This document shows positions 1 through 64,000 of a stretch of 64,000 nt of DNA, piece by piece. Under the pieces are notes generated by a model that searched no databases, was not told the DNA's origin, and worked only from the letters and a program-made list of their open reading frames with translations. Each line of letters starts with the position of its first letter. Position 1 is the stretch's first letter. Source of the stretch: Candidatus Bathyarchaeota archaeon (lineage in GTDB: Archaea > Thermoproteota > Bathyarchaeia > Bathyarchaeales > Bathycorpusculaceae); NCBI GenBank assembly GCA_026414485.1, contig JAOAIX010000001.1, positions 89,502-153,501 on the forward strand, given 5' to 3'. The position numbers were made by a program, and so were the translations under genes.

Positions 1-1040
1 AACATGCTGCTTTCTTTAACCAGAGATTCCATATTTTCTGCTGTTACTATTTGAACCTTAGGCAAAGCCTTAGGATACAACTCAACCAGACAATCTAATA
101 ATGATGAATCTACCATAGAGCCTCTGAGGTGTTCAAGGTTCCAGTTTGAAGCTAACTGAAGAGCTCTTTCTTTTCCATCCTTAACAAAAACGTCAGCTAA
201 AATTGCAGTAACAATACTGTGTTCCGCCAAAACTGCAACATCTGCGTTTCTCACTGCGTAATTGTTACCGTTGAAGGCCACTGTTAGGCCTCCTCTCTTT
301 CGGACTAGCTGAAAAGCTTCCACATCAGTTATGCTATCTCCAACATACATCACATTCGACAGAGGAGCACACAATTTTTTCGCAGCGTCGCGGATTGCTT
401 TGGCTTTTTGTTCACCGCCAATTGTGTTTACTTTGTAAATTTTTTTTCCACACCCCATCCGGGCGATCTCCGTCCAGAATATCTCATCTAGTCTCTGTAC
501 TGTTCGCTGGTCTCGCATCGCGAGGTCGCTCAAAGACGTAGCTGAGGACGGAATGTTTATGTTTGGCATACTGGCAATTTCTTTTGCTGTTTTTTTTAGG
601 TAATTTTTTTCTTCGGTGCTTAGAGAGAAATTTTCCATGCTGAGTCTGGTGCAATATGTATTTTCAAAAGGGAACGCTAAAACGTCGCACAGAGCTTTGA
701 TGTAATGTTCGTAGCTGGTGCTGACTATAAAAGCTTCAGTGATACTTCTGACATGTTTCAAAGTATTATGGATACCTGAAATCAGAATAAGATTACCTGC
801 AGAGAACTCTTTCATCAGGCTGTCCGTTACGTCGTAGGCTTTCAGAAAAGGCAAAATCATCTTCAGAGTGCTGCCCGCCACGTAACCTTTTTTTTTCACT
901 ACATCAGCAAGAAAATCGTCGTATTTACTTATCAAAGAAAAAAGTTTATCCCCTTCAGGGACAAAACGCGCTGTTAGTTCAAAGGCATTATCGTTTTTAC
1001 TTATGGGGCCTTCACAATCGGAGACAAAGAAGCGTTTCAA
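1..1040 (-). CDS. HAD-superfamily phosphatase-like protein (EhaR/COG4030-like), 3' end outside window
   Basis: The reading frame is open from a TTG at 1040 to the window edge, giving at least 346 residues without a stop. The N-terminus contains VSDCEGP, a HAD motif I of the DxxGP type, and a later segment YVGDSITDVEAF is a classical HAD motif IV. These features match the archaeal COG4030 proteins sometimes named EhaR after the Eha hydrogenase clusters, although no Eha genes are here. The TTG start overlaps the purD stop, and no ATG occurs in the first 60 codons, so translational coupling with purD is likely. The substrate is unknown; the name comes from recalled family resemblance. Confidence 0.7.
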   Translation of the reverse strand, partial: MKRFFVSDCEGPISKNDNAFELTARFVPEGDKLFSLISKYDDFLADVVKKKGYVAGSTLKMILPFLKAYDVTDSLMKEFSAGNLILISGIHNTLKHVRSITEAFIVSTSYEHYIKALCDVLAFPFENTYCTRLSMENFSLSTEEKNYLKKTAKEIASMPNINIPSSATSLSDLAMRDQRTVQRLDEIFWTEIARMGCGKKIYKVNTIGGEQKAKAIRDAAKKLCAPLSNVMYVGDSITDVEAFQLVRKRGGLTVAFNGNNYAVRNADVAVLAEHSIVTAILADVFVKDGKERALQLASNWNLEHLRGSMVDSSLLDCLVELYPKALPKVQIVTAENMESLVKESSM

Positions 1041-2458
1041 AGCTGTGTCCTCAACTGCTTCATATGCTCTACGCATTTTTGTATATGGTGTTTAGCGGCT
1101 ATGTCAGTTCGACTCCAAAGCGCCGCGCCTTTAATAGCGTTTATGCCCTCTAGGCTGATTTGCCGTGCCTCTTCTATGTTTCCGCCAATTCCTAAAACAC
1201 CAACGACTCTCGACTTCAAAGCGAACGTCTTATTGCCTCTAAGCTCCATGGATCCTGGATAAACTCGTATGCGTTCACCATATTTATGTGACAACGAATA
1301 TGCTGCGGCTAGATCAACAGGAGTATCTATTTCTGATTTTTTAACTCTGTTTGGGAAGACATCCGCATAGCCTCCATAGCTAGGAGGGACTTTGTAGGTC
1401 AGAACAGTTGCCACTTTTTCTACATCCACCTTTGTTAAGTTGCCGTCTATAATTTTATAACATATATCAACAAAGTCGTCTTTCAGTACAGGCAGTATGT
1501 TGATTATTTCAGGGTCGCCTGGACGGCTATTATTTTCCAAAATTTTTGGTCCGCTGCTACTATGCATAAATGCCAGATAAAGCGGAACCCCTCGCAGTGC
1601 AGTGTTATCTTGAATTTTTGTGGACCATTTATCAAAAATTTTCTGGGCAATATTCAGCTCGTTTTGGCGGTCGCTTTCGGTCATAAACGGCAAATATTCT
1701 TTTTCGTCTTTGTAGCTGCCCATGCCACCTGTGTTGGGTCCTCTGTCATCGTCAAAGGCACGTTTATGGTCTCGTGTATCCGGTAACGGAACAAGGTGTT
1801 TTCCGTCACAGAAAGCCATGAAGCTTGATTCTTCTCCGTCGATTTTCTCTTCAATTATGACTGTACCATACTGAAAATTAGACATGAAATGCTCAAACAT
1901 TTGCTCTTTTGTGAAGAAGTGGTCTCCCCAGACACCTACGCCTTTACCTGCCGTTGGCTTATCCGGCTTCACAACTGCTTGGTTTTGCAATTCGTCTACC
2001 CATTCGTAAACTGCTTTTTTGACAGAAGTAACGTCATTGTAGTCTTTTGGATTAAAAACTTTGAATCGGGGATTAGCTTCAGGCGTAATTTCTTCAAACA
2101 ACAACCTCTGTTCTACTTTACTGGCTTCTATAGCGTATTGTTTTTTTGGGCAGATAACCGGTATACCTGTGCGTTTTTCTATTAGGTCACGGATGCCTTC
2201 TATAATAGGTTTCTCGGGACCCACAATGGCGAAGTCTATATCTGATTTGTTGGCTTCTGCGAACTGGCAGATTTTTTCCACATCTAAATCAGGGATAACC
2301 AAATGTTTAGCGGCTTTTTTCACGTTGAAGGGATTTTTCTGTTTGTCAGCAATAAAAATTTGAACTTCGTACTTTCGGCTACGTGTAAAAACATCCACCA
2401 TGGCAGTTTCTCTTGCGCCATAAGCAACAACTAATACGCCAATTTTCTCCATAGGCAC
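1037..2458 (-). CDS. purD: phosphoribosylamine-glycine ligase (GAR synthetase)
   Basis: PurD joins glycine to phosphoribosylamine using ATP, the second step of purine synthesis. The 473-residue protein begins with a Rossmann-like pre-ATP-grasp domain (GVLVVAYGARE) and continues into an ATP-grasp fold with VVKPDKPTAGKGVGVW, the acidic IIEEKIDGEESSFMAF strand, the signature PNTGGMGSY and the metal-binding ENNSRPGDPE. It is some 40 residues longer than typical bacterial PurD. It lies 43 bases downstream of purF on the same strand, so the two probably form one purine operon that also includes the HAD gene behind it. Confidence 0.93.
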   Translation of the reverse strand: MPMEKIGVLVVAYGARETAMVDVFTRSRKYEVQIFIADKQKNPFNVKKAAKHLVIPDLDVEKICQFAEANKSDIDFAIVGPEKPIIEGIRDLIEKRTGIPVICPKKQYAIEASKVEQRLLFEEITPEANPRFKVFNPKDYNDVTSVKKAVYEWVDELQNQAVVKPDKPTAGKGVGVWGDHFFTKEQMFEHFMSNFQYGTVIIEEKIDGEESSFMAFCDGKHLVPLPDTRDHKRAFDDDRGPNTGGMGSYKDEKEYLPFMTESDRQNELNIAQKIFDKWSTKIQDNTALRGVPLYLAFMHSSSGPKILENNSRPGDPEIINILPVLKDDFVDICYKIIDGNLTKVDVEKVATVLTYKVPPSYGGYADVFPNRVKKSEIDTPVDLAAAYSLSHKYGERIRVYPGSMELRGNKTFALKSRVVGVLGIGGNIEEARQISLEGINAIKGAALWSRTDIAAKHHIQKCVEHMKQLRTQL

Positions 2459-2501
2459 ACCGTAACGTAGAAGATTAACAGGCGCCGTTTAAATTGTTTT
2501 A

Positions 2502-3992
2502 CTAGTGGGCGCAATCGCCATATTCTGTTGTTTCATAAATTCTGCCTTTCTCTTTGTAGCCTTGAAGAAATTTCTGCTTCATTTTGTCTGCAAGTTCCTG
2601 AGCCATAGGAGTGGGATACTTACCTGTGATGCATCCAAGACACAATTCATTATGCTTGCAGTTGGTGGCACGAACTAATCCTTCAATGGATTGGTAGCAT
2701 ACAGCGTCTGCACCTATGAGTTTGGCAATTTCTTCGTCGTTATGATTGGATCCAATAAGTTGCCCGTAGGTGGACATGTCGATGCCATAAAAACATGGTC
2801 CTATGATACGGGGGAAAGTCACAAACATGTAAACTTTTTTGGCGCCTGCTCTACGTAGTTTTTCGATGATTATTTTGGTGGTATCTCCCCTGACAATGCT
2901 GTCCTCAGTTATGATTACCCGTTTCCCAGCAACTTCTGATCCAAGTATATTGACTTTGCGGTCAATAGTAGAATACCGCTCGTTGTTTAAAAGGATGAAT
3001 GCACGCTCAGTTACATAACGGTGACGTCGTGAAGCGCGTTCCCATCTCAACCCTGACGCCTCATGAACTCCCATGGCCGAGTCATCTCCTGTTTCAGGTA
3101 CTGACATAATCACGTCGGCATCCTTAACAATTTCAGAAAACTCTTTCACGAGGTTTCTTCCGAATTCTTCACGGATCTCGTAGACGTATTTGCCGTCAAA
3201 CCGCGAGTCAGGTCGAGCAAAATACGCAAATTCAAAAGCACAGAACGCTTTTCGCGGGTTCTCTATAAGTTGTTGCCGTTTAAACCCGTCTTTATTAACC
3301 ACCACTAGTTCGCCTGGGTTCAACTCAAAATCTCGCACGAAACCATTTATATCTAAACTCACTGTTTCCGACGAGAAAGCAAAGGTTTTTCCATCAACGC
3401 TGTGACCCGCACAAAGAGGTTTAATTCCATGGGGATCTTTGAAAGCAAAGAAATCGCCCTCTCCAGTTATACCTATAACTGAGAAAGCCCCGTCTAAACT
3501 CAGCATGGCAGACTTAACAGCAGCTACCAAACCTTTTCCGCTTTTTAGCTCAATAAGCAACTTGTTACAAACCAAATCCGAATCACAAGTACACGTAAAA
3601 TTCGACGCGTGATTTTTGATTTCCATTGCCAACTGCTGTGTGTTGACAATGTTTCCGTTGAACGAAGCGGCAACTTTGATGCCGTTTGCCTCCGCGGTCA
3701 TTGGTTGTGTGCCCTCAACGATTGATTTCTCGTCGGATTTTCCTGAAGTTGTGTACCTGACGTTGCCGATGCCTATGTTTCCTGGTAAACGGGCAAGCCA
3801 CTCTTGGATGGAGCTTGCCTTTAGCTTAGGAACCAAATCAAGGTTTTTGTAAGTGTAAAACTTGCCTTCATTATAAGTAAGAAAGCCATGTGATTGATGC
3901 CCACGGTGGTTTTGTGCGCGTAGACCCCAATATACATATGAAAAAATGTTTTCTCTATCGAAATTTATTGCGCCAAACACACCGCAGCCTAT
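2502..3992 (-). CDS. purF: amidophosphoribosyltransferase, probable AUA start
   Basis: PurF makes phosphoribosylamine from PRPP and glutamine, the first committed purine step. The N-terminal Ntn-hydrolase domain (GLRAQNHRGHQSHG, then CTCDSDLVCN) and the C-terminal phosphoribosyltransferase domain with the PRPP loop VIITEDSIVRGDTT are both present. The catalytic N-terminal cysteine must precede GVFGAINF; its codon is at 3984-3986, upstream of the first conventional start (GTG at 3980), which would remove it. Between that Cys and an in-frame TAG there is no ATG, GTG or TTG. The AUA at 3990-3992 lies 7 bases after a GGGGA Shine-Dalgarno-like run and would give M-G-C-G-V-F-G. Function is sure; the start codon is inferred. 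Confidence 0.9.
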   Translation of the reverse strand: MGCGVFGAINFDRENIFSYVYWGLRAQNHRGHQSHGFLTYNEGKFYTYKNLDLVPKLKASSIQEWLARLPGNIGIGNVRYTTSGKSDEKSIVEGTQPMTAEANGIKVAASFNGNIVNTQQLAMEIKNHASNFTCTCDSDLVCNKLLIELKSGKGLVAAVKSAMLSLDGAFSVIGITGEGDFFAFKDPHGIKPLCAGHSVDGKTFAFSSETVSLDINGFVRDFELNPGELVVVNKDGFKRQQLIENPRKAFCAFEFAYFARPDSRFDGKYVYEIREEFGRNLVKEFSEIVKDADVIMSVPETGDDSAMGVHEASGLRWERASRRHRYVTERAFILLNNERYSTIDRKVNILGSEVAGKRVIITEDSIVRGDTTKIIIEKLRRAGAKKVYMFVTFPRIIGPCFYGIDMSTYGQLIGSNHNDEEIAKLIGADAVCYQSIEGLVRATNCKHNELCLGCITGKYPTPMAQELADKMKQKFLQGYKEKGRIYETTEYGDCAH

Positions 3993-4280
3993 ATGTATTC
4001 CCCTTTTATGCAGGGGCTACAGTGAAGAATAGGATGTTTATGAATTTTTAGGACATTTTCAACTCAAAACCATGGGAACTGTTGCTGCAGTGTGAAAAAA
4101 TTAGCTTGGCTTTTTGGTGATTAAAAGCAGGTTTAAACCTAAAATCATGTTTGCTGATTAGACGAAACCAATATAACTTTGGAAGCCTAAAGAACCTTCA
4201 GGTTTTTAAGAATAAAACGGGTGGAATTATGAAAGAAAACGTCTCCATCATAAATTTTTTGGGTTATAGGGGTTGAAAAT
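3993..4280. promoter_or_regulatory. divergent intergenic region between purF and osmC-like gene
   Basis: This 288-base gap separates the leftward purine operon from the rightward OsmC gene and must hold both promoters. I see an AT-rich stretch but cannot place a TATA element with confidence for either side. A short inverted repeat of CCCCT and AGGGG lies just upstream of the purF start (about 4001-4016), where it could affect the purF ribosome-binding region. No further coding frame with a good start was found here. Confidence 0.35.
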
Positions 4281-4697
4281 ATGGGAAAACTTGCTGCGAG
4301 AGCGCGGATAATCCAAAATTATGAGATCATCCTTGACAACGGCAGGGCTCACTCTACAGTAGTCGATCAACCTACTGAAATATCTGCGGGGCTGGGGCCT
4401 ACACCTCTTGAGCTTTGCGTCATGAGCCACGCAGGTTGCTATGTAACAATCGCTGCTTTAACCGCCAAGAAAATGCGACTAGAGTTGAGGGGCTGCGACG
4501 TTAAAGTTGAAGCCATAAAAAACCCTGAAGTGGGAACTATAACCGAAGAAACTTTCGAGATCACCTTCAAGATCGACGCCACTGCAGATCGCGTCCAAAG
4601 GTTACACGAGTTGACCTTGAAAAATTGTCCTGTGGGACTTTTGTTTGAGAAAGCAGGTACCAAAATCAACTACACCATAAAAATCCAAAAAGAATAG
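4281..4697 (+). CDS. OsmC/Ohr-family peroxiredoxin-like protein
   Basis: OsmC-family proteins reduce hydroperoxides using two cysteines, as dimers in the cytoplasm. This 138-residue protein has the family pattern: an N-terminal beta sheet with GLGPTPLELCVMSHAGCYVT, and a second conserved cysteine in LKNCPVGLLFEKA near residue 115. The second site retains the usual CP pair. The gene starts with ATG and ends 23 bases before fprA, so the pair is probably cotranscribed as an oxygen-defence unit. Electron donor and peroxide substrate cannot be read from sequence. Confidence 0.85.
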   Translation: MGKLAARARIIQNYEIILDNGRAHSTVVDQPTEISAGLGPTPLELCVMSHAGCYVTIAALTAKKMRLELRGCDVKVEAIKNPEVGTITEETFEITFKIDATADRVQRLHELTLKNCPVGLLFEKAGTKINYTIKIQKE

Positions 4698-4720
4698 GTT
4701 TTAGACAGGAGGGTGAAAAA

Positions 4721-5902
4721 TTGGATAAAACTTTGAAAGAAGGGGTTCATTGGGTTGGAGTGGTTGACTGGAACATTCGCGACTTCCACGGTTACATCAC
4801 CAAACGGGGGACCACCTACAATGCCTACTTAATTGAAGATGAGAAAACAGTTCTTGTTGATACCGTCAAACATACCTTTTGTGCTGAATACCTTTCAAAT
4901 ATAGCGAAACTGGTGGATCTTGAAAAAATTGACTACATTATAGTTAACCACGTCGAGATGGATCATTCAGGTAGCTTGCCCTTTGTTGCTGCAAAAGCAA
5001 AAAACGCCACCATAATTTCCTCTGAACGTGGCAAAGAGGCAATAATAGAGCACTACGGCGACAACTTTAAAATTCAAACCGTAAAAACAGGTGACGAACT
5101 CAAAATTGGCAAAAGAACTCTGAAGTTTATAGAAGCTCCTATGCTGCACTGGCCTGACAGTATGTTTACCTACATTGTAGAAGACCAAATTCTAATGTCC
5201 AACGACGCTTTTGGACAACATTTGGCATCTTCAAAACGCTTCGACGACGAAGTCGACGAGCATGTTCTCATGGAAGAAGCAGCAACATACTACGCAAACA
5301 TCCTCATGGCGCTGGGACCTTTGATAGCTAGAAAAATCCAAGAAGTTGTTCAACTGGGTATTTCGCCTACCATTATTGCTCCCAGCCACGGCGTTATCTG
5401 GCGCTCAAAACCCGCGAAAATAATAAACGCTTATTCAGAATGGAGCGCCGGTGTCTGCAAACCTAAAGTTGTCATAATTTATGATACGATGTGGGGCAGC
5501 ACAGATAAAATGGCGCGAGCTATAGCTGAAGGCGTGGCAAGTCAAGGTGTCGAAGTCAGAGTGCTAAAACTGCGTGCGTCAGACAACACGGCGGCTTTAA
5601 CAGAGATTTTGGACGCTAAGGCAGTTGTGGTGGGTTCCCCAACAATCAACAACGGTATATTTCCCACTGTGGGGTCTTTTTTAACCTACGTTACGGGTTT
5701 GAAGCCTAAAGATAAACTGTGGTATTTTTTTGGATCTTTTGGGTGGGGTGGGGGTGCTGTTCGAGGCATGATTGACACAGCAAAAAAGGCTAACTTTGCA
5801 GTGCATGAGCCAGCTCTCGAAGTGAAGTATGTTCCTGGCGAGGAAGCTCTAAAGAAATGCTTTGATCTGGGCAACAAAATCGCTCATCAAATTAAAGCCT
5901 AA
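4721..5902 (+). CDS. fprA: A-type flavoprotein, probable F420H2 or rubredoxin-dependent O2/NO reductase
   Basis: A-type flavoproteins reduce oxygen to water (or NO to N2O) at a diiron centre, protecting anaerobes. Residues 1-250 form a metallo-beta-lactamase domain with the diiron motif NHVEMDHSG near residue 76, LHWPDSMF and SNDAFGQH. Residues 255-393 form a flavodoxin domain with the FMN loop YDTMWGSTDKMA. There is no C-terminal rubredoxin or NADH oxidoreductase module, as in methanogen FprA that uses coenzyme F420H2. The TTG start follows a strong GGAGGGTGA. Length 393 matches the family. The electron donor is inferred from relatives. Confidence 0.92.
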   Translation: MDKTLKEGVHWVGVVDWNIRDFHGYITKRGTTYNAYLIEDEKTVLVDTVKHTFCAEYLSNIAKLVDLEKIDYIIVNHVEMDHSGSLPFVAAKAKNATIISSERGKEAIIEHYGDNFKIQTVKTGDELKIGKRTLKFIEAPMLHWPDSMFTYIVEDQILMSNDAFGQHLASSKRFDDEVDEHVLMEEAATYYANILMALGPLIARKIQEVVQLGISPTIIAPSHGVIWRSKPAKIINAYSEWSAGVCKPKVVIIYDTMWGSTDKMARAIAEGVASQGVEVRVLKLRASDNTAALTEILDAKAVVVGSPTINNGIFPTVGSFLTYVTGLKPKDKLWYFFGSFGWGGGAVRGMIDTAKKANFAVHEPALEVKYVPGEEALKKCFDLGNKIAHQIKA

Positions 5903-6285
5903 CCCCCGTCTTTCCTTTTTTTATAGTGGCTGCCTATTTTTTGTCTTTTTGGGCTTTTAGATCGCCTGTATCATATTATATTCTAGGCCAATGTTCACAA
6001 GGCCAATGTTCACAGTAAACTCACTCTAATGACAATTTTATGGAGTTCTCTCAACCTTTTGTCTTGGAATTTTCCCCTTCTCGCCCTCAAACCTCTTTAT
6101 TGCTGTGTTTTAATTACCGTGTTCAACTGCAAGGAAGGCCTTATTTAGTGCATTTTTGATTAGGGCGGGCGGTGCCAAAATCGGAGTTTTCGTAATATGT
6201 TTCTTTTTATTATTTTGTCAGAAAACCGTTTCCTCTCAACCTATATCTCTTGCCGTTATAAGGTTTTAAAGATCTTGTCAACACC
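5903..6285. other. noncoding gap with a 15-base tandem duplication
   Basis: The 383-base gap lies between convergent fprA and the PDGLE gene. It begins with pyrimidine runs (CTTTCCTTTTTTTAT) likely to terminate fprA transcription. At 5985-6014 the 15-mer AGGCCAATGTTCACA occurs twice, head to tail and exactly. The only open frames are short, lack ribosome-binding sites and overlap the opposite gene. I see no RNA gene. The duplication could be a protein-binding site or simple replication slippage. Confidence 0.5.
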
Positions 6286-6567
6286 TCAAGGTGTTGTTTT
6301 CTTTTGGCGGATTGTCTTTCCAAATAGTAACGCTACAGCCAAAACAGTAAGTGTCCCAAAAACGCCTGCAAGCAAAGTTGACAAATATGGATTTTCAACA
6401 GTTGCTACCGTATAATCAGGCATCAGACCTCTCCAAACTGTCTCTTGTTCTTCAACACCTAGTGTTTCAGCTACTTTTTCCAAGCCGTCCGGATCGCTTG
6501 ATGCTAACGGTATGAAGACTGCAAGAAAAATTATGAGCAAAGCTGAAGCTATGAGATATTTCTTCAT
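6286..6567 (-). CDS. PDGLE-domain protein, small subunit of a cobalt/nickel ECF-type importer
   Basis: This 93-residue membrane protein carries the diagnostic PDGLE sequence (SSDPDGLEKVAE) between two transmembrane helices, one at residues 4-23 and one at 62-84. PDGLE proteins accompany CbiM and take the place of CbiN in cobalt or nickel transport. Its start overlaps the end of the CbiM gene by 4 bases, so the two are translationally coupled. No CbiQ or ATPase gene is adjacent, so the energising subunits must be elsewhere, or CbiM with PDGLE acts alone as reported for some CbiMN units. Confidence 0.85.
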   Translation of the reverse strand: MKKYLIASALLIIFLAVFIPLASSDPDGLEKVAETLGVEEQETVWRGLMPDYTVATVENPYLSTLLAGVFGTLTVLAVALLFGKTIRQKKTTP

Positions 6568-7229
6568 TGCTTTACTTTCACCTTTAAAAGAGTTAAACCG
6601 CCGAGAGCGGTGGGTTGTAAGCGTTGAATGGCTGTCAACAAAGTGACCGTTATTGTAGCTTCAATTACACCAATTATCATATGGTACATCAGCATCGAAG
6701 GAACAGTTACTGCAATTCCACCTGCTTGAACAAAAACCGGCGATATTCCAATCTGTAGTGCACATGATAAAGCGCTAAGTACAACTGAAAGCCAAGCAGC
6801 TATGAAGACGCTGAAGGTGAATCTTCGGTTAGTCGGCGAATTGTGGGTTAGGAACTTTACAATGAAAAAACTTAGACCGCCAATAACTGCCATGTTGAAG
6901 ACGTTAGCTCCAAACGTTGTTATTCCACCGTCAGCAAAAAACAGCGCCTGCATCAGCAAAACTATTGTCATACTCAATATTCCCGCGTATGGACCTAATA
7001 ACACCGCCAGAAAGGTGCCGCCTACTAAATGCCCGCTGGTACCGAAAGCGATCGGGAAGTTTATCATCTGGGCGGCAAAAACAAACGCGCTTGAAATTGC
7101 CAGTATTGCAGTGAAGGAGCGTGAGTAGGAAGCTTGAACTTTTTTCCAAGACCAAACCAGAAAGGCTATAGACACAACAAACATCGTCGCCGCGGTTACG
7201 GGTTCTAGGAAGCCGTCGGGTATATGCAT
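6564..7229 (-). CDS. cbiM: CbiM-family cobalt/nickel transport substrate-binding subunit
   Basis: CbiM is the membrane component that binds Co2+ or Ni2+ through its extreme N-terminus. Choosing the ATG at 7229 gives MHIPDGFL, the conserved metal-binding start, instead of an upstream TTG that would add ten residues. About six hydrophobic helices follow, with a conserved GTSGHLVGG loop around residue 64. The protein has 221 residues, the usual size. Nickel rather than cobalt is favoured because hypF-hypC-hypD lie 9 kb away and the promoter shares a heptamer with another transporter promoter; that is inference. Confidence 0.88.
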   Translation of the reverse strand: MHIPDGFLEPVTAATMFVVSIAFLVWSWKKVQASYSRSFTAILAISSAFVFAAQMINFPIAFGTSGHLVGGTFLAVLLGPYAGILSMTIVLLMQALFFADGGITTFGANVFNMAVIGGLSFFIVKFLTHNSPTNRRFTFSVFIAAWLSVVLSALSCALQIGISPVFVQAGGIAVTVPSMLMYHMIIGVIEATITVTLLTAIQRLQPTALGGLTLLKVKVKQ

Positions 7230-7240
7230 ATCAATCGCCA

Positions 7241-7268
7241 GTATTACTTTTAATAACAAACGTGTTAC
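7241..7268 (-). promoter_or_regulatory. cbiM leader: two GTRTTAC heptamers 21 bases apart
   Basis: On the plus strand GTATTAC (7241-7247) and GTGTTAC (7262-7268) are separated by exactly 14 bases, the same spacing as in the operators at 20704-20768, but here both point the same way instead of facing each other. Upstream in the cbiM direction is a TATA-like TTTTTATAC near 7274-7282, placing the heptamers at or after the transcription start. This would suit repression by a metal sensor. The direct-repeat arrangement makes the assignment weaker than for the other site. Confidence 0.45.
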
Positions 7269-7450
7269 TCAAGTATAAAAACGTTGATGTAAAAATTAAA
7301 CACTTTCTCCAAATTCAAGTTTTAAGACGGCACTAATGCATAATTCATAATTATCATATGAGCAAAAACTTCCTTCTCTGGTTTAGACGTAAATTTAATT
7401 ATTCCAGTTGACTATTTTTATCGTGGAAAAAATGAACGGTGACTTGCTGA

Positions 7451-8314
7451 GTGGCCTTTGAAATTCAAGAACTACGTGACGTCATAAGAATAATCGTGTT
7501 GTTGAACCTCAGCAAGGGTAACGTTGAGTCTAAAACGTCTTTAAAACGTAAAATTGACAAAGTCTGTACTAGCCTCGCCTGCATTAGTGTAGGTGAGTTA
7601 GATAAAGCTTTGACAGAAATGGCCTCTGAAAAGTTGATAATTGACAACGGTTACACTGTGCAATTAACTGAGCAGGGGCTCAAGCTTGGACAAGAATGGA
7701 AAAGCCTGCTTCTGAAAAAAGAGCCCATACTTGAAGTAGTAGCTGGGCTCGTTGATGGTTCCATCACTGGACTCGTAGTTATTTTATCTGCCTTTCTATC
7801 ATTGCTAACAGGCAGCGGTTTCTTTTTGTCCACAAAAACAGTGGTTTTCGCTGCTTTCCTTACGTTAACGGCGGTCTCTATTACTAACTTTTCCAGCTTC
7901 TTTTTGGGCGGAGTAACTGAAGACCTAGCGAACATAATGACGCTTCGTACCCTTATGAACTATAGTTTAAGCGACATACCTGACAAGAAAGAAAGAGATA
8001 AGTCGTTGCTGTTAGTTGAAAAGCTTTTTCTTGTCTTAGGCAAAGAAATCCACCGTTCAAACCTCTCCGCAGCCATAATCTGTAGCACAACTACTTTTCT
8101 CGCTGGAAGCTTACCCATAATTGTATATATCGCTCTTCCTACGCCTCTGGATATAATCGCGTCTCTCAGTATAGTTGCCTCGATTGCAGGCATCTTTTTA
8201 GTTAGTTATCGCTCCAAAAAGACTAGAGTTCACTGGAAGGTAACTTTGGCTGAGACGCTAGCTATAGTTGCTATAGCCACGGTTGCTTCCTTGTTGCTGG
8301 GCGGCTTTGCTTAA
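7451..8314 (+). CDS. VIT1/CCC1-like membrane protein with N-terminal winged-helix-like domain
   Basis: Residues 1-80 look like a winged-helix domain (EIQELRDVIRIIVLLNLS, then LTEQGLKLGQEW). Residues 90-287 hold about five transmembrane helices, beginning with EVVAGLVDGSITGLVV, the motif that opens the VIT1/CCC1 family of Fe2+/Mn2+ transporters; later helices include SSFFLGGVTEDLAN. The family exports or stores iron. The fusion of a DNA-binding-like domain to the transporter is unusual and might sense the cargo, but function is inferred. The start is GTG. The ferritin-like gene downstream on the other strand fits iron handling. Confidence 0.7.
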   Translation: MAFEIQELRDVIRIIVLLNLSKGNVESKTSLKRKIDKVCTSLACISVGELDKALTEMASEKLIIDNGYTVQLTEQGLKLGQEWKSLLLKKEPILEVVAGLVDGSITGLVVILSAFLSLLTGSGFFLSTKTVVFAAFLTLTAVSITNFSSFFLGGVTEDLANIMTLRTLMNYSLSDIPDKKERDKSLLLVEKLFLVLGKEIHRSNLSAAIICSTTTFLAGSLPIIVYIALPTPLDIIASLSIVASIAGIFLVSYRSKKTRVHWKVTLAETLAIVAIATVASLLLGGFA

Positions 8315-8497
8315 AAAGTAACAAGTTGCAGTATACACGCCTCAAACTTGCATTTGTGATGCATAGCTACAATAGCCTTTTCGTGTCTGATTCCAATTAA
8401 ATGTAACCTCAGTCGGTGGTCTGTTGAACACTTGTTTTTTGAGGTCTGCTTTGACTTCACCAAAAACAAAAACTAAAAAATCTGAAGAGTACCAGCT

Positions 8498-8983
8498 CTA
8501 TCCGCCTGGAGCACCGTGGAATGGTACCTCTTCCCAGAGTATTTTCCACCAGTCTTCTTCTGTTATAGTTTCTGCGTGTACAATTATCTCCAAAACCTTC
8601 TTCAGTAGGGCGTGGTGCCTGCGTTCGTCAGCAAGGATTGCTTTGAGGAGAAATGCGACTTTTTTGTTTTCTATATGTGGAAGTTCTTCTTCAAGTTTTT
8701 TTATGAGCTCCGCTTCAATTTTTATGTGTTTTTCAACTAACGCACGTTGTTCATCTAGATTTTCTTGTGTCAAAGCTTGGGAAACAGTGGTTAAAAGGGT
8801 AACAGCTGATGCATAGAGTTCGGCATGTTTCATAGAATCAAGTGATATTCCTTTTAAAACACCCTTTACAGGTGGATTTTTGATGTTTTTTATACCGCTG
8901 TTAACAGAGTCCACGATTTCTTTTTCTGTTAAAATTTGTTTTTTTATGAACTCAAGTACTTTTTTCTCATTTTGTTTACTCAT
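8498..8983 (-). CDS. ferritin-like four-helix protein
   Basis: The 161-residue, mostly helical protein resembles ferritin-like or rubrerythrin-type diiron proteins. Candidate metal ligands occur as MKHAELYA near residue 51, KHIKIEAELIKKLEEEL near residue 90 and ADERRHHALLKKVLE near residue 122, which together give the E/H spacing of a diiron four-helix bundle. It lacks a rubredoxin tail. It lies 24 bases upstream of a flavodoxin gene end on the same strand, so a flavodoxin-ferritin-like oxidative-stress operon is likely. Specific activity (peroxidase, iron storage) is unknown. Confidence 0.7.
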   Translation of the reverse strand: MSKQNEKKVLEFIKKQILTEKEIVDSVNSGIKNIKNPPVKGVLKGISLDSMKHAELYASAVTLLTTVSQALTQENLDEQRALVEKHIKIEAELIKKLEEELPHIENKKVAFLLKAILADERRHHALLKKVLEIIVHAETITEEDWWKILWEEVPFHGAPGG

Positions 8984-9007
8984 TTATTTTATCCTCGCTT
9001 GTTCTCG

Positions 9008-9451
9008 TTAAAGTTGTTGAATAAGAGTTTCGGCTATTCGCTTTCCCAGCGACTTGCACTGCTCTAGGGCCTTTTGGTCAGGTGTATACTTAACTAGTAG
9101 CGCTGGTTCAGAGATTTTCATTTCAAACTTGTTTTTCATAATTTCGATGAGCAACTTGGGGGCTTCTCCGCTCCAACCATACGAGCCGAAGGCGGCACCT
9201 GGTTTACCTTTTAAACTAATTCCTCGGGCTGCAGCTTCCTCAAAAAGCATCTTTATGTCAACTGGCATGTCATGGTGATATGTTGGTACTCCCACCAAAA
9301 CCGCGTCAAACTGGTTTAAATCTGTAGCTTCAACAAAATAGCTTAGCTCTACATCTACCCTTCCTGTTATTTTAGCGCCCTCAACAACTGCCTTTGCCAT
9401 TTTCTCTGTATTACCTGTACGACTGTAATAGAGCACAAGAATCTTAGCCAT
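9008..9451 (-). CDS. flavodoxin-like FMN protein
   Basis: The 147-residue single-domain protein begins ILVLYYSRTGNTEKMA, the FMN phosphate-binding loop of flavodoxins, with the second flavin loop at VGVPTYHHDMP and the third at GSYGWSGEAPK. It is similar in sequence to the flavodoxin half of the FprA protein in this window, so it may descend from the same family of F420-linked flavoproteins. It is the promoter-proximal gene of the pair with the ferritin-like protein. It probably carries electrons to an oxygen or peroxide reductase. Confidence 0.85.
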   Translation of the reverse strand: MAKILVLYYSRTGNTEKMAKAVVEGAKITGRVDVELSYFVEATDLNQFDAVLVGVPTYHHDMPVDIKMLFEEAAARGISLKGKPGAAFGSYGWSGEAPKLLIEIMKNKFEMKISEPALLVKYTPDQKALEQCKSLGKRIAETLIQQL

Positions 9452-9593
9452 ACAAATTACCTTAAATGCAACTAAAAACTAATAACTTTAAAGAAATAAG
9501 AACTTTGTGTAAAAGACGCTCTTCTCGGTTTTCTTTTTCCGAAGTGTTCATAAATTGCCAAAACCCATCTAATTCGTCTTAAGTGGACCTAAC

Positions 9594-10526
9594 ATGGAGA
9601 AATGGGATCTTATCATAATCGGAGCAGGCGCTGCAGGTTTAGCCGCTGGGATTTATGCTTCGCGAAGTGGATTGAAAACTTTGGTTCTGGAAGAGAAACT
9701 GGCTGGTGGGGCAGCCTCTGATGCCCCGTTAGTGGAGAATTATCCCGGTTTTATTCAGATAAGTGGAGCTGAACTTGCTGAGAAGATGGTTTCTCACTGT
9801 AAAAAGACGGGGGTAGTTATTCATGATTTGGAGGCAGTGACAACCTTAGACCTCAAAAGTGAACCGAAAAAAGTGAAAACTTTGCGGTCTGAATATGCGG
9901 CAACAGCTGTGATAATTGCGACGGGCGCGCATTACCGTGAGATAGGTGTTAAAGGTGAAAAAGAGTTCCGTGGCAGAGGCGTCAGTTATTGTGGTGTCTG
10001 TGACGGTCCATTTTTTAAAGGTAAAAAAGTGGTTGTGGCAGGTGGTGGAAACACTGCATGTGCAACAGCTCTGTATCTTTCAAATTTGGTTGCTGAAGTG
10101 TTGATTGTTCACCGCAGAGACGCTTTTCGAGCTGAAGAAGTACTTGTGAGAGATTTAAAGTCCAAGGGCAACGTAAAGATTTTTTGGAACACTGAAATTC
10201 AAGAAATAAAAGGTGACAGAACCGTTAAAAGCGTAGTTCTCCGCAATGCAAAAACAACCGCGATCAGTGAGGTTGCTGTTGATGGCGTTTTTGTTCAGAT
10301 AGGCGAATCGGCCAACAGTGCTCTTGCCAAGGAAGGAGGGGTTGAGTTGGACGAAACGGGTAGCATAAAGATTGACATGCACCAACGTACAAACTTGTCA
10401 GGGGTCTACGCGGCCGGTGACGTAACGAATTATCCTGTAAAGCAGATAGGTGCAGCGGTAGGTCAAGGTATAACCGCAGCTCTTGAAGCTTACGCGTATA
10501 TTAAACGCCCATATTACCGGAAATAG
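9594..10526 (+). CDS. trxB: thioredoxin reductase-like FAD/NAD(P) oxidoreductase
   Basis: The 310-residue protein has the two nucleotide-binding domains of TrxB: GAGAAGLAAGIYA at residue 10 for FAD and VVAGGGNTACATALYLS near residue 146 for NAD(P)H. The redox-active CxxC is CGVCDG near residue 135; thioredoxin reductases usually have CATC. The C-terminal FAD motif GVYAAGDVTNYPVKQ is intact. It may reduce a thioredoxin, a peroxiredoxin such as the OsmC protein, or accept F420H2 or ferredoxin as known for some archaeal homologues. It lies 104 bases before the electron-transfer operon on the same strand. Confidence 0.9.
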   Translation: MEKWDLIIIGAGAAGLAAGIYASRSGLKTLVLEEKLAGGAASDAPLVENYPGFIQISGAELAEKMVSHCKKTGVVIHDLEAVTTLDLKSEPKKVKTLRSEYAATAVIIATGAHYREIGVKGEKEFRGRGVSYCGVCDGPFFKGKKVVVAGGGNTACATALYLSNLVAEVLIVHRRDAFRAEEVLVRDLKSKGNVKIFWNTEIQEIKGDRTVKSVVLRNAKTTAISEVAVDGVFVQIGESANSALAKEGGVELDETGSIKIDMHQRTNLSGVYAAGDVTNYPVKQIGAAVGQGITAALEAYAYIKRPYYRK

Positions 10527-10630
10527 AGAGAAAACATTATATCATGCAAAATGCCTTTTCATGCTTTCATAAGAAATAGCTTGGCTTGCTTACGGCGTTA
10601 AGAGCCGGCAAATAAGCGAGGTTCACTTAA

Positions 10631-11857
10631 ATGGGTGAAAAGTGTCTCACAGCAGTAAAAATTAACCAAGACCTGTGTAGCCGATGTTCAGTTTGTTATT
10701 CTATCTGTCCTTTTGAAGCCATAACTCGTGATGCTGAATGCAAAGTTGAAATTGACATTCAGAAGTGTCAAGTTTGTGGCATTTGCTACAGTGCTTGTCC
10801 AGCTTCCGCGATCGAAATATCTTACTACAAAGATGATAATTTGTTGGAGTATGTAACTTCTGCAAGGAAGACTTCTAAGGCTGACACGTTAGTTATGATG
10901 TGCAGAGGAAACTCGCCATCTGACTGTGAAATCAAAGATATGCTCGCTGAACAAGGCTTGAAAGTTCGCAAATACATCCCAATGCGGTTACCCTGTGCGG
11001 GTAGAGTTTCTACAGACTTTATTTTTAGTGTCCTCAACGCAGGCGTGAAAAACATAGTTTCAGTGCAGTGTGAAGATGCTTTCTGTCGTATGAAAGAAGG
11101 TACTAAAATTAACACACGCCGTTTTCTCTTGAGCAAAAATGTTCTCAAACAGTTAGGTTATGATGAGGACGCCCTGAAAGTTGTCAAATTCTCCAGAAAA
11201 GCTGTATGGTACAACGAAGAATGTGTTGGCTGCGATAAATGTGTGTTCATCTGTCCCTATGAGGCAATCAAAGTTGGTTCCTTCTCTTCACCAATTGTGG
11301 TTGAAGAAAAATGTGTAGGTTGTGGGGCATGTCAACTTGTTTGTCCGCACAATGCCATAATGGTGAAGGGCTACGAGTTCGAAGAAATTTTGAAGCGTTA
11401 CGGGGAAGCAGCAACAAAACTCAAAGCCCAAAAGAAAACCCCTGCTGTTCTGCTATTCAGTTGTCAGTGGTCTGAATATTCAGGTCTAGACAACCCTGAC
11501 AGTGTTCTCAAAGGTAAGAATGCGATGATAATAGAGGTTCCTTGTTTTAAGGGGCTAGATCCAGTGCATGTTGTTAACGCTTTGAAATGTGGCTTCGACG
11601 GAGTTATGGGTGTTGTGTGCTCAGCTGAAGACTGCAAACTCCAGCAAGGACGTGACACTGCTGAACGCAACCTAGGCGTATTGAAAGATGTGTTGAAGAA
11701 ACTGAATCTGCTTGATCGCTTCGAAATAGTGGAGTTGTCCCCAAGATGTGAAGGTGAACTTGCACCCAAGTTCGAAGCTTTCTACAACAAAATTACGGCT
11801 TTGCCGCAATGTACAGCAGTTCTTAAAGTGGAGGCGAAAGGAAAACGTACAAAATAA
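10631..11857 (+). CDS. double ferredoxin / double MvhD-like electron-transfer protein
   Basis: The 408-residue protein is an internal duplication. Residues 12-60 hold two [4Fe-4S] motifs (Cys 16-19-22-26 and 46-49-52-56), followed at about 84-175 by an MvhD-like domain (LPCAGRVSTDFIFSVLNAG, QCEDAFC). Residues 196-245 hold two more [4Fe-4S] motifs, then a second MvhD-like domain (VPCFKGLDPVHVVNALKCG, CSAEDCKLQQG). MvhD passes electrons between a hydrogenase or formate dehydrogenase and the flavin-bifurcating HdrA. Here the partners are the NfnA/NfnB-like genes that follow and overlap it. The domain calls are solid; the role as an electron hub is inference. Confidence 0.8.
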   Translation: MGEKCLTAVKINQDLCSRCSVCYSICPFEAITRDAECKVEIDIQKCQVCGICYSACPASAIEISYYKDDNLLEYVTSARKTSKADTLVMMCRGNSPSDCEIKDMLAEQGLKVRKYIPMRLPCAGRVSTDFIFSVLNAGVKNIVSVQCEDAFCRMKEGTKINTRRFLLSKNVLKQLGYDEDALKVVKFSRKAVWYNEECVGCDKCVFICPYEAIKVGSFSSPIVVEEKCVGCGACQLVCPHNAIMVKGYEFEEILKRYGEAATKLKAQKKTPAVLLFSCQWSEYSGLDNPDSVLKGKNAMIIEVPCFKGLDPVHVVNALKCGFDGVMGVVCSAEDCKLQQGRDTAERNLGVLKDVLKKLNLLDRFEIVELSPRCEGELAPKFEAFYNKITALPQCTAVLKVEAKGKRTK

Positions 11858-12690
11858 TCTCTAAGAAGAAACTTGCCCACAAAGAAACTTTATTCGAAGT
11901 GGAAGCTCCCGACGTCGCTGCGAAAGCTCAGCCGGGGCAATTTTTAATTGTGGTTCCCCACGCTAAGGGCGAGCGTGTGCCTTTGACGATATGTGGTTAC
12001 GACCGCAAGAAAGGCACGGTTTCGTTTGCTTTCCACGAAGTCGGAAAAACAACTAAGGAGTTAGCCTGTTTTAACGAGGGCGACTGTCTGCTTAACGTCA
12101 CAGGTCCTCTGGGCAATCCTTCAGAAATCAAGAAGTTCGGCAAGGTTCTCTGTGTCGGTGGAAGCATCATGATTGCCCCATTACTGTTACAGGTCAAAGC
12201 TCTAAAAGAAGCCGGCAATAGGGTAACGACGGTTTTAGGTTGCCGCTCCAAAGAGTTCTTATTCATGCAGAAAGAAGCTGAAGCTCTAAGTGACAAGGTT
12301 TACATAGCATCAGATGATGGCACAATAGGTTACAAAGGACTTGACTTCTTAAAGGAGTTGCTGAAGAAGGAAAAATTTGACCGCTGTGTTGTCTTAGGGC
12401 CGGTCGTGATGATGCGGGATGTCAGTGAAATAACCAAACCTTACAAGATCCCCACAATTGTCACTTTGACGCCTATAATGATTGACGGTATGGGTATGTG
12501 TGGTGTCTGTCGTGTCACTGTTGGCGGCAAAATGCAGTTTGGCTGCGTAGACGGTCCCGAGTTTGATGGTCACCAAACAGATTTCGAGGAGCTAATTCGG
12601 CGACAACGCACGATGCTCCCTGAAGAAAGAGTAGGTTCCCTGTTGTGGGAAACAAGTGGAGGTTGCAAATGTGGCAGAAACAAAGCCTAA
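11845..12690 (+). CDS. NfnA/SudB-like FAD/NAD(P)-binding [2Fe-2S] subunit, probable ACG start
   Basis: This is the ferredoxin-NADP reductase-type small subunit of the NfnAB/sulfide dehydrogenase/glutamate synthase beta family. It has an FAD-binding barrel (AKAQPGQFLIVV, RVPLTICGYDR), a nucleotide fold (VLCVGGSIMIAPLLLQ) and a C-terminal [2Fe-2S] site, CGVC then GCVDG. Family members begin MYKI..K..LA; the matching residues here are encoded from ACG at 11845 (T/M-YKIISKKKLA), with GGAGG at 11830-11834. Between the upstream in-frame stop and codon 19 there is no ATG, GTG or TTG; the first is GTG at 11899, inside the first barrel strand. It overlaps the preceding gene by 13 bases. Confidence 0.85.
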   Translation, partial: TYKIISKKKLAHKETLFEVEAPDVAAKAQPGQFLIVVPHAKGERVPLTICGYDRKKGTVSFAFHEVGKTTKELACFNEGDCLLNVTGPLGNPSEIKKFGKVLCVGGSIMIAPLLLQVKALKEAGNRVTTVLGCRSKEFLFMQKEAEALSDKVYIASDDGTIGYKGLDFLKELLKKEKFDRCVVLGPVVMMRDVSEITKPYKIPTIVTLTPIMIDGMGMCGVCRVTVGGKMQFGCVDGPEFDGHQTDFEELIRRQRTMLPEERVGSLLWETSGGCKCGRNKA

Positions 12691-14080
12691 ACCCAAATTA
12701 AACAAAAAAGCTGTAGAGATGAATAAACAAGAGCCTAAAGTGCGTGCTAAAAATTTCAACGAAGTTGCTTTGGGCTACACCGAAGAGCAAGCTCAAGAAG
12801 AAGCTAGCCGCTGTCTACAGTGTCCCAAGCCTCAATGTGTCACAGGATGTCCCGTGGAGGTTCCAATTCCCCAATTCATTAAGTGCATACGCGAAAAGAA
12901 GTATGCTGAAGGCATAGCTATAATCAAGTCCAAAAACGCTTTACCCGCGGTATGCGGACGAGTTTGTCCACAAGAGACCCAATGTCAAAGCAAATGTGTC
13001 ATAGGCAAAATGGGCGACCCAGTAAGCATTGGACGTCTTGAACGTTACCTCGCAGACTGGGAACGCGAACATGGCTTCCAGCTTCCACCTAAAGCTAAAC
13101 CTACAGGCAAAAAAGTTGCCATAGTAGGAGCAGGTCCAGCTGGTTTAACCGCAGCAGCTGACCTGGTAAAGCTTGGTCACGAAGTAACCATATTCGAAGC
13201 GTTACACGTTGGTGGTGGAGTACTTTTCTACGGTATCCCAGAATTCCGTCTACCTAAAGCAATCGTCCAAAACGAGGTCGAGTACGTACAGAAATTAGGT
13301 GTTGAGTTACGTCTAGGAAACTTAATCGGCAGGACTCACACTATCCCAGAGTTGATGAAGAATGGCTACGACGCAGTGTTCATCGGTAGCGGTGCAGGAT
13401 TACCTCAGTTCACAGGTTGCCCTGGCGAAAACCTAGGCGGCATCTACTCAGCCAACGAGTTTCTCATACGTGTTAACCTCATGAAATCTTATGCTTTCCC
13501 AGAGTACGACACTCCAATACGTATTGGCAAACACGTCGTTGTCATAGGCGGTGGCAACGTAGCTATGGACTGCGCGAGATGTTCTATGCGTTTAGGCGCA
13601 GAGGTATGTTTACTCTACCGACGTTCACGTGACGAATTGCCCGCACGTCATGAAGAAATTGAAAACGCTGAAGAAGAAGGCTTAGTATGCAAGTTCCTTG
13701 CTGCTCCTGTGGAGTTCTACGGCGACGAGAAAGGCTGGGTTAAAAGTATGAAGTGCATCTGTATGGAGCTGGGTGCACCAGATGAAAAGGGCAGGCGTAG
13801 CGTAAAGCCAATTCCAGGATCTGAATTTACTATGGACGTTGACACAGTAATAATCGCCATCGGGCAGACACCAAACCCCATCATACAGCGTACTACAGCC
13901 GGCTTAGAAAGCAACCCCAAGCATGGAACTATAAATGTAAACGAAGTCGGCAAAACCAGTCTTGAAGGTGTCTACGCAGGCGGAGACGTTGCAACAGGCG
14001 CAGCCACTGTAATCAGCGCCATGGGCGCAGGTAAACGCGCAGCTAAAGCTATACACGAATACCTTATGAGCAAGAAGTAA
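12671..14080 (+). CDS. NfnB/GltA-like NADPH-dependent flavoprotein (large subunit)
   Basis: The 469-residue protein matches the glutamate-synthase small-chain family that includes NfnB and archaeal GltA/SudA. Residues 30-130 carry the N-terminal iron-sulfur domain (CLQCPKPQCVTGCP, CGRVCPQETQCQSKC). Then come an FAD site (AIVGAGPAGLTAAADL), an NADPH site (VVIGGGNVAMDCAR, YRRSRDELPA) and the closing GVYAGGDVATGAATVI. The GTG at 12671 is preferred because GGAGGT sits 7 bases ahead. It overlaps the NfnA-like gene by 20 bases. With NfnA it would form a bifurcating NADPH:NAD:ferredoxin enzyme or a sulfide dehydrogenase. No large glutamate synthase subunit is adjacent. Confidence 0.9.
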   Translation: MAETKPKPKLNKKAVEMNKQEPKVRAKNFNEVALGYTEEQAQEEASRCLQCPKPQCVTGCPVEVPIPQFIKCIREKKYAEGIAIIKSKNALPAVCGRVCPQETQCQSKCVIGKMGDPVSIGRLERYLADWEREHGFQLPPKAKPTGKKVAIVGAGPAGLTAAADLVKLGHEVTIFEALHVGGGVLFYGIPEFRLPKAIVQNEVEYVQKLGVELRLGNLIGRTHTIPELMKNGYDAVFIGSGAGLPQFTGCPGENLGGIYSANEFLIRVNLMKSYAFPEYDTPIRIGKHVVVIGGGNVAMDCARCSMRLGAEVCLLYRRSRDELPARHEEIENAEEEGLVCKFLAAPVEFYGDEKGWVKSMKCICMELGAPDEKGRRSVKPIPGSEFTMDVDTVIIAIGQTPNPIIQRTTAGLESNPKHGTINVNEVGKTSLEGVYAGGDVATGAATVISAMGAGKRAAKAIHEYLMSKK

Positions 14081-14083
14081 CCT

Positions 14084-14120
14084 GCCGTTTTTCTTTTTTC
14101 CGTTTTCTTTTTGTTTTAAT
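14084..14120 (+). terminator. T-run terminator after the electron-transfer operon
   Basis: Immediately after the gltA-like stop codon there are consecutive pyrimidine runs, TTTTTC, TTTTTTCC, TTTTC and TTTTTG, followed by AT-rich DNA. Archaeal RNA polymerase terminates at such oligo-T tracts without a hairpin. No stem is visible. Confidence 0.45.
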
Positions 14121-14201
14121 AAATTTGCCTTTTTAATCAGTGAGTTCCTGAAAGTTTATACTTCTATTTTGCGTCGTCTTTAGTGAAAGGTGGTCATTTT
14201 A

Positions 14202-15827
14202 ATGCAAGAGCGACCGTGGTTCCACAGATGGCCAAATGATTTGCCAAAACTCTTAGATTACCCAAAAATTCCCCTTCACTCTTTTCTGTCAGAAACTGCA
14301 AAAAAACAGCCGAACCAAACAGCGATTGTCTTTCAAGAAAATACGTTGAGTTATTATGAGTTAGATTTACTATCCGACAGTTTCGCTGTTGCCCTCAGCA
14401 GATTAAACGTGGCGAAAGGTGACTGTGTTGCACTTTTCTTGCCCAACGTTCCCCAATTCGCAATTGCCTACTACGGCGCGTTAAAAGCTGGCGCAATTCT
14501 GACTGCCATCAGTCCCCTAAACAAAGAACGCGAAGTGGAACATCAACTGACGGATTCTGAAGCTCAAACCATAGTTGTTTTAGATTCGTTATATCCAATA
14601 CTTGAGCCAATCTGGCAGAAAACAAAAATCCAAAACATCATAGTAACCAGATTGGAGGAATATGCCACAAAAACAGGCGTGGCTACTAAGATGGAGCAAA
14701 AATCTAATTTTTATTCCTTCCAAGAACTTCTCAAACGTAACTTAAACATCAAACCTCACTCAATTGCTATAGATCCAACTGAAGATTTAGCCGCGCTACA
14801 GTATACAGGTGGAACTACAGGTACAGCAAAAGCCGCCATGCTTACTCACAGCAACCTTGTCGCCAACGCTTCGGCTTTTGCATCATGGATAAAAGGCACT
14901 TCAAACGACGTTTTTTTGGTTGCCTTACCGCTATTTCACATCTACGGCATGACCACCAGTCTAAATGTGCCTGTCAGTTTAGCAGCCAAAATGGTGTTGC
15001 TCCCAAAATTTGATCCCGTAAAAGTTTTACAGGTCATTGAGCAACATAACGTTACAGTTTACTGTGGTTCACCCACAATGTATTCTATTCTTTTGTCTGT
15101 CCCTGAACTTAGCAAGTATGACTTAACCTCTATCCGAGTTTGCATCTCTGGTGCTTCGCCTCTGCCGCCGCAAGTGCAGAAAAAATTCATGGATGTTACA
15201 GGTGGCTTGCTGGCGGAAGGCTACGGCTTAACTGAAGCTTCACCTGTAACACATTGCAACCCCGTGGATAAAACTATGCAGACTGTTAAGGTTGGCTCCA
15301 TTGGTTTGCCAATTCTTGGTACTGACGCAAAAATCGTGGATTTAGAAACAGGCTCCACCTCCCTCAGACCAAACGAAATAGGCGAACTTGCAGTTAAAGG
15401 TCCACAGGTTATGAAGGGTTACTGGCGTAAACCTGATGAAACCGCCTTGGTTCTACGTGATGGCTGGCTTCTCACAGGTGACATAGCCAAAATGGACGAC
15501 GAGGGATACTTCTACGTTACTGATCGCAAAAAAGACCTAATTAAATACAAAGACTACAGCGTTTATCCTCGTGAACTTGAGGATGTATTATATGAGCATC
15601 CTGCCGTGAAGTTGTGTGCCGTAGTGGGTAAAACTGAATTTACTGTGGGTGAAATCCCTAAAGCTTTTGTGGTGCTCAAAGAGGGGGCAGAAGTATCCGC
15701 AAAAGAGCTTGTGGACTTTGTAAATGGCAAAGTGGCGCCCTACAAAGAAATTCGGGAAATCGAAATCCGTAAAGAGCTGCCACTTAGTTCTGCAGGTAAA
15801 GTCTTAAGGCGTGCGTTGCGTTCTTGA
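14202..15827 (+). CDS. AMP-forming acyl-CoA synthetase (long-chain fatty acid CoA ligase family)
   Basis: The 541-residue adenylate-forming enzyme activates a carboxylic acid to its CoA thioester. It shows the P-loop-like YTGGTTGTAKAAMLTH near residue 206, the aromatic-acyl region GYGLTEASPVTH, the ATP-binding LLTGDIAKMDDEGYFYVTDR and the C-terminal lysine in SSAGKVLRRAL. The ATG at 14202 lies behind GGTGGT and is preferred over the in-frame GTG 12 bases upstream. It stands alone, without beta-oxidation genes, so the acid (fatty, aromatic or other) cannot be told. Confidence 0.9.
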   Translation: MQERPWFHRWPNDLPKLLDYPKIPLHSFLSETAKKQPNQTAIVFQENTLSYYELDLLSDSFAVALSRLNVAKGDCVALFLPNVPQFAIAYYGALKAGAILTAISPLNKEREVEHQLTDSEAQTIVVLDSLYPILEPIWQKTKIQNIIVTRLEEYATKTGVATKMEQKSNFYSFQELLKRNLNIKPHSIAIDPTEDLAALQYTGGTTGTAKAAMLTHSNLVANASAFASWIKGTSNDVFLVALPLFHIYGMTTSLNVPVSLAAKMVLLPKFDPVKVLQVIEQHNVTVYCGSPTMYSILLSVPELSKYDLTSIRVCISGASPLPPQVQKKFMDVTGGLLAEGYGLTEASPVTHCNPVDKTMQTVKVGSIGLPILGTDAKIVDLETGSTSLRPNEIGELAVKGPQVMKGYWRKPDETALVLRDGWLLTGDIAKMDDEGYFYVTDRKKDLIKYKDYSVYPRELEDVLYEHPAVKLCAVVGKTEFTVGEIPKAFVVLKEGAEVSAKELVDFVNGKVAPYKEIREIEIRKELPLSSAGKVLRRALRS

Positions 15828-15887
15828 AGTAGACAGTCACAAGCTATATGAGTTTTCTTTTCTTAAACTAAACTTGAGTGTCTTGGT

Positions 15888-18164
15888 TTGCGTGTTAAAC
15901 TCAATGTCACAGGTATAGTGCAAGGTGTGGGATTTCGTCCCTTCATCTATAGAATTGCTATCAAAAACGGTTTAACAGGTTATGTGCGGAATCGAGGCGA
16001 TGCTGGCGTCGAAGTACTTCTCGAAGGTTCCAAAGCCGCTCTGGACGGTTTTTTGCTTGATCTCTACAAACAAAAGCCGCCTCAAGCCTGCATACACCGC
16101 GTTATACAAACTCCTCTGCAGGGAAAAAATGAGTACAGTCAATTTTCTATTATTCAAAGTTCTGCAGAGACCGAGTTTTCAGGTTCCGTGGTGCCGCCTG
16201 ACATATCCATATGCGGTGAATGTTTAACAGAACTCCGTGATACTCAGAACCCACGTTTTGACTACTTCTTCATAACATGCGTTAACTGTGGTCCCCGCTT
16301 CACCATAATCGAGAGAGCCCCCTACGATCGAGACACTACCTCCATGCGCGATTTTTCGCTTTGCAGTTTCTGCTTAAAAGAGTACACTGATCCTTCGAAT
16401 CGCCGGTTTCACGCTCAAACTGTTGCTTGTCCACTTTGTGGGCCAAAAGCTTACCTCACCACAAACAAAGGTGAGGCTATAAAATGTGCGGATCCTGTAC
16501 GGCAAGCAGGCAAACTCCTTAATGAAGGCAGTATAGTTGCTGTGAAAGGCTACGGTGGCTTTCATCTTGCTGCGTCTGCCGCACTTGAGGCTCCTTTGGT
16601 GAGGCTTCGCCAGTCGAAGAGTCGACGCGTGAAACCTTTTGCGATAATGGCGAAAAGCTTGGAGGCAGTAGAAACCTTCGCTGAAGTGAACTCTAAAGAA
16701 AAAGAACTGTTGTCGTCTTATTCGCGACCCATTGTTTTGCTCAATAAAAGCGGCAAGTACCACCTTTCGCCGCTGGTGGCGCCTGATTTGCATAATGTTG
16801 GCGTTATGTTGCCTTACTCTGCCATGCACTATATGCTCTTCGACCGTGTGGGTGACCTAGCGTTTGTTATGACTAGCGCTAATCCACCCAACCAACCCAT
16901 AGTAAAAGAAAATGATCTGGCTCTCCAAATTCTAAGCGGCACTGTGGATTATTTTCTGTTTCATAACCGGAACATTGTTCAGCGGTGCGATGACTCTGTT
17001 ATGCGAGTGCATGGCGATCGCAGCGTGTTTCTTAGGCGTAGTCGCGGTTACGCTCCAGCTCCAATAATAATTCGCAAACCGGCAAAACATTGCGTTGTTG
17101 CTTTGGGCGGTGAACTCAACAACACTTCATGTGTATTAAACGGAGACAAAGCTTTCATCAGTCAGCACATAGGTGATGTAGAAAACCTTGAGACTCTCAG
17201 TTTTCTCCAAGAAACCATAGGTCACCTCGTTAACTTAACCAACAGTAAAGTTGACACAATTGCGTGTGATTTACATCCGAAATTCACTACTACTAACCTT
17301 GCACGTAACCTTGCTGAAAAAAATAGGTGGCAACTGGTTCAGGTTCAGCATCATCATGCTCATGTGGCAGCGTTGATGGCAGAGCATGGCGTAGAAGAGA
17401 TTGTTGGTGTAGTTTGTGATGGGTACGGGTACGGCTCTGACGGTTCTGCATGGGGCGGCGAGGTGCTTCTCTGTGACAACGGCGTTGTCAACTTTAATCG
17501 TGTTGGGCATTTAGAGAAACAACCCTTGGTCGGTGGGGATTTAGCAACCAAATATCCCTTGCGGGTAGCCGCCGCTATACTGAATAAAAAAATTGATGTG
17601 TCGCAGTGGCTGCTACAAAACAGTAGTCGTCTGCCTTATGGCGAAACTGAGGCAAAGCTTATCATTAGTCAACTCAAAAAAGGCAGTGCACCTGAAACCA
17701 CTAGTCTTGGAAGAATACTAGACGCCGCTGCGGCAGTTTTAGGCGTTTGCTATGAGCGCACCTACGAAGGCGAAGCTGCCATGAGGCTGGAGGCAGTAGC
17801 AGCTAAAGGCAAAGACGTGTTGGATTTAGATTTGATTATCCGCGACAACGTTGTGGATACTTCTCAATTGTTGTTTGCAGTTTACGAAAACCGAGCTAAC
17901 TACTCAAAATCTGACCTTGCCTATTCGGTTCATGCCTATTTAGCTAAAAACTTAGCTACGTTGGCAGTGGGAAAGGCAAAAGAACACGGCATTTCAACTG
18001 TGGGCTTCACAGGAGGTGCAGCTGTCAACGCGTTGCTTGCTTCGTTGATGCGCAAGGTTGTGGAGGAAGCGGGGTTGCGTTTTCTGGTGCATGAGCTGCT
18101 TCCAGCAGGCGATGGGGGCGTAAGTTTTGGGCAAGCAGTGGTTGGAGGTTTTTCAGATTTTTAA
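15888..18164 (+). CDS. hypF: carbamoyltransferase HypF, [NiFe]-hydrogenase maturation
   Basis: HypF converts carbamoyl phosphate to the cyanide ligand precursor of the [NiFe] site, handing it to HypE. Domain order is complete: acylphosphatase (GIVQGVGFRPFIYRIA) at residues 1-90, two zinc fingers (CGECLTEL, CVNCGPRF, CSFC, CPLCGP) at 105-185, a YrdC-like domain (VAVKGYGGFHLA) and a Kae1-like carbamoyltransferase domain with QHHHAHVAALMAEHG and GGAAVNALLASL. Length 758 is normal. The start is TTG. It is followed by hypC and hypD on the same strand; hypA, hypB and hypE are not in the window. Confidence 0.95.
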   Translation: MRVKLNVTGIVQGVGFRPFIYRIAIKNGLTGYVRNRGDAGVEVLLEGSKAALDGFLLDLYKQKPPQACIHRVIQTPLQGKNEYSQFSIIQSSAETEFSGSVVPPDISICGECLTELRDTQNPRFDYFFITCVNCGPRFTIIERAPYDRDTTSMRDFSLCSFCLKEYTDPSNRRFHAQTVACPLCGPKAYLTTNKGEAIKCADPVRQAGKLLNEGSIVAVKGYGGFHLAASAALEAPLVRLRQSKSRRVKPFAIMAKSLEAVETFAEVNSKEKELLSSYSRPIVLLNKSGKYHLSPLVAPDLHNVGVMLPYSAMHYMLFDRVGDLAFVMTSANPPNQPIVKENDLALQILSGTVDYFLFHNRNIVQRCDDSVMRVHGDRSVFLRRSRGYAPAPIIIRKPAKHCVVALGGELNNTSCVLNGDKAFISQHIGDVENLETLSFLQETIGHLVNLTNSKVDTIACDLHPKFTTTNLARNLAEKNRWQLVQVQHHHAHVAALMAEHGVEEIVGVVCDGYGYGSDGSAWGGEVLLCDNGVVNFNRVGHLEKQPLVGGDLATKYPLRVAAAILNKKIDVSQWLLQNSSRLPYGETEAKLIISQLKKGSAPETTSLGRILDAAAAVLGVCYERTYEGEAAMRLEAVAAKGKDVLDLDLIIRDNVVDTSQLLFAVYENRANYSKSDLAYSVHAYLAKNLATLAVGKAKEHGISTVGFTGGAAVNALLASLMRKVVEEAGLRFLVHELLPAGDGGVSFGQAVVGGFSDF

Positions 18165-18211
18165 CCACACGGTTTTTATCGTCGTGGCAACTGGGTTTAT
18201 GGTGACCAAGA

Positions 18212-18433
18212 ATGTGTTTAGCCATTCCAGCTCACGTTTTGAGTGTTTCTGGCGATAAAGCACAAGTGGATTTTGGGCAAAATGTTCTGCGGGAAGTCAA
18301 CATATCCCTCGTAGATGTGAAAGTTGGCGACTATGTTTTGGTGCATGCAGGCTACGCGATACAGAAACTTGATGAAAAAGATGCTTTAGAAACACTCAGT
18401 TTGTGGAAAGAAATTCTTGAGACAGAAAATTAG
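18212..18433 (+). CDS. hypC: hydrogenase maturation chaperone HypC
   Basis: HypC/HupF binds iron with HypD and escorts the Fe(CN)2CO unit to the large hydrogenase subunit. The 73-residue protein starts MCLAIPA, with the essential Cys2, and continues as a small beta barrel (VGDYVLVHAGYAIQKLDEKDA), the standard family signature. It lies 47 bases after hypF and 16 before hypD, so the three genes are one operon. Confidence 0.95.
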   Translation: MCLAIPAHVLSVSGDKAQVDFGQNVLREVNISLVDVKVGDYVLVHAGYAIQKLDEKDALETLSLWKEILETEN

Positions 18434-18449
18434 TGTCTGAAAGGGTAAT

Positions 18450-19556
18450 TTGAATGTTGGGTCAACCATGGTAGTGCAGAATTATCGTGACCCTGAACTG
18501 GCGTGTCAAATAGCCGCCAAAATTCGAGAGGTCACGCCGCAGACTGGTAATTTCAAGTTTTGTCACGTCTGTGGTACTCACGAATGGACTATTACTCACT
18601 ACGGCATCAGGAGTTTGCTACCAAAAAATGTTGAAGTTATAGCCGGTCCTGGTTGTCCCGTTTGTATTGTGCCGGCGGCAGAAATTGATGAAGCGGTGCT
18701 CCTAGCAAAAAAAGGAGTGGTGATGACGTGTTTTGGTGACTTGTTGCGTGTGCCAGGTAGTGATGGATCGTTGTTGGATGCCAAAGCTCAGGGCGCTGAT
18801 GTGAGGGTTGTTTACAGTTTAACTGACGCAGTTAGCATGGCTAGAAAAGAACCTGAAAAAGAATTTGTGTTCTTTGCGGTTGGTTTCGAAACGACGGCGC
18901 CCACAACGGCCTTAGAAGCCCTAAGTAAACCGCCTAGAAATTTTAGTTTTTTGATTGCGCATCGTCTGATTCCGCCTGCCATGGAGCTTTTGTTAGGTGT
19001 AGGCGACCTGCAAATTGACGGGTTTATTGCGCCTGGTCACGTGAGCGCGATAATTGGCATGAAACCTTACGAGCTTTTCCCCAAAGTTTACCGTATGCCC
19101 ACTGTGGTGGCGGGGTTTGAGCCTATCGATGTTCTCATGGGCATATACATGCTTGTAAAACAACTGAAAGAGAAAACTGCCCGGTTGGAAAATGAATATG
19201 CTCGCGTGGTTAAATGGGAAGGCAACCAGAAAGCATTAGAAATAATGAATCGTGCTTTCACTGTGACGTCGGGAAACTGGAGGGGAATTGGCAGACTTCC
19301 TGATTCAGCATACGAACTTCGGGATGAACTTGCCTCCTACGACGCACGCGCAAAATTTAATGTAAAGATAAAGCAGGGCAAAGATATCCTTCTTGGCTGC
19401 GAATGTCACTTGGTGATAATTGGTAAAATTAAGCCTGACAAATGTCCTCTTTTCATGAAGGCTTGTACGCCACAAAGACCTGTGGGCGCGTGTATGGTTA
19501 GCAGTGAAGGCACATGCAGAGTCTGGGCTAAAGCTGCCTTATCCCCTCTTCAGTAG
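18450..19556 (+). CDS. hypD: hydrogenase maturation protein HypD
   Basis: HypD is the [4Fe-4S] scaffold on which the Fe(CN)2CO group is built. Conserved motifs are present: FCHVCGTHEW near residue 38, AGPGCPVCIVP near residue 70, FAVGFETTAPT near 148 and GHVSAIIG near 195; the cluster cysteines in the C-terminal region (CECHLV, CTPQRPVGAC, GTCRVW) are intact. The TTG at 18450 gives 368 residues, but the ATG at 18468 is also possible. No hydrogenase structural genes are in view. Confidence 0.95.
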   Translation: MNVGSTMVVQNYRDPELACQIAAKIREVTPQTGNFKFCHVCGTHEWTITHYGIRSLLPKNVEVIAGPGCPVCIVPAAEIDEAVLLAKKGVVMTCFGDLLRVPGSDGSLLDAKAQGADVRVVYSLTDAVSMARKEPEKEFVFFAVGFETTAPTTALEALSKPPRNFSFLIAHRLIPPAMELLLGVGDLQIDGFIAPGHVSAIIGMKPYELFPKVYRMPTVVAGFEPIDVLMGIYMLVKQLKEKTARLENEYARVVKWEGNQKALEIMNRAFTVTSGNWRGIGRLPDSAYELRDELASYDARAKFNVKIKQGKDILLGCECHLVIIGKIKPDKCPLFMKACTPQRPVGACMVSSEGTCRVWAKAALSPLQ

Positions 19557-19726
19557 AAGCGGCAATTTTAACTGTGAGTAAGGCCAGCGTCGCCTTAAAA
19601 ATCGCCAGATGAACACAAGAGCCGGCCTAATTTGTATTTTGCTTTCGGATATTTAGGCGCCAAAAAACCGTAAGCGTTTTATGTCTATAGATATGTTCTC
19701 TTCAGAGAAGACACAGATTTTCGCGT

Positions 19727-19800
19727 GCCTCGGTAGCCTAGCCCGGTGGGGCGTTACCTTGGTAAGGTAATGGTCGCGGGTCCAAATCCCGCCCGAGGCT
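19727..19800 (+). tRNA. tRNA-Thr (GGT)
   Basis: The acceptor arms GCCTCGG and CCGAGGC pair perfectly. The anticodon stem TTACC/GGTAA encloses TTGGTAA, so the anticodon is GGT (threonine). The T stem GCGGG/CCCGC encloses TCCAAAT. A discriminator T and an encoded CCA (19801-19803) follow. No intron is visible. Confidence 0.95.
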
Positions 19801-19884
19801 CCAGTCACTATAATGTGTAGGGGCTAATCACTTTATTTGCTGTGGTTGTGCGTTGATTTGAAGTAAACAACTTGTAATTCGCTT

Positions 19885-20658
19885 TCAATTCAGAGGCTCG
19901 ATTGGTATTATGTACGGTATTTCTTTGTTGTAGTTTATAACAACTTCAACGCCATAAACTGAACTTATGTTTTCTGGAGTTAACACGTCATGTGTTTTAC
20001 CCGCCGCGTATACCCTGCCATTTTTCATCATCACAACTTTGTCACAGAAACGGGATGCTAAATTAAGATCATGGATTGCCACAACCGCGGCAAGCCTTTG
20101 TTTTGCAACTAATTTCCTTGTCAAATTCATAACCTCCAGCTGGTATTTTATGTCTAAATTGCTGGTCGGTTCGTCTAGCAGGAGAACTTTTGCTTCTTGT
20201 GCTAATGACCGTGCAATTAAAACTCTCTGTTGTTCGCCACCGCTAAGTTCATAGAAATCACGCAGTGCCAAGTGCTCAATTTTAAGAGTCTTTAACGCTT
20301 CCCATGTCTTCTCTGTGTCTTTTTCACTGTTTTGCCATGTGAAGTGTGGCCTTCTACCCATCAGTACAACGTCAAACACTGAGAGGGCGCTTGGGTTATT
20401 AACAGTGCTTTGGGGTACATATCCTATGTGTTTTGCAACTTCAAGCCTACTCATCTTTTTAAGATGTTTACCTTCAAGTAGGATGCGTCCCTGCTTGGGC
20501 TCTAAAATTTTATTTATGCACTTTAGCAAGGTGGTTTTTCCTGAGCCGTTTGGGCCTATCATCCCTAAAACTTCTGATTCGTGGATATCTACGTTTACTT
20601 CGGTAAGTGAGGGGGTGCTGCGGTAAAAGAAGGTGACACCTTGCACGGTTATGTTCAT
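19885..20658 (-). CDS. ABC transporter ATP-binding protein, iron-siderophore/cobalamin (BtuD/FepC) type
   Basis: The 257-residue ATPase powers the importer encoded divergently at 20780-24332. Walker A is GPNGSGKTT (residue 35), the Q-loop is YVPQST, the signature ELSGGEQQR lies near residue 138 and Walker B is LLLDEPTSNLD. The spacing and the PHFTW segment match the BtuD/FepC subfamily. ATG follows GAGGTAAA. It shares the operator region at 20704-20768 with the substrate-binding protein gene, so the transporter genes are likely coregulated although on opposite strands. Confidence 0.92.
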   Translation of the reverse strand: MNITVQGVTFFYRSTPSLTEVNVDIHESEVLGMIGPNGSGKTTLLKCINKILEPKQGRILLEGKHLKKMSRLEVAKHIGYVPQSTVNNPSALSVFDVVLMGRRPHFTWQNSEKDTEKTWEALKTLKIEHLALRDFYELSGGEQQRVLIARSLAQEAKVLLLDEPTSNLDIKYQLEVMNLTRKLVAKQRLAAVVAIHDLNLASRFCDKVVMMKNGRVYAAGKTHDVLTPENISSVYGVEVVINYNKEIPYIIPIEPLN

Positions 20659-20703
20659 TTTTTTACCTCGCTTGTTTTTTGAAGTGGTTTTCAGGGTATT
20701 TTA

Positions 20704-20731
20704 GTATTACTTTTTTTAATAATCGTAACAC
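20704..20731. promoter_or_regulatory. operator 1: GTATTAC-N14-GTAACAC
   Basis: GTATTAC at 20704-20710 and GTAACAC at 20725-20731 form an inverted repeat with one wobble position and a 14-base T/A-rich spacer. This resembles the GTGTTAC-N14-GTAACAC class of NikR nickel-repressor sites described by comparative genomics. It lies between the divergent ATPase and substrate-binding protein genes. Confidence 0.6.
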
Positions 20732-20740
20732 AATGTATAA

Positions 20741-20768
20741 GTATTACCTTTTTTAAAAAAAGTAATAC
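20741..20768. promoter_or_regulatory. operator 2: GTATTAC-N14-GTAATAC
   Basis: GTATTAC at 20741-20747 and GTAATAC at 20762-20768 are exact inverted repeats, again 14 bases apart, with a spacer that is itself T-rich then A-rich. The site begins 37 bases after operator 1. A TATAAG element at 20736-20741 sits between the two, and the right half-site abuts the GGTGAT ribosome-binding site of the next gene, so binding would block transcription initiation. Confidence 0.65.
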
Positions 20769-20779
20769 GGTGATCTGTT

Positions 20780-22378
20780 GTGAGAAAAGCTCTGTTAATA
20801 GGAATAATCCTTACACTCTTGCTAACTTCTTCAATAATACTAATTTATAACCAAAATTTTTTCCAACAAAAATCTGCGACTTCTCAGCAAGCTGATGTTG
20901 CGCTGCCCCAGTCATCTCCAACTACAACACCTACAGCCTCTGAACAGCCCCCACAGCAAACAAACTCGCCCGCCCCCACTGTCCCATCTCAACAGACAAC
21001 TCCTCCCCAATCGACGTCTTCACCAACACCACAATCAAACAACTTACCACCAACAGTATCTCCTTTACCTACCCCCTCACCGATGCGAGTGTCCATACCG
21101 TTGACCCTTGAAATCTTCGGAAACGCTCACCTTGATGACGTTATAGACGAAGTTGATTTACGTCTAATGGAGCGAATCGTCGCCGGCACCGCAGACAAAA
21201 CCCGATTTTCCGACGCAAATAACGACGGAGTAATAAACCAAGCTGACATTGAGCAGATAAGAAAGATCATAAACGGTACGGCTTCCTACATTGTAATGCT
21301 CGATGGAAACGGCAAAAAAATAACCGTAACTCTACCAGTAAATCGTATCGTCGTTGAATATATCCAAAACGCAGAACTTATGCGGGTTCTAAGACTAGAG
21401 GACAAAGTTGTCGGCGTTGATTTCTGCGTTAACCAGCTCAAATCTATATACTTCCCAAATAATACTAACATAGTGTCTGTTGGGCAAATGTATACCCCTG
21501 ACTACGAAAAAATTCTCAGTCTAAATCCTGATATTGTCTTGACATTTTCTAACTCGCCTTCAGCTATAGACGAAAAAGCCTCAAAACTGCCTGGAGTAAA
21601 CGTGGTTTTCTTAGGTTTATACTACCCAAACGTCACTAACCCTGAAGCTTCCCAGTTTTTCCAAGGAATACTCAAAGCAGGCTACATATTCAACCGGGTA
21701 CCTCAAGCAACAGAGTATGTAAACTGGTTGTTCAATCTCACGCAGACTTTACGTGCAAAAACTAGTCTCCTATCTGAAAGTGACAAACGTACGGTGTTAT
21801 TGACTAACTACCCATACACACCCTCCACGACTATCCGAGCATACACGACTCTCGACACGTTGGGTCAGGTGTGCATTTTATCAGGCGGCTCTAACATTGC
21901 AAAAATACTTCCAACTTACCTTAACGCCTCTTCTATTAATGTCGACGCTGAATGGATTCTAACCCAAAACCCTGACTACATCTTTCTGCACACGGTAAGA
22001 TACACTTTCAGCGGGATAACTTATGCTGACCCTGCGCAGGGTCTTGACGTCAGTGACATCAACAGCATAAAAACTTGTTTGCAAAATTGGATGGCGCGAC
22101 CAGAATTTGCCTCTCTCAAAGCTGTCCAAAATAACCGCGTCTACATTATAGCCGGCGACTTTCGAAATAACGCTATGGGTGGAGTTTTAGGCGCCGTTTA
22201 TATAGCGAGGACACTTTACCCTGACTTGTTTGCTGATTTAAATCCACAAGCAGTTCACCAAGAGTACATTACACGATTCATGAGGATAAACTACAACTTG
22301 GACACTGATGGAGTCTTTCTGTATCCGTCGCTTCGCGTAAACAATGACGTAGTAGGTATACCCAACAACGCTGCCTGA
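20780..22378 (+). CDS. ABC substrate-binding protein (BtuF/FepB type) with dockerin-like domain
   Basis: The 532-residue protein has an N-terminal membrane anchor (residues 4-23, no lipobox), a Pro/Thr/Ser/Gln-rich linker (about 35-105), a dockerin-like EF-hand pair (about 110-168, with SDANNDGVINQADI as the second Ca2+ loop) and a siderophore/cobalamin-type binding domain (about 170-515, with NRIVVEYIQNAEL and ILSLNPDIVLTFSN). It presumably captures a metal or metal chelate outside the membrane and passes it to the BtuC-like permease. GTG follows GGTGAT. The NikR-like operators suggest nickel; cobalamin or heme are alternatives. Confidence 0.82.
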   Translation: MRKALLIGIILTLLLTSSIILIYNQNFFQQKSATSQQADVALPQSSPTTTPTASEQPPQQTNSPAPTVPSQQTTPPQSTSSPTPQSNNLPPTVSPLPTPSPMRVSIPLTLEIFGNAHLDDVIDEVDLRLMERIVAGTADKTRFSDANNDGVINQADIEQIRKIINGTASYIVMLDGNGKKITVTLPVNRIVVEYIQNAELMRVLRLEDKVVGVDFCVNQLKSIYFPNNTNIVSVGQMYTPDYEKILSLNPDIVLTFSNSPSAIDEKASKLPGVNVVFLGLYYPNVTNPEASQFFQGILKAGYIFNRVPQATEYVNWLFNLTQTLRAKTSLLSESDKRTVLLTNYPYTPSTTIRAYTTLDTLGQVCILSGGSNIAKILPTYLNASSINVDAEWILTQNPDYIFLHTVRYTFSGITYADPAQGLDVSDINSIKTCLQNWMARPEFASLKAVQNNRVYIIAGDFRNNAMGGVLGAVYIARTLYPDLFADLNPQAVHQEYITRFMRINYNLDTDGVFLYPSLRVNNDVVGIPNNAA

Positions 22379-22446
22379 GGAAACTGGCACATTATTTCCC
22401 CTTTTTTAATTTTTGTTCCTAAATTAACAACTTGGTCCGATGAACC

Positions 22447-23253
22447 ATGACAAGCGTCGTTAACTGGAACGAGACAAGAAAGTTGATGTTGCAAAGTACC
22501 CGCCGTATCAAGTCATGCAACATTAAGTATTGGGATATGTGTGCGCTAGACTTCAACAAAAAAACAGCCTCTATGCACACATTAACCCAAGATCAAATAA
22601 ACAAACTCCCTCTAACGCCAGCCCACACAGTTCTTGAAATTGGAGCAGGCACTGGTCGCATAACCATCCCGATTGCTAAAAAGGTTAAGCATGTAACAGC
22701 AGTGGAGCCTTCTTTGCGGATGCTGGCTTTCTTGAAGGCAAACGCTGAAAGGTCACAAGTGAAAAACATAACCTGCATAAATAAACCTTGGGAAAACATT
22801 AACACAGATGAAGTGTCCCCTCACGATTTTGTTATTGCTTCTTTTTCATTTTTTATGATCGATCTTGCCCCCGCCTTGTTGAAGATGCATATTTTAGCAA
22901 ATGAAAAAGTCTACCTTTTCCTTTCTGCGTCTAATTGGATGGAAGAAGAGATCCAAAAAATACTCTTTGGCAACGCTCAACCAGAGGTTTTCCCTGATCA
23001 CGTCTACATTTACAATATTCTCAACGAATTGGGCATAACCGCAAATGTTGAAGTTTGGACTTATCTTTCTGAACAGAGGTATGCTGATTTATCTGAAGTA
23101 ACCTCTAGATTCATGGAACTCTACGATGTTCCTGCTGACAAAAAAGAACATCTCAAAGAATATCTTCTAAAAATCTTAGTGCCTGATGAAGGTGGTCTTT
23201 GGCTGAAACAACAAAAGAAGGTAGCAATGTTATGGTGGTCAAAAGAAGAGTAG
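22447..23253 (+). CDS. class I SAM-dependent methyltransferase inside the importer operon
   Basis: The 268-residue protein shows motif I VLEIGAGTGRITIPIA near residue 63 and an acidic motif II (VTAVEPS), the fold of class I methyltransferases. It sits between the substrate-binding protein and the permease and overlaps the permease start by 22 bases, so it belongs to the same transcript. The substrate is not evident. The position suggests modification of the transported metal ligand, but that is speculation. Confidence 0.8.
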   Translation: MTSVVNWNETRKLMLQSTRRIKSCNIKYWDMCALDFNKKTASMHTLTQDQINKLPLTPAHTVLEIGAGTGRITIPIAKKVKHVTAVEPSLRMLAFLKANAERSQVKNITCINKPWENINTDEVSPHDFVIASFSFFMIDLAPALLKMHILANEKVYLFLSASNWMEEEIQKILFGNAQPEVFPDHVYIYNILNELGITANVEVWTYLSEQRYADLSEVTSRFMELYDVPADKKEHLKEYLLKILVPDEGGLWLKQQKKVAMLWWSKEE

Positions 23254-24332
23254 TCACCGCTTATAATACTCCCCAGGATGGGGTTACTGAAGAAAAGCGG
23301 AAATACCGCAGGCTGCTCTTACGGCGAAGCCTATTTCTAATCTTCTGCGTCATTTTACTTTTAACTGTAGCAGGTGTTTCTCTTGCCCTTGGCTCTGCTG
23401 AAATGTCCTTTTTTGACGCATACGCTGCAATTTTTGGAAGATTTTTTCCCAACATATTTCATGTAACTCCGCTTGCTGATACAGTTGTTTGGACTTTAAG
23501 GCTGCCGCGAATGCTTTTAGCAGTTTTAGCTGGTGCTGCGTTTGCGATGGCAGGCTCTACGACACAAGCAATTCTCAGAAACCCACTTGCAACCCCTTAC
23601 ACTTTGGGTGTTTCAGCGGGTGCGGCACTGGGTGCAGCTATAGGTATAATTGTGGGCAGAGGCGTAACCGATGGTCCTCTTCTGATTGTCGGCAACTCAT
23701 TTGTTTTTTCAATAATTCCTATTTTTGTCATTTTACTTATGATTAAGCGCAGAGGAGCATCCCCTGAAACTATAATCCTCTCAGGAATCGCTATAATGTA
23801 TATTTTTTCTGCATGCACTACTTTGCTGCAATATTTTGCGGAATCCAACGCGGTTAGCGCGACTGTTTTTTGGGCGATAGGTGACTTGTCTAGAGCAGCT
23901 TGGTGGCAGTTGCCCTATATACTTTCAGTCTTCATTTTGTGCTTCATAATAAATCTCCGTTTAGCGTGGGATCTAAACATAATGAAGATGGGTGATGACA
24001 GCGCAAAAAGCCTTGGCGTAGAAGTTGACCGCGTACGAATAATTGTTTTGCTCACTGCTTGCCTTTCAACTGCCGTTGTGGTTAGTTTCACAGGTGCTAT
24101 AGGTTTTATTTGTCTGGTTGCACCACACATTTGCCGTGCTGTTGTGGGTGGTGACGAACGTTTGCTCCTTGTGTCATCAAGTTTGTTTGGCGCAATTTTA
24201 CTGATTTTTGCGGACATAATCGCCCGGAGACTAATTGCTCCCATTGTGCTGCCTGTGGGAGCTATAACCGCGTTTCTGGGTGGACCTTTGTTACTTTATC
24301 TGTTGATTAGGCGGAGACGGGTAAATCAATGA
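23232..24332 (+). CDS. ABC transporter permease, BtuC/FecCD family
   Basis: The 366-residue permease has about nine to ten hydrophobic helices and FecCD signatures: LRLPRMLLAVLAGAAFAMAG near residue 90, NPLATPYTLGVSAGAALG and GFICLVAPHICRAVVGGDER near residue 290, the last being the coupling loop that contacts the ATPase. The ATG at 23232 has AAGGT upstream and is preferred over the TTG at 23199. It overlaps the methyltransferase gene by 22 bases. Confidence 0.92.
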   Translation: MVVKRRVVTAYNTPQDGVTEEKRKYRRLLLRRSLFLIFCVILLLTVAGVSLALGSAEMSFFDAYAAIFGRFFPNIFHVTPLADTVVWTLRLPRMLLAVLAGAAFAMAGSTTQAILRNPLATPYTLGVSAGAALGAAIGIIVGRGVTDGPLLIVGNSFVFSIIPIFVILLMIKRRGASPETIILSGIAIMYIFSACTTLLQYFAESNAVSATVFWAIGDLSRAAWWQLPYILSVFILCFIINLRLAWDLNIMKMGDDSAKSLGVEVDRVRIIVLLTACLSTAVVVSFTGAIGFICLVAPHICRAVVGGDERLLLVSSSLFGAILLIFADIIARRLIAPIVLPVGAITAFLGGPLLLYLLIRRRRVNQ

Positions 24333-24772
24333 TCACTTTTCATTGATACAACTTTGACGCTGTTTTTCTTCAATAGCGCTGCTGTAACACCGTCGCCTGC
24401 AACAGTAGTTCCTGAGAATGTGCCGTCAAAGATTTTTCCACATCCGCAAGAGGGGCTATTCTCAGCAAGAAACGCTTCTGTAGCACCTATAGCTTTAGCA
24501 ATTTTTAATGTTTCTTGTGCCCCTTTGAGGAATTGTTCTGTTACGTCGATGCCCCTTTTGTTTATAACTTTGGCTTTGCCCTCCAAGACCTCTGCGCCAT
24601 CGCCGTTTTGTACCTCTGCAGGCATTCTAGGTGCAGGTAGCCCACCTAGGACTTCGGGGCAGACGGGAAACAATTCTCCCTTTTTGAATTCTTCTAGCAG
24701 CGCTTTGTTTAGCCAGTTTTTTCCTTCAAAGTTACAGTTTACTCCAACTAGGCATGCACTTACCAGTTTCAT
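24326..24772 (-). CDS. DUF523 family protein
   Basis: The 148-residue protein carries the DUF523 pattern: SACLVGVNCNFEGK at the N-terminus, VCPEVLGGLPAPR near residue 38 and the cysteine cluster SPSCGCGKIFDG near residue 105. DUF523 proteins have no settled function; the conserved cysteines suggest metal or cluster binding. It converges on the permease gene with a 7-base overlap of the ends. Confidence 0.85.
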   Translation of the reverse strand: MKLVSACLVGVNCNFEGKNWLNKALLEEFKKGELFPVCPEVLGGLPAPRMPAEVQNGDGAEVLEGKAKVINKRGIDVTEQFLKGAQETLKIAKAIGATEAFLAENSPSCGCGKIFDGTFSGTTVAGDGVTAALLKKNSVKVVSMKSDH

Positions 24773-24903
24773 AGCAGCATAGTTTGTGTGGAGCGCTAAT
24801 TAGGTTTCTCGATGAACTGCTAAGCTTTACTTGTGAAAAAGACGTTTAGAAAGCGTATTTAATTTTTATATACATCGTACGCAATCAGAATACAGAGGAT
24901 ATC

Positions 24904-25665
24904 ATGGCGCTCGACGACCCACTAACCATCGCTATAATTGTTTCAACGGTAGTGGCAGCCATAGTTTCTTGTGTCGTCGTCATTTTCCTTATGCGTAGGC
25001 GTTACAATCCCCCTCATGTGGTTCCTAAAAAAACCGTAGATAAGAACCTTGGTTTTGTTCCTCCACCACAATACAGGGTCACTAAAAGTGTTCAGTCTAC
25101 AGACGCGTCTCGTGCCAAAGATGAATTACGCATTTTAGAGTTAGAACGGGAAATTTTAGGAGACGCAATCCGGCACTTGTATGAGGCACACGCAGAAGGT
25201 AAAATCACTGAGGCGGAGAGGGATAAACTTGCCAGCTCCTACAAGCAGAGAATGATGAGTGTAAAAGAATCCATTGCGCGTGACGAAACAATCGTGGCGC
25301 TGCATGAATTGGAAAGTATGCAAGAAGACCTAATGAAGATGTTCAGTGAACGCTTTGGGGAGTTAAGCGGTAAAGTCGAGGAGTTACGTGGCAGAATCGA
25401 ACTTAAACCCGTCAAGGAAATTAAAATTCAAATTCCCAAACCGCAGGCTCCTGTTGTTCCTGACCAGATGGAGAAAGAGGAAGAAGCGGAAGAATCGGCT
25501 GAAGAGGGGGCAGGCGTAGAAGGCGAAGAGAAACCCAAAAAGAAAAGGAAACCGCCTTCTGAAAATTCAGCTCAGAAAACTGAAGCAGAACTGAGGATAG
25601 ATGCAATACGCAGCGAAATCGACAAAGTCATGGATAAACTGGGGCAGATGGAAATTGAAAGCTAA
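24904..25665 (+). CDS. membrane-anchored coiled-coil protein of unknown function
   Basis: I do not recognise a family. The 253-residue protein has one N-terminal transmembrane helix (about residues 8-30), a short linker, then charged heptad-rich helices (about 70-165: LRILELEREILGDAIRHLYE and following) and a Glu/Lys-rich low-complexity section (about 190-225) before a last short helix. Its topology suggests a cytoplasmic coiled coil tethered to the membrane. A TTTTTATATAC promoter element lies about 35 bases before the ATG. Its end overlaps rpiA by 11 bases. Confidence 0.75.
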   Translation: MALDDPLTIAIIVSTVVAAIVSCVVVIFLMRRRYNPPHVVPKKTVDKNLGFVPPPQYRVTKSVQSTDASRAKDELRILELEREILGDAIRHLYEAHAEGKITEAERDKLASSYKQRMMSVKESIARDETIVALHELESMQEDLMKMFSERFGELSGKVEELRGRIELKPVKEIKIQIPKPQAPVVPDQMEKEEEAEESAEEGAGVEGEEKPKKKRKPPSENSAQKTEAELRIDAIRSEIDKVMDKLGQMEIES

Positions 25666-26377
25666 TCCTGATTCTGTAGAAATCGCAAAGAAGAACGCCG
25701 CCTTGGTAGCGGTTAAGCACGTTAAAGACGGCAACATCGTGGGTTTAGGCAGCGGCACCACAATTGCCTACGCCATAGAAGCACTGGGTGAACGAGTAAA
25801 AAAAGAAAACCTGAAAGTTTTAGGTGTTCCATCCTCATATCAAGCGTTTGCGTTGGCAGTACAAAACAAGATTCCCGTAACTACACTCGAAGAACACCCC
25901 GTTATAGATGTAAACATTGACGGTGCAGACCAAATCGACCCTAAACTAAACTTAATCAAAGGCATGGGCGCCGCTTTGACAAGAGAAAAAATTGTTGCAG
26001 CGGCCTCAAAACTGAACATAATAATCGCTGACGAGAAGAAACGCGTCAAAATTCTGGGCGAAAATAACCACCCTGTGCCTATTGAAGTTCTCACTTTTGC
26101 AATCGCCCCTGTTACGCTAGCAATAGGGAAACTCGGTGGCAAAGCTACATTGAGAGAAACAAAGGGCAAGCTTGGACCAGTAATTTCAGACAATGGTAAC
26201 CCCATTATGGATGTAACCTTCGGGGCCATCACAGATGCTGCCAAGCTAAACCAACAGCTTAAGATGATTCCAGGCGTTATTGAAACAGGTCTTTTCGTTA
26301 ACTTGGCAGATATGGCTTATCTAGGCACAACTACAGGAACCGAGAAACTGCAAACTGCCAGAAAACAAACCTTTTAA
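25655..26377 (+). CDS. rpiA: ribose-5-phosphate isomerase A
   Basis: RpiA interconverts ribose 5-phosphate and ribulose 5-phosphate, feeding nucleotide synthesis. Motifs match: GLGSGTTIAYAIEALG near residue 30, VPSSYQAF, the catalytic region NIDGADQIDPKLNLIKGMGAALTREKI (shown in part; Asp and Lys ligands retained) and IADEKKR. The TTG at 25655 gives 240 residues, the family length. An earlier start would add an 18-residue tail read out of frame from the upstream gene. Confidence 0.93.
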   Translation: MKANPDSVEIAKKNAALVAVKHVKDGNIVGLGSGTTIAYAIEALGERVKKENLKVLGVPSSYQAFALAVQNKIPVTTLEEHPVIDVNIDGADQIDPKLNLIKGMGAALTREKIVAAASKLNIIIADEKKRVKILGENNHPVPIEVLTFAIAPVTLAIGKLGGKATLRETKGKLGPVISDNGNPIMDVTFGAITDAAKLNQQLKMIPGVIETGLFVNLADMAYLGTTTGTEKLQTARKQTF

Positions 26378-26468
26378 TCAACATAGCCAAATTCAAACAA
26401 ACGGTGCGAGTTTTTGTAGAAATAGACTTAAATGAAGCCTCTGTAATCAAGATAACTGAACCCAAATT

Positions 26469-26575
26469 GCCGGGGTAGCCTAGCCTGGCCAGGGCGCCAG
26501 ACTCATAATCTGGAGAACAATGGTGGCCAACGCCCATGTGTCCAGAGGTCGCGGGCTCGAATCCCGCCCCCGGCA
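26469..26575 (+). tRNA. tRNA-Met (CAT) with a 32-base intron in the variable loop
   Basis: Acceptor arms GCCGGGG and CCCCGGC pair fully. Anticodon stem CCAGA/TCTGG encloses CTCATAA, giving CAT. Between the anticodon stem (ends 26513) and the T stem (GCGGG, begins 26551) there are 37 bases where five are expected. Removing 26516-26547 leaves the usual AGGTC. The junctions can fold as a relaxed bulge-helix-bulge: CTGG (26510-26513) pairs with CCAG (26542-26545), leaving three-base bulges AGA and AGG at the cut sites. CCA is encoded at 26576-26578. The A+G acceptor and missing initiator features fit elongator Met. Confidence 0.92.
26516..26547 (+). other. noncanonical tRNA intron
   Basis: This 32-base segment is predicted to be removed from tRNA-Met by the splicing endonuclease and the exons joined by RtcB. 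The boundaries come from the required five-base variable loop and the CTGG/CCAG helix between two three-base bulges. Shifts of one or two bases would give the same mature sequence because AG repeats at both ends. Confidence 0.7.
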
Positions 26576-26578
26576 CCA

Positions 26579-26960
26579 GAGTTTTCTTTTTTGTCAAATG
26601 TCAATCAAAAATACGTTGCTTTATTGACTTGACTTTGCATAAGTCAAAGGTCAAAACCAGACGTGTGGTGCTCAATGATTTTAAGATTCAGACTTGAAAA
26701 AAGCTGAAAAAGAAGGCAACAGTATACGGCAGGCAATTGTTTTCTTATTCCGCGGCGCAGTAAATTGTGATTCGTCTACTGTGGCTGTGTAGCTTAAATT
26801 GTTTAGGTTGTATGCCATATGTACTTTTTACCTCCAAAATTACCCTTGTGTATCTTTTAGTTCTCAATTACCGGCATTTGATGAAAACAGGTCTTTTTTA
26901 TTAAAAAATGGGCAAGCATTATTTGTTAGCATGCATCAATTATTGGGTTGTGATGATTAC
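26579..26960. other. noncoding gap with a hairpin-like repeat
   Basis: Downstream of tRNA-Met there is a T-run (TTTTCTTTTTT) and then TTGACTT-TGCAT-AAGTCAA at 26629-26647, a seven-base-pair inverted repeat preceded by another TTGACTT copy at 26624. The next gene can be read further upstream than its chosen ATG, but those codons have no family match and no ribosome-binding site, so I treat 26650-26960 as leader. Confidence 0.45.
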
Positions 26961-27788
26961 ATGGGCTCTAAGGTTGGTTGGCAAAACCTGTTTTTGAAGT
27001 GCCGCGAAAATATCCGGTTTCATCTTCAACCTCTTCTCCCTCATCTAAAAGATCCACAGCCTGACCTTGGCCTGGGCGCTGGCGGAGACCAGATGAAGGT
27101 GGCGGATTTAACTGCGGAGATGGCTATTGTAGATGTTTTACTGCAGAATGGTGTTTCTTTCACATTGGTCAGCGAGGAGTCAGGTGTAAAAGAGTATGGT
27201 GCTCAATCTAAAGACTGCTATGTAATAGTTGACCCCATTGACGGAACCACTAACCTAACCCGTGGGTTGCCCTTTTACTGTTCCTCAATTGCTGTCTCAG
27301 ACCAGCCTAACTTGTCCTCAGTTCATGCGGCAATGGTGACTGATTTGTTCCATTTAATTGACTACACTGCTTTCAAAGGTAAAGGCGCCTTTAGGAATGT
27401 AGAGAAAATTGTTCCCTCTAAACTTAGGTCGCTGCAGGATGCTGTGATAGGCTTAGATTTGAACACTTATAAAGTGGCAGAGTTGGCTCCCGTGTTGTCG
27501 GCGTTAATTGCTAACACCAAACATATCCGTCACTTTGGAGCCAACGCTCTGGAACTTTGTTATGTAGCAGACGGTTTAACTGATGCGTTCGTGGATATTC
27601 GTGGCAAACTGCGCACAACCGACGTGGCCGCAGGATTTCTTATCCTCAAAGAAGCCGGAGGAACAATAACCACTCCTGACGGCGGTGAGGTAAACACAAA
27701 ATTAGACCCGCGGCAGACAATCAAGTTTGTAGCCTCAGGCAACCACGACATACACGATTTAATTCTCAATTTGATTAATCAAAAATAA
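26961..27788 (+). CDS. inositol monophosphatase / fructose-1,6-bisphosphatase family enzyme
   Basis: The archaeal IMPase/FBPase family hydrolyses inositol phosphates or fructose bisphosphate with Mg2+. Metal ligands are visible as SEESG near residue 74, DPIDGTTNLTRG near residue 92 and TTDVAAG near residue 219. The ATG at 26961 with TGTGATGA upstream gives 275 residues; the open frame extends 54 codons further but without support. It lies 9 bases before a phosphoesterase gene, so the two are cotranscribed. Which phosphate it prefers is not clear. Confidence 0.85.
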   Translation: MGSKVGWQNLFLKCRENIRFHLQPLLPHLKDPQPDLGLGAGGDQMKVADLTAEMAIVDVLLQNGVSFTLVSEESGVKEYGAQSKDCYVIVDPIDGTTNLTRGLPFYCSSIAVSDQPNLSSVHAAMVTDLFHLIDYTAFKGKGAFRNVEKIVPSKLRSLQDAVIGLDLNTYKVAELAPVLSALIANTKHIRHFGANALELCYVADGLTDAFVDIRGKLRTTDVAAGFLILKEAGGTITTPDGGEVNTKLDPRQTIKFVASGNHDIHDLILNLINQK

Positions 27789-27797
27789 GACCACTTT

Positions 27798-28646
27798 ATG
27801 CTCAAACTTTTACTTCCCTCCCCAGCAGCCCTAATTAAAACTGAAAAGACTAAAACGCTAGTAATCGCCGATCTTCATTTAGGGTGGGAACTGGCTCTTA
27901 AAGAGAAAGGTATCCATCTACCAAGCCAAACCTCCAATTTACTGGAAAAACTCAAAGGTTTACTTGTAAAATACAAGCCTAAAACCTTGACGATTATAGG
28001 TGATGTAAAACACACAATTGTGGCGCGGGAATCTGCTGAATGGAGGGAAATTCCCGAGTTTTTTAATGAAATCAAAAAGTACGTGCCAGAAATCAACATC
28101 GTAAGAGGCAACCATGATGGTAATCTTGAGCTAATGTTGTCTGAAAACGTCAAAATTCACCCCGCTTCAGGGGTGGTTGTAGGCGATGTGGGTTTGTTCC
28201 ACGGACATAAATGGGCATCACCTACACTTTTAGGATGTAAAACCCTCTTGATGGGACATCTGCATCCCACCGTAGTTTTCCATGATCTCGTCGGCTCTAA
28301 ACTTAATAAACAAGTGTGGGTGAAAGCAGAAACATTCTCTGAAGCCCTCGCGGAGATTTTTTTGAAGAAGCATCGTATAAAGTTGGAAGGCACGTTGTCA
28401 GAAACTCTTTATCGCCACTACAAGGTGAAGCTAAAAGTCGAACAGATTTTTGTGATGCCCAGCTTTAATCACCTTTTAGGTGGCAGACCCATAAACGCAT
28501 CCAACCCTGCAGGGAAAGGAGGAGAAGAAATGTTAATTGGTCCCGTTCTGAGGTCAGACGGTGTGGCATTAAAGAACGCGGAGCTATACCTTCTGGATGG
28601 AACATACTTGGGAACTGTGGATCAGTTGCGAAACAGTTTTTTTTAA
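27798..28646 (+). CDS. metallophosphoesterase (COG1407-like)
   Basis: The calcineurin-like phosphoesterase motifs are ADLHLGWE (residue 28), GDVKH, RGNHDGN (residue 102), HGHKW and MGHLHPTV, giving the dinuclear metal site; the second motif has VKH rather than the usual LKH or VFE. The 282-residue protein resembles the COG1407 ICC-like family. After residue 190 a lineage-specific tail continues to the end. Its substrate is unknown; a nucleic acid or nucleotide is possible. Confidence 0.85.
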   Translation: MLKLLLPSPAALIKTEKTKTLVIADLHLGWELALKEKGIHLPSQTSNLLEKLKGLLVKYKPKTLTIIGDVKHTIVARESAEWREIPEFFNEIKKYVPEINIVRGNHDGNLELMLSENVKIHPASGVVVGDVGLFHGHKWASPTLLGCKTLLMGHLHPTVVFHDLVGSKLNKQVWVKAETFSEALAEIFLKKHRIKLEGTLSETLYRHYKVKLKVEQIFVMPSFNHLLGGRPINASNPAGKGGEEMLIGPVLRSDGVALKNAELYLLDGTYLGTVDQLRNSFF

Positions 28647-28856
28647 CGAAAAGTTTAATCACGGAAAATTGAGCCTCATAATTCAAGGTGTGGTCCTCTT
28701 AAAAATAAAGAGCCAAAAGCTGTTGAAACATGAAATTTTTCCAAGGCGACTTGTGATTTACATATGCGTTAAGTTAACTTTGAAATCACTTGTTTTATGG
28801 GACAACCCTTATTGGAGCGAAACATCTCAAGTTACATACAAGGTGATTTGTACAAG

Positions 28857-29456
28857 ATGTCTTCAGATGATGAAAACTCCCCTGAATGGATAAGACGTCG
28901 CCGCAGAAGCCCCTTCGACACGGATCCATTCTTCGGAGATATAGATCACATCTTCCGAGAAATGGAAGAACGCTTGGAAGAGCAATTAAAAGCCTTCACT
29001 GAAAAAATCCCTAAAGATTACGTCAAAGAGCGTACACTTCCAGATGGCAGTACTGTTAAAGAATTTGGGCCTTTTGTGTATGGCTACAGCATGAAAATTG
29101 GGCCAGATGGTAAACCTGAAATTCAGCAATTCGGCAACATCAAAAAATCCCTCAAAGGACCTGAAGTTAAAGAGGAACGCGAACCCCTCGTCGACGTGGT
29201 GGAAACCAACGGTGAAATTCGCGTCGTCGCGGAGCTGCCAGGCGTAGAAAAAAGCGACATCAAACTTCACGGCACCGAGGACTCGTTAGAAATCAGCGTG
29301 GACACACCCCAAAACAAGTACTACAAGGAAGTTCTGTTTCCATCCAAAGTTAAAGTGAGAGAAGCCAAAAGCACATATAAAAACGGTGTCTTAGAAGTAG
29401 TGCTGCCAAAAATGTCTCCGCAAAAACCAAAAGGCGAACAAATCGACATAGAATAA
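28857..29456 (+). CDS. Hsp20/alpha-crystallin small heat-shock protein
   Basis: The 199-residue protein has an N-terminal arm rich in charged residues (RRRRRSPFDTDPFFGDIDHI) and an alpha-crystallin domain from about residue 108 (LVDVVETNGEIRVVAELPGV), with GVLEVVLPK near the end. Small heat-shock proteins hold unfolded proteins in oligomers. The ATG at 28857 has GGTGAT upstream; the 20 codons before it are not supported. The long N-terminal region with a SMKIGPDGKPEIQQFGN segment is typical of archaeal members. Confidence 0.9.
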   Translation: MSSDDENSPEWIRRRRRSPFDTDPFFGDIDHIFREMEERLEEQLKAFTEKIPKDYVKERTLPDGSTVKEFGPFVYGYSMKIGPDGKPEIQQFGNIKKSLKGPEVKEEREPLVDVVETNGEIRVVAELPGVEKSDIKLHGTEDSLEISVDTPQNKYYKEVLFPSKVKVREAKSTYKNGVLEVVLPKMSPQKPKGEQIDIE

Positions 29457-29481
29457 ACCCAACCGTCCACCCTCGAAAACG

Positions 29482-29907
29482 GTGCTGCCGTTGGTAGACA
29501 ACGACGTCAACGAACTTGAACTGCTCAACAAAATCTGTCAAACTGCTAAAAAAGAAGGTAAACTTAGCGGCAAAAACCTTACTGAACTCTACGAACTTTT
29601 CGGTCAACGTTTCACAAAGGCACTGGAAGCTCTACAAGAGAACCGTGTAAAAAAATACGTCTTCCGACCAAGCAATCGCACCGTGTGGATAGTTATTGGA
29701 AAAGAACGTGATTACCTACTTATGCCTGAAGCTGAATTTTGCACATGTAACGATTTCTATTTTCGTGTGCTAGATTGTAAAGTCCACCTGTGTTATCACC
29801 TGATTGCCCAGAAAATCGCGCACAAATTAGGCTGGTTCGAGAAGATAGAGGAACAAGACGACCTCTACAAATCTCTGATGGATGAATGGAAAAAAGCTAC
29901 TGCTTAA
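29482..29907 (+). CDS. SWIM zinc-finger protein
   Basis: The 141-residue protein has a helical N-terminal half and a SWIM-type zinc-binding site, FCTCNDFYFRVLDCKVHLCYHL (quoted ends: CxC, then C and CxH), around residues 88-109. SWIM proteins bind DNA or proteins and in archaea are often encoded beside RadA or RPA genes; here an RPA-like gene lies 900 bases downstream. Start is GTG at 29482 or TTG at 29491. Confidence 0.75.
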   Translation: MLPLVDNDVNELELLNKICQTAKKEGKLSGKNLTELYELFGQRFTKALEALQENRVKKYVFRPSNRTVWIVIGKERDYLLMPEAEFCTCNDFYFRVLDCKVHLCYHLIAQKIAHKLGWFEKIEEQDDLYKSLMDEWKKATA

Positions 29908-29951
29908 ATACCTAAACACTAAATGAATATGCAGCACAAGGAGGAACCAAT

Positions 29952-30077
29952 ACGGACATAGGTGGATACTTCCAAATACTCATAGGCGTACTCATGACAG
30001 CCACATTTGTCACCATCACCCTTATTATGCTTAAAGGCTATTATGGCGAAGACGAGGAAGAAAAAGAAACCGACTAA
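29952..30077 (+). CDS. 41-residue membrane peptide, probable ACG start
   Basis: An AAGGAGG at 29938-29944 is followed after 7 bases by ACG, then 40 sense codons and TAA. The product begins (T/M)DIGGYFQILIGVLM, has one transmembrane helix (about residues 7-27) and an acidic tail GEDEEEKETD. No ATG, GTG or TTG lies at a usable distance; the only internal ATG falls in the middle of the helix. The strong ribosome-binding site and the clean helix-plus-acidic-tail pattern argue for a real gene missed by standard rules. I do not recognise a family. Confidence 0.55.
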   Translation, partial: TDIGGYFQILIGVLMTATFVTITLIMLKGYYGEDEEEKETD

Positions 30078-30095
30078 ACTCCAACCGGCTTCATT

Positions 30096-30398
30096 TTAGC
30101 TTTTACCTTTTCTACACATAAAAATAAACGCCAGCAGAATTAAAGCTCCAATTATTAAACTACCCACAACAACGCAATCTGTGTACGAACTTTCCCCAAA
30201 TATGATCGGAAAAGGACCAACAAAGACTACCCCAAAAGAGCTTGACGAACCACCACCGTTAAACATTACCCCCGTCATCAGCAATAAACTACCAATGAAA
30301 ACTAAAACAAACCCTGCTATAAAGACCAGAAATAGGCACGGTGGTGTTATGCCCAAACCAAATTTTTTGCAATGTAGTTTTTCATTTACACTCAACAC
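30096..30398 (-). CDS. DUF131-like two-helix membrane protein
   Basis: The 100-residue protein has two transmembrane segments (about 18-42 and 72-95) around a loop with VVFVGPFPIIFG, a motif shared with the upstream paralogue and typical of archaeal DUF131/TIGR00304. The GTG at 30398 follows GGGGG and lies 1 base beyond the preceding stop. The protein differs from its paralogue by a Gly/Ser-rich insert before the motif. Function is unknown; a membrane-embedded partner is likely. Confidence 0.7.
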   Translation of the reverse strand: MLSVNEKLHCKKFGLGITPPCLFLVFIAGFVLVFIGSLLLMTGVMFNGGGSSSSFGVVFVGPFPIIFGESSYTDCVVVGSLIIGALILLAFIFMCRKGKS

Positions 30399-30399
30399 T

Positions 30400-30651
30400 T
30401 TAACCCCCAAGAAAATTATATACAAACATTAAAACAATCGCCAGCACCATGAGAACTATTGACAGCACCAAAACAGTTTTTACAACTTCTTTGTCCGTCC
30501 CAAAAATTATCGGCACAGGGCCTATCATAATTACGCCTCCCGCTTTCACATTTCCCTTCTGGCTACTTTTTATAATTGTAATGACTGCTGCAAAAATGAG
30601 GACGGCGACGCCTATTACAATTAATACTAAACCAAGTTCAGCTGTTTGCAT
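30400..30651 (-). CDS. DUF131 family membrane protein
   Basis: The 83-residue protein has two hydrophobic helices (about 6-28 and 57-80) joined by GGVIMIGPVPIIFGTDKE, the signature of DUF131 (TIGR00304), a widespread archaeal family with no known role. It is the first of two tandem paralogues on this strand, transcribed divergently from the RPA gene. Confidence 0.8.
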   Translation of the reverse strand: MQTAELGLVLIVIGVAVLIFAAVITIIKSSQKGNVKAGGVIMIGPVPIIFGTDKEVVKTVLVLSIVLMVLAIVLMFVYNFLGG

Positions 30652-30775
30652 GTTCTAACAAATATTTTAGTAGACCGCAATTTAACAACTTCTACTAATG
30701 GTCAGCAGATGCAAAGGCAGACTTTGCAAACAATTTAAACCTCTGTCAATTAATAGTTGTGTCGGCAACCCAAAA

Positions 30776-31930
30776 ATGACGCCTGAAGATCTAATACAGC
30801 AGATTCTATCAAAGCATACTCAAACTAGTCGAGACCAACTTCTTCAAAAACTAGATGTTGCACGAGCAAAAACAGGAGGATTAATTGCTGACACAACTTT
30901 GCTACGAATGATTGCTCGAGAGTTAGGCGTTGACGTCTCCCAAGAACCGCCCAAACCAAACAATAATTTTCCCCTCAGTAAACTGGTTCCAGGTCTAAAC
31001 AATGTTACAGTAACTGCACGTGTGATTGCCGTTTCTAACGTACACACATTCGAAGGCGCAAAACCTGGAAAGTTCGCTTCAGTAACACTCATAGATCATG
31101 ATACGGTAACTCGCGCGGTTTTGTGGAACGAAAAAGCCGACATGATTGAAACTGGCAAATTAAAAAGTGGACAAATTGCTCGCTTCTCCCACTGCTACAC
31201 TAAAGAAGACCATGACGGCAACGTGGAATTACATTTAAGCGGCAAAAGCCACATCGAACCTGATCCTCCAGACGTCAACGACGAGGATTACCCCCTTTTC
31301 CTCGATACTCACACAGAAAAAATCTGCAACGTCGCTGCCAACAAACATGTTGCCCTCAAAGGCACAGTAAAACAGGTCTTGTCAAAAAGCGTTTTTACCC
31401 GCCAAGACCAAACTGAAGGCACAGCTCTACGTTTTAAGCTGGCCGATTCCACAGGCGAGATAGTGGTGGTTGCTTGGAACGAGAAAGCTCAAGAACTCGA
31501 ACCTCTCCTAAAACCAAACGCCGATGTTCACCTAATCCACGGTCGAGTCAAAAATGGATCCAACGGAGAAACTGAAGTTCACCTTGACAGAGACACCCGC
31601 GTAGATATTACGCACCCTAAGCCACAGTTTACAAAACTAGCAAATTTGGAGGAGCTTTTGGGGAGTGTCAATGTGGAAGCCGAAGTTGCAAGTTTACCTA
31701 TAACTAAGGAAGTTAAAACGACGCAAGGCGAAAAAGTCGGTCTCACCACATTAGACTTAAAAGACGAAACAGGCACAATCCGCTTTACAGCTTGGCGTCA
31801 GCACTCTCAAACAACCAAAGACTTGCTTGTGGGTGAAAAAGTTTGCCTATTAAACGTTTTTGTCAGAAAAGGTCTGGATGGTAAAAAAGAGCTGTCGACA
31901 AAAAATTCAACAGAAATTATACGTCGATAA
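30776..31930 (+). CDS. single-stranded DNA-binding protein, RPA-like with OB folds
   Basis: The 384-residue protein has a helical N-terminal region (MTPEDLIQQILSKH) and three OB folds at about residues 65-160, 180-275 and 285-375, each with the pattern of nucleic-acid binding strands (ASVTLIDHDTVTRAVLWN, LRFKLADSTGEIVVVAWN, TTLDLKDETGTIRFTAWR). Archaeal RPA protects single-stranded DNA in replication and repair. No C-terminal zinc finger is visible. The ATG at 30776 has no ribosome-binding site and may be leaderless or near-leaderless; the upstream 26 codons are unsupported. Confidence 0.88.
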   Translation: MTPEDLIQQILSKHTQTSRDQLLQKLDVARAKTGGLIADTTLLRMIARELGVDVSQEPPKPNNNFPLSKLVPGLNNVTVTARVIAVSNVHTFEGAKPGKFASVTLIDHDTVTRAVLWNEKADMIETGKLKSGQIARFSHCYTKEDHDGNVELHLSGKSHIEPDPPDVNDEDYPLFLDTHTEKICNVAANKHVALKGTVKQVLSKSVFTRQDQTEGTALRFKLADSTGEIVVVAWNEKAQELEPLLKPNADVHLIHGRVKNGSNGETEVHLDRDTRVDITHPKPQFTKLANLEELLGSVNVEAEVASLPITKEVKTTQGEKVGLTTLDLKDETGTIRFTAWRQHSQTTKDLLVGEKVCLLNVFVRKGLDGKKELSTKNSTEIIRR

Positions 31931-32030
31931 AACGCTGCTCTGTATACACAGAGTTATGAGTTATCTTGAATTAGCTCTCTCTGTAACTTAGTCTCAAATT
32001 CAACTTTTAATTAAAAAGTGCGAGTGTGAT

Positions 32031-32141
32031 TTATTCTTCTAAGTTTGGCAAACCTCCAACAATTTTAGCAAGCTGCTCCACTCGTGTTCTATCAAGTTTC
32101 TGCTCTTCCTCTATATCTCTAATGGGGTTAGGTTTTGCCAT
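32031..32141 (-). CDS. 36-residue charged small protein, probably leaderless
   Basis: On the minus strand ATG at 32141 opens a 36-codon frame (MAKPNPIRDIEEEQKLDRTR, then a short tail) ending at 32031. A TTATAAAAC element lies about 29 bases before the ATG, the spacing of a leaderless archaeal promoter, and there is no ribosome-binding site. The peptide is helical and acidic-basic mixed, with no known family that I recognise. A plus-strand frame across the same bases lacks such signals. Confidence 0.45.
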   Translation of the reverse strand: MAKPNPIRDIEEEQKLDRTRVEQLAKIVGGLPNLEE

Positions 32142-32733
32142 GGCAACTGAAGTGGAGAGGCAGTTTTATAACAATTTTCATGTCTCATCCTTCGAACTTC
32201 GAAGTAACTGTGTTTCTTATTTGGGAGTTTTAACATTTTAAGCTCAATATGTTGCGTGTTGATATTGAAAATTTGCAGTGTTTTAGCGTTTTTATTTGGG
32301 TTGCTTTTAAATTAAAACGAAATTGTGGATCTTGTTTTCTATCAGTTGACACGAACTCAGTTCACTTAGTCGACTATAGAAATTTAATTTTTTTAGTACA
32401 TTAAAGTTTAGAGTGTCATCGTTCAGTTGTGCCTCTCTCCAAGTGCTGCTCCGCCGCTAAAACCCATAAAAGAATTTAATTTAAAATAAGAGTAGCATGA
32501 AATGCGTTGTCTTCTTCAGAGAACTTTTTTTATATTAGGAAATGATTAAAATAGTTGAGTTTCAAATGCTAAATTTAACTTTCAAGTGTCCACAGTTAAT
32601 TACAAAATCACTTAAAATCAAAACATTACCTAAGTTTGGATTAAACAAAGGTAACGCCGTTGCTGGGTGCAGCCTCCATAGAAAGTCTCTACAGTGGGGA
32701 TGTAGTATTCAAAATCAAAAGTGATGATTAAAA
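32142..32733. other. AT-rich noncoding stretch before the KaiC-like genes
   Basis: About 590 bases hold no frame with a credible start. The right half contains TTTAATTTTTTTAG near 32387 and AATTTAATTTAAAATAA near 32473, either of which might belong to promoters. A 60-codon frame at 32542 has no ribosome-binding site and no family resemblance. I see no RNA gene. Confidence 0.4.
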
Positions 32734-33408
32734 ATGATGGTAAAAAGGGTTTCAGTGGGTATTCGTGAATTCGACAAGCTAGTTGGAGGCGGGTTTCCAG
32801 AGTTTAGTATGGTTGTTTTATCAGGGAATCCTGGAGCGGGAAAAACCATCTTATCTTCACGGTTTATTTACGAAGGCGTTAATACGTATGGTGAAAATGG
32901 CGTTTATGTATGTTTGGCTGAGAGTATAGAAAAGTTTTTGTCCACTATGAAAGAATTTGGGATGGATTTTGAGCCCTCAATTCAAAGAAAAAAAGTGGAA
33001 ATCCTTGACTTCTCCTTGTTGGGCGACATCGATGTCCAGTTAGCCCTAAACCGTATCTTGGATGCTATAACTTCCATTAATGCCAAAAGAGTAGTTTTAG
33101 ATTCAGTTACTGCGCTTTTTATGGGTCTAAAGACAGAGGCTGAAAAGAGACATACTTTACGTTTAATTTATAAATTAATAAAGAGAACTGGCTGTACCAC
33201 CATCGTGGTGGTTGATGAACCCTTCAACAGCGACCACTCTTGGTATGGGGAAGATTTCATTGCGGATGGCGTTGTATCCATGAGAACAACCTTCGAAGAC
33301 GGTGTGTTACGGCGAAAACTCAGAATTGTCAAAATGAGAGGCACGAACCACACGTTGAGAACTCATAGTTACATAATAACCCTTGCGGGGGTCAAAATTC
33401 TTGGGTAG
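32734..33408 (+). CDS. KaiC-like RecA-superfamily ATPase
   Basis: The 224-residue single-domain ATPase has Walker A GNPGAGKT (residue 30), a catalytic-region TYGENGVYVCLAES and Walker B RVVLDSVTALF near residue 118. Archaeal KaiC-like (RadA-family) proteins are often two-component-like regulators of unknown output. It heads a cluster with a degenerate paralogue and a ribbon-helix-helix protein, upstream of surface genes. Start is ATG; a second ATG follows directly. Confidence 0.85.
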   Translation: MMVKRVSVGIREFDKLVGGGFPEFSMVVLSGNPGAGKTILSSRFIYEGVNTYGENGVYVCLAESIEKFLSTMKEFGMDFEPSIQRKKVEILDFSLLGDIDVQLALNRILDAITSINAKRVVLDSVTALFMGLKTEAEKRHTLRLIYKLIKRTGCTTIVVVDEPFNSDHSWYGEDFIADGVVSMRTTFEDGVLRRKLRIVKMRGTNHTLRTHSYIITLAGVKILG

Positions 33409-33528
33409 AGAGTTTATTAGCCCTAGCATTGCAAATTTCATTTTGAACCTTTGTTTTGATGTAAAAAGTTGCCTCTGTATTTTCTTAGCTACTGTATTCA
33501 GGCAGATTAATTTATGGAGTGAGGTGTG

Positions 33529-34224
33529 ATGGTGCGTCTAGTCAGTACAGGTGTTTTGGGGCTGGATATTTTGCTTGGCGGCGGCATGATCCGCGGTTCA
33601 ACCGCGGTCATAATTGGGCCTGTCGATATCTTTAAAACACATATTGCTCAGCAATACATTCTTGAAGGTTTAAAGGCGAATGAGGGTTGCCTTTACGTAA
33701 GCAGTTTAGATGTTAAAGAGAAGGTTAAAGAGCAGTTCACATATAGGTTCAAGTTTGACATTGAACCTTTAATTAGCAGCGGACTTTTAGAGCTGCTTGA
33801 GATGGAGATTCCTGATGATTCAAGTTTGAAGGTAAACAAATTTGGAAATCACTTTGAGAGTTTAAGATCCATTATAGCCAAAATTGGTGACTGTAACAAA
33901 TGCCGGGTTGTAATCAATAACCTTTTGCATTTCTTTTACCTGACTGATGATGCAGCAAAAATTGTTCAAGGTCTTGCGTGGTTGGATGCGTTTAGACAGA
34001 GGCGGGGCGCTGAATCTGTTCTGTTATATGTTATGGATACAGGAGGCACCTCTAGAATGTACGAGGAGGTAGTTAAGTCGCTGTGTGATTACGTTTTTGA
34101 GGTAGAAAGAGCTGCAAACGTCGTTGGAAAGCTGAAGGTTTCTAAGGCTCCGACGATTCATTCGATTGAGTGGCATGAATTGTTTTTCACAGAAAACGGC
34201 GTTGATCTTGCTGTTGTCATGTGA
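33529..34224 (+). CDS. KaiC-like protein with degenerate Walker A
   Basis: The 231-residue protein starts like its neighbour (VSTGVLGLDILLGGGMIRGS) but the nucleotide loop reads GPVDIFKT where GxxGxGKT is needed, and the Walker B strand reads RVVINNLLHF without an acidic residue. It is therefore probably unable to hydrolyse ATP and may act as a regulatory partner of the preceding ATPase. The ATG at 33529 follows GAGGTG. No frame damage is seen, so it is not a pseudogene. Confidence 0.75.
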   Translation: MVRLVSTGVLGLDILLGGGMIRGSTAVIIGPVDIFKTHIAQQYILEGLKANEGCLYVSSLDVKEKVKEQFTYRFKFDIEPLISSGLLELLEMEIPDDSSLKVNKFGNHFESLRSIIAKIGDCNKCRVVINNLLHFFYLTDDAAKIVQGLAWLDAFRQRRGAESVLLYVMDTGGTSRMYEEVVKSLCDYVFEVERAANVVGKLKVSKAPTIHSIEWHELFFTENGVDLAVVM

Positions 34225-34292
34225 GCGATAGACAAAGTGTCTGAGCAGTAGGTTTTTTAGTTCTTACTAAATTATCTCTATCTGTGTTTATT

Positions 34293-34568
34293 ATGTCCAG
34301 TGATGGTTCATCTGTTAAAGGGTCTGGCGGGAAAGACGAGTTTACCACGCGTACTCAGTACAAGCTGAGGCGGCGTCGTTTAAAAACTGAGGTTGTAGCT
34401 GTGCGGCTTATGCCAGGTTTTAAGCGAATTCTTGAACAGTTGGCTCGGAATGAAGGGTTGGATCTTTCTGCTTGGATGAGGAATCTTATCATAAAAGAGC
34501 TTAAGGTGAAGGGTATAATCCGAGATTCTGCATCTGCCTTTGGGGCGGTTGAAGGGACTCTGGAGTAG
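34293..34568 (+). CDS. ribbon-helix-helix-like DNA-binding protein
   Basis: The 91-residue protein has a basic N-terminal arm (KLRRRRLKTE) followed by TEVVAVRLMPGFKRILEQLA and LSAWMRNLIIKE, which fits the strand-helix-helix of CopG/Arc-type repressors at residues 33-75. It is not NikR: the metal-binding C-terminal domain is absent. It could control the adjacent KaiC-like or surface genes. No ribosome-binding site is visible at either ATG 34293 or GTG 34284. Confidence 0.6.
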   Translation: MSSDGSSVKGSGGKDEFTTRTQYKLRRRRLKTEVVAVRLMPGFKRILEQLARNEGLDLSAWMRNLIIKELKVKGIIRDSASAFGAVEGTLE

Positions 34569-34858
34569 GTTTATTATTGCTTTTTGTTTTGCGTGTGCTC
34601 TTTTAAAAGGTTGAGGTTGTTGTATTTTTATTGTGGTGTGCTGTTTTTTTTTGGTTTTTAGTTCTTATTAGTTCCTTTTGAAATGGCTTGTTTTTTACAT
34701 GAAAATGTCAATTTTGAACTTTGTTTTCATGTGTTTTCCAATGTTAAACAAATGTTAATTTAAGCTTTGATTTTGTATACATAGGTTAATCAAATGTAAA
34801 CTGTAATGCTTAACAACAACTTTTTACAACATATACCAAAAAGCGGGGCGTAGTTGGA

Positions 34859-35041
34859 ATGAACTTTAACCTCTATGTCGCTAAAAGCAACCGAACAACC
34901 AATGTAGACTCCAACACGTCCATTTGCCAAAATCTGACATTTAATAGTTACATAAATGAGTTGAAAACTAAGTACTGCGCCTGTCTTGTCAATGGTAAAA
35001 CCGCTGATGCTTTAACGTACACTAACCTTGGAGAGGTTTAA
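34859..35041 (+). CDS. possible 60-residue small protein
   Basis: This 60-codon frame has a GGGGCG run upstream of its ATG, and its last codons (GGAGAGG) contain the ribosome-binding site of the next gene, whose TTG lies 4 bases after the stop. The peptide is polar with three cysteines and several NxT/NxS sites, and no recognised family. The tight link to the next gene is the main support. Confidence 0.35.
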   Translation: MNFNLYVAKSNRTTNVDSNTSICQNLTFNSYINELKTKYCACLVNGKTADALTYTNLGEV

Positions 35042-35045
35042 CCGA

Positions 35046-35804
35046 TTGTCAGCTATGCCATTTCAGCCTGAGCTTTTCTTGTTCTTCGCAATAAACTTTT
35101 TCCTAGGCCTAAGTTTGCTGTCTTGTTTATCTGAACGCTTGTTTCCAGCTGCTTTTCCTTATCTGTGCCAAGTTATGGCTATCGTCGGCTATGCTCAATT
35201 ATGGATAAACTACACATACCTGAGCACCGCTATCGAAGCACGTTTCTGGGGCAGTCTCATCTACTTAGTGTTTGTAATCTCAATGATTTCTGCTGTAACA
35301 ATCTACGTTGCTCTTGTAAAACGCAGAGTAGCCGTCGGCGGCTTGTTCCTTGGAGGTTTAACTATGCCTACCGCATCCGCAGGTTTGTTTGTTGTGTCAC
35401 ATTATGTTAATGGTCTAAGTGTGCCTATGCCTCAATTGCCTGTTGTACCCATGGAAATTGTTCAGGTGCTGTTTGGCGCGGGGCTAGTGATTCTAACTGT
35501 AAGTGCAGTCTATTATTTGCGGCAAGAAAGAATGCTGAAGATGTTTGCCAAAGTTGCCTCTCCCATTCCCACTGCGCCACAAGTGCCTCTGAGTGCCCTT
35601 TTAGAAAGACTTGACAGTCAGTTCGTGGCAGGGGAAATCGAGTCTAAAGAGTACCTTGAGAAGAGAAAGGCTCTGTTGGGCTCAGAGAACTCTGAGAAGT
35701 CGTGGCTTCAAACGTTTGAGAAACAGTTGGAGAAGTTGGGGCTGGGGCATGCAAGTACGCTCGTTCAGTCAACACAAACAAATCAAGAGCAAGAGAGGAG
35801 GTGA
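35046..35804 (+). CDS. five-helix membrane protein with C-terminal SHOCT-like domain
   Basis: Residues 5-160 hold about five transmembrane helices (starting PELFLFFAINFFLGLSLLSC). After a Pro-rich linker, residues 180-210 read LLERLDSQFVAGEIESKEYL, a SHOCT-like motif found near membrane proteins and in oligomerisation. The TTG at 35046 follows GGAGAGG. It immediately precedes two genes for exported proteins, so it may be an anchor or export helper for them. That role is inference; the family is not recognised. Confidence 0.65.
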   Translation: MSAMPFQPELFLFFAINFFLGLSLLSCLSERLFPAAFPYLCQVMAIVGYAQLWINYTYLSTAIEARFWGSLIYLVFVISMISAVTIYVALVKRRVAVGGLFLGGLTMPTASAGLFVVSHYVNGLSVPMPQLPVVPMEIVQVLFGAGLVILTVSAVYYLRQERMLKMFAKVASPIPTAPQVPLSALLERLDSQFVAGEIESKEYLEKRKALLGSENSEKSWLQTFEKQLEKLGLGHASTLVQSTQTNQEQERR

Positions 35805-35813
35805 AAACAGAAG

Positions 35814-36353
35814 ATGCAGACTATAATAAAACGGGGCAAATTTTTAAAGCTCGTTACTTTACTATTAAGCTCACTGCTTATCGCAACTGCTTCAGCGGCT
35901 GTCTACAACTTGATGTACATTGACGCTGAAGTTGCACCAAAAACAGCTAAAGTATACTTCACCACCACAGGCGCTACTGACGCAACAGCCGCCGGAACTA
36001 CGGTCGGCACAGGCGGCACATACGTTAGCTTCAACAGTTTATCAGGTTGGAAGAACGCAACTAGAGTTTACGATAAAGTCGTGGTCATCAAAAACGATAA
36101 CACTGCCACTAGAAACTGTACTCTGCGTGTCAACAGCACTTCAGGCAGTGTTTCTGACCTTGATAAGCTTGACTTCAAAGTTGGCAGTCAAACATTAGAT
36201 GCAACAACAGTGAACAACTCTATAACTTTCAACATATCAGGCAACTCTTCTGTTGATGTTGAAGTGCGGTTGAAGTGGAAGGCTACTGCAGGAAATAACC
36301 CCGTGACAATAACACTAGAACTGATCGTTGACGCTGAAGGTGACAGCGAATAG
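35814..36353 (+). CDS. exported beta-rich surface protein, possible pilus/thread subunit
   Basis: The 179-residue protein has a signal sequence (LKLVTLLLSSLLIATASA) at residues 12-29 and then AVYNLMYIDAEVAPKTAKVY, after which it is Ser/Thr/Asn-rich and beta-stranded with several NxS/T glycosylation sites. Size and layout recall TasA/camelysin-like bundling-pilus subunits of archaea, but I cannot show homology. It lies 9 bases after the SHOCT protein. Its N-terminal pattern recurs in the next gene. Confidence 0.65.
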   Translation: MQTIIKRGKFLKLVTLLLSSLLIATASAAVYNLMYIDAEVAPKTAKVYFTTTGATDATAAGTTVGTGGTYVSFNSLSGWKNATRVYDKVVVIKNDNTATRNCTLRVNSTSGSVSDLDKLDFKVGSQTLDATTVNNSITFNISGNSSVDVEVRLKWKATAGNNPVTITLELIVDAEGDSE

Positions 36354-36416
36354 TCTACTCAAAACTTCCCCTTTTTTGTTGTTTCCCAAATTTATAGTCA
36401 TTCGTGTGGTTCCCCC

Positions 36417-39023
36417 ATGGTCAAAACTTCGATTACGCGGCGTTTCCTCGTCTTAGTTACTGCCATTTTGATAGTGGAAACTCTTTCTTCTGCAAACGCT
36501 AACGTGTACACCTTTTTTGTTGCGCAGGCCGCTGTCTCAGTTGAAAACCCACGCGTAGTGTTGCAGTCGGGTACTGCAGGCTCAGGCATAATATATGACC
36601 ATGGCACAGGTGCCTTTGTCAATGTTGCGCCTCTTCCAACTCCCTACTACTATCCTAACAGCTACAACATTGTCGCAGGCTCATATATTTCAGGCACCTT
36701 GCCAAGCAGCGTGCAATCTGTGGACGCTAGCTACTTCATAACACGTAGCGCTGGTTCTGCAACTTCAACACAAACTTACTATCCATCAAGCTACAGTCTT
36801 CAAGGCTCAACCACTCTTGTTTCAGGTTCTCTAGTTGACCTGCAAAGCAACAATGGGGCCTACATGACGTTTAGGTCGTATTCTACTGTGTCTTCAAACG
36901 AGGAAGATTTTGTTGACCAAACCAGCAACGTGGACGGCTCAGCTGACATTGGAACCCACAGTAGTTTCGCAGCCATGAAAACTGGGCCAGACAGTGTATA
37001 CGACACTCTGACTGAGGCAGATGCTGGTTCCTATGCGACGATAACCTATGTAGGCGCGGGTGCAATGGCTGCTGGTACTATCAACGTTTCTCCTGCGTTG
37101 CCAACTGGGTGGCAGCAAAACGACATTTTCTTGCTGTTTTGCGAAACCGCAAACCAGCCTGTGGCGGCTCCGAGCGGGTGGGCGGAGGTTTCAAATTCTC
37201 CACAGGGAACGGGAACTGCCGGTGGAAATGCAGCTACACGTTTAACAGTGTTTTGGCGACGAGCCACCGCAAGCGAGAATGCACCCACCGTTACTAACCC
37301 AGGTAACCACATTGTTGCAGGCATTCTCGCCTTTAGGGGAGTTGTTGAGTCTGGGAATCCGTGGGATGTTACCGCCGGCAATGTTCAGCCCACCGCTAGC
37401 ACCAGCGTTTCGATCCCGGGTGCCACAACAAGTGTCCCAGGATGCATGGTTGTTGTCGCCGTCGCCACAGGTGCAGACACTAATACCGCACAGTGTTCAA
37501 ATTGGGCAAATTCAAATCTTCAAGGATTAACCGAGCGGGTTGACTACTATTCCAATGCAGGTAACGGCGGCGGTTTTGGTGTTGCAACAGGCACACAACA
37601 GTCAGCGGGCAATTACGGTACAACAACGGCAACTGTGGCTACATCTTTTGCTCAAGGCATAATAAGTATAGCGCTTAAACCTAAATGGATCCCAAATTAC
37701 AGGCTTGACCTTGAAGTTCAGTGGACGAACGCGACGTACAACTGGCACAATAAAGTTTTGTGCATCTACGCCGGCACCTTAGCAAGCGAAACTTTACTGG
37801 TAGATGTATGGAGCGGCTCAAGCTGGGTCAACTTGATCCCTGCGGTAGCTGCAGGCTGGAACAACGTTTCCATTTCAAGCTACTTAACCTCCAGCACCCT
37901 AACGATAAGGTTTAGAGACGGCACAACTACAGGCGACACAACCCAAAACAGCTGGCAAATAGACTGCGCTCTAATCTACAAATGGAACACCCTATACACA
38001 GCTGAAGTGGAATTTACCGGAACATCAAACACGTGGTCATGGAGCCAACTTTCATGGACCGTTGACAGCTCCCTTACAGAATCCAGCGTCGACGTAACCA
38101 TACAACTCTACGACTACCAAGCTAACCAGTACGCTACAAGTGGTCAGGGCTACCTCGCCTACACATCCAGTTCTACACCCAATACAGACGAAACAAAAAC
38201 CCAAACTATAACAACAAACGCCGAGTACTACCGTGATGGCGCAGGAAACTGGAAACTCAAAATAAAATGCCAAAAAATCACTGCAACTCAATTTGACTTC
38301 AAAGCGGACTGGATAAAATTTGAACCAACACACTACACCCAATACACAACCACAACCGAATTCACATTCACCGGTGTAACCACCGAACCACCTGCACAAC
38401 TCAACTTCACCATCGTAAGCCAATATGACCTGGCAACTGTAGACGTCACAATTCAAGTGTGGAACTACACCTCATCATCATACGCTACAAGTGGTCAGGG
38501 CTACCTCGCCTACACATCCAGCCCCACGGTAAACACCGACGAAACCAAACAGCTCACAATAGCAATTAACGCTGAGTCAAACGTCAACAGCGGCCAAGCA
38601 AAAATAAAAATAACTGCAGTAAAAAACACAACCACCCAATTCCAGCAAAAAATCAACCAAATCCAACTGTGCTTCCACACCTTCAAATACGACTACGTAC
38701 TCAGAGCAGCCAACCAAGTTTCAGATTCTTGGAAAATCCGACTCACAGCATACGACCAAGCAAGCATTGCCCGTCTCACCAACTGCACCATATACCTGTA
38801 CGATGCAAGCAACGAACCATCCGCGCAAATAGTGGTGACCAACGGCGTCTACAACCAACAATACGGCAACTGGGTAGACCTTACAGCGCTAAGCAACCTT
38901 AAAATTGCAATGGTCGTCTCAACTTCCACCGCTGGAGCATCCCAAATCTACGCATACCTCGAAGTCCGCATACCCAACACAACCACCTACAACCTGCTAC
39001 CGATAACTTTCCAAATATCCTAG
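36417..39023 (+). CDS. 868-residue exported multidomain surface protein with internal repeats
   Basis: A signal sequence (VLVTAILIVETLSSANA) is followed by VYTFFVAQAAVSVENPRVVL, much as in the preceding protein. Residues 205-420 resemble phage-tail-like sandwich domains (DIFLLFCETANQPVAAPSGW). Residues 420-540 form a second beta domain (LDLEVQWTNATYNWHN). From about 545 two repeats of some 117 residues share YATSGQGYLAYTSS, and the DNA of that part is identical over 41 bases. No C-terminal anchor is seen. It is probably an adhesin or fibre component, secreted and glycosylated. Confidence 0.75.
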   Translation: MVKTSITRRFLVLVTAILIVETLSSANANVYTFFVAQAAVSVENPRVVLQSGTAGSGIIYDHGTGAFVNVAPLPTPYYYPNSYNIVAGSYISGTLPSSVQSVDASYFITRSAGSATSTQTYYPSSYSLQGSTTLVSGSLVDLQSNNGAYMTFRSYSTVSSNEEDFVDQTSNVDGSADIGTHSSFAAMKTGPDSVYDTLTEADAGSYATITYVGAGAMAAGTINVSPALPTGWQQNDIFLLFCETANQPVAAPSGWAEVSNSPQGTGTAGGNAATRLTVFWRRATASENAPTVTNPGNHIVAGILAFRGVVESGNPWDVTAGNVQPTASTSVSIPGATTSVPGCMVVVAVATGADTNTAQCSNWANSNLQGLTERVDYYSNAGNGGGFGVATGTQQSAGNYGTTTATVATSFAQGIISIALKPKWIPNYRLDLEVQWTNATYNWHNKVLCIYAGTLASETLLVDVWSGSSWVNLIPAVAAGWNNVSISSYLTSSTLTIRFRDGTTTGDTTQNSWQIDCALIYKWNTLYTAEVEFTGTSNTWSWSQLSWTVDSSLTESSVDVTIQLYDYQANQYATSGQGYLAYTSSSTPNTDETKTQTITTNAEYYRDGAGNWKLKIKCQKITATQFDFKADWIKFEPTHYTQYTTTTEFTFTGVTTEPPAQLNFTIVSQYDLATVDVTIQVWNYTSSSYATSGQGYLAYTSSPTVNTDETKQLTIAINAESNVNSGQAKIKITAVKNTTTQFQQKINQIQLCFHTFKYDYVLRAANQVSDSWKIRLTAYDQASIARLTNCTIYLYDASNEPSAQIVVTNGVYNQQYGNWVDLTALSNLKIAMVVSTSTAGASQIYAYLEVRIPNTTTYNLLPITFQIS
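38130..38170 (+). repeat. 41-base exact repeat, copy 1
   Basis: The 41 bases beginning TACGCTACAAGTGGTCAGGG occur again, exactly, at 38481-38521. They are in frame and encode YATSGQGYLAYTS in the two adjacent 117-residue repeats of the surface protein. Exact DNA identity amid diverged flanks suggests recent gene conversion. Confidence 0.95.
38481..38521 (+). repeat. 41-base exact repeat, copy 2
   Basis: Second copy of the exact 41-base repeat, 351 bases (117 codons) downstream of the first, in the same frame of the surface protein. Confidence 0.95.
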
Positions 39024-39357
39024 CACAACTTTAACTGACACGTTAACAGTAAAGCAGCATGAAGGGTTCCAGAGGGGCTAATGTATTCTTTAACCTAAAG
39101 AAAACATAAACTTCAGAAGTCTTTAGTCGACATGATTTTCTTTATTCCTCTAACACATATGTCGGTAACATACATGTTTCATGGAGAACTAGTTTTTGAT
39201 TGTTTTATCGCTAAAAATAGCTTTTGTTTTAAATATTTACAACGTTCTGCATGAAACAAGTTTTCCATTGAGCTATTTTTATTCACCAGGTTTGATTGTA
39301 ATAAACACACAACCCGCCACCTCTTTGCTGTTTCTTTCCGTAGCTAAAAAAATAAAA
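39024..39357. other. noncoding gap between surface gene and tRNA-Gly
   Basis: This 334-base stretch contains no credible gene. It holds ACATATGT and ACATACATGT (39158-39176), overlapping palindromic hexamers of unknown meaning, and AT-rich DNA near 39190-39260. An open frame running into the tRNA is an artefact of the tRNA sequence. Confidence 0.45.
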
Positions 39358-39360
39358 TGG

Positions 39361-39436
39361 TGCGGTCGCCGGGATTTGAACCCGGGATCATTAGCTTGGA
39401 AGGCTAAAGTCCTAAACCAGACTAGACGACGGCCGC
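39361..39436 (-). tRNA. tRNA-Gly (TCC)
   Basis: On the minus strand the 5' acceptor arm GCGGCCG faces CGACCGC. The anticodon stem TTAGC/GCTAA encloses CTTCCAA, giving TCC. The T stem CCGGG/CCCGG encloses TTCAAAT. The discriminator is A and CCA is encoded (39358-39360). Acceptor pair 5:68 is C-A, a mismatch; the other six pairs are Watson-Crick. No intron is seen. Confidence 0.93.
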
Positions 39437-39570
39437 TCGTGTGCTATTTCCATCTTCTAAGCGTAATTTAAGTTTATCTAGTTTATTCATGTTCAAAAAG
39501 CACTAAATGGCTCACTAAATAATTTGTCAGGAGAACAATCAACCTCTTTTGAAAAAACAAATGCTCAACT

Positions 39571-39714
39571 CTAATCATCAATTATTTCAATCATAAGTTG
39601 TCCACAGCAAAACGGATTTTTCTTTTCATGGCAACTATGGGCATGTGTACAATCGCAACTTTCATAGTCTGACTCAATTTTTTTACCACATTTTTTACAT
39701 TGAAACGTTGGCAT
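39571..39714 (-). CDS. 47-residue Cys-rich protein, desulforedoxin-like
   Basis: ATG at 39714 opens MPTFQCKKCGKKIESDYE, and the frame ends at 39571 after 47 codons. The first CxxCG and a late FCCGQLMIEI recall the Cys4 iron site of desulforedoxin and desulfoferrodoxin (CxxCG and CCGxPM). Between them lies an extra CDCTHAHSC segment that may bind a second metal. The window has several oxygen-defence proteins, so an electron carrier or metal chaperone is likely. It is too small for length-limited gene callers. Confidence 0.6.
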   Translation of the reverse strand: MPTFQCKKCGKKIESDYESCDCTHAHSCHEKKNPFCCGQLMIEIIDD

Positions 39715-39973
39715 ATCTACCAAACAAATCAAATAACTTAAGAAACCAAAAACCTTTTCTGAAAATTTTCAACTCAAAATCTTGTAAGAGAAAAAGTTAA
39801 CTCTAAACCTAATTAGTAACTCAGCTCGGAGTAGCAGGCTTTGCTTTGCGCTTTACTTTTAGTCATCTTTCTTGCAGTGATGAAGTTTACTTAAAGATGA
39901 AGAGAAGAGTATATCTACATAGGTGTTGAACATTAAAGCATCTACTACAAGTTACAAGTATTCAGGATAAAAA

Positions 39974-40246
39974 ATGTCAATCAAAAAAGAAACCCGCAAC
40001 AAAATTCCAACAAGCCGCATAAAAATTCTTGTTAAAGAGGCAAAACAAATGGTTAATGGTCCCTACTACTGCCCAAACTGCCGAAAAGAACTCCTCCAGA
40101 TTCTTGCAGACGTAAAAAACAAAGAAGTCTACGCAGTATGCAAATGTGGCTTGGAAGAAAAATTAGCCTATGCTCCTGTTTTTCAGCCAATAGACTACTA
40201 TAATAAGTTCAGAGACATATGCAAAAAACGTGTCATGAAGCGTTAA
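39974..40246 (+). CDS. Elf1-like zinc-ribbon transcription elongation factor
   Basis: The 90-residue protein has a basic N-terminal region, then YYCPNCRKELLQILADV with AVCKCGLEEKL, forming a Cys4 zinc ribbon, and a C-terminal PIDYYNKFRD similar to the VDxYCKFID tail of archaeal Elf1. Elf1 binds RNA polymerase during elongation. Cysteines at about 54, 57, 79 and 81 make the metal site. The next gene starts 18 bases later. Confidence 0.75.
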   Translation: MSIKKETRNKIPTSRIKILVKEAKQMVNGPYYCPNCRKELLQILADVKNKEVYAVCKCGLEEKLAYAPVFQPIDYYNKFRDICKKRVMKR

Positions 40247-40264
40247 CACAATAAGGTGGAACCT

Positions 40265-40486
40265 TTGAGTAGAGACGTCGTCAGCTATTCCAGAAGCTTC
40301 CTTTTAGGCGGTAATATCGTTCTTGGTGTATGGGTTTTTCTTTCGTCCTTGTCAGCGTGGTTATACAATCAAACTTTTGGTTATCTTTTTACGCTTTTCA
40401 CTGTGCTCTCAATTTACGTTGTGCTGCGACGACTAGGTTGCAATAGCTGTGTCAACTGCAAAAATTGCACCTTAGGCTTTTGGTAA
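40265..40486 (+). CDS. small membrane protein with Cys-rich tail
   Basis: The 73-residue protein has two hydrophobic segments (about 10-30 and 36-53) and ends CNSCVNCKNCTLGFW, four cysteines in CxxCxxCxxC spacing that could hold a metal or Fe-S site at the membrane. The TTG at 40265 follows AAGGTGGA; an in-frame GTG lies three codons upstream. It shares a transcript with the Elf1-like gene. I do not recognise the family. Confidence 0.55.
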   Translation: MSRDVVSYSRSFLLGGNIVLGVWVFLSSLSAWLYNQTFGYLFTLFTVLSIYVVLRRLGCNSCVNCKNCTLGFW

Positions 40487-40648
40487 ACTTGCAGGTGCCT
40501 TCTTCGGTAGAGGAAACACCAAACGAATAAGCATAGGCACCAGAACAGGCATGATTGCTTTCACATATTTCTTTATGACGCTTCTGCCTCTGTTTCTGCT
40601 TTTCATTTCTATTATAAAGATGTTCACAATTCTCAAAGTTGTAGTCAT
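40472..40648 (-). CDS. possible small basic protein, weakly supported
   Basis: A 58-codon frame from ATG 40648 (preceded by AGAGGC) encodes a basic, hydrophobic peptide with IMPVLVPMLIRLVFPLP. The frame stays open further upstream to 40732. It overlaps the tail of the convergent neighbour by 15 bases. No family is recognised and codon quality is poor, so it may not be translated. Confidence 0.25.
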   Translation of the reverse strand: MTTTLRIVNIFIIEMKSRNRGRSVIKKYVKAIMPVLVPMLIRLVFPLPKKAPASLPKA

Positions 40649-40728
40649 GATTTGCCTCTTAGCTATCTCAACCGGTAGTGTTTTAACATGGTTCTCAAAA
40701 CCAACAAAACCCGCGGCATGATCAACTT

Positions 40729-41266
40729 TCAATAATCTTGGTTTAGAGCTTCCAAGATTTTAACAGCGAACTCTCCGATATCACGCTGTACATAAACCAA
40801 GATAACACTTTCCAACGCTAAAATGAACCATAGAAAAACCGCAAAAACACGTGCTAATCCACTTAGTAATAAAGTACCTTGAAAATTTGAATACCCATTA
40901 GTACTAATCAGCCAACTCCAACTGTTAGGCAAATGTGTGACGCTAAATGTGCTCAAATCCATAGAAATCCAAACGCAAACTACGCTTAACAAGGCTGCAA
41001 AAACACAACCCGCCACACTTCACATAACTCAAAGACAACTTTGAAGTGCTACTTACGCGGGTGCCCACGTTAGTCTGATAAAATTGAAACTTTAAGGTTT
41101 TTTTAGCTGCTTTGGGCGTAACTCCCCAAAGTGAACCTTGAAGTGCCGACAAACTAAAGGGCGAATTTTCAGAAGTTACTTCGCATTTATTTTTGATCAG
41201 CAACGTCTTCAGCTGGTTGAAAGCAGTCTCAATTTCTGTTTTCACCACAACTGATGCTGTCGCCAA
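40729..41266 (-). pseudogene. membrane protein gene apparently split by a frameshift
   Basis: Two overlapping frames look like halves of one protein. The first (41266 down to about 41020) begins MATASVVVKTEIETAFNQLK and runs through a soluble domain to SSTSKLSLSYV. The second (from about 41016 to 40729) continues AGCVFAALLSVVCVWISMDL with two membrane helices and ends ILEALNQDY. After the junction the first frame continues as atypical residues. A one-base shift near 41010-41025 would join them into about 170 residues. It may be a damaged gene, a programmed shift or a sequence error. The family is not recognised. Confidence 0.6.
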
Positions 41267-41290
41267 TTTTTAACCAACAACATAAAAGTT

Positions 41291-41722
41291 TTAGAAGACG
41301 TATGGTAAATCTTCTTTATTCTTATCTTTGATCTCCTTTAACGACTCATATTGGGCTTCCATAAGAATTTTTAAGGTGTCTATGTGCTTGCGTATCTCCT
41401 CGATTTCATTGGTCTTCTCAAGAACACCTGACTTAGCTAGCTGCTCGTCTATTTTATTCACGGTCACTTCTAACACTTTAACCTTAAACGCGAAAATCTG
41501 CAACATATACAAAAGGCTAAGCTGAGATGACAAACGATCTAGCCTGTCATAAGCCAGCATTCGCCGCATAAAAGCCTTCAATTTCTGTTCTTCAGTGGTA
41601 TCTTTTGATTGAAGCAGTAATCCATAATCAGCTGTTTGTTTTGAAGCCGCCTCTTTGCTTTCTTCAAAGATCCTTTGAATTCTCTTGGTAGTTTTCTCTA
41701 GAAGTTCTAAGACTTCGTCCAA
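41291..41722 (-). CDS. coiled-coil protein of unknown function
   Basis: The 143-residue protein is almost wholly helical, with heptad patterning at residues 1-35 (EVLELLEKTTKRIQRIFEES) and 75-135 (KVKVLEVTVNKIDEQLAKSG). It has no membrane helix and no enzymatic motif. It lies 25 bases upstream of the split membrane gene on the same strand, so the two may be cotranscribed. I do not recognise it. Confidence 0.65.
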   Translation of the reverse strand: MDEVLELLEKTTKRIQRIFEESKEAASKQTADYGLLLQSKDTTEEQKLKAFMRRMLAYDRLDRLSSQLSLLYMLQIFAFKVKVLEVTVNKIDEQLAKSGVLEKTNEIEEIRKHIDTLKILMEAQYESLKEIKDKNKEDLPYVF

Positions 41723-41807
41723 CCATGTCCCCTCTGTGGTGCTTCCTTAAATTCAAAGGAACTTCTATTTCACGTTTTCCATTAGATAAAACAAACTGCA
41801 ACGAATT

Positions 41808-42494
41808 CTATTTGCTGGGCTTTTCAGTGGAGCCAAACAACCTCTTTTCATGCGGCGACCTGCCACCCTTAAAACTTCTCTGCCGGTAAATCGCATTACG
41901 TTGTCGCTCCAAATTTAAAATCCGCGCATAAAGCTTCGAAACCTTTGTTTTAGATGGCACTTTCGACTTAAAGGGATGCGCTGGCACAGGCGTAAAGGGC
42001 TTTGTTACTTCGGTGTTAATTTTTCGTTTGCAGCGTTTGCCACGCGGTTGATCAACGTTGTCACGTACTTTTCTGAAATAAACCCACCCCTCTTTCAAGT
42101 TGACTTCCTGCACTTCCCACCCAGCATCCAACCAGCCTTTTGCATGCGCCGAAGACGCTGAGTTGTTCCACCACGATTCGTTACGGTAGGCTTCCATAGG
42201 TAAATTAGTGCCGATTAAGCCGTCTATTCTGGCAAATGACAACTTGACTGTATTAGTAAACGCGGCTCGAAACTTTAGATGCTTAGTGAGTCCCTCATAT
42301 TTTGAGGCTAGCCTAGGCGAAACAATTCTACGTGCACAATTCAAGCACAACATCTTTGCGGAATCACCTGTGGCAACATCCGCTACCATGCAATCCCAGC
42401 AGAACAACTGCTTACACCTAGTGCACTTTTTCAAGCGACTAAACGAGAGAACCCTTTTACAGATGCCGCATTCGTCTTTCAAAACTCCCATCAA
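41808..42494 (-). CDS. zinc-finger protein fused to a DUF7662-like domain
   Basis: The N-terminus has eight cysteines (9, 12, 24, 27, 32, 35, 50, 53) in paired CxxC spacing, a cross-brace zinc fold like FYVE or AN1 fingers. Residues 80-145 (SFARIDGLIGTNLPMEAYRN, then WWNNSASSAHAKGWLDAGW) resemble DUF7662, a small domain of unknown role found in many prokaryotes. A basic C-terminal tail follows. A regulatory or nucleic-acid-binding role is plausible. The next gene downstream on this strand starts 85 bases away. Confidence 0.6.
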   Translation of the reverse strand: MMGVLKDECGICKRVLSFSRLKKCTRCKQLFCWDCMVADVATGDSAKMLCLNCARRIVSPRLASKYEGLTKHLKFRAAFTNTVKLSFARIDGLIGTNLPMEAYRNESWWNNSASSAHAKGWLDAGWEVQEVNLKEGWVYFRKVRDNVDQPRGKRCKRKINTEVTKPFTPVPAHPFKSKVPSKTKVSKLYARILNLERQRNAIYRQRSFKGGRSPHEKRLFGSTEKPSK

Positions 42495-42572
42495 CCTTTG
42501 CTTTTACAAAGCCCCCGCTACCGTATCCTTAACTTGCAGAGGAGATATTAACTTTCAGACTAACTGGCTCTC

Positions 42573-43517
42573 TTACTCAAACTCTATAGTGGATGGCGGC
42601 TTGTCAGTTATATCGTATAGACAACGTACTACGCTTGGAATTTCATCAGTTATCCTCTTGGAAATTCGCCAAAGTTTCTCATAAGGCACCTGCTTGGCCT
42701 TAGCTGTCACTGCATCCACAGATTCCACAATACGTACAGTGATTATATCGCCGTAAACCCGTTTTCCATTCTTGATTCCTGTGGCTTTATCGTTGTGTAA
42801 CACCGCAAAATTCTGGAACGTTCCTAACCCCCGAGTTTCCTCTTCCACGATCTGCGTAGCTTTACGCACTATCGCCACCCGTTCAGGTGTAACTATGCCG
42901 AGAACCCTCAAAGACAAAGCAGGACCAGGGAAAGGCATCCTCTCAGTAACCTCAGCAGGCAACCCCAATTCCCTGCCTACCTCTCGAACCTCTGGTTTAA
43001 ACAGTTCACGTAATGGTTCAAGAATTTTGTAACCGTAGATTTCAGGGTTGATGCCTATTTGTGAAAGAACATTATGTTGAGATTTTATTCCCTGCGTTGT
43101 TTCAATCACATCAGCTTTTATTGTCCCTTGAGCTATGAAATCAATCTTTTCTTCCTTAGCTACTTTCCCTAAAGTTTTATAAAATTTGTCTCTAAATGCT
43201 TTCCGCTTCTCTTCAGCATCAGTTTTCCCCTTGAAGACCTCAAAAAACTCCTTTTTTGCATCTACATATCGAGATTTGACGCCGAAGCTTTTCAGTACAC
43301 GCATAACAAACTCTGGCTCGCCTTCCCTTCGCAGGCCGTCATCAATGAATATTGCAATCAACTTCTTGCCAACTGCTTTGTGAACCAAATAAGTGGTAAC
43401 GGTGCTGTCAACCCCGCCTGAACACGCAGAAATAACTTTTTTATCTCCAACAATTTCACGAATTTCTTTCAATGAATTTTCTATAAACTCCTTCGCGTTG
43501 AACAATCCTTTACCCAC
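42573..43517 (-). CDS. guaAB: GMP synthase subunit B (ATP-pyrophosphatase)
   Basis: This subunit aminates XMP to GMP with ammonia from a separate glutaminase subunit, the archaeal arrangement. The PP-loop is SACSGGVDSTV at residue 35; further motifs are DDGLRREGE, QGTIKADVIE, RMPFPGPALSLRVLG near residue 190 and the C-terminal KPPSTIEFE. Length 314 fits. The glutaminase subunit is not in the window. Confidence 0.95.
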   Translation of the reverse strand: MGKGLFNAKEFIENSLKEIREIVGDKKVISACSGGVDSTVTTYLVHKAVGKKLIAIFIDDGLRREGEPEFVMRVLKSFGVKSRYVDAKKEFFEVFKGKTDAEEKRKAFRDKFYKTLGKVAKEEKIDFIAQGTIKADVIETTQGIKSQHNVLSQIGINPEIYGYKILEPLRELFKPEVREVGRELGLPAEVTERMPFPGPALSLRVLGIVTPERVAIVRKATQIVEEETRGLGTFQNFAVLHNDKATGIKNGKRVYGDIITVRIVESVDAVTAKAKQVPYEKLWRISKRITDEIPSVVRCLYDITDKPPSTIEFE

Positions 43518-43615
43518 TACCTTGATTTTTTGAAGACCCTGTTTCTTGCTTTTACCTTTTTAGCTTTATCCAATTTCAAGCAAGCCGGCAAATAGAGATA
43601 CAAAATTCTAAAAAA

Positions 43616-45103
43616 TTAACCTTTGACCACAGCTAGAGGAACCAACCGCGCTACTTTTGTTGCAATTCCCGCATTATGGCTAACATCAGCTACTACATCT
43701 ACATTTTTGTACGCAAGGTCTGCTTCTTCAGCCAAAACCATGTTGCTTGCGGCTCGAACCACTATGCCCCTCTTCTCAAGTCCTGTTTTGACATCTCCAC
43801 CCCAATACTTGCGTTTAGCCGCTGCCCTGCTCAACATGCGACCTGCCCCGTGTGCTGTGGAGCCAAAAGTCAAATCCATGGCTTTCAAGGTGCCCACAAG
43901 AACCCATGAACTGGTACCCATGCTGCCTGGGATCAACACGGGCTGACCCTTTGACCGGTAATCCTGAGGTACCTCACCATGTTCCGGCGGAAATGCTCGA
44001 GTAGCGCCCTTACGGTGAACCCAAACTTTTTTATTTACTCCATCAACGTTGTGGTTTTCAATTTTTGCAATGTTGTGCGCCACGTCATAAACAAGTTTTA
44101 ACCCGAATTTCTCCGGTTCTTGACCGTAAACTTCTTGGAAGCTCTGCCGTACCCAGTGGGTAATGGCTTGTCTGTTGCAGAATGCATAGTTAACTGCACA
44201 TGCCATGGCTTGATAGTAATCTTTTGCCTCATTACTGTGCCCAGGAGCGCAAGCCAGTTCCCTGTCAGGCAAGACAATTTTGTACTTTTGAACTGCGTGT
44301 TCCATGACATGTAAATAGTCGCTACACACTTGATGTCCATAGCCTCGAGAACCACAGTGGATCATAACTGTTACTTGCCCCTCGAATTCTATACCAAAGG
44401 CTTTGGCGGTTTCAAGATCAAAGATTTTGTCCACTTTTTGAATTTCAAGAAAATGGTTTCCTGAACCTAACGTGCCAATTTGAGTGAGTCCACGACTCTT
44501 CGCAGTTGAAGAAACCTTATCAGGGTTAGCATTTTTCATACAGCCCTTTTCTTCACAGTGCTCTGAATCCTCAGGCCACCCCATGCCTTGATTGATAAGC
44601 CAGTGAACTCCTTCCACAACTAACCTGTCTTGGTCACTTGGCGAAATCTTGAAGTCCTTTCTGCGACTGCCGAGTCCAGAGGGCACATTCGAAAAAATTG
44701 CGCCTGCTAACTGTGCAAGTTTTGGGCGCACGTCTTTTTCAGATAAATTAGTAGTCAACAAACGTACCCCACAGTTTATGTCGTAGCCTACCCCACCTGG
44801 ACTGATGACGCCTTGTTCATAGTCGGTGGCTGCGACACCGCCTATGGGGAAACCATATCCTTCATGTCCATCAGGCAACGTTATGGCGTTTTTGTAAATG
44901 CCGGGCAGGAACGCAACGTTCGAACATTGTTCTAGAGTCCGGTCAGTTTTCATTTTTTCGAGAAGAGCTTCGTTAGCGAAAATCAAACCTGAAACCTTCA
45001 TGCCCTGTCTGAAACGTGGAATCCGCCATGAACAATTGTCAATTTTTTCCAAGGGCACTTTGATTGTTGGAGGACGACCTTCATATTCTCCCAAACTTGA
45101 CAC
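43616..45103 (-). CDS. rtcB: RNA ligase RtcB
   Basis: RtcB joins tRNA exons after intron removal, using GTP and Mn2+. Metal- and guanylate-binding motifs are intact: PDGHEGYGFPIGG, GGVGYDINCGVRLL near residue 105, LGSGNHFLEIQ near residue 215, MIHCGSRGYGHQV, and the guanylated histidine in SSTAHGAGRMLSRA (read as GSTAHGAGRML) near residue 418. It is 495 residues, the archaeal length without an intein. The GTG at 45103 is the first start after the upstream gene; homologues often begin nearer IKVPLEKID, 14 residues later. Archease, its activator, is encoded 1.8 kb away. Confidence 0.95.
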   Translation of the reverse strand: MSSLGEYEGRPPTIKVPLEKIDNCSWRIPRFRQGMKVSGLIFANEALLEKMKTDRTLEQCSNVAFLPGIYKNAITLPDGHEGYGFPIGGVAATDYEQGVISPGGVGYDINCGVRLLTTNLSEKDVRPKLAQLAGAIFSNVPSGLGSRRKDFKISPSDQDRLVVEGVHWLINQGMGWPEDSEHCEEKGCMKNANPDKVSSTAKSRGLTQIGTLGSGNHFLEIQKVDKIFDLETAKAFGIEFEGQVTVMIHCGSRGYGHQVCSDYLHVMEHAVQKYKIVLPDRELACAPGHSNEAKDYYQAMACAVNYAFCNRQAITHWVRQSFQEVYGQEPEKFGLKLVYDVAHNIAKIENHNVDGVNKKVWVHRKGATRAFPPEHGEVPQDYRSKGQPVLIPGSMGTSSWVLVGTLKAMDLTFGSTAHGAGRMLSRAAAKRKYWGGDVKTGLEKRGIVVRAASNMVLAEEADLAYKNVDVVADVSHNAGIATKVARLVPLAVVKG

Positions 45104-45127
45104 CCAGCAATGAAAGGACCCAACACC

Positions 45128-46069
45128 CTATAAAACAGTTTTGAAAAGCTTAGGGCAGTTAGCCAAGTTTTTTCGAGCAAAATCTACAAAACCTTGCACA
45201 CTATTTTCTAGCAACGTTTTTTGGTGTACCTTGTTTTGCCTTACCTGAGAGACCACACTTCGAATTCTAGGGTCTCTACTGAATATAGCTTCTTTTATTT
45301 CTCCTAAACTTTGGTTTTTATTTACTCCCTCGTAAGCCACAGATAACCACAGCCTAATTTGTAATTGATAGTCCCGCAACTGCTCAACTGCATTGAAGAC
45401 AAAGCCAAAATGTGAATAACATAAAATTTCGGGATTCAACCTGACAAGTTTATCCAAAGTAGTTAACGCTACGTCAACGTGAAATGGCGGAGGTGTTGTA
45501 GGAAAAACTGTGTTAAACTCAGGTAGATACGCACCCGCCGAATCTCCTGCAAAGAGTGCTCCATTATTCTTTTCGTAATAGCAGAGGTTATGCGAAGCAT
45601 GCCCAGGTGCCTCCACAACTTTCATCTTTACGTGGTTAGATACTTTGAGTTCCAAGTTTTCTTCTGCTATTACAAGTCTGCTTTCAGGAACAGGCTCAGG
45701 CTTACCAAACATCTCTGCAACTTCTCCAAGAACTTCTAGGCTAGCTGACCAAAGCTTCGCCGGGTTCTTCAGATGTACCGCACCTTTTGGGTGAACAACA
45801 ACTTTGGCGTTTGGTAAACTTTTTAGCAAAGTACCTACACCGCCGCCATGATCAACATGTATGTGGGTGAGGGCAACATAGGCAACATCTTCAAGGCGAA
45901 CCTCTAGTTCCTCTAAGCCGGCAAGCAAATTCGGGATAGATGAAGAAGGTCCAGTTTCAACAATTATGGTTTTGTCTCCCTTAAGGACATAGCTGGCTAT
46001 GAGGTTCTGAAGTCCACCTGTTTGTAGATCTACAATGAAAAGGTTTTGGCTAATCTGCTTTGTGTGCAT
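45128..46069 (-). CDS. metallo-beta-lactamase fold hydrolase
   Basis: The 313-residue protein shows the MBL metal motif LTHIHVDHGGG near residue 88, a second histidine in APGHASHN and the bridging aspartate in LFAGDSAGAYLP. After residue 215 a helical C-terminal domain follows. It could be a glyoxalase II-like thioesterase or a quorum-type hydrolase. It ends 24 bases before rtcB and is likely cotranscribed with it. The substrate is not known. Confidence 0.85.
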   Translation of the reverse strand: MHTKQISQNLFIVDLQTGGLQNLIASYVLKGDKTIIVETGPSSSIPNLLAGLEELEVRLEDVAYVALTHIHVDHGGGVGTLLKSLPNAKVVVHPKGAVHLKNPAKLWSASLEVLGEVAEMFGKPEPVPESRLVIAEENLELKVSNHVKMKVVEAPGHASHNLCYYEKNNGALFAGDSAGAYLPEFNTVFPTTPPPFHVDVALTTLDKLVRLNPEILCYSHFGFVFNAVEQLRDYQLQIRLWLSVAYEGVNKNQSLGEIKEAIFSRDPRIRSVVSQVRQNKVHQKTLLENSVQGFVDFARKNLANCPKLFKTVL

Positions 46070-46223
46070 CTCAAGTCACATGACGTAAAGCTGAATTGCC
46101 TAAGAAGTTTATGTTAATCAGAATAAACGTTTCTTTTGCTTAATAGTATATCTACATGCACACAACCTTTAACAGTTAGATTTTTTCCTTTTTATTTAAT
46201 ACTCTTTACGAAAGGGGCTATTG

Positions 46224-46877
46224 GTGAACGCAATTATATTTGGTGCTCCAGGCTCTGGAAAAGGCACATACAGCGCTTTGCTAAAAAATAAGTTGAACCT
46301 TAATGTAATCTCAATGGGTGACATTTTCAGGGAGTTAATGAAGGAGGACACCTCTCTCGGAAAAACTGTCAAGAGTTATGTGAGAGCGGGTTTGCTTGTT
46401 CCAGACGAAATAACTTTAGACATTTTGAAACAGCAAATAGCCAAGATACCTAAAGGTTATGGTTTTATCTTGGACGGTTTCCCTCGCAATCTAGCCCAAG
46501 CTCAAGCACTTGAAAGTATAGCCAAAATTGACGTCATTTTACAGTTGGTTGTTCCTGATTGGATAATAATTGAACGTGTCTCTGGTCGCCGTCTATGCAG
46601 AAATTGTGGGGCTGTTTACAACTTACAGTTTCTAAAACCCAAAGTAGACGGTGTTTGTGACAAATGCGGAGGGCAACTCTATCAGAGGCCTGATGATAAT
46701 GCTGAGGTTATAAAAATACGACTCGAGCTTTATGAATGTGAAACCAGCTCCCTAATAAGTTACTTCAAAACTAGACATGTTCCTATAATCATCCATACCA
46801 GTGACCGATTACAGATTCCGCCTGAAACCGTTGTTGACTACTTTGTTGCGGAACTCAAAAAACTTCATCTAGTCTAG
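46224..46877 (+). CDS. adk: adenylate kinase
   Basis: The enzyme equilibrates ATP, ADP and AMP. The P-loop is FGAPGSGKGTYS, the AMP-binding helix LDGFPRNLAQAQAL lies near residue 87 and the LID domain holds a zinc site CRNCGAVYN with CDKCGGQLYQ near residues 127-152, as in many archaeal and Gram-positive adk. Length 217 is typical. GTG at 46224 is preferred because AAGGGG lies 6 bases upstream; a TTG one codon earlier is possible. It converges on the archease gene with a 4-base overlap. Confidence 0.95.
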   Translation: MNAIIFGAPGSGKGTYSALLKNKLNLNVISMGDIFRELMKEDTSLGKTVKSYVRAGLLVPDEITLDILKQQIAKIPKGYGFILDGFPRNLAQAQALESIAKIDVILQLVVPDWIIIERVSGRRLCRNCGAVYNLQFLKPKVDGVCDKCGGQLYQRPDDNAEVIKIRLELYECETSSLISYFKTRHVPIIIHTSDRLQIPPETVVDYFVAELKKLHLV

Positions 46878-47326
46878 ATGTCGAGGATAAACATAAGCGT
46901 CGTTTTTTCTTTTTCTTTTATTATCTCCATCTGATGATACGTGGCTGCTTTGACGCCTACTTTTTGCGGGTGCTTTTCAGGATTAAATTTTTCTCCCCAC
47001 ACAGTTGCTTTGAGTTTGAAACCTTCTTTGGTCTCTTTAAAACTTTGAACCTCAAATTTAGAAAAAAACATGTGTTCAACTTCAAACTTTACCAACAGGG
47101 CTTCAAGCCAACCATACAGTAAGGCATACTCGTCTTCTGCTTCCACTTCCACTAATTCTCTGTGGAGAGGGCTAACTTTAGTTGTATCAGTCATTACCTC
47201 AAACATGGCAAGCGCCGCATTGCTTAACGCTTCTTCCATGTTTTTGCCGTAAGCTGCAATGTAGACGTCAGCCGTGTGCTCTAAGAACTCGAATTTCACG
47301 GCTGTTTTGTCCTCTTTGTCCATCAT
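46874..47326 (-). CDS. archease, RtcB activator
   Basis: Archease speeds RtcB guanylation and lets it turn over. The 150-residue protein has the family motifs FEFLEHTADVYIAAYG near the N-terminus, LLYGWLEALLV near residue 83 and the C-terminal GVKAATYHQMEI. The acidic and histidine positions of the metal site are present. The ATG at 47326 is one of two adjacent ATG codons. It lies on the same strand as rtcB but separated by adk on the other strand. Confidence 0.93.
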   Translation of the reverse strand: MMDKEDKTAVKFEFLEHTADVYIAAYGKNMEEALSNAALAMFEVMTDTTKVSPLHRELVEVEAEDEYALLYGWLEALLVKFEVEHMFFSKFEVQSFKETKEGFKLKATVWGEKFNPEKHPQKVGVKAATYHQMEIIKEKEKTTLMFILDI

Positions 47327-47355
47327 TGCTTGATGCCTTTCTTGGGAGCACAAAT

Positions 47356-48393
47356 TTATTTTGAAAATTTCCTAATAGTTGCCGCGGCTAACTTCACTGC
47401 GTTTTCTGCATCTTTGAGGTTTATTAGGCCTAATGGGCTGTGGATGTACCTAGTCGGCACGGATATGGTACCGCTGGGGACTCCTTGCCTTGTCAAAGAG
47501 ATGCGTGCTGCGTCTGTGGTGCCCATTAATCCTGTTTCAAGTTGATAGGGAATTTTGTTCTCTGAGGCAGCGTCGATTAGCCCACGCAAAACCTTGGGAT
47601 GGGCGATTAAACCTGCGTCTGACACTGTCAACGCTGGTCCTTTACCCATTTTTATGCTAGTATCAAATTCTCTTACGCCTGGCACATCACCCGCTACAGT
47701 TACGTCCAACGCTAATGCCACATCTGGTTCTATGCTGAAAGCGGCGGTTGCCGCTCCTCTTAATCCCACCTCTTCCTGAACTGTTCCTACAGCGTAAACA
47801 GTACACTCGGTTTTTTCGAGTTGTTTTAAAGTTTCAATCATGACTGCGCATCCTACACGGTTGTCAAATGCTTTACCCATGACTGTGTCTTTGTATAGTT
47901 TAGTGTATTTCCCTTCAAAGCCTATTGGATCACCAATTTTTATGCCCATTTGCTGCGCTTCTTCACGATTTTCTGCACCTACGTCTATAAACAATTCATC
48001 GTACGTCATAATTTTTTTTCGTTCATCTTCTTTCTGGATATGAGGTGGCTTAGAGCCAATAACACCTGGTAAAGTGCATTTTTCAGTGTAAACGTTCACT
48101 TTTTGGGCTAACAGAATGCGGTCGTCTATACCACCCATTTTTGTGAATTTGATGAACCCTTCTTTGGTTATGTGTTTCACCATTAACCCAACTTCGTCCA
48201 TGTGTGCAGCAAGCATAATTTTTGGTTGATTTTTTTTGCCTTTTTTTGTTGCGATTACGTTCTCCAATTTATCCACTACAACTTCGTCCGCGTATGGTTT
48301 GAGAAGTTCCGCCATAAGGTCTCGAACTTCTGCTTCTCTTCCAGCTACACCACAAGCGTTTGCAAGTTTCTCTAAGTTATCAGATAACGACAT
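47356..48393 (-). CDS. M42-family aminopeptidase/endoglucanase-type metallopeptidase
   Basis: M42 enzymes form tetrahedral dodecamers that trim peptides. Metal ligands are visible: AAHMDEVGLMVKHI near residue 63, KAFDNRVGCAV near residue 173, VQEEVGLRGA near 207 with the catalytic glutamates, and YIHSPLGLINL near the end. The ATG at 48393 gives 345 residues, the usual size; the upstream ORF extension has no support. Metal specificity is unknown. Confidence 0.93.
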   Translation of the reverse strand: MSLSDNLEKLANACGVAGREAEVRDLMAELLKPYADEVVVDKLENVIATKKGKKNQPKIMLAAHMDEVGLMVKHITKEGFIKFTKMGGIDDRILLAQKVNVYTEKCTLPGVIGSKPPHIQKEDERKKIMTYDELFIDVGAENREEAQQMGIKIGDPIGFEGKYTKLYKDTVMGKAFDNRVGCAVMIETLKQLEKTECTVYAVGTVQEEVGLRGAATAAFSIEPDVALALDVTVAGDVPGVREFDTSIKMGKGPALTVSDAGLIAHPKVLRGLIDAASENKIPYQLETGLMGTTDAARISLTRQGVPSGTISVPTRYIHSPLGLINLKDAENAVKLAAATIRKFSK

Positions 48394-48526
48394 AGCCCTA
48401 CCCCATATAGAGTACAAGTACACTTTCGCTGTCAATTATTAAACAATTGCGTTTAATGCCAAATTCAGATGTGGTAATTCTTAAATGCGTCAAACGCATC
48501 AAGCCTACTCAAGGTTGGAATCAAAA

Positions 48527-49459
48527 ATGGCACAACAACCAAGTTTCAAAACAGTCTTCGTTTTTTTGGACACTGACAAATACTGCAGTCCGTTTGATAT
48601 GCTTGTCGCGATAGACGCTTTCCCAGACTCCATGATATTTAAATATGAAAACGTCACAGGGGAAGACGCTCCAAAAATCGTTTATGACCTGCTTTTCCCA
48701 CGTGGCCCAATAGGCGCTCAACACACAAAGATCTTCATCAACGGCAGCAACTTTGACATGGTCAACGAAGTTGTCACGGCAACTCAGAAATGTATGGCGT
48801 CAGCTCCATGGGGAAACAGCATAATAGTTGACCCCCGAGGTGCATACTCCACCGCAGCAGGTGCAGTCGCAAAAACGCTAGGTCTTTCGCTAGAAAAAGG
48901 CTTCGGCACATTGGAAGGCAAAAACGTCACTGTCTTGGCAGGTACAGGTCCGGTTGGCCAAACAGCTGCACGCATCTACGCCTCCGAGAAAGCCAACGTC
49001 GTCATAACCTCACGCGCCATGGCTAAGGGGCAAGCAGTAGCGGACAAAATCAACAAAGAAGCTGGAGCTAACCGCGTTAAAGTTGTGGAAGTTACCAAAC
49101 CTGATCAGACAGCCTTGGCTGTAAAAGACGCAGAAATAATCCTTGCAGCAGGAGCCGGCGGAGTGCAACTGTTAAGTGCAAGTGACTTGAAGGCAGCAAC
49201 AAAATGCAGGATAGTGGCCGACATAAACGCCATAAAACCCTTAGGTGTTGAAGGTTTGGGCTCCAATGACGACGGCAAAGAACTTGCGGTAGGCGTCTTT
49301 GGCATCGGCGCATTGGCCATTGGGAAACTTAAAATAAAAATCGAAACTGAAATGATTAAGCGGGCGACAGAAGCACCACAAGGCCTATTTGACTATTCAA
49401 TAGCCTACGAAATCGGCAAAACAGCAATCCTCAAAAAACTCGCCAAACCTAAAGCATAA
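48527..49459 (+). CDS. mtdB: methylene-tetrahydromethanopterin dehydrogenase (MtdB-like)
   Basis: The enzyme oxidises methylene-tetrahydromethanopterin with NAD(P), a C1 step otherwise done by F420-dependent Mtd. The N-terminal pterin domain (KTVFVFLDTDKYCSPFDMLV) and the NAD(P) fold (NVTVLAGTGPVGQTAARIYA near residue 140) are both present, with GVFGIGALAIGKLKIK close to the end. Length 310 fits. It stands alone, so it reports on C1 metabolism without the other pathway genes. NAD versus NADP preference cannot be read. Confidence 0.88.
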   Translation: MAQQPSFKTVFVFLDTDKYCSPFDMLVAIDAFPDSMIFKYENVTGEDAPKIVYDLLFPRGPIGAQHTKIFINGSNFDMVNEVVTATQKCMASAPWGNSIIVDPRGAYSTAAGAVAKTLGLSLEKGFGTLEGKNVTVLAGTGPVGQTAARIYASEKANVVITSRAMAKGQAVADKINKEAGANRVKVVEVTKPDQTALAVKDAEIILAAGAGGVQLLSASDLKAATKCRIVADINAIKPLGVEGLGSNDDGKELAVGVFGIGALAIGKLKIKIETEMIKRATEAPQGLFDYSIAYEIGKTAILKKLAKPKA

Positions 49460-49504
49460 AAAATTAACTGCCAAGAAGGCAGTTTCCCTTTTATTTCTTT
49501 TAGT

Positions 49505-50668
49505 TCACTTAAAAAGCATCCGAATTCTTTTAGCCGCTTCAGCTATCCGCTCTTTAGGTTGAGTAAACGTTATCCTCACGTAGCCTTCTCCATTACTTCC
49601 AAATCCAACGCCCGGAGTCACAGCAACCCCGGCATCAAGCAGTTTCGCTGCAAACTTCATGCTGTCACCTTTGCAGTTTACCCACACGTAAAAAGTTGCC
49701 TTTGGTTTTTCGCAAGGAAATCCAACCTCTCTTAAGCATTCAACAAGTAAATCCCGGCGTTCTGCAAGTATCTGATTGTTTTTCTTGAGAAACTCAGGTG
49801 GTTCTTCGCTTTTGTAGGTTGCCAAAGCTCTAGCGGCGACTTTCTGTGTGTAAACAGGTGGTCCCGAGTCAATTTGTGATTTGATTTTAGTTAACCCAGC
49901 GACTAGTTGTTTGTTGCCAACCGCAAACGCAATGCGGTCCCCCGTCATATTGAAAGTTTTTGAAAGCGAACCGAACTCGATGGCAACATCCATTGCACCG
50001 TCCACTTCCAAGATACTAGGTGCCCTGTAACCATCGTAGCTGATTTCTGAATAGGCGTTGTCATAACACAGAATGATGTTGTTATCCACCGCAAAATCTA
50101 CTGCCTCCTTAAGGAACTGTTTATCCACTATTGCGCTGGTGGGGTTGTTAGGGTAATTCAGATACATCATTTTAGCGCCCTTCGCTTTTACTGTTTCAAA
50201 GTCAGGTTTGAAATTATTCGATTCCAACAGGGGCATAGGCACCACTTTCCCATCGCACAGTATTGTGCTGCCGTTGGCATACACAGGATATGCAGGGTCA
50301 GGAACCAACACCTTGTCTGAGGGATTTACAAAGGCTCGACCTATATTCGCTATTCCTTCCTTGGAACCTAACAAGGCAACAACTTGATCTTGCTCAACGT
50401 TAACATGAAATCTTTTTTTATACCACTCAGAAACTGCTTGTCGAAATTCAGGCTCGCCTTGACTAAAGCTGTAGTTGTGGTTCTTCAAATTTGTTACTTC
50501 TTCTTTGAATGCTTCAATTACCACAGGTGGTGGCGGAAGGTCAGGGTCACCTATACTAAGAGAAATAAGATCAACTCCCTGTGCTTTTTTCTCTTTTATC
50601 TGTTTCTCCATTTCAGCGAAAAGATAAGGTGGTAACCTATTAACTCGCTCAGCCAACTCAATTTTCAT
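49505..50668 (-). CDS. dapL: LL-diaminopimelate aminotransferase
   Basis: DapL converts tetrahydrodipicolinate straight to LL-diaminopimelate, skipping the succinylase or acetylase route. The fold-type I aminotransferase shows SIGDPDLPPP near residue 38, LNYPNNPTSA, YDNAYSEISYDGY and the pyridoxal lysine in SLSKTFNMTGDR near residue 237, then YVRITFTQPKERI. Location at the end of a full lysine operon supports DapL over an aspartate aminotransferase. The ATG at 50668 gives 387 residues. No dapC, dapD or dapE is present, which fits. Confidence 0.9.
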   Translation of the reverse strand: MKIELAERVNRLPPYLFAEMEKQIKEKKAQGVDLISLSIGDPDLPPPPVVIEAFKEEVTNLKNHNYSFSQGEPEFRQAVSEWYKKRFHVNVEQDQVVALLGSKEGIANIGRAFVNPSDKVLVPDPAYPVYANGSTILCDGKVVPMPLLESNNFKPDFETVKAKGAKMMYLNYPNNPTSAIVDKQFLKEAVDFAVDNNIILCYDNAYSEISYDGYRAPSILEVDGAMDVAIEFGSLSKTFNMTGDRIAFAVGNKQLVAGLTKIKSQIDSGPPVYTQKVAARALATYKSEEPPEFLKKNNQILAERRDLLVECLREVGFPCEKPKATFYVWVNCKGDSMKFAAKLLDAGVAVTPGVGFGSNGEGYVRITFTQPKERIAEAAKRIRMLFK

Positions 50669-50687
50669 TTTCAGGTCACGCCTCTTC

Positions 50688-51512
50688 CTAAAACATTTTT
50701 CCTTCAAATACTTTCTCTGCGGCACCAGTCATAAGTAGATGTTCTCCAACCTCTATCTCTAAATCTCCGCCTAAAAGATGAACTGTTACTTTGTTTCCGA
50801 TCTTACCCAACTTGTTTGCCGCAACTACTGTGGCACAAGCACCCGTGCCACACGCTAACGTTTCGCCACATCCTCGTTCCCAAACGCGCAGTTTGATCTC
50901 TTTTTTGCTCAAAACCTGGGCAAATTCAACGTTGACCCGCTTGGGGAAAACTTGGTGATTTTCAATAATGGGACCCAGATATTCAACGGGGAAATCATCT
51001 ATGTTATCTACGAAGATTACACAGTGAGGGTTACCTATGGAGAGACAGGTTATGTTGTAAGGTTCCCCATCCACCTCCAAGTCTTCACTAATACAAGTCC
51101 CCTCCCCCTTCATAGGTAAGGATTGTCGGTTCCAGTTTGGGGTTCCCATATCCACCTTTACTGAGCTAACTTCGCCGTTTTTGAGATTTAGCCAAACCTT
51201 TTTTGTTCCCGCCAAAGTTTCAACGTTAAATTCCTCTTTAGCGACAATTTTGTTTTCATAACAATATTTCGCGAAGCATCGTATACCATTACCACACATT
51301 TCCGCTTCGCTGCCGTCAGCATTAAAAATACGCATTTTCACATCGGCAATTTTTGAGTTAACTACCAGTAAAAGCCCATCTGCTCCAACAGAGCGTCTCC
51401 GCTCGCAGAGCTTCTTTGCAAGTTTTGGTGCTTCTGCATCACTGATTGCTCCATCGCGGTTGTCTATAACCACGTAGTCGTTTCCTAAACCGTGCATCTT
51501 CCAGAACTTCAC
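50688..51512 (-). CDS. dapF: diaminopimelate epimerase
   Basis: DapF turns LL- into meso-diaminopimelate. Both catalytic cysteines are present in EMCGNGIRCFAKY and ETLACGTGACATVV; FWKMHGLGNDYVVID is the standard N-terminus. The GTG at 51512 overlaps the lysA stop in a GTGA arrangement, so the start is clear. Length 274 is normal. Confidence 0.95.
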   Translation of the reverse strand: MKFWKMHGLGNDYVVIDNRDGAISDAEAPKLAKKLCERRRSVGADGLLLVVNSKIADVKMRIFNADGSEAEMCGNGIRCFAKYCYENKIVAKEEFNVETLAGTKKVWLNLKNGEVSSVKVDMGTPNWNRQSLPMKGEGTCISEDLEVDGEPYNITCLSIGNPHCVIFVDNIDDFPVEYLGPIIENHQVFPKRVNVEFAQVLSKKEIKLRVWERGCGETLACGTGACATVVAANKLGKIGNKVTVHLLGGDLEIEVGEHLLMTGAAEKVFEGKMF

Positions 51513-52798
51513 TGTTCCCACTCTGCCGAGATCTGCTGACTGGACATCAAATCATCTAATTGCTCTCGCTCCCTAACTAACTTATGTTTTCCCTTTTTGA
51601 CGAGTACTTCTGCGGCTCTAGGTCGCGCATTATACTGTGAACTCATCGCAAAACCGTAAGCTCCTGCATTTAAAATGGCCAACAAGTCGCCTTCATCAAT
51701 CTTTGGTAAGGGTCTGTCTTTAGCTAGCAAGTCGCCTGACTCGCAGATGGGTCCCACCACGTCATATTTCTCTTCCACACGGGCATCTGCTTTGTTAGCT
51801 ACAATAATGTGATGATAAGATCCGTACATGGCAGGGCGCACGAGCGTGTTGAAGCCGGCATCTACACCTATGAATTTTCTATACGGCGTAATTTTTACTG
51901 TGTTAACGGTAGTTAGAAGAACGCTTGCGTCAGCCACTATAAATCTGCCTGGCTCCACGCAGAAATAGGGTTCCCCCAACCCATACTGATTTGTCTTGTC
52001 TTTGAAAAGAGAAAGCACTTTTTCAGCATACTCCTGCAGGTCTATCTCTTTGTCTTCTGGTTTGTAAGGTACACCGATTCCGCCGCCTACATCCACAAAC
52101 TCAAAATCTACTCCTGTTTGCTCGTGAATTTTTCTGGCTATCTCTAAGAACCTGCCGAGGGCAGAAACAAAGGGCTTCACATCGAGGATGCCTGAGCCTA
52201 TATGCATGTGTATACCAAATTTTTTAACGCCTGCTTGCTTTGCAACTTTATAGGCAGTTAACGCGTCTTTTTCCCATAACCCGAACTTTGTATGTTTACC
52301 CGCCGTTATAACGTGGCTGTGATGTCCTGCGCCAACTTCAGGGTTAACCCTCACTGACAAAATTTTGGGCACTGCGATTTTGAGTAGCCTGTTAAGTTGG
52401 GAAAGAGAATCAATGTTTACAATCACGTTTGAATCTGATAAAAACTTGAGTTCGTCGTTTCGTACACTTGTTCCAGTGAAGATGATTCGGTCGGGCGTGA
52501 AACCACTAGTTAGAGCCAACAAAACTTCGCCGGGACTTACTGTGTCTATGTTTGCGCCCTCACTTTCCAGTATCTTTAAAACGGCCAAGTTGGAGTTTGC
52601 CTTTGCAGCGTAAAAAATCTTCACTTTTTCATAATGCTGTTTTAACGCGTTTTGTAGGCGTTGAAAGTTTCTCCTTATACCCGTTTCACTTATCACGTAA
52701 AGCGGAGTATCAAATTTCTCTGCAAGACTTTTAGCCGACACCCCATCAATAAAAAGCTGGTTTCCACGCCCCTCTAAGGGTTCTTTTAGAGTGTACAT
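51509..52798 (-). CDS. lysA: diaminopimelate decarboxylase
   Basis: LysA makes lysine from meso-diaminopimelate. The pyridoxal lysine lies in FYAAKANSNLAVLKIL near residue 64; HIGSGILD, the phosphate loop DVGGGIGVPY, CVEPGRFIVAD and the active-site CESGDLLA near residue 341 are intact. The ATG at 52798 follows GGTGA with 5 bases between. Length 429 fits the family. dapF follows with a 4-base overlap. Confidence 0.95.
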   Translation of the reverse strand: MYTLKEPLEGRGNQLFIDGVSAKSLAEKFDTPLYVISETGIRRNFQRLQNALKQHYEKVKIFYAAKANSNLAVLKILESEGANIDTVSPGEVLLALTSGFTPDRIIFTGTSVRNDELKFLSDSNVIVNIDSLSQLNRLLKIAVPKILSVRVNPEVGAGHHSHVITAGKHTKFGLWEKDALTAYKVAKQAGVKKFGIHMHIGSGILDVKPFVSALGRFLEIARKIHEQTGVDFEFVDVGGGIGVPYKPEDKEIDLQEYAEKVLSLFKDKTNQYGLGEPYFCVEPGRFIVADASVLLTTVNTVKITPYRKFIGVDAGFNTLVRPAMYGSYHHIIVANKADARVEEKYDVVGPICESGDLLAKDRPLPKIDEGDLLAILNAGAYGFAMSSQYNARPRAAEVLVKKGKHKLVREREQLDDLMSSQQISAEWEQ

Positions 52799-52849
52799 TA
52801 CATTCACCAGTATCGTATTTCGTTAGATAGTATATACACGGCGTACGTT

Positions 52850-53908
52850 TTAAGCTAATCCCTTAGCTACCATCAGCTCTGCACTTAGAATGCCTGCGCC
52901 TGCCCCGCCTCGAATAGTGTTATGTCCCAAAACCATGTATTTGACGGTCAGTATGGGGTCTTTACGGATCCTGCCCACCACTACACTCATGCCTTTGCCT
53001 TCGTCTCTGTCAAAGCGCGGTTGAGGTCGATTTGGCTCTTTACGAACAACTATTGGGTTTTGCGGCGCAGAGGGCAACTTTAGTTTTTGTGGTTCGCCTC
53101 GGAATTTTTGGAAAGCCTCTTCTACCTCTTCAATAGAAGGGCACCTGTCTAACTTCACAAAAACTGATTCTAGATGGCCATCTTTAACGTTGACGCGGTT
53201 ACAACTTGCGCTCACGCAAAAGTCGGCGGTTTGTACTTTTGTTCCATCAAATGTGCCCAAAATTTTCTGTGCTTCGTTTTCCACTTTGTCTTCTTCTTTT
53301 GAAATAAATGGCACAACGTTGTCAATAATGTCTAAAGACGGCACCCCCGGATAACCCGCGCCGCTTAGAGCCTGCATTGTTGTAACTATGACTTGCCGCA
53401 GACCAAACTGCATAAGGGGTTTGAGCGTAATGGCCATTTGGATGGTACTGCAGTTGGGGTCGGTTGTTATGAATCCTTTCCATCCTCTGTTCTTCTTTTG
53501 AATGGGAATTAAGTTTACGTGTTCAGGGTTAACCTCAGGAATAAGGAGGGGTACGTCTTTTTCCATGCGATGGGCACTTGCCTTGCTGAATACAGGGTAC
53601 AGAGCAGCAAATTCCTCTTCAACTGGTCCTGCCAAGTCTCCAGGAAGAGATGAGAAAATTAAATCCACCTCTCCTGCCTTTTCTACCGATTCAACGGTGG
53701 CGTCTGCCACAGGCATTTCGGCAATTTCTTTGGGTAATTCACATTCCATTGTCCAATTGCAGGCGTCTTTGTATTTTTTGCCTGCTGACCGCTCAGAGGC
53801 TGCTAGCACCTCAATTTTGAACCATGGGTGCCCTTGAAGTAGTTGAATGAATCTTTGTCCAACAGCGCCCGTGGCGCCCAATATTGCTACTTTACGTTTC
53901 GAAGACAT
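52850..53908 (-). CDS. asd: aspartate-semialdehyde dehydrogenase
   Basis: Asd reduces aspartyl phosphate to aspartate semialdehyde, the branch point for lysine, threonine and, in this lineage, homocysteine. NADP binding is ILGATGAVGQRFIQLL; the catalytic cysteine is in TDPNCSTIQMAI near residue 153 and the active-site histidine in LGHNTIRGGAGAG close to the end. The start overlaps the lysC end by 17 bases. Length 352 is typical of archaeal Asd. Confidence 0.95.
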   Translation of the reverse strand: MSSKRKVAILGATGAVGQRFIQLLQGHPWFKIEVLAASERSAGKKYKDACNWTMECELPKEIAEMPVADATVESVEKAGEVDLIFSSLPGDLAGPVEEEFAALYPVFSKASAHRMEKDVPLLIPEVNPEHVNLIPIQKKNRGWKGFITTDPNCSTIQMAITLKPLMQFGLRQVIVTTMQALSGAGYPGVPSLDIIDNVVPFISKEEDKVENEAQKILGTFDGTKVQTADFCVSASCNRVNVKDGHLESVFVKLDRCPSIEEVEEAFQKFRGEPQKLKLPSAPQNPIVVRKEPNRPQPRFDRDEGKGMSVVVGRIRKDPILTVKYMVLGHNTIRGGAGAGILSAELMVAKGLA

Positions 53909-55073
53909 GTTTTACTGCTTCCTCTGCTCTTTTGAGTTGGTTTTCTCCGATAAAAACGTTAATGGTTGCTTTGCTTGTGGTTACTTCGATTATGTTTATG
54001 GCCCTTTGGCTGAGGGCATTGGAGATTTTTGCTACTCCACCAGGTGAATCTATGAACATGGGGTGGCTGATTTGTAGCATGGCGACTTTTTCTCGGTGGC
54101 TTATGGCTTTGAAACTTTCCACTTTATGCAGTCTGTTTATTAGTTGATTTATATCACCGTCAGTTGTGAAGACTGTGATGCTTTTTTTTCCTGAACTGAC
54201 TCCATAGATAATTTTTCTTTCTAGAGCAGCGAAAACCTCTTTTATGTTATCCGAGTTTACGTCGCACACGATGTTGATTGCCACCAGATTTTCGTAAGTG
54301 TCAACCTCTACAGAATTCATTTGAAATGACCCTGTGATTTCAGTGCCTCCCAAAGAGAGATCTTGTGAGTCAAAACTGACTATACGAAGCTTCTGAGTTG
54401 GTAACTTATATTTTAGTGCTTCCGGTTTGACAATTTTTGCTCCGCCCTGCACTAGATCAAATATTTCATGGATATCTAGTTTGGATATAAAACGTGGGGC
54501 AGGGACAATTTTTGGATCTGCCGACATTATGCCGCTTGTTTCTTTTACAAGAATTACCTCGTCAGCTTCCAGTATATTCGCGAGCAAAATTGCGGTTGTG
54601 TCGCTTCCGCCTCTCCCCAACGTAGTGACCTTTCCCCCTGTAGTCTTTCCCAAGAATCCACAAATGACAGCCACTGATTCTCGCAAGGTTGGCACTAAAA
54701 ATTTTCGGGTTAACTCACAGGTTTTTTCCTGAAGAGGCTGGGCGTCTCGGAAATTTGAGTCAGTAATTATGGGCCAGTTGTCTTGTGAGGGGTCAAATAG
54801 GGTCGCGTGAACACCTATAGATCGTAGGGCGCCACAGAAGACCCTGGCGCTTGTTCGTTCTCCCATCGAGACTACTTCTGCGTAGTCTTCGTCGCTCAAG
54901 TTGTTAAATTGGTTTAGGGTTGCCACCAAAGTGTCGGTGGTTTTACCCATGGCTGAAACCACGACTACTTTCTCTTTGTAGGGTGCTTGAGCAACCATTT
55001 TTGCGGCTTGTTCAACTTTTTCGCCTGTAGCTAGGTCAGCGCCGCCAAACTTTATCACTACCCTGTTATTCAC
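53892..55073 (-). CDS. lysC: aspartate kinase with two ACT domains
   Basis: LysC phosphorylates aspartate. The kinase domain starts VVIKFGGADLATGE and has VVVVSAMGKTTDTLV, SMGERTSARVF and LGRGGSDTTAILLA. From about residue 250 two ACT domains follow (VAINIVCDVNSDNIKEVFAA and KVAMLQISHPMFIDSPGGVA), so feedback inhibition by an end product is probable. The N-terminal motif reads KFGGAD where KFGGSS is usual. The GTG at 55073 has GGGGAG 6 bases upstream and gives 393 residues. Confidence 0.94.
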   Translation of the reverse strand: MNNRVVIKFGGADLATGEKVEQAAKMVAQAPYKEKVVVVSAMGKTTDTLVATLNQFNNLSDEDYAEVVSMGERTSARVFCGALRSIGVHATLFDPSQDNWPIITDSNFRDAQPLQEKTCELTRKFLVPTLRESVAVICGFLGKTTGGKVTTLGRGGSDTTAILLANILEADEVILVKETSGIMSADPKIVPAPRFISKLDIHEIFDLVQGGAKIVKPEALKYKLPTQKLRIVSFDSQDLSLGGTEITGSFQMNSVEVDTYENLVAINIVCDVNSDNIKEVFAALERKIIYGVSSGKKSITVFTTDGDINQLINRLHKVESFKAISHREKVAMLQISHPMFIDSPGGVAKISNALSQRAINIIEVTTSKATINVFIGENQLKRAEEAVKHVFET

Positions 55074-55089
55074 ACAGTTCTCCCCATTT

Positions 55090-55881
55090 TTAGAAATTAA
55101 GTACGTCTTGCATCGTGAAGATTTTTGCCTCTTGTTGTTTACTGAGCCACTCTGCAGCATAAACGGCGCCTTGAGCAAAGACGTTACGTGAAAAAGCAGT
55201 GTGCTCTATACGAAGCATCTCATATGGTCCTGCAACAACAAGGTCATGTATGCCTGGAACACCGCCTGCACGCATGGCGACGACCTCAAGTTCTTCAGGT
55301 TTTCTTGGGTTTATCCCCTCCCTACCGTAAACAGTGGATCTGTATCCACGTGCTCTGGCTACAATTTCTCCGAGTTTTTTTGCAGTTCCACTAGGGGCGT
55401 CCTTCTTGGCTGTGTGGTGAATTTCGCTTATGCTAAAGTCGTAATCAGCAGGAAATGCTCTCAGGGCTTCAATGAGCTTAAAGAAAACGTTAACGCCTAC
55501 ACTATAGTTAGGCGAAAACACCGCTGGAACCTTGCCTTCTACAGCCTTTCGGATTTGACGGTTTTGCTCTTCCGTGAAACCTGTTGTGCCTAAAACAATT
55601 TTTTTTCCTAAATTTGCAACCACGGGAAGATTAGCAACTTCTGCTGCAGGCGCTGTAAACGTGATGTAGATGTCCGACTTGGCTACAGCGTCGGCAAGTC
55701 TGTCAGGTCCAACAATGTATGTATCGTCGTGGGTTATCCCAAGTTCTTTGAGGCTTTTGCCTACACATGAGTTGCCGGCGGCTTCTATGGCTCCTACTAT
55801 TTGATGTCCCTTGCTTGCGGCTTCAGTTATTATGGCTCTGCCCATTTTTCCTGCGGCGCCTGCAATGCATAGTTTAAGCAT
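55090..55881 (-). CDS. dapB: 4-hydroxy-tetrahydrodipicolinate reductase
   Basis: DapB makes tetrahydrodipicolinate with NAD(P)H. The nucleotide site is CIAGAAGKMGRAII, the active-site loop is SEIHHTAKKDAPSGTAKKLG near residue 151, and GTTGFTEEQ marks the mid domain. It lies between dapA (8-base overlap) and lysC (16 bases). Length 263 is normal. Confidence 0.96.
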   Translation of the reverse strand: MLKLCIAGAAGKMGRAIITEAASKGHQIVGAIEAAGNSCVGKSLKELGITHDDTYIVGPDRLADAVAKSDIYITFTAPAAEVANLPVVANLGKKIVLGTTGFTEEQNRQIRKAVEGKVPAVFSPNYSVGVNVFFKLIEALRAFPADYDFSISEIHHTAKKDAPSGTAKKLGEIVARARGYRSTVYGREGINPRKPEELEVVAMRAGGVPGIHDLVVAGPYEMLRIEHTAFSRNVFAQGAVYAAEWLSKQQEAKIFTMQDVLNF

Positions 55882-56911
55882 AGTAAAGACCCTCCCAGTA
55901 GCGTTCTTTGTAGAGTCTGTCTTTCAGGTCTACATCAAAGAAATCTTCAACTGGCTCGAGCACGTCAGGATTGGTTTCGTAGACCTTCTTTGCCGCCTCC
56001 AAGACCGCTTCTAAGCCATTCCGCGTCATTTTACCAAGTGGTTGCCTGCAAGGTCCTGATGGCATGCCCAATACGTTCATAAGGGTTTTTGTTGCAAGGG
56101 GATTTCGTGCTCTACATGTTACAGGGCCATAAGCTGTTTGTTCTTGGGTTTTAACAGTAATCACTGAGAACAATGGCTGTAAGATTTGAGCGATCTTTTG
56201 TGCTGCCTCTTTTTTGCCCTCTAGAATATAGTTAGTCAGCTGACTTACAGCTCGGGGCGCAATGTTGGAGGTTACTGAGATGACGCCGCTGGCCGCGATA
56301 TCTGGAGACGTCATCATGGTGAAGGTTTTATCATCGTCGCCCGACAGAATGTCAAAGTCTTGTCCACAGAGTTTGCGTGTCAGTCTCATGTTTTCTAAGT
56401 CGCCTGTAGCTTCCTTGACACTGCGCACATTTTGGTACTGTTCATGTAGAATTGCCAAGTCTTGAGGAAAAAGTTGGCATCCTGTTCTGCCTGGGATGAC
56501 GTAAGGTATAAGTTGAATGTCCGGGAACTGCCTCGCTATGGGTTCAATGTATTCTTTACGGATTTCAAGGCTACTGGGTCCATTGTAGTATGGATCAACG
56601 AGTAGCACAGCTTTAACTCCGATGTGTTGTGCATGGATTGTGCCTTCTATTGCTTCTTGGGTGCTGTTGCTTCCAGTTCCCGCAATTGTTAATCCTTTTT
56701 CACTCACATTTTCATGTACTCTTTCTATAACTTTGTTGTGTTCGTTCCAGTCTAGAGTGGGGCTTTCGCCTGTAGTGCCCACAGCTAAGACGCCGTTGAC
56801 GCCTTCTCTTAGTTGGAACTCAACAAGTTTTTGTAGCCCCTCGTAGTCTACTTCCCTATTGTGTCTCATAGGCGTTATGAGGGCGGTGTAGCAACCTTTG
56901 AAATACGTCAT
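55874..56911 (-). CDS. dapA: 4-hydroxy-tetrahydrodipicolinate synthase family protein
   Basis: DapA condenses pyruvate and aspartate semialdehyde. The GTTGES motif is at VLAVGTTGESPTLDWNEH near residue 43, the tyrosine motif is PYVIPGRTG and the Schiff-base lysine lies in VRSVKEATGDLENM near residue 165. The protein is 345 residues, about 50 longer than usual, with an extra C-terminal section ending RYWEGLYYA. It heads the lysine operon. Its start has AAGAGGC upstream. Confidence 0.9.
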   Translation of the reverse strand: MTYFKGCYTALITPMRHNREVDYEGLQKLVEFQLREGVNGVLAVGTTGESPTLDWNEHNKVIERVHENVSEKGLTIAGTGSNSTQEAIEGTIHAQHIGVKAVLLVDPYYNGPSSLEIRKEYIEPIARQFPDIQLIPYVIPGRTGCQLFPQDLAILHEQYQNVRSVKEATGDLENMRLTRKLCGQDFDILSGDDDKTFTMMTSPDIAASGVISVTSNIAPRAVSQLTNYILEGKKEAAQKIAQILQPLFSVITVKTQEQTAYGPVTCRARNPLATKTLMNVLGMPSGPCRQPLGKMTRNGLEAVLEAAKKVYETNPDVLEPVEDFFDVDLKDRLYKERYWEGLYYA

Positions 56912-56931
56912 TTTCTTTGCCTCTTGATGGG

Positions 56932-56941
56932 AACACGTGTT
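56932..56941 (-). promoter_or_regulatory. dapA promoter region with palindrome AACACGTGTT
   Basis: Upstream of dapA the minus strand reads ATTTAAATAAT (TATA-like, near 56950-56960), then the perfect ten-base palindrome AACACGTGTT around the expected transcription start, then AAGAGGC. A regulator binding there could control the lysine operon. No second copy is seen nearby. Confidence 0.4.
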
Positions 56942-57171
56942 ACGACAGATTATTTAAATTTTTTGCGATTTAAGTACTTTTTTTACGTATTTAGTATAAT
57001 AGTGCCTATAAAAATAGGTTTTAGTGAGTTTAAATAACGTTTAAGCGATTCTTACTCTCCACACTGGCAGTATTTGTGCTTATTAGAGGCGGCGCATCAG
57101 AGTAGCGTATAGTTGATACGGTAATGACCTGCAATAGATCTCACAGTGAAAATTTCAAAGCTGGAGCACCT

Positions 57172-57342
57172 ATGTGTCCCTTTTGCTTTGTTGAGTATGA
57201 AGAGCTTGAGGTAGACTTTGAATATGAAGGCATAATACTTCGTCGAATAAAGATACTGCGTTGTCCAATTTGCCAAGAAGAACTTTTTACTCCTGAACAG
57301 CAAGCTACGCTTAAGGCAAATTTTTGGCAAACTCAAAAATGA
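57172..57342 (+). CDS. YgiT-type zinc-ribbon protein (MqsA N-terminal-like)
   Basis: The 56-residue protein starts MCPFCFVEYEELEVDFEYEG and later has LRCPICQEELFTPEQ, two CxxC pairs as in YgiT-type zinc fingers. In bacteria this domain is the N-terminal half of the MqsA antitoxin; here no toxin gene is next to it. ATG at 57172 with GGAG upstream is better than the earlier ATG at 57124. It stands alone on the plus strand between two minus-strand operons. Confidence 0.7.
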   Translation: MCPFCFVEYEELEVDFEYEGIILRRIKILRCPICQEELFTPEQQATLKANFWQTQK

Positions 57343-57506
57343 ACTTTCACTGTATTCACTTGAATTAGTTTTTAAGAACAACTTAAATCAGCGCCAGATT
57401 AAGTGTGCCCATAAGCTGACAAAGAAGGGGTCACTACAGTCGATAGCCTATATCGCCCGACAAAGTACTCTTTTGTTTTATCCATCGGAGGAAACTACAC
57501 TGCCCT

Positions 57507-58208
57507 TTAAGGTTTAATTTTAACAAATTCAGGTACCTTGCCCCAAGTTCCCACACCGTTTCTGTAAAGTATAAACACTCCTTCAACTCCCCGAATAGTC
57601 TTTGCTACCTCAATACCCCTCGTAATAGCTTCCTCAACGTTGTCGCCTTTAATAACATTGCAAACGGCTGTTGCCGCAGCGTCCGCTAAACCTGCAGTTT
57701 TACAGAAAACTGTGGCTGCTTCTGCATCTCCAAAACTCAAAGCGTGACTAAAGCGACCTGAGCTGGTTCCAATTCCCGCGGGAAACTCTGTAAGTCTGAA
57801 ACAAAATTTCTTTGATAGTGGTTCATCTCCAGCTGCGAAAGCTACATCTACTGGTTCATCAGAGACTGCTGAGACTTCTCCTCCGTTTTCCACGATGGCG
57901 GTTTTGCATCCGTCTGCGAGCATGTCTTTGACAGCTAAATCTGCTAGGACTCCTGCTACAGCTGCCATAGGGCCGACTTTTGCGCTTGCCGCGGCTTCCG
58001 CCATTAACTTTGCAACTAACGGTTGCTGAGGAATTGGAACAGGTTTAAGTGACCAAAAAAATTTCGGTTTTTCTTTGCCGTATTGTTCTAGTTGTTCTCG
58101 ATGGTGTTTTATGGACTTCACCGCTGTAATTATTCCGCTTTTTTGATCTGCGGCGATTTTGCAACGTGTTTCTTTTAACGTGAATGTCTTTCTAAACAGT
58201 TTTTTCAT
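57507..58208 (-). CDS. UPF0280 (COG2122, ApbE-superfamily) sulfide-assimilation protein
   Basis: The 233-residue protein matches UPF0280: VGPMAAVAGVLADLAVKDML near residue 80 and ENGGEVSAVSD, with a glycine-rich GIGTSSGRFSHALSFGDA near residue 150. A Methanosarcina member (MA1715) is reported to be required for efficient sulfide assimilation into homocysteine and cysteine. It overlaps the ferredoxin gene end by one base, and that gene follows the DUF39 sulfurtransferase, so the three form one operon for homocysteine synthesis. Confidence 0.85.
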   Translation of the reverse strand: MKKLFRKTFTLKETRCKIAADQKSGIITAVKSIKHHREQLEQYGKEKPKFFWSLKPVPIPQQPLVAKLMAEAAASAKVGPMAAVAGVLADLAVKDMLADGCKTAIVENGGEVSAVSDEPVDVAFAAGDEPLSKKFCFRLTEFPAGIGTSSGRFSHALSFGDAEAATVFCKTAGLADAAATAVCNVIKGDNVEEAITRGIEVAKTIRGVEGVFILYRNGVGTWGKVPEFVKIKP

Positions 58209-58654
58209 TACTGCTTTCCTAATGCCCCTTTAGCTGCAGTATAAGAAAGTTCATGATTAGTTTGTTTCACCGATTTGATCGCTCTAACTGGGCACGCATC
58301 TACGCAGGCGCTGCAAGTACTGCCGACACACTTTTCTTTGTTAAAAACCACTGAGGCGTGTTCATCAAAGGCTATAGCTTCCACTGGACACAGTGCCACA
58401 CAGGAACCGCAACTTATGCATTTTTCAGCGTCCACTTCGATTAGTTTTGGTAAACTAACCTTGACACCTCTTTTACGGAGCGCTTTTACAATCTTGTCTG
58501 CTGCTTCTTGTGGAACTTCAGCCAGTACTTCGCCGCCTTTACTGTTCACCAAGGCAGTAATTATGTTGATAGGTGCCTTGAACTCTAAAATTAACTCTGA
58601 AACAATAGGTTGATCCACAATTTCTTCGCTGAATCTAAGCAGAAGCCTAACCAT
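58208..58654 (-). CDS. NIL-domain ferredoxin partner of the DUF39 sulfurtransferase
   Basis: The 148-residue protein has an N-terminal NIL domain (VRLLLRFSEEIVDQPIVSEL) and two [4Fe-4S] motifs. The first is CISCGSCVALCP; the second is C-X4-C-X2-C-X3-CP instead of CX2CX2CX3CP. Methanogen homologues (MA1822 family) supply electrons and sulfide handling to the aspartate-semialdehyde sulfurtransferase. It starts 2 bases after that gene's stop. Confidence 0.88.
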   Translation of the reverse strand: MVRLLLRFSEEIVDQPIVSELILEFKAPINIITALVNSKGGEVLAEVPQEAADKIVKALRKRGVKVSLPKLIEVDAEKCISCGSCVALCPVEAIAFDEHASVVFNKEKCVGSTCSACVDACPVRAIKSVKQTNHELSYTAAKGALGKQ

Positions 58655-58655
58655 T

Positions 58656-60179
58656 TCAAGTTCGCCTTCCCAGTAGTTTGGCGACATCCTCAGAAGTAAC
58701 TATCCCTAGAACCTTCTTTTCATCATTAATCACAGGTAAAGCTGAAATGTTATGTTCAGCCATTCTCTTGGAAGCCATCTCTAACGGCTCATCAGGTTTA
58801 GCAGTGAACACCCGCCTCGTCATAATATCCGCTAGCTGCGTTTTACCCTGCGCCATCGCCCGCGTTACATCCCAAGAAGTTACGATTCCTATAAGCTTCC
58901 CCGCGTTATCCACTGCAACTATATGGTTAACTGATTTTGACACTATACGCTCCGCTATTGTACGCACTTCCTCTGTCTCTTTGCATGTAACTGCCATTTG
59001 CATTACATTTTTAACAAATGACGTTGTTTCCGTCTGCTTCATGGGTTTAAATGTCGTATCAAGTGGCAATCGCTCTACAGGCGCTGTTAAAAAGAATGTG
59101 CCTTCTTCAATCCATTTCTTGAGAGTTGTCGCAATCTGGCGTGCCATCTTTAAGCTTGACAGTGAACTAACCCTGATTTTTTTATCACCTACAGTTATGG
59201 CTCCTGATTTTAACTCTTTGTAGCTGACTTTGGCAAGCTTTGGGCGATTACGCCTTGGCACTCCATAATCCACCACGTTGGTGAAAATCTCTTCATCCCT
59301 GATGGCCGTTTTTTTAGCCAATCCTTCGTTCAAAATTGGGATAGGAACACCCAAACCTACATAGAGTGTTGTGCCATATCGAGTGAATGATGCACCACGC
59401 AGAAACTCCGGGCTCATTTTCTTTGCGTCGCCACGAACCATTAAAGTGCCATTCTGGCTTTTTGCCTCATGCTGCGTTCCCTCTCCGATTATGTAGCCTT
59501 GTGCGCCCCCAAGGAAAATGCGTGTACCTATGCCGATGGTTTCATAGTCAGGATCATTCATCAAAGGATTCAATTCACCTGCGCCACTGTAGGTGGCGTT
59601 ACGCATCTTGGGTAAAAGTTTACCCATGTAAGTGTAAATGGTTTCATCGCGGCTGTTCACGGCACAGTTATAGCGTTGATAGCCATTGCGGAAGTTAAGT
59701 AGGTAAAACTGGTTCAGGTCGTCTTTTGTCAAATTTGTCCTGATACTGTTGCGGGGGTAACAATCCGTGCCGTAAGCGGTTGCCCGTAGCTCCACCTCTT
59801 TACCCTTTACCAAGTCCTCAATTAAATGTCCGCCACCATACTCGTAAGCTTGTGTTTCCGACATGGCAGTGGCTCCAATGTAGAGGTCCACTGCGGCGCC
59901 AGGATGACAAACAGGTACGTCATTCATCCATGCCTTGTCAATTTTAATCGGAGGGTCCGAGTGTCCCAAATTTATAACTGCGCCTGAACTGCACATGGCG
60001 CCAAAAGTGCCTGTGGTTACAACATCAACTTCTTTGAAGGCAACCTCGATACTGCTACTCTCAACTAGCTTCTTCATTTCTTCCGCAGTTAAAACTTGTG
60101 CGTCACCCTTTCTGATTTTCGCGTTAATTTCTTCGATTGTCCGGGTGTTTTTTTGAGGTTTGAGTTTTAATTCCCCCAA
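58656..60179 (-). CDS. L-aspartate semialdehyde sulfurtransferase (DUF39 plus CBS pair)
   Basis: This enzyme family (MA1821, DUF39) turns aspartate semialdehyde and sulfide into homocysteine, replacing the O-acylhomoserine route. The 507-residue protein has the DUF39 catalytic domain through about residue 365, with the conserved cysteine in YGTDCYPRNS near residue 131, followed by two CBS motifs (HIVAVDNAGKLIGIVTSWDV and ISALPVINDEKKVLGIVTSE) that may bind adenosyl ligands such as SAM. The TTG start lacks a ribosome-binding site and lies about 30 bases from TAATAATTAA, suggesting a leaderless transcript. Confidence 0.9.
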   Translation of the reverse strand: MGELKLKPQKNTRTIEEINAKIRKGDAQVLTAEEMKKLVESSSIEVAFKEVDVVTTGTFGAMCSSGAVINLGHSDPPIKIDKAWMNDVPVCHPGAAVDLYIGATAMSETQAYEYGGGHLIEDLVKGKEVELRATAYGTDCYPRNSIRTNLTKDDLNQFYLLNFRNGYQRYNCAVNSRDETIYTYMGKLLPKMRNATYSGAGELNPLMNDPDYETIGIGTRIFLGGAQGYIIGEGTQHEAKSQNGTLMVRGDAKKMSPEFLRGASFTRYGTTLYVGLGVPIPILNEGLAKKTAIRDEEIFTNVVDYGVPRRNRPKLAKVSYKELKSGAITVGDKKIRVSSLSSLKMARQIATTLKKWIEEGTFFLTAPVERLPLDTTFKPMKQTETTSFVKNVMQMAVTCKETEEVRTIAERIVSKSVNHIVAVDNAGKLIGIVTSWDVTRAMAQGKTQLADIMTRRVFTAKPDEPLEMASKRMAEHNISALPVINDEKKVLGIVTSEDVAKLLGRRT

Positions 60180-60420
60180 CAGCTGCGAAATTGAAAGTTG
60201 AGTTAATTATTAATGTTTTTTGGAAAAATCCCCCTTTTTACGCACTAACCTACTGTCAAGAGTTATTTTTTGTGGGTATAGTTGTTTAGTAATGTGATTT
60301 TAGTGTTTGCAAGATTCTCGATTCAGGTTTGAGCACCGCTGCTATGCGTGTTTTAAAGGCAAATACTTAAGAATTAATTTGTTGTTGATTTGGGCAATAC
60401 ACTTCGAGGAATGTTTGACG

Positions 60421-61239
60421 ATGAGCAAAATTAAAGTTTGCGTTGTAGGTCTTGGTCAGATCGGATTTCCAGTGGCACAATATTGTGAGGTAAAAGGGCT
60501 CGAAGTGTATGGCTATGACATAAACCCCGCGACAGTTGAAAAAGCTGTTACAACTGGAAAATTTAAGGCAACCACCAACTGGGCAGAAATCCCCAAAATG
60601 GACGTTTACGTCGTTTGCGTTACAACCAGCCAAACCCCGGAAGGACCTGACTTGTCGCCTGTTTTTGATGTCTGCAAAAAAATAGCGGAGACGAACACCA
60701 ACCCAACCGCTCTTGTCGCAATTGAAAGCACAATCATTCCAGGTACAACTAAAAAAATCTTTGAAACCTACTTCAAAAGCAAAATTCTTCTTGTGCACGC
60801 GCCGCACAGGTACTGGGCAGATGAACCTGAAAAGCACGGCGTCAATCAGCTTCGTGTAATAGGCGCCGTAAACGGAGAAAGCCTCAAGGCAGGTTTGAAT
60901 TTCTACCAAGAGACTCTTGGAATTCCTATGCATGTCTGCTCCTCTGTAGAAGTTGCTGAGATGTGCAAAATAACCGAAAACAGCCATCGCTATCTGCAGA
61001 TTGCGTTTGCAGAAGACCTCAAAATGATGTGCGCCAAAATCGGAATGAACTTTGAGGAGCTGCGCGCCGCATGCAACACCAAATGGAACGTAGATATTCC
61101 CGAAGCACGAGACGGCATAGGCAGACACTGCTTGCCTAAAGATATAAAATACGTTACACACATTGCACCTAGTATTCTACTGGAAAGCGCCATGTCAGTG
61201 GACAAAAAATACCGTGAATGGCTCTCAAAACAACATTAA
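60421..61239 (+). CDS. short UDP-glucose/GDP-mannose dehydrogenase-like protein lacking the C-terminal domain
   Basis: The protein has the NAD-binding fold (VCVVGLGQIGFPVAQYC) and the central helical domain with EMCKITENSHRYLQIAFAED and the catalytic cysteine in GIGRHCLPKDI. It ends 30 residues later at 272 residues, where normal members continue with a nucleotide-binding C-terminal domain to about 430. All catalytic residues up to the cysteine are retained, so it may use a different substrate or partner subunit. The ATG at 60421 follows CGAGGA; the upstream frame is unsupported. Confidence 0.85.
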   Translation: MSKIKVCVVGLGQIGFPVAQYCEVKGLEVYGYDINPATVEKAVTTGKFKATTNWAEIPKMDVYVVCVTTSQTPEGPDLSPVFDVCKKIAETNTNPTALVAIESTIIPGTTKKIFETYFKSKILLVHAPHRYWADEPEKHGVNQLRVIGAVNGESLKAGLNFYQETLGIPMHVCSSVEVAEMCKITENSHRYLQIAFAEDLKMMCAKIGMNFEELRAACNTKWNVDIPEARDGIGRHCLPKDIKYVTHIAPSILLESAMSVDKKYREWLSKQH

Positions 61240-61344
61240 AAACAACACGGCGCCCTTTCAGAATTTTTTGTTTTTTTGCTCTTTTTCATGGAATAAACCT
61301 TATAACATGAAAACTCTTCCCTCTCTACCAAAGAGAAAACCTCC

Positions 61345-62388
61345 ATGCCTGACATCTGGTTAGATACAGTAACCCCAAAAATAAGCATAGCCATCCACAG
61401 TTTGCTCCCTTTGCTTCACGCTAAAGGCTACAGTACGTTAGTTACCGCAAAAAAGCAAACTCAAACCACAGATTTATTGGACACACTTAAAGTGCCTTAC
61501 TACAAAATCGGCGAATACGGTGAAACTCCAAAAGAAAAACTTGTAACTGAACAGAAAAGAACGCTCGAATTTGTTGAACTCTTCGACCAAGTTGGCACCC
61601 CAAAAGTCCTCTGGACTCACGGCGACGTCTCAGCAATCCGCACCGCCTTCGGATTAAAAATTCCCATAGTCTACGCCAACGACACAGTTTTCGCCTACCA
61701 TGTAGCCAAACTTGCCGCGCCCTTGGTTGATTGGTTGGTAACGCCCCGCTGTTTCGGCAAGTCATGGACAAAATTTGGCGTATCCAAAAGCCGCATAGTA
61801 CAATACGACGGACTTGAAGAAGTCGCATGGATGAACGCAAACTTTGAAAAACCCGCGTTTCTTGAGGAGCTTAAAAACAAAAAGCCAACCATACTTTTCC
61901 GTGACGCCGAATATCAGGCCAGCTATTGTGGAGAAGTCAAGATAGACGCACAAAAACTGGTACAAGAACTCACAAAATTAGGAACAGTGGTTTATCTTCC
62001 AAGATACGAACAAGAAAAGCAAAAACTCAAAGGTTTAAACAACATTTGGGTTCCCCCCAAACCAGTTTTAACAGCACAGTTGCTTCCCTATATTGATTTA
62101 ATGGTTGGCAGCGGCGGCACAGCCTGCCGAGAAACCGCCCTCGCCGGCATCCCAACCATAAACTTCCACTTCTGGGATGTCCAAGCACGATACCTATACA
62201 AAAAAGGTTTCCCATTGCAAATCATAAGAAACCAAAACCGTATAGTAAAAACCTCTAAAACTATTCTACAAAATCCTAAAAAATACCATATAGACACTAA
62301 GAGTGCTCTTGCAAAGCTCGAATCACCCCTATCGTACTGGACAAAATGCATTGAAGTCTGCTTAAATGGTAAAGCTAAATTTTCCTGA
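61345..62388 (+). CDS. DUF354 glycosyltransferase-like protein
   Basis: The 347-residue protein has the DUF354 pattern: a start of WLDTVTPKISIAIHSLLPLL, LWTHGDVSAIRTAFGLKIPIV, VYANDTVFAYHVAKLAAP and the C-terminal nucleotide-sugar site LMVGSGGTACRETALAGIPT near residue 250. Members resemble UDP-GlcNAc epimerases and GT-B glycosyltransferases. With the dehydrogenase and the GT2 gene it points to surface sugar synthesis. Its end overlaps the convergent GT2 gene by 27 bases. Confidence 0.82.
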   Translation: MPDIWLDTVTPKISIAIHSLLPLLHAKGYSTLVTAKKQTQTTDLLDTLKVPYYKIGEYGETPKEKLVTEQKRTLEFVELFDQVGTPKVLWTHGDVSAIRTAFGLKIPIVYANDTVFAYHVAKLAAPLVDWLVTPRCFGKSWTKFGVSKSRIVQYDGLEEVAWMNANFEKPAFLEELKNKKPTILFRDAEYQASYCGEVKIDAQKLVQELTKLGTVVYLPRYEQEKQKLKGLNNIWVPPKPVLTAQLLPYIDLMVGSGGTACRETALAGIPTINFHFWDVQARYLYKKGFPLQIIRNQNRIVKTSKTILQNPKKYHIDTKSALAKLESPLSYWTKCIEVCLNGKAKFS

Positions 62389-63258
62389 CTCTAAGTAGCC
62401 CTTCATATAGTAGAACTTGATCAGCGGGTGAATGTAAACTATGGTGGGCTCAAGTGTTTTGAAGGCCACAAACAATCCCGTAAACGGAGAGATAACGAAA
62501 CGGTACATGATTCCAAACTTTGTTATAGGCGGCTTTTGGTTAGCTTCTTTGGCTATTCTACACCAAATTTCACGTGATTGCGTTCCGTACCAGTACTGAT
62601 GGCGTAGTTCATGCATCAAGCTGCCGCGCAGATGAATTGACTGCACATTATAATTAACCATCCAAGCATAACCAGCTTGTCTAAGACGATATGCTAGAGC
62701 CGTGTCCACTCCAGCATTCACTTGTATCTTGGGAAAACCCCCCACTTCTCTAATCACAGCTGTCTTGTAGATTGTATTATCTAAAGTGCTACCTAATGTA
62801 AATGCAGCCTCTTGTCTCCTCCTCAACCATGATGAAAGATTGGCTTCGCCACGGTACTTTTTTGCCACGTACTGTTGCAGTTTCTGTACGCCACGTGGTT
62901 GACTGGCAAAACGCATACCCGACGCCGCCGCAACCTTTGGGTTCTCAAGCAACGGCGGAATCTTCAGCCACCAGTCCCGCGCCAAAAGCAGATCCTGCTC
63001 AAAACTAATGAACTGCTCCGTTTCAACGTGACGGAGCGCGGTGTTGGCGCCGTCGCTTATCCCTGCACCCATGTTGGGAATCACAGCCCAGCCATACTTC
63101 TCGGCAATTTCGCAAGTGTCGTCTGTGCTTTTGTCGTCGACGATTAGCTTTTGATTCACGTTCCCTGCAGGCACCACTTCGTTGATACGTTCCAAAACGT
63201 ACGGTAATGTTGCAGAGCCGTTCTTAGTCCACATCACCAAGTCCACTTTTTCAATCAT
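62362..63258 (-). CDS. family 2 glycosyltransferase
   Basis: The 298-residue protein has the GT-A start KVDLVMWTKNGSATLPYVLE and the nucleotide-sugar motif IVDDKSTDDT at residue 39, the DXD-like region FEQDLLLARDWWLK near residue 86 and FTLGSTLDNTIYKTAVIREV, VGGFPKIQVNAGVDTALAYR. After residue 245 a hydrophobic segment (YRFVISPFTGLFVAFK) suggests membrane association. It likely adds sugars to lipid carriers or glycoproteins. Donor and acceptor are unknown. Confidence 0.88.
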   Translation of the reverse strand: MIEKVDLVMWTKNGSATLPYVLERINEVVPAGNVNQKLIVDDKSTDDTCEIAEKYGWAVIPNMGAGISDGANTALRHVETEQFISFEQDLLLARDWWLKIPPLLENPKVAAASGMRFASQPRGVQKLQQYVAKKYRGEANLSSWLRRRQEAAFTLGSTLDNTIYKTAVIREVGGFPKIQVNAGVDTALAYRLRQAGYAWMVNYNVQSIHLRGSLMHELRHQYWYGTQSREIWCRIAKEANQKPPITKFGIMYRFVISPFTGLFVAFKTLEPTIVYIHPLIKFYYMKGYLESGKFSFTI

Positions 63259-63345
63259 AGACTTACCTGCAATTTAGGTTGGGAGATGAGTTTAAAACGG
63301 TATCGTCCCAAAAATACCTTTGCCCATTTTTTTGTGTAGAATAGT

Positions 63346-64000
63346 TCACATTGTGTTTTCTTTGCACTCAACTGCAGATTTACGTGTGTTGAGTTTTATA
63401 TCTAAAGCTTTGAGAATTTCAGAGGCTTCCCAAACAGACCTGTGAGTTTCGGGGTGGTCCTCACCAAAATATATAGGTTCAAAATTTTTTGGGGTGGTTA
63501 ACACTACTCTTTTTGATACACGCCTTAGTTCATGCAAAAACACAATCCCCTGTTCTTTGGGTAAATGTTCAATCAATTCCACAGCTAATCCAACATCAAA
63601 AGATGCAGACTTGAAAGGCAAAAAAACTATTGACGCAAGAACAACTGTTTCGTGTCTTTTTGCTTGGCTTATGTATGGTCTGTATATATCAACACCCACA
63701 ACATCTTTTCCTTTCTTTTTTAGCAAATACCCCCATCTGCCTGTACCACATCCACAGTCAAGAACACGTAGACCATTTACCTTCTTCAGAATCGAGTTTT
63801 CATTTATCCATACATGCTGGTGCTTTTCAGGTGGCTCAACTATTTTTTGTACACAAAAAATTCTGCAAACTCCTTTGTTCCAAAGCCTGTTGAGGAAAAC
63901 TTTGGGTTTAGTAAAAAATAACGTTATTATGTCAAAAAGGCGGCTTACAAATATATACCCCTTTATAAAAGGGTGTTTTTGGTAAATTTCTCCTTCATTT
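63346..64000 (-). CDS. class I SAM-dependent methyltransferase, start beyond window
   Basis: The frame is open from 63346 to the right edge of the window (at least 218 residues) and no start is reached, so the 5' end lies outside. Motif I is LRVLDCGCGTGRWGYLL and motif II GVDIYRPYISQAK; VGLAVELIEHLPKEQG follows. The part beyond 63727 has an amphipathic stretch (FIKGYIFVSRLFDIITLFFT) that resembles a membrane-proximal extension. The role probably links to the sugar genes beside it. Confidence 0.78.
   Translation of the reverse strand, partial: NEGEIYQKHPFIKGYIFVSRLFDIITLFFTKPKVFLNRLWNKGVCRIFCVQKIVEPPEKHQHVWINENSILKKVNGLRVLDCGCGTGRWGYLLKKKGKDVVGVDIYRPYISQAKRHETVVLASIVFLPFKSASFDVGLAVELIEHLPKEQGIVFLHELRRVSKRVVLTTPKNFEPIYFGEDHPETHRSVWEASEILKALDIKLNTRKSAVECKENTM

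Follow-up and report, generated by a model that had tools for sequence, protein, structure and literature searches.

Predicted NikR operators at the divergent promoter of a FecCD-type importer in a Bathyarchaeota archaeon

Paired operators around a divergent promoter

Within the window, a 64,000-nucleotide stretch of a Candidatus Bathyarchaeota genome, the genes of a FecCD/BtuCD-type ABC importer are divided between two divergent transcripts. The initial annotation had placed two tandem NikR-like sites at 20704–20768, between the ATPase gene and the substrate-binding protein (SBP) gene; both sites are found there, their starts 37 bp apart, and the gene order is as described:

19885–20658, minus strand: ATPase of a FecCD/BtuCD-type importer, 257 aa (PF00005, 6.5e-36)
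20696–20703, minus strand: likely TATA element of the divergent ATPase gene, TAAAATAC, a conserved block that abuts Operator 1
20704–20731, no strand: Operator 1 (OP1), predicted NikR site, inverted repeat GTATTAC-TTTTTTTAATAATC-GTAACAC (N14; exact motif match)
20736–20740, plus strand: TATA element (TATAA) of the SBP operon, its promoter role predicted
20741–20768, no strand: Operator 2 (OP2), predicted NikR site, inverted repeat GTATTAC-CTTTTTTAAAAAAA-GTAATAC (N14; exact motif match)
20780–22378, plus strand: SBP, 532 aa, with a dockerin-like segment and a Peripla_BP_2 domain (PF01497, 4.4e-19)
22447–23253, plus strand: class I SAM-dependent methyltransferase (PF13649, 3.2e-11)
23199–24332, plus strand: FecCD-family permease (PF01032, 1.6e-86)

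The 9-bp gap between the operators, AATGTATAA, ends in TATAA, so the TATA element abuts OP2 and is bracketed by the two sites, as had been proposed. The resemblance to NikR sites known from comparative genomics also holds: the delta-proteobacterial NikR signal is GTGTTAC-[N13/14]-GTAACAC, in inverted and everted arrangements (Rodionov et al. 2004, PMC545781), and it is matched exactly here except that position 3 of the half-site is the A variant. Immediately upstream of OP1, a block reading TATTTTA/TATAATA/TATTTGA is kept in most orthologues; judged by its distance to the ATG, this block at 20696–20703 is likely the TATA element of the ATPase gene.

A pattern search of the host genome (1.53 Mb in 33 contigs, 92.5% complete) for GTRTTAC-N14-GTAAYAC returned OP1 and OP2 as the only zero-mismatch matches, against about 0.035 exact copies per genome expected from base composition, and revealed no match with one mismatch. 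At two mismatches the motif was found 11 times and its reversed control 22 times; because the control exceeds the motif, we regard these matches as noise and rejected them as further regulon members.

We then compared the orthologous promoters. A search with the SBP led to 16 genomes, 15 of them with readable upstream DNA, and all 15 upstream regions carried sites, with one genome (G014) having only a single degenerate site with two mismatches. The pair was present in 14/15 promoters, counting partners with one or two mismatches, at an offset of 37 bp in 11 (this window included) and 35 bp in three. In the 37-bp class the gap reads AANNTATAA in nearly all members, and across orthologues it ends in TATAA, or in CATAA in some 35-bp pairs. 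Among the 11 promoters with a 37-bp pair, the OP1 half-sites exhibited a mean pairwise identity of 91% (spacer, 52%) and the OP2 half-sites 94% and 83% (spacer, 56%), with the linker between the operators 84% identical and the 40-bp flanks 36–45% identical. Since orthologues keep the half-sites and not the spacers, the pattern is, by this comparison of sequences, that of a protein-binding footprint rather than a hairpin. In the class set of 257 genomes, the OP-9-OP pattern with up to three mismatches occurred in 12 genomes (control, 0), in 11 cases at this importer and in the twelfth before cbiM. In the two M17C Bathyarchaeota records OP2 is exact and no OP1 can be recognised, and a Methanomethylicus orthologue, read by eye, has one degenerate site only.

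The regulator and its other candidate targets

The operator assignment calls for a NikR protein in the host, and the whole-genome check found two homologues, NikR1 (G000:C22) and NikR2 (G000:C28). Several NCBIfam models of nickel regulators match NikR1 above their cut-offs; the NikR2 scores lie just under them. Full-length NikR1 aligns with the E. coli and P. horikoshii proteins, and both host proteins are identical to E. coli NikR at the aligned positions H76, H87, H89 and C95, which we take to be its four nickel ligands. Close to where the DNA-binding strand begins, NikR1 keeps an arginine that is absent in NikR2. By analogy with a Methanothermobacter homologue beside znuABC, for which sensing of another metal has been suggested (PMC3087415), NikR2 may sense a metal other than nickel. 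The NikR2 gene (L006:239-988 and 1095-1481 locus) is divergent from a ZIP-like transporter gene, identified by reading its translation, and the GTRTTAC motif was not found between the two. The host nikR1 promoter showed no site with up to two mismatches.

The host needs nickel, judging by its genes for CdhA and for several large subunits of the [NiFe] hydrogenase family; [FeFe] hydrogenase is absent from its genome. CdhA is the second Prismane match; the first, a hydroxylamine reductase (hybrid cluster protein), was rejected as evidence of CODH.

A third predicted site, missing from the initial annotation's list, precedes a CbiM/NikM-type gene in the same window, with hypF- and hypD-like genes (15888–19556) lying between it and the importer operators:

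6286–6567, minus strand: PDGLE protein (NikN/CbiN-like), overlapping the end of nikM (PF13190, 1e-14)
6564–7229, minus strand: CbiM/NikM-type ECF substrate-specific component, starting MHIPDGF (PF01891, 3.9e-55; CbiM models)
7241–7268, minus strand: third predicted NikR site, direct-repeat half-sites GTAACAC-N14-GTAATAC, 12 bp before the nikM start
15888–18164, plus strand: HypF-like gene, [NiFe] hydrogenase maturation (translation read)
18450–19556, plus strand: HypD, [NiFe] hydrogenase maturation (PF01924, 2.8e-142)

This is the only exact GTRTTAC-N14-GTRTTAC match in the host genome, and a TATA-like TTTTTATAC lies upstream of it. The CbiM protein with its MH start and the PDGLE protein, encoded by overlapping genes, correspond to a NikMN ECF module; CbiN models match the PDGLE protein under their cut-off. 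Putative metal-importer genes thus lie downstream of 3/3 exact N14 sites found in the host genome, and in one relative (L009) the HypF-like orthologue adjoins the importer. Divergent from nikM, at 7451–8314, is a VIT1/CCC1-like membrane protein (PF01988 just under cut-off), whose orthologue in a relative (L042) adjoins an 81-aa ORF carrying the exact motif.

Across the 91 genomes of the family set, the exact motif occurred 41 times and the reversed control once. Most exact sites precede FecCD-type importers, operons of a P-loop (CbiA/NifH-like) protein and an SBP, CbiM, or small membrane proteins. The importers include a second FecCD-type operon, which encodes a 363-aa SBP, a permease and an ATPase, and nikR itself is also among the genes preceded by the motif. 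By hand count from gene tables, about 31 of the 37 motif regions are of the importer, P-loop and SBP, CbiM, small-membrane-protein or nikR kind; exact sites with no metal gene alongside occur at L014, L038 and L040. The concern raised with the initial annotation, that motif copies might be unrelated to metal genes, is therefore answered by the copies at nikM-nikN in the host and at metal genes in the family genomes. NikR1-like proteins are encoded in 77/91 family genomes and the exact motif is present in 21/91; in the draft assembly of G010, a relative that has this importer with one-mismatch sites, no NikR is seen.

The nikR1 promoters themselves (n = 30 genes: 29 loci of relatives and the host's own) carry an everted GTAACAC-N14-GTGTTAC at −73 to −82 in 8/30 cases (control, 0), four of them exact and four with one or two mismatches; one further nikR1 has an exact inverted site at −190. 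These everted copies in eight relatives tie the regulator to the motif. In G025, the ATPase gene of this importer has as its direct neighbour a nikR that carries a tandem site pair of its own; the contig also encodes a second nikR further downstream.

Several other loci in the family drew attention. In two genomes, one-mismatch sites of the form GTGCTAC-N14-GTAACAC lie just before [FeFe] hydrogenase genes (L041:3872-3899 in G060; L047:3782-3809 in G062), with an exact site preceding the neighbouring membrane-protein gene; the sequences suggest a nickel-repressed, nickel-free hydrogenase in archaea. At five loci (L019, L020, L025, L026 and L029, in G044, G050, G063, G067 and G078), the exact motif stands directly before membrane proteins of about 180 aa that have no Pfam match and resemble ECF substrate components, with neighbours including a methyltransferase or an FmdE-domain protein. 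At three more (L031, L035 and L046, in G023, G027 and G062), it stands before operons of a CbiA/NifH-like P-loop protein, possibly CooC-like, and a Peripla_BP_2 protein, which could link nickel import to CODH maturation.

The importer and its cargo

The FecCD permease, ABC ATPase and Peripla_BP_2 SBP make up a complete FecCD/BtuCDF-type (type II) ABC importer set, and the same set is found in orthologues. Every orthologous operon whose reading extended far enough has the methyltransferase between the SBP and the permease; the enzyme may make or modify a chelator. Residues 119–165 of the SBP form a dockerin-like segment of the EF-hand type, flanked by a linker rich in proline and threonine and by the binding domain; the segment is kept in orthologues, and its PF00404 match is just under cut-off. 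At one locus (L010), SBP segments are repeated within a single open frame that includes an undetermined residue.

The initial annotation's doubt about a cobalamin role is in line with the family models. The nearest models of the ATPase are heme, corrinoid and iron-dicitrate ATPases, all under their equivalog cut-offs, and neither the ATPase, the permease nor the SBP reached the cut-off of any named importer family. The cobalamin models in particular fell short (BtuC, 202 of 334 bits; BtuD, 146 of 281 bits; corrinoid ATPase, 234 of 537 bits), and no BtuF model was among the SBP matches in the family-model search. With its proteins under every named-family cut-off, a cobalamin label for the importer is unsupported. 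A cobalamin riboswitch was rejected as support for a B12 role, since none lies within the first 30 kb of the window, where only tRNAs were found; archaea rarely use such riboswitches. One tRNA match, at 26469–26575, is 107 bases long, a length that suggests an archaeal tRNA intron. Structure-database matches of the SBP included no close solved relative that would fix its ligand; a weak match was the H. influenzae HI_1472 protein, presumably a FecCD-type molybdate SBP. A structure prediction of the SBP had a mean pLDDT of 38.6, and the model was discarded.

Because the operator pair matches the NikR sequence and is kept in relatives, nickel is the most likely cargo of the importer, whose synthesis would stop when the metal is abundant. 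We hold it highly probable that OP1 and OP2 are NikR operators at which nickel-bound NikR1 would repress both transcripts, and that the FecCD-type importer would take up nickel or a nickel chelate.

Comparison with known systems is consistent with this reading. The half-sites, spacing, inverted and everted variants and nickel-importer targets are alike in the delta-proteobacterial nik regulons (PMC545781); here, in contrast, the host is an archaeon, an ATPase/SBP/methyltransferase/FecCD importer takes the place of NikMNQO, two operators with a constant offset of 37 bp enclose an archaeal TATA box, and a direct-repeat variant occurs at nikM. H. pylori NiuBDE is a FecCD-type nickel importer whose promoter was recovered in NikR ChIP-seq and whose SBP gene is NikR-regulated (PMC5140060); it likewise links a FecCD permease, an ATPase and a Peripla_BP_2 SBP to NikR, whereas the present SBP has a dockerin-like segment and is similar only weakly (4ino, 5.2e-5), a methyltransferase is part of the operon, and the nickel cargo is a prediction. 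The NikM-NikN (CbiM-PDGLE) pair under the same motif resembles archaeal Nik/CbiMNQO systems with NikR (PMC2667541, PMC10617489), whereas the FecCD-type importer is a separate system and belongs to none of the three families of archaeal Ni/Co transporters given in PMC2667541. The E. coli NikR operator, GTATGA-N16-TCATAC, is also a 28-bp inverted repeat and shares the outer GTAT bases, but differs in the inner half-site bases (GTATGA versus GTATTAC here; PMC7055735).

Among the alternatives, the one that deserves most weight, although we consider it improbable, is that the NikR sites are real and the cargo is cobalamin or a corrinoid, cobalt, or an iron chelate, with import adjusted to the nickel supply. 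The best family models of the ATPase and permease are indeed corrinoid, heme and ferric-chelate importers, and proteins with the Peripla_BP_2 fold bind a wide range of ligands. NikR can, moreover, control non-transport genes, such as the [FeFe] hydrogenase genes hydAB of D. desulfuricans, for which this was proposed (PMC545781); but NiuBDE provides a precedent for a NikR-linked FecCD-type importer that carries nickel (PMC5140060). None of these models reached its equivalog cut-off, and importers are the commonest targets of the motif in the family. The lack of a cobalamin riboswitch in the first 30 kb points the same way, with the reservation on archaea given above.

That the sites instead belong to another regulator with a 28-bp palindrome, such as a ModE-like protein, and that the importer carries molybdate or tungstate, is very unlikely: the weak SBP match to HI_1472, a FecCD-type molybdate SBP, would fit, but the motif is found in nikR1 promoters, before nikM-nikN and before [FeFe] hydrogenase genes. 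Desulfovibrio ModE signals share the N14 spacer (PMC545781), yet their half-sites differ (GTCAC). Least of all do we credit chance or structural AT-rich sequence (a hairpin, terminator or bent promoter DNA); the spacers are T/A-rich and OP2 is nearly self-complementary, but two exact sites 37 bp apart far exceed the expected 0.035 per genome, and the orthologue comparison, with half-sites kept and spacers not, already refutes this explanation and speaks against a conserved hairpin.

Proposed mechanism and implications

Under the preferred reading, that of NikR operators controlling a nickel importer, a nickel-bound NikR1 tetramer would bind OP1 and OP2 when nickel is sufficient. Given TATAA at 20736–20740, transcription is predicted to start near 20762, inside OP2, and OP2 would span the predicted start of the SBP–methyltransferase–permease transcript; OP1, between both divergent TATA elements, would when occupied keep TBP and TFB off either promoter. 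With both operators bound by NikR, factor loading and polymerase would be held back on each side, and the importer would be made only when nickel is short, the imported nickel, as chelate or free ion, probably feeding [NiFe] hydrogenases and CODH/ACS. The 37-bp offset corresponds to about 3.5 helical turns, which would place the two tetramers on opposite DNA faces.

More tentatively, and with clear doubt on our part, the members of a single Bathyarchaeia NikR regulon might act together to save nickel. The programme would comprise ECF components and several FecCD-type importers of nickel chelates, of which one is accompanied by its own methyltransferase as a possible maker or modifier of the chelator; some species would also change over to nickel-free [FeFe] hydrogenase, and the importers would rely on a putative archaeal nickelophore.

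A full-text literature search found no NikR regulon study for Bathyarchaeia. The present analysis outlines a predicted NikR regulon in an archaeal class of which most members are uncultured, and offers a testable function for a family of transporters that annotation models place nearest to importers of iron, heme or B12. A nickel-free hydrogenase is a proposed NikR target in D. desulfuricans (PMC545781). The consensus shared by delta-proteobacteria and Bathyarchaeia, and the presence in each group of [FeFe] hydrogenase genes preceded by NikR-type sites, make a cross-domain nickel-sparing logic directly testable; and operators paired at a constant 37 bp about a single TATA box would be a clean model of bidirectional repression in archaea.
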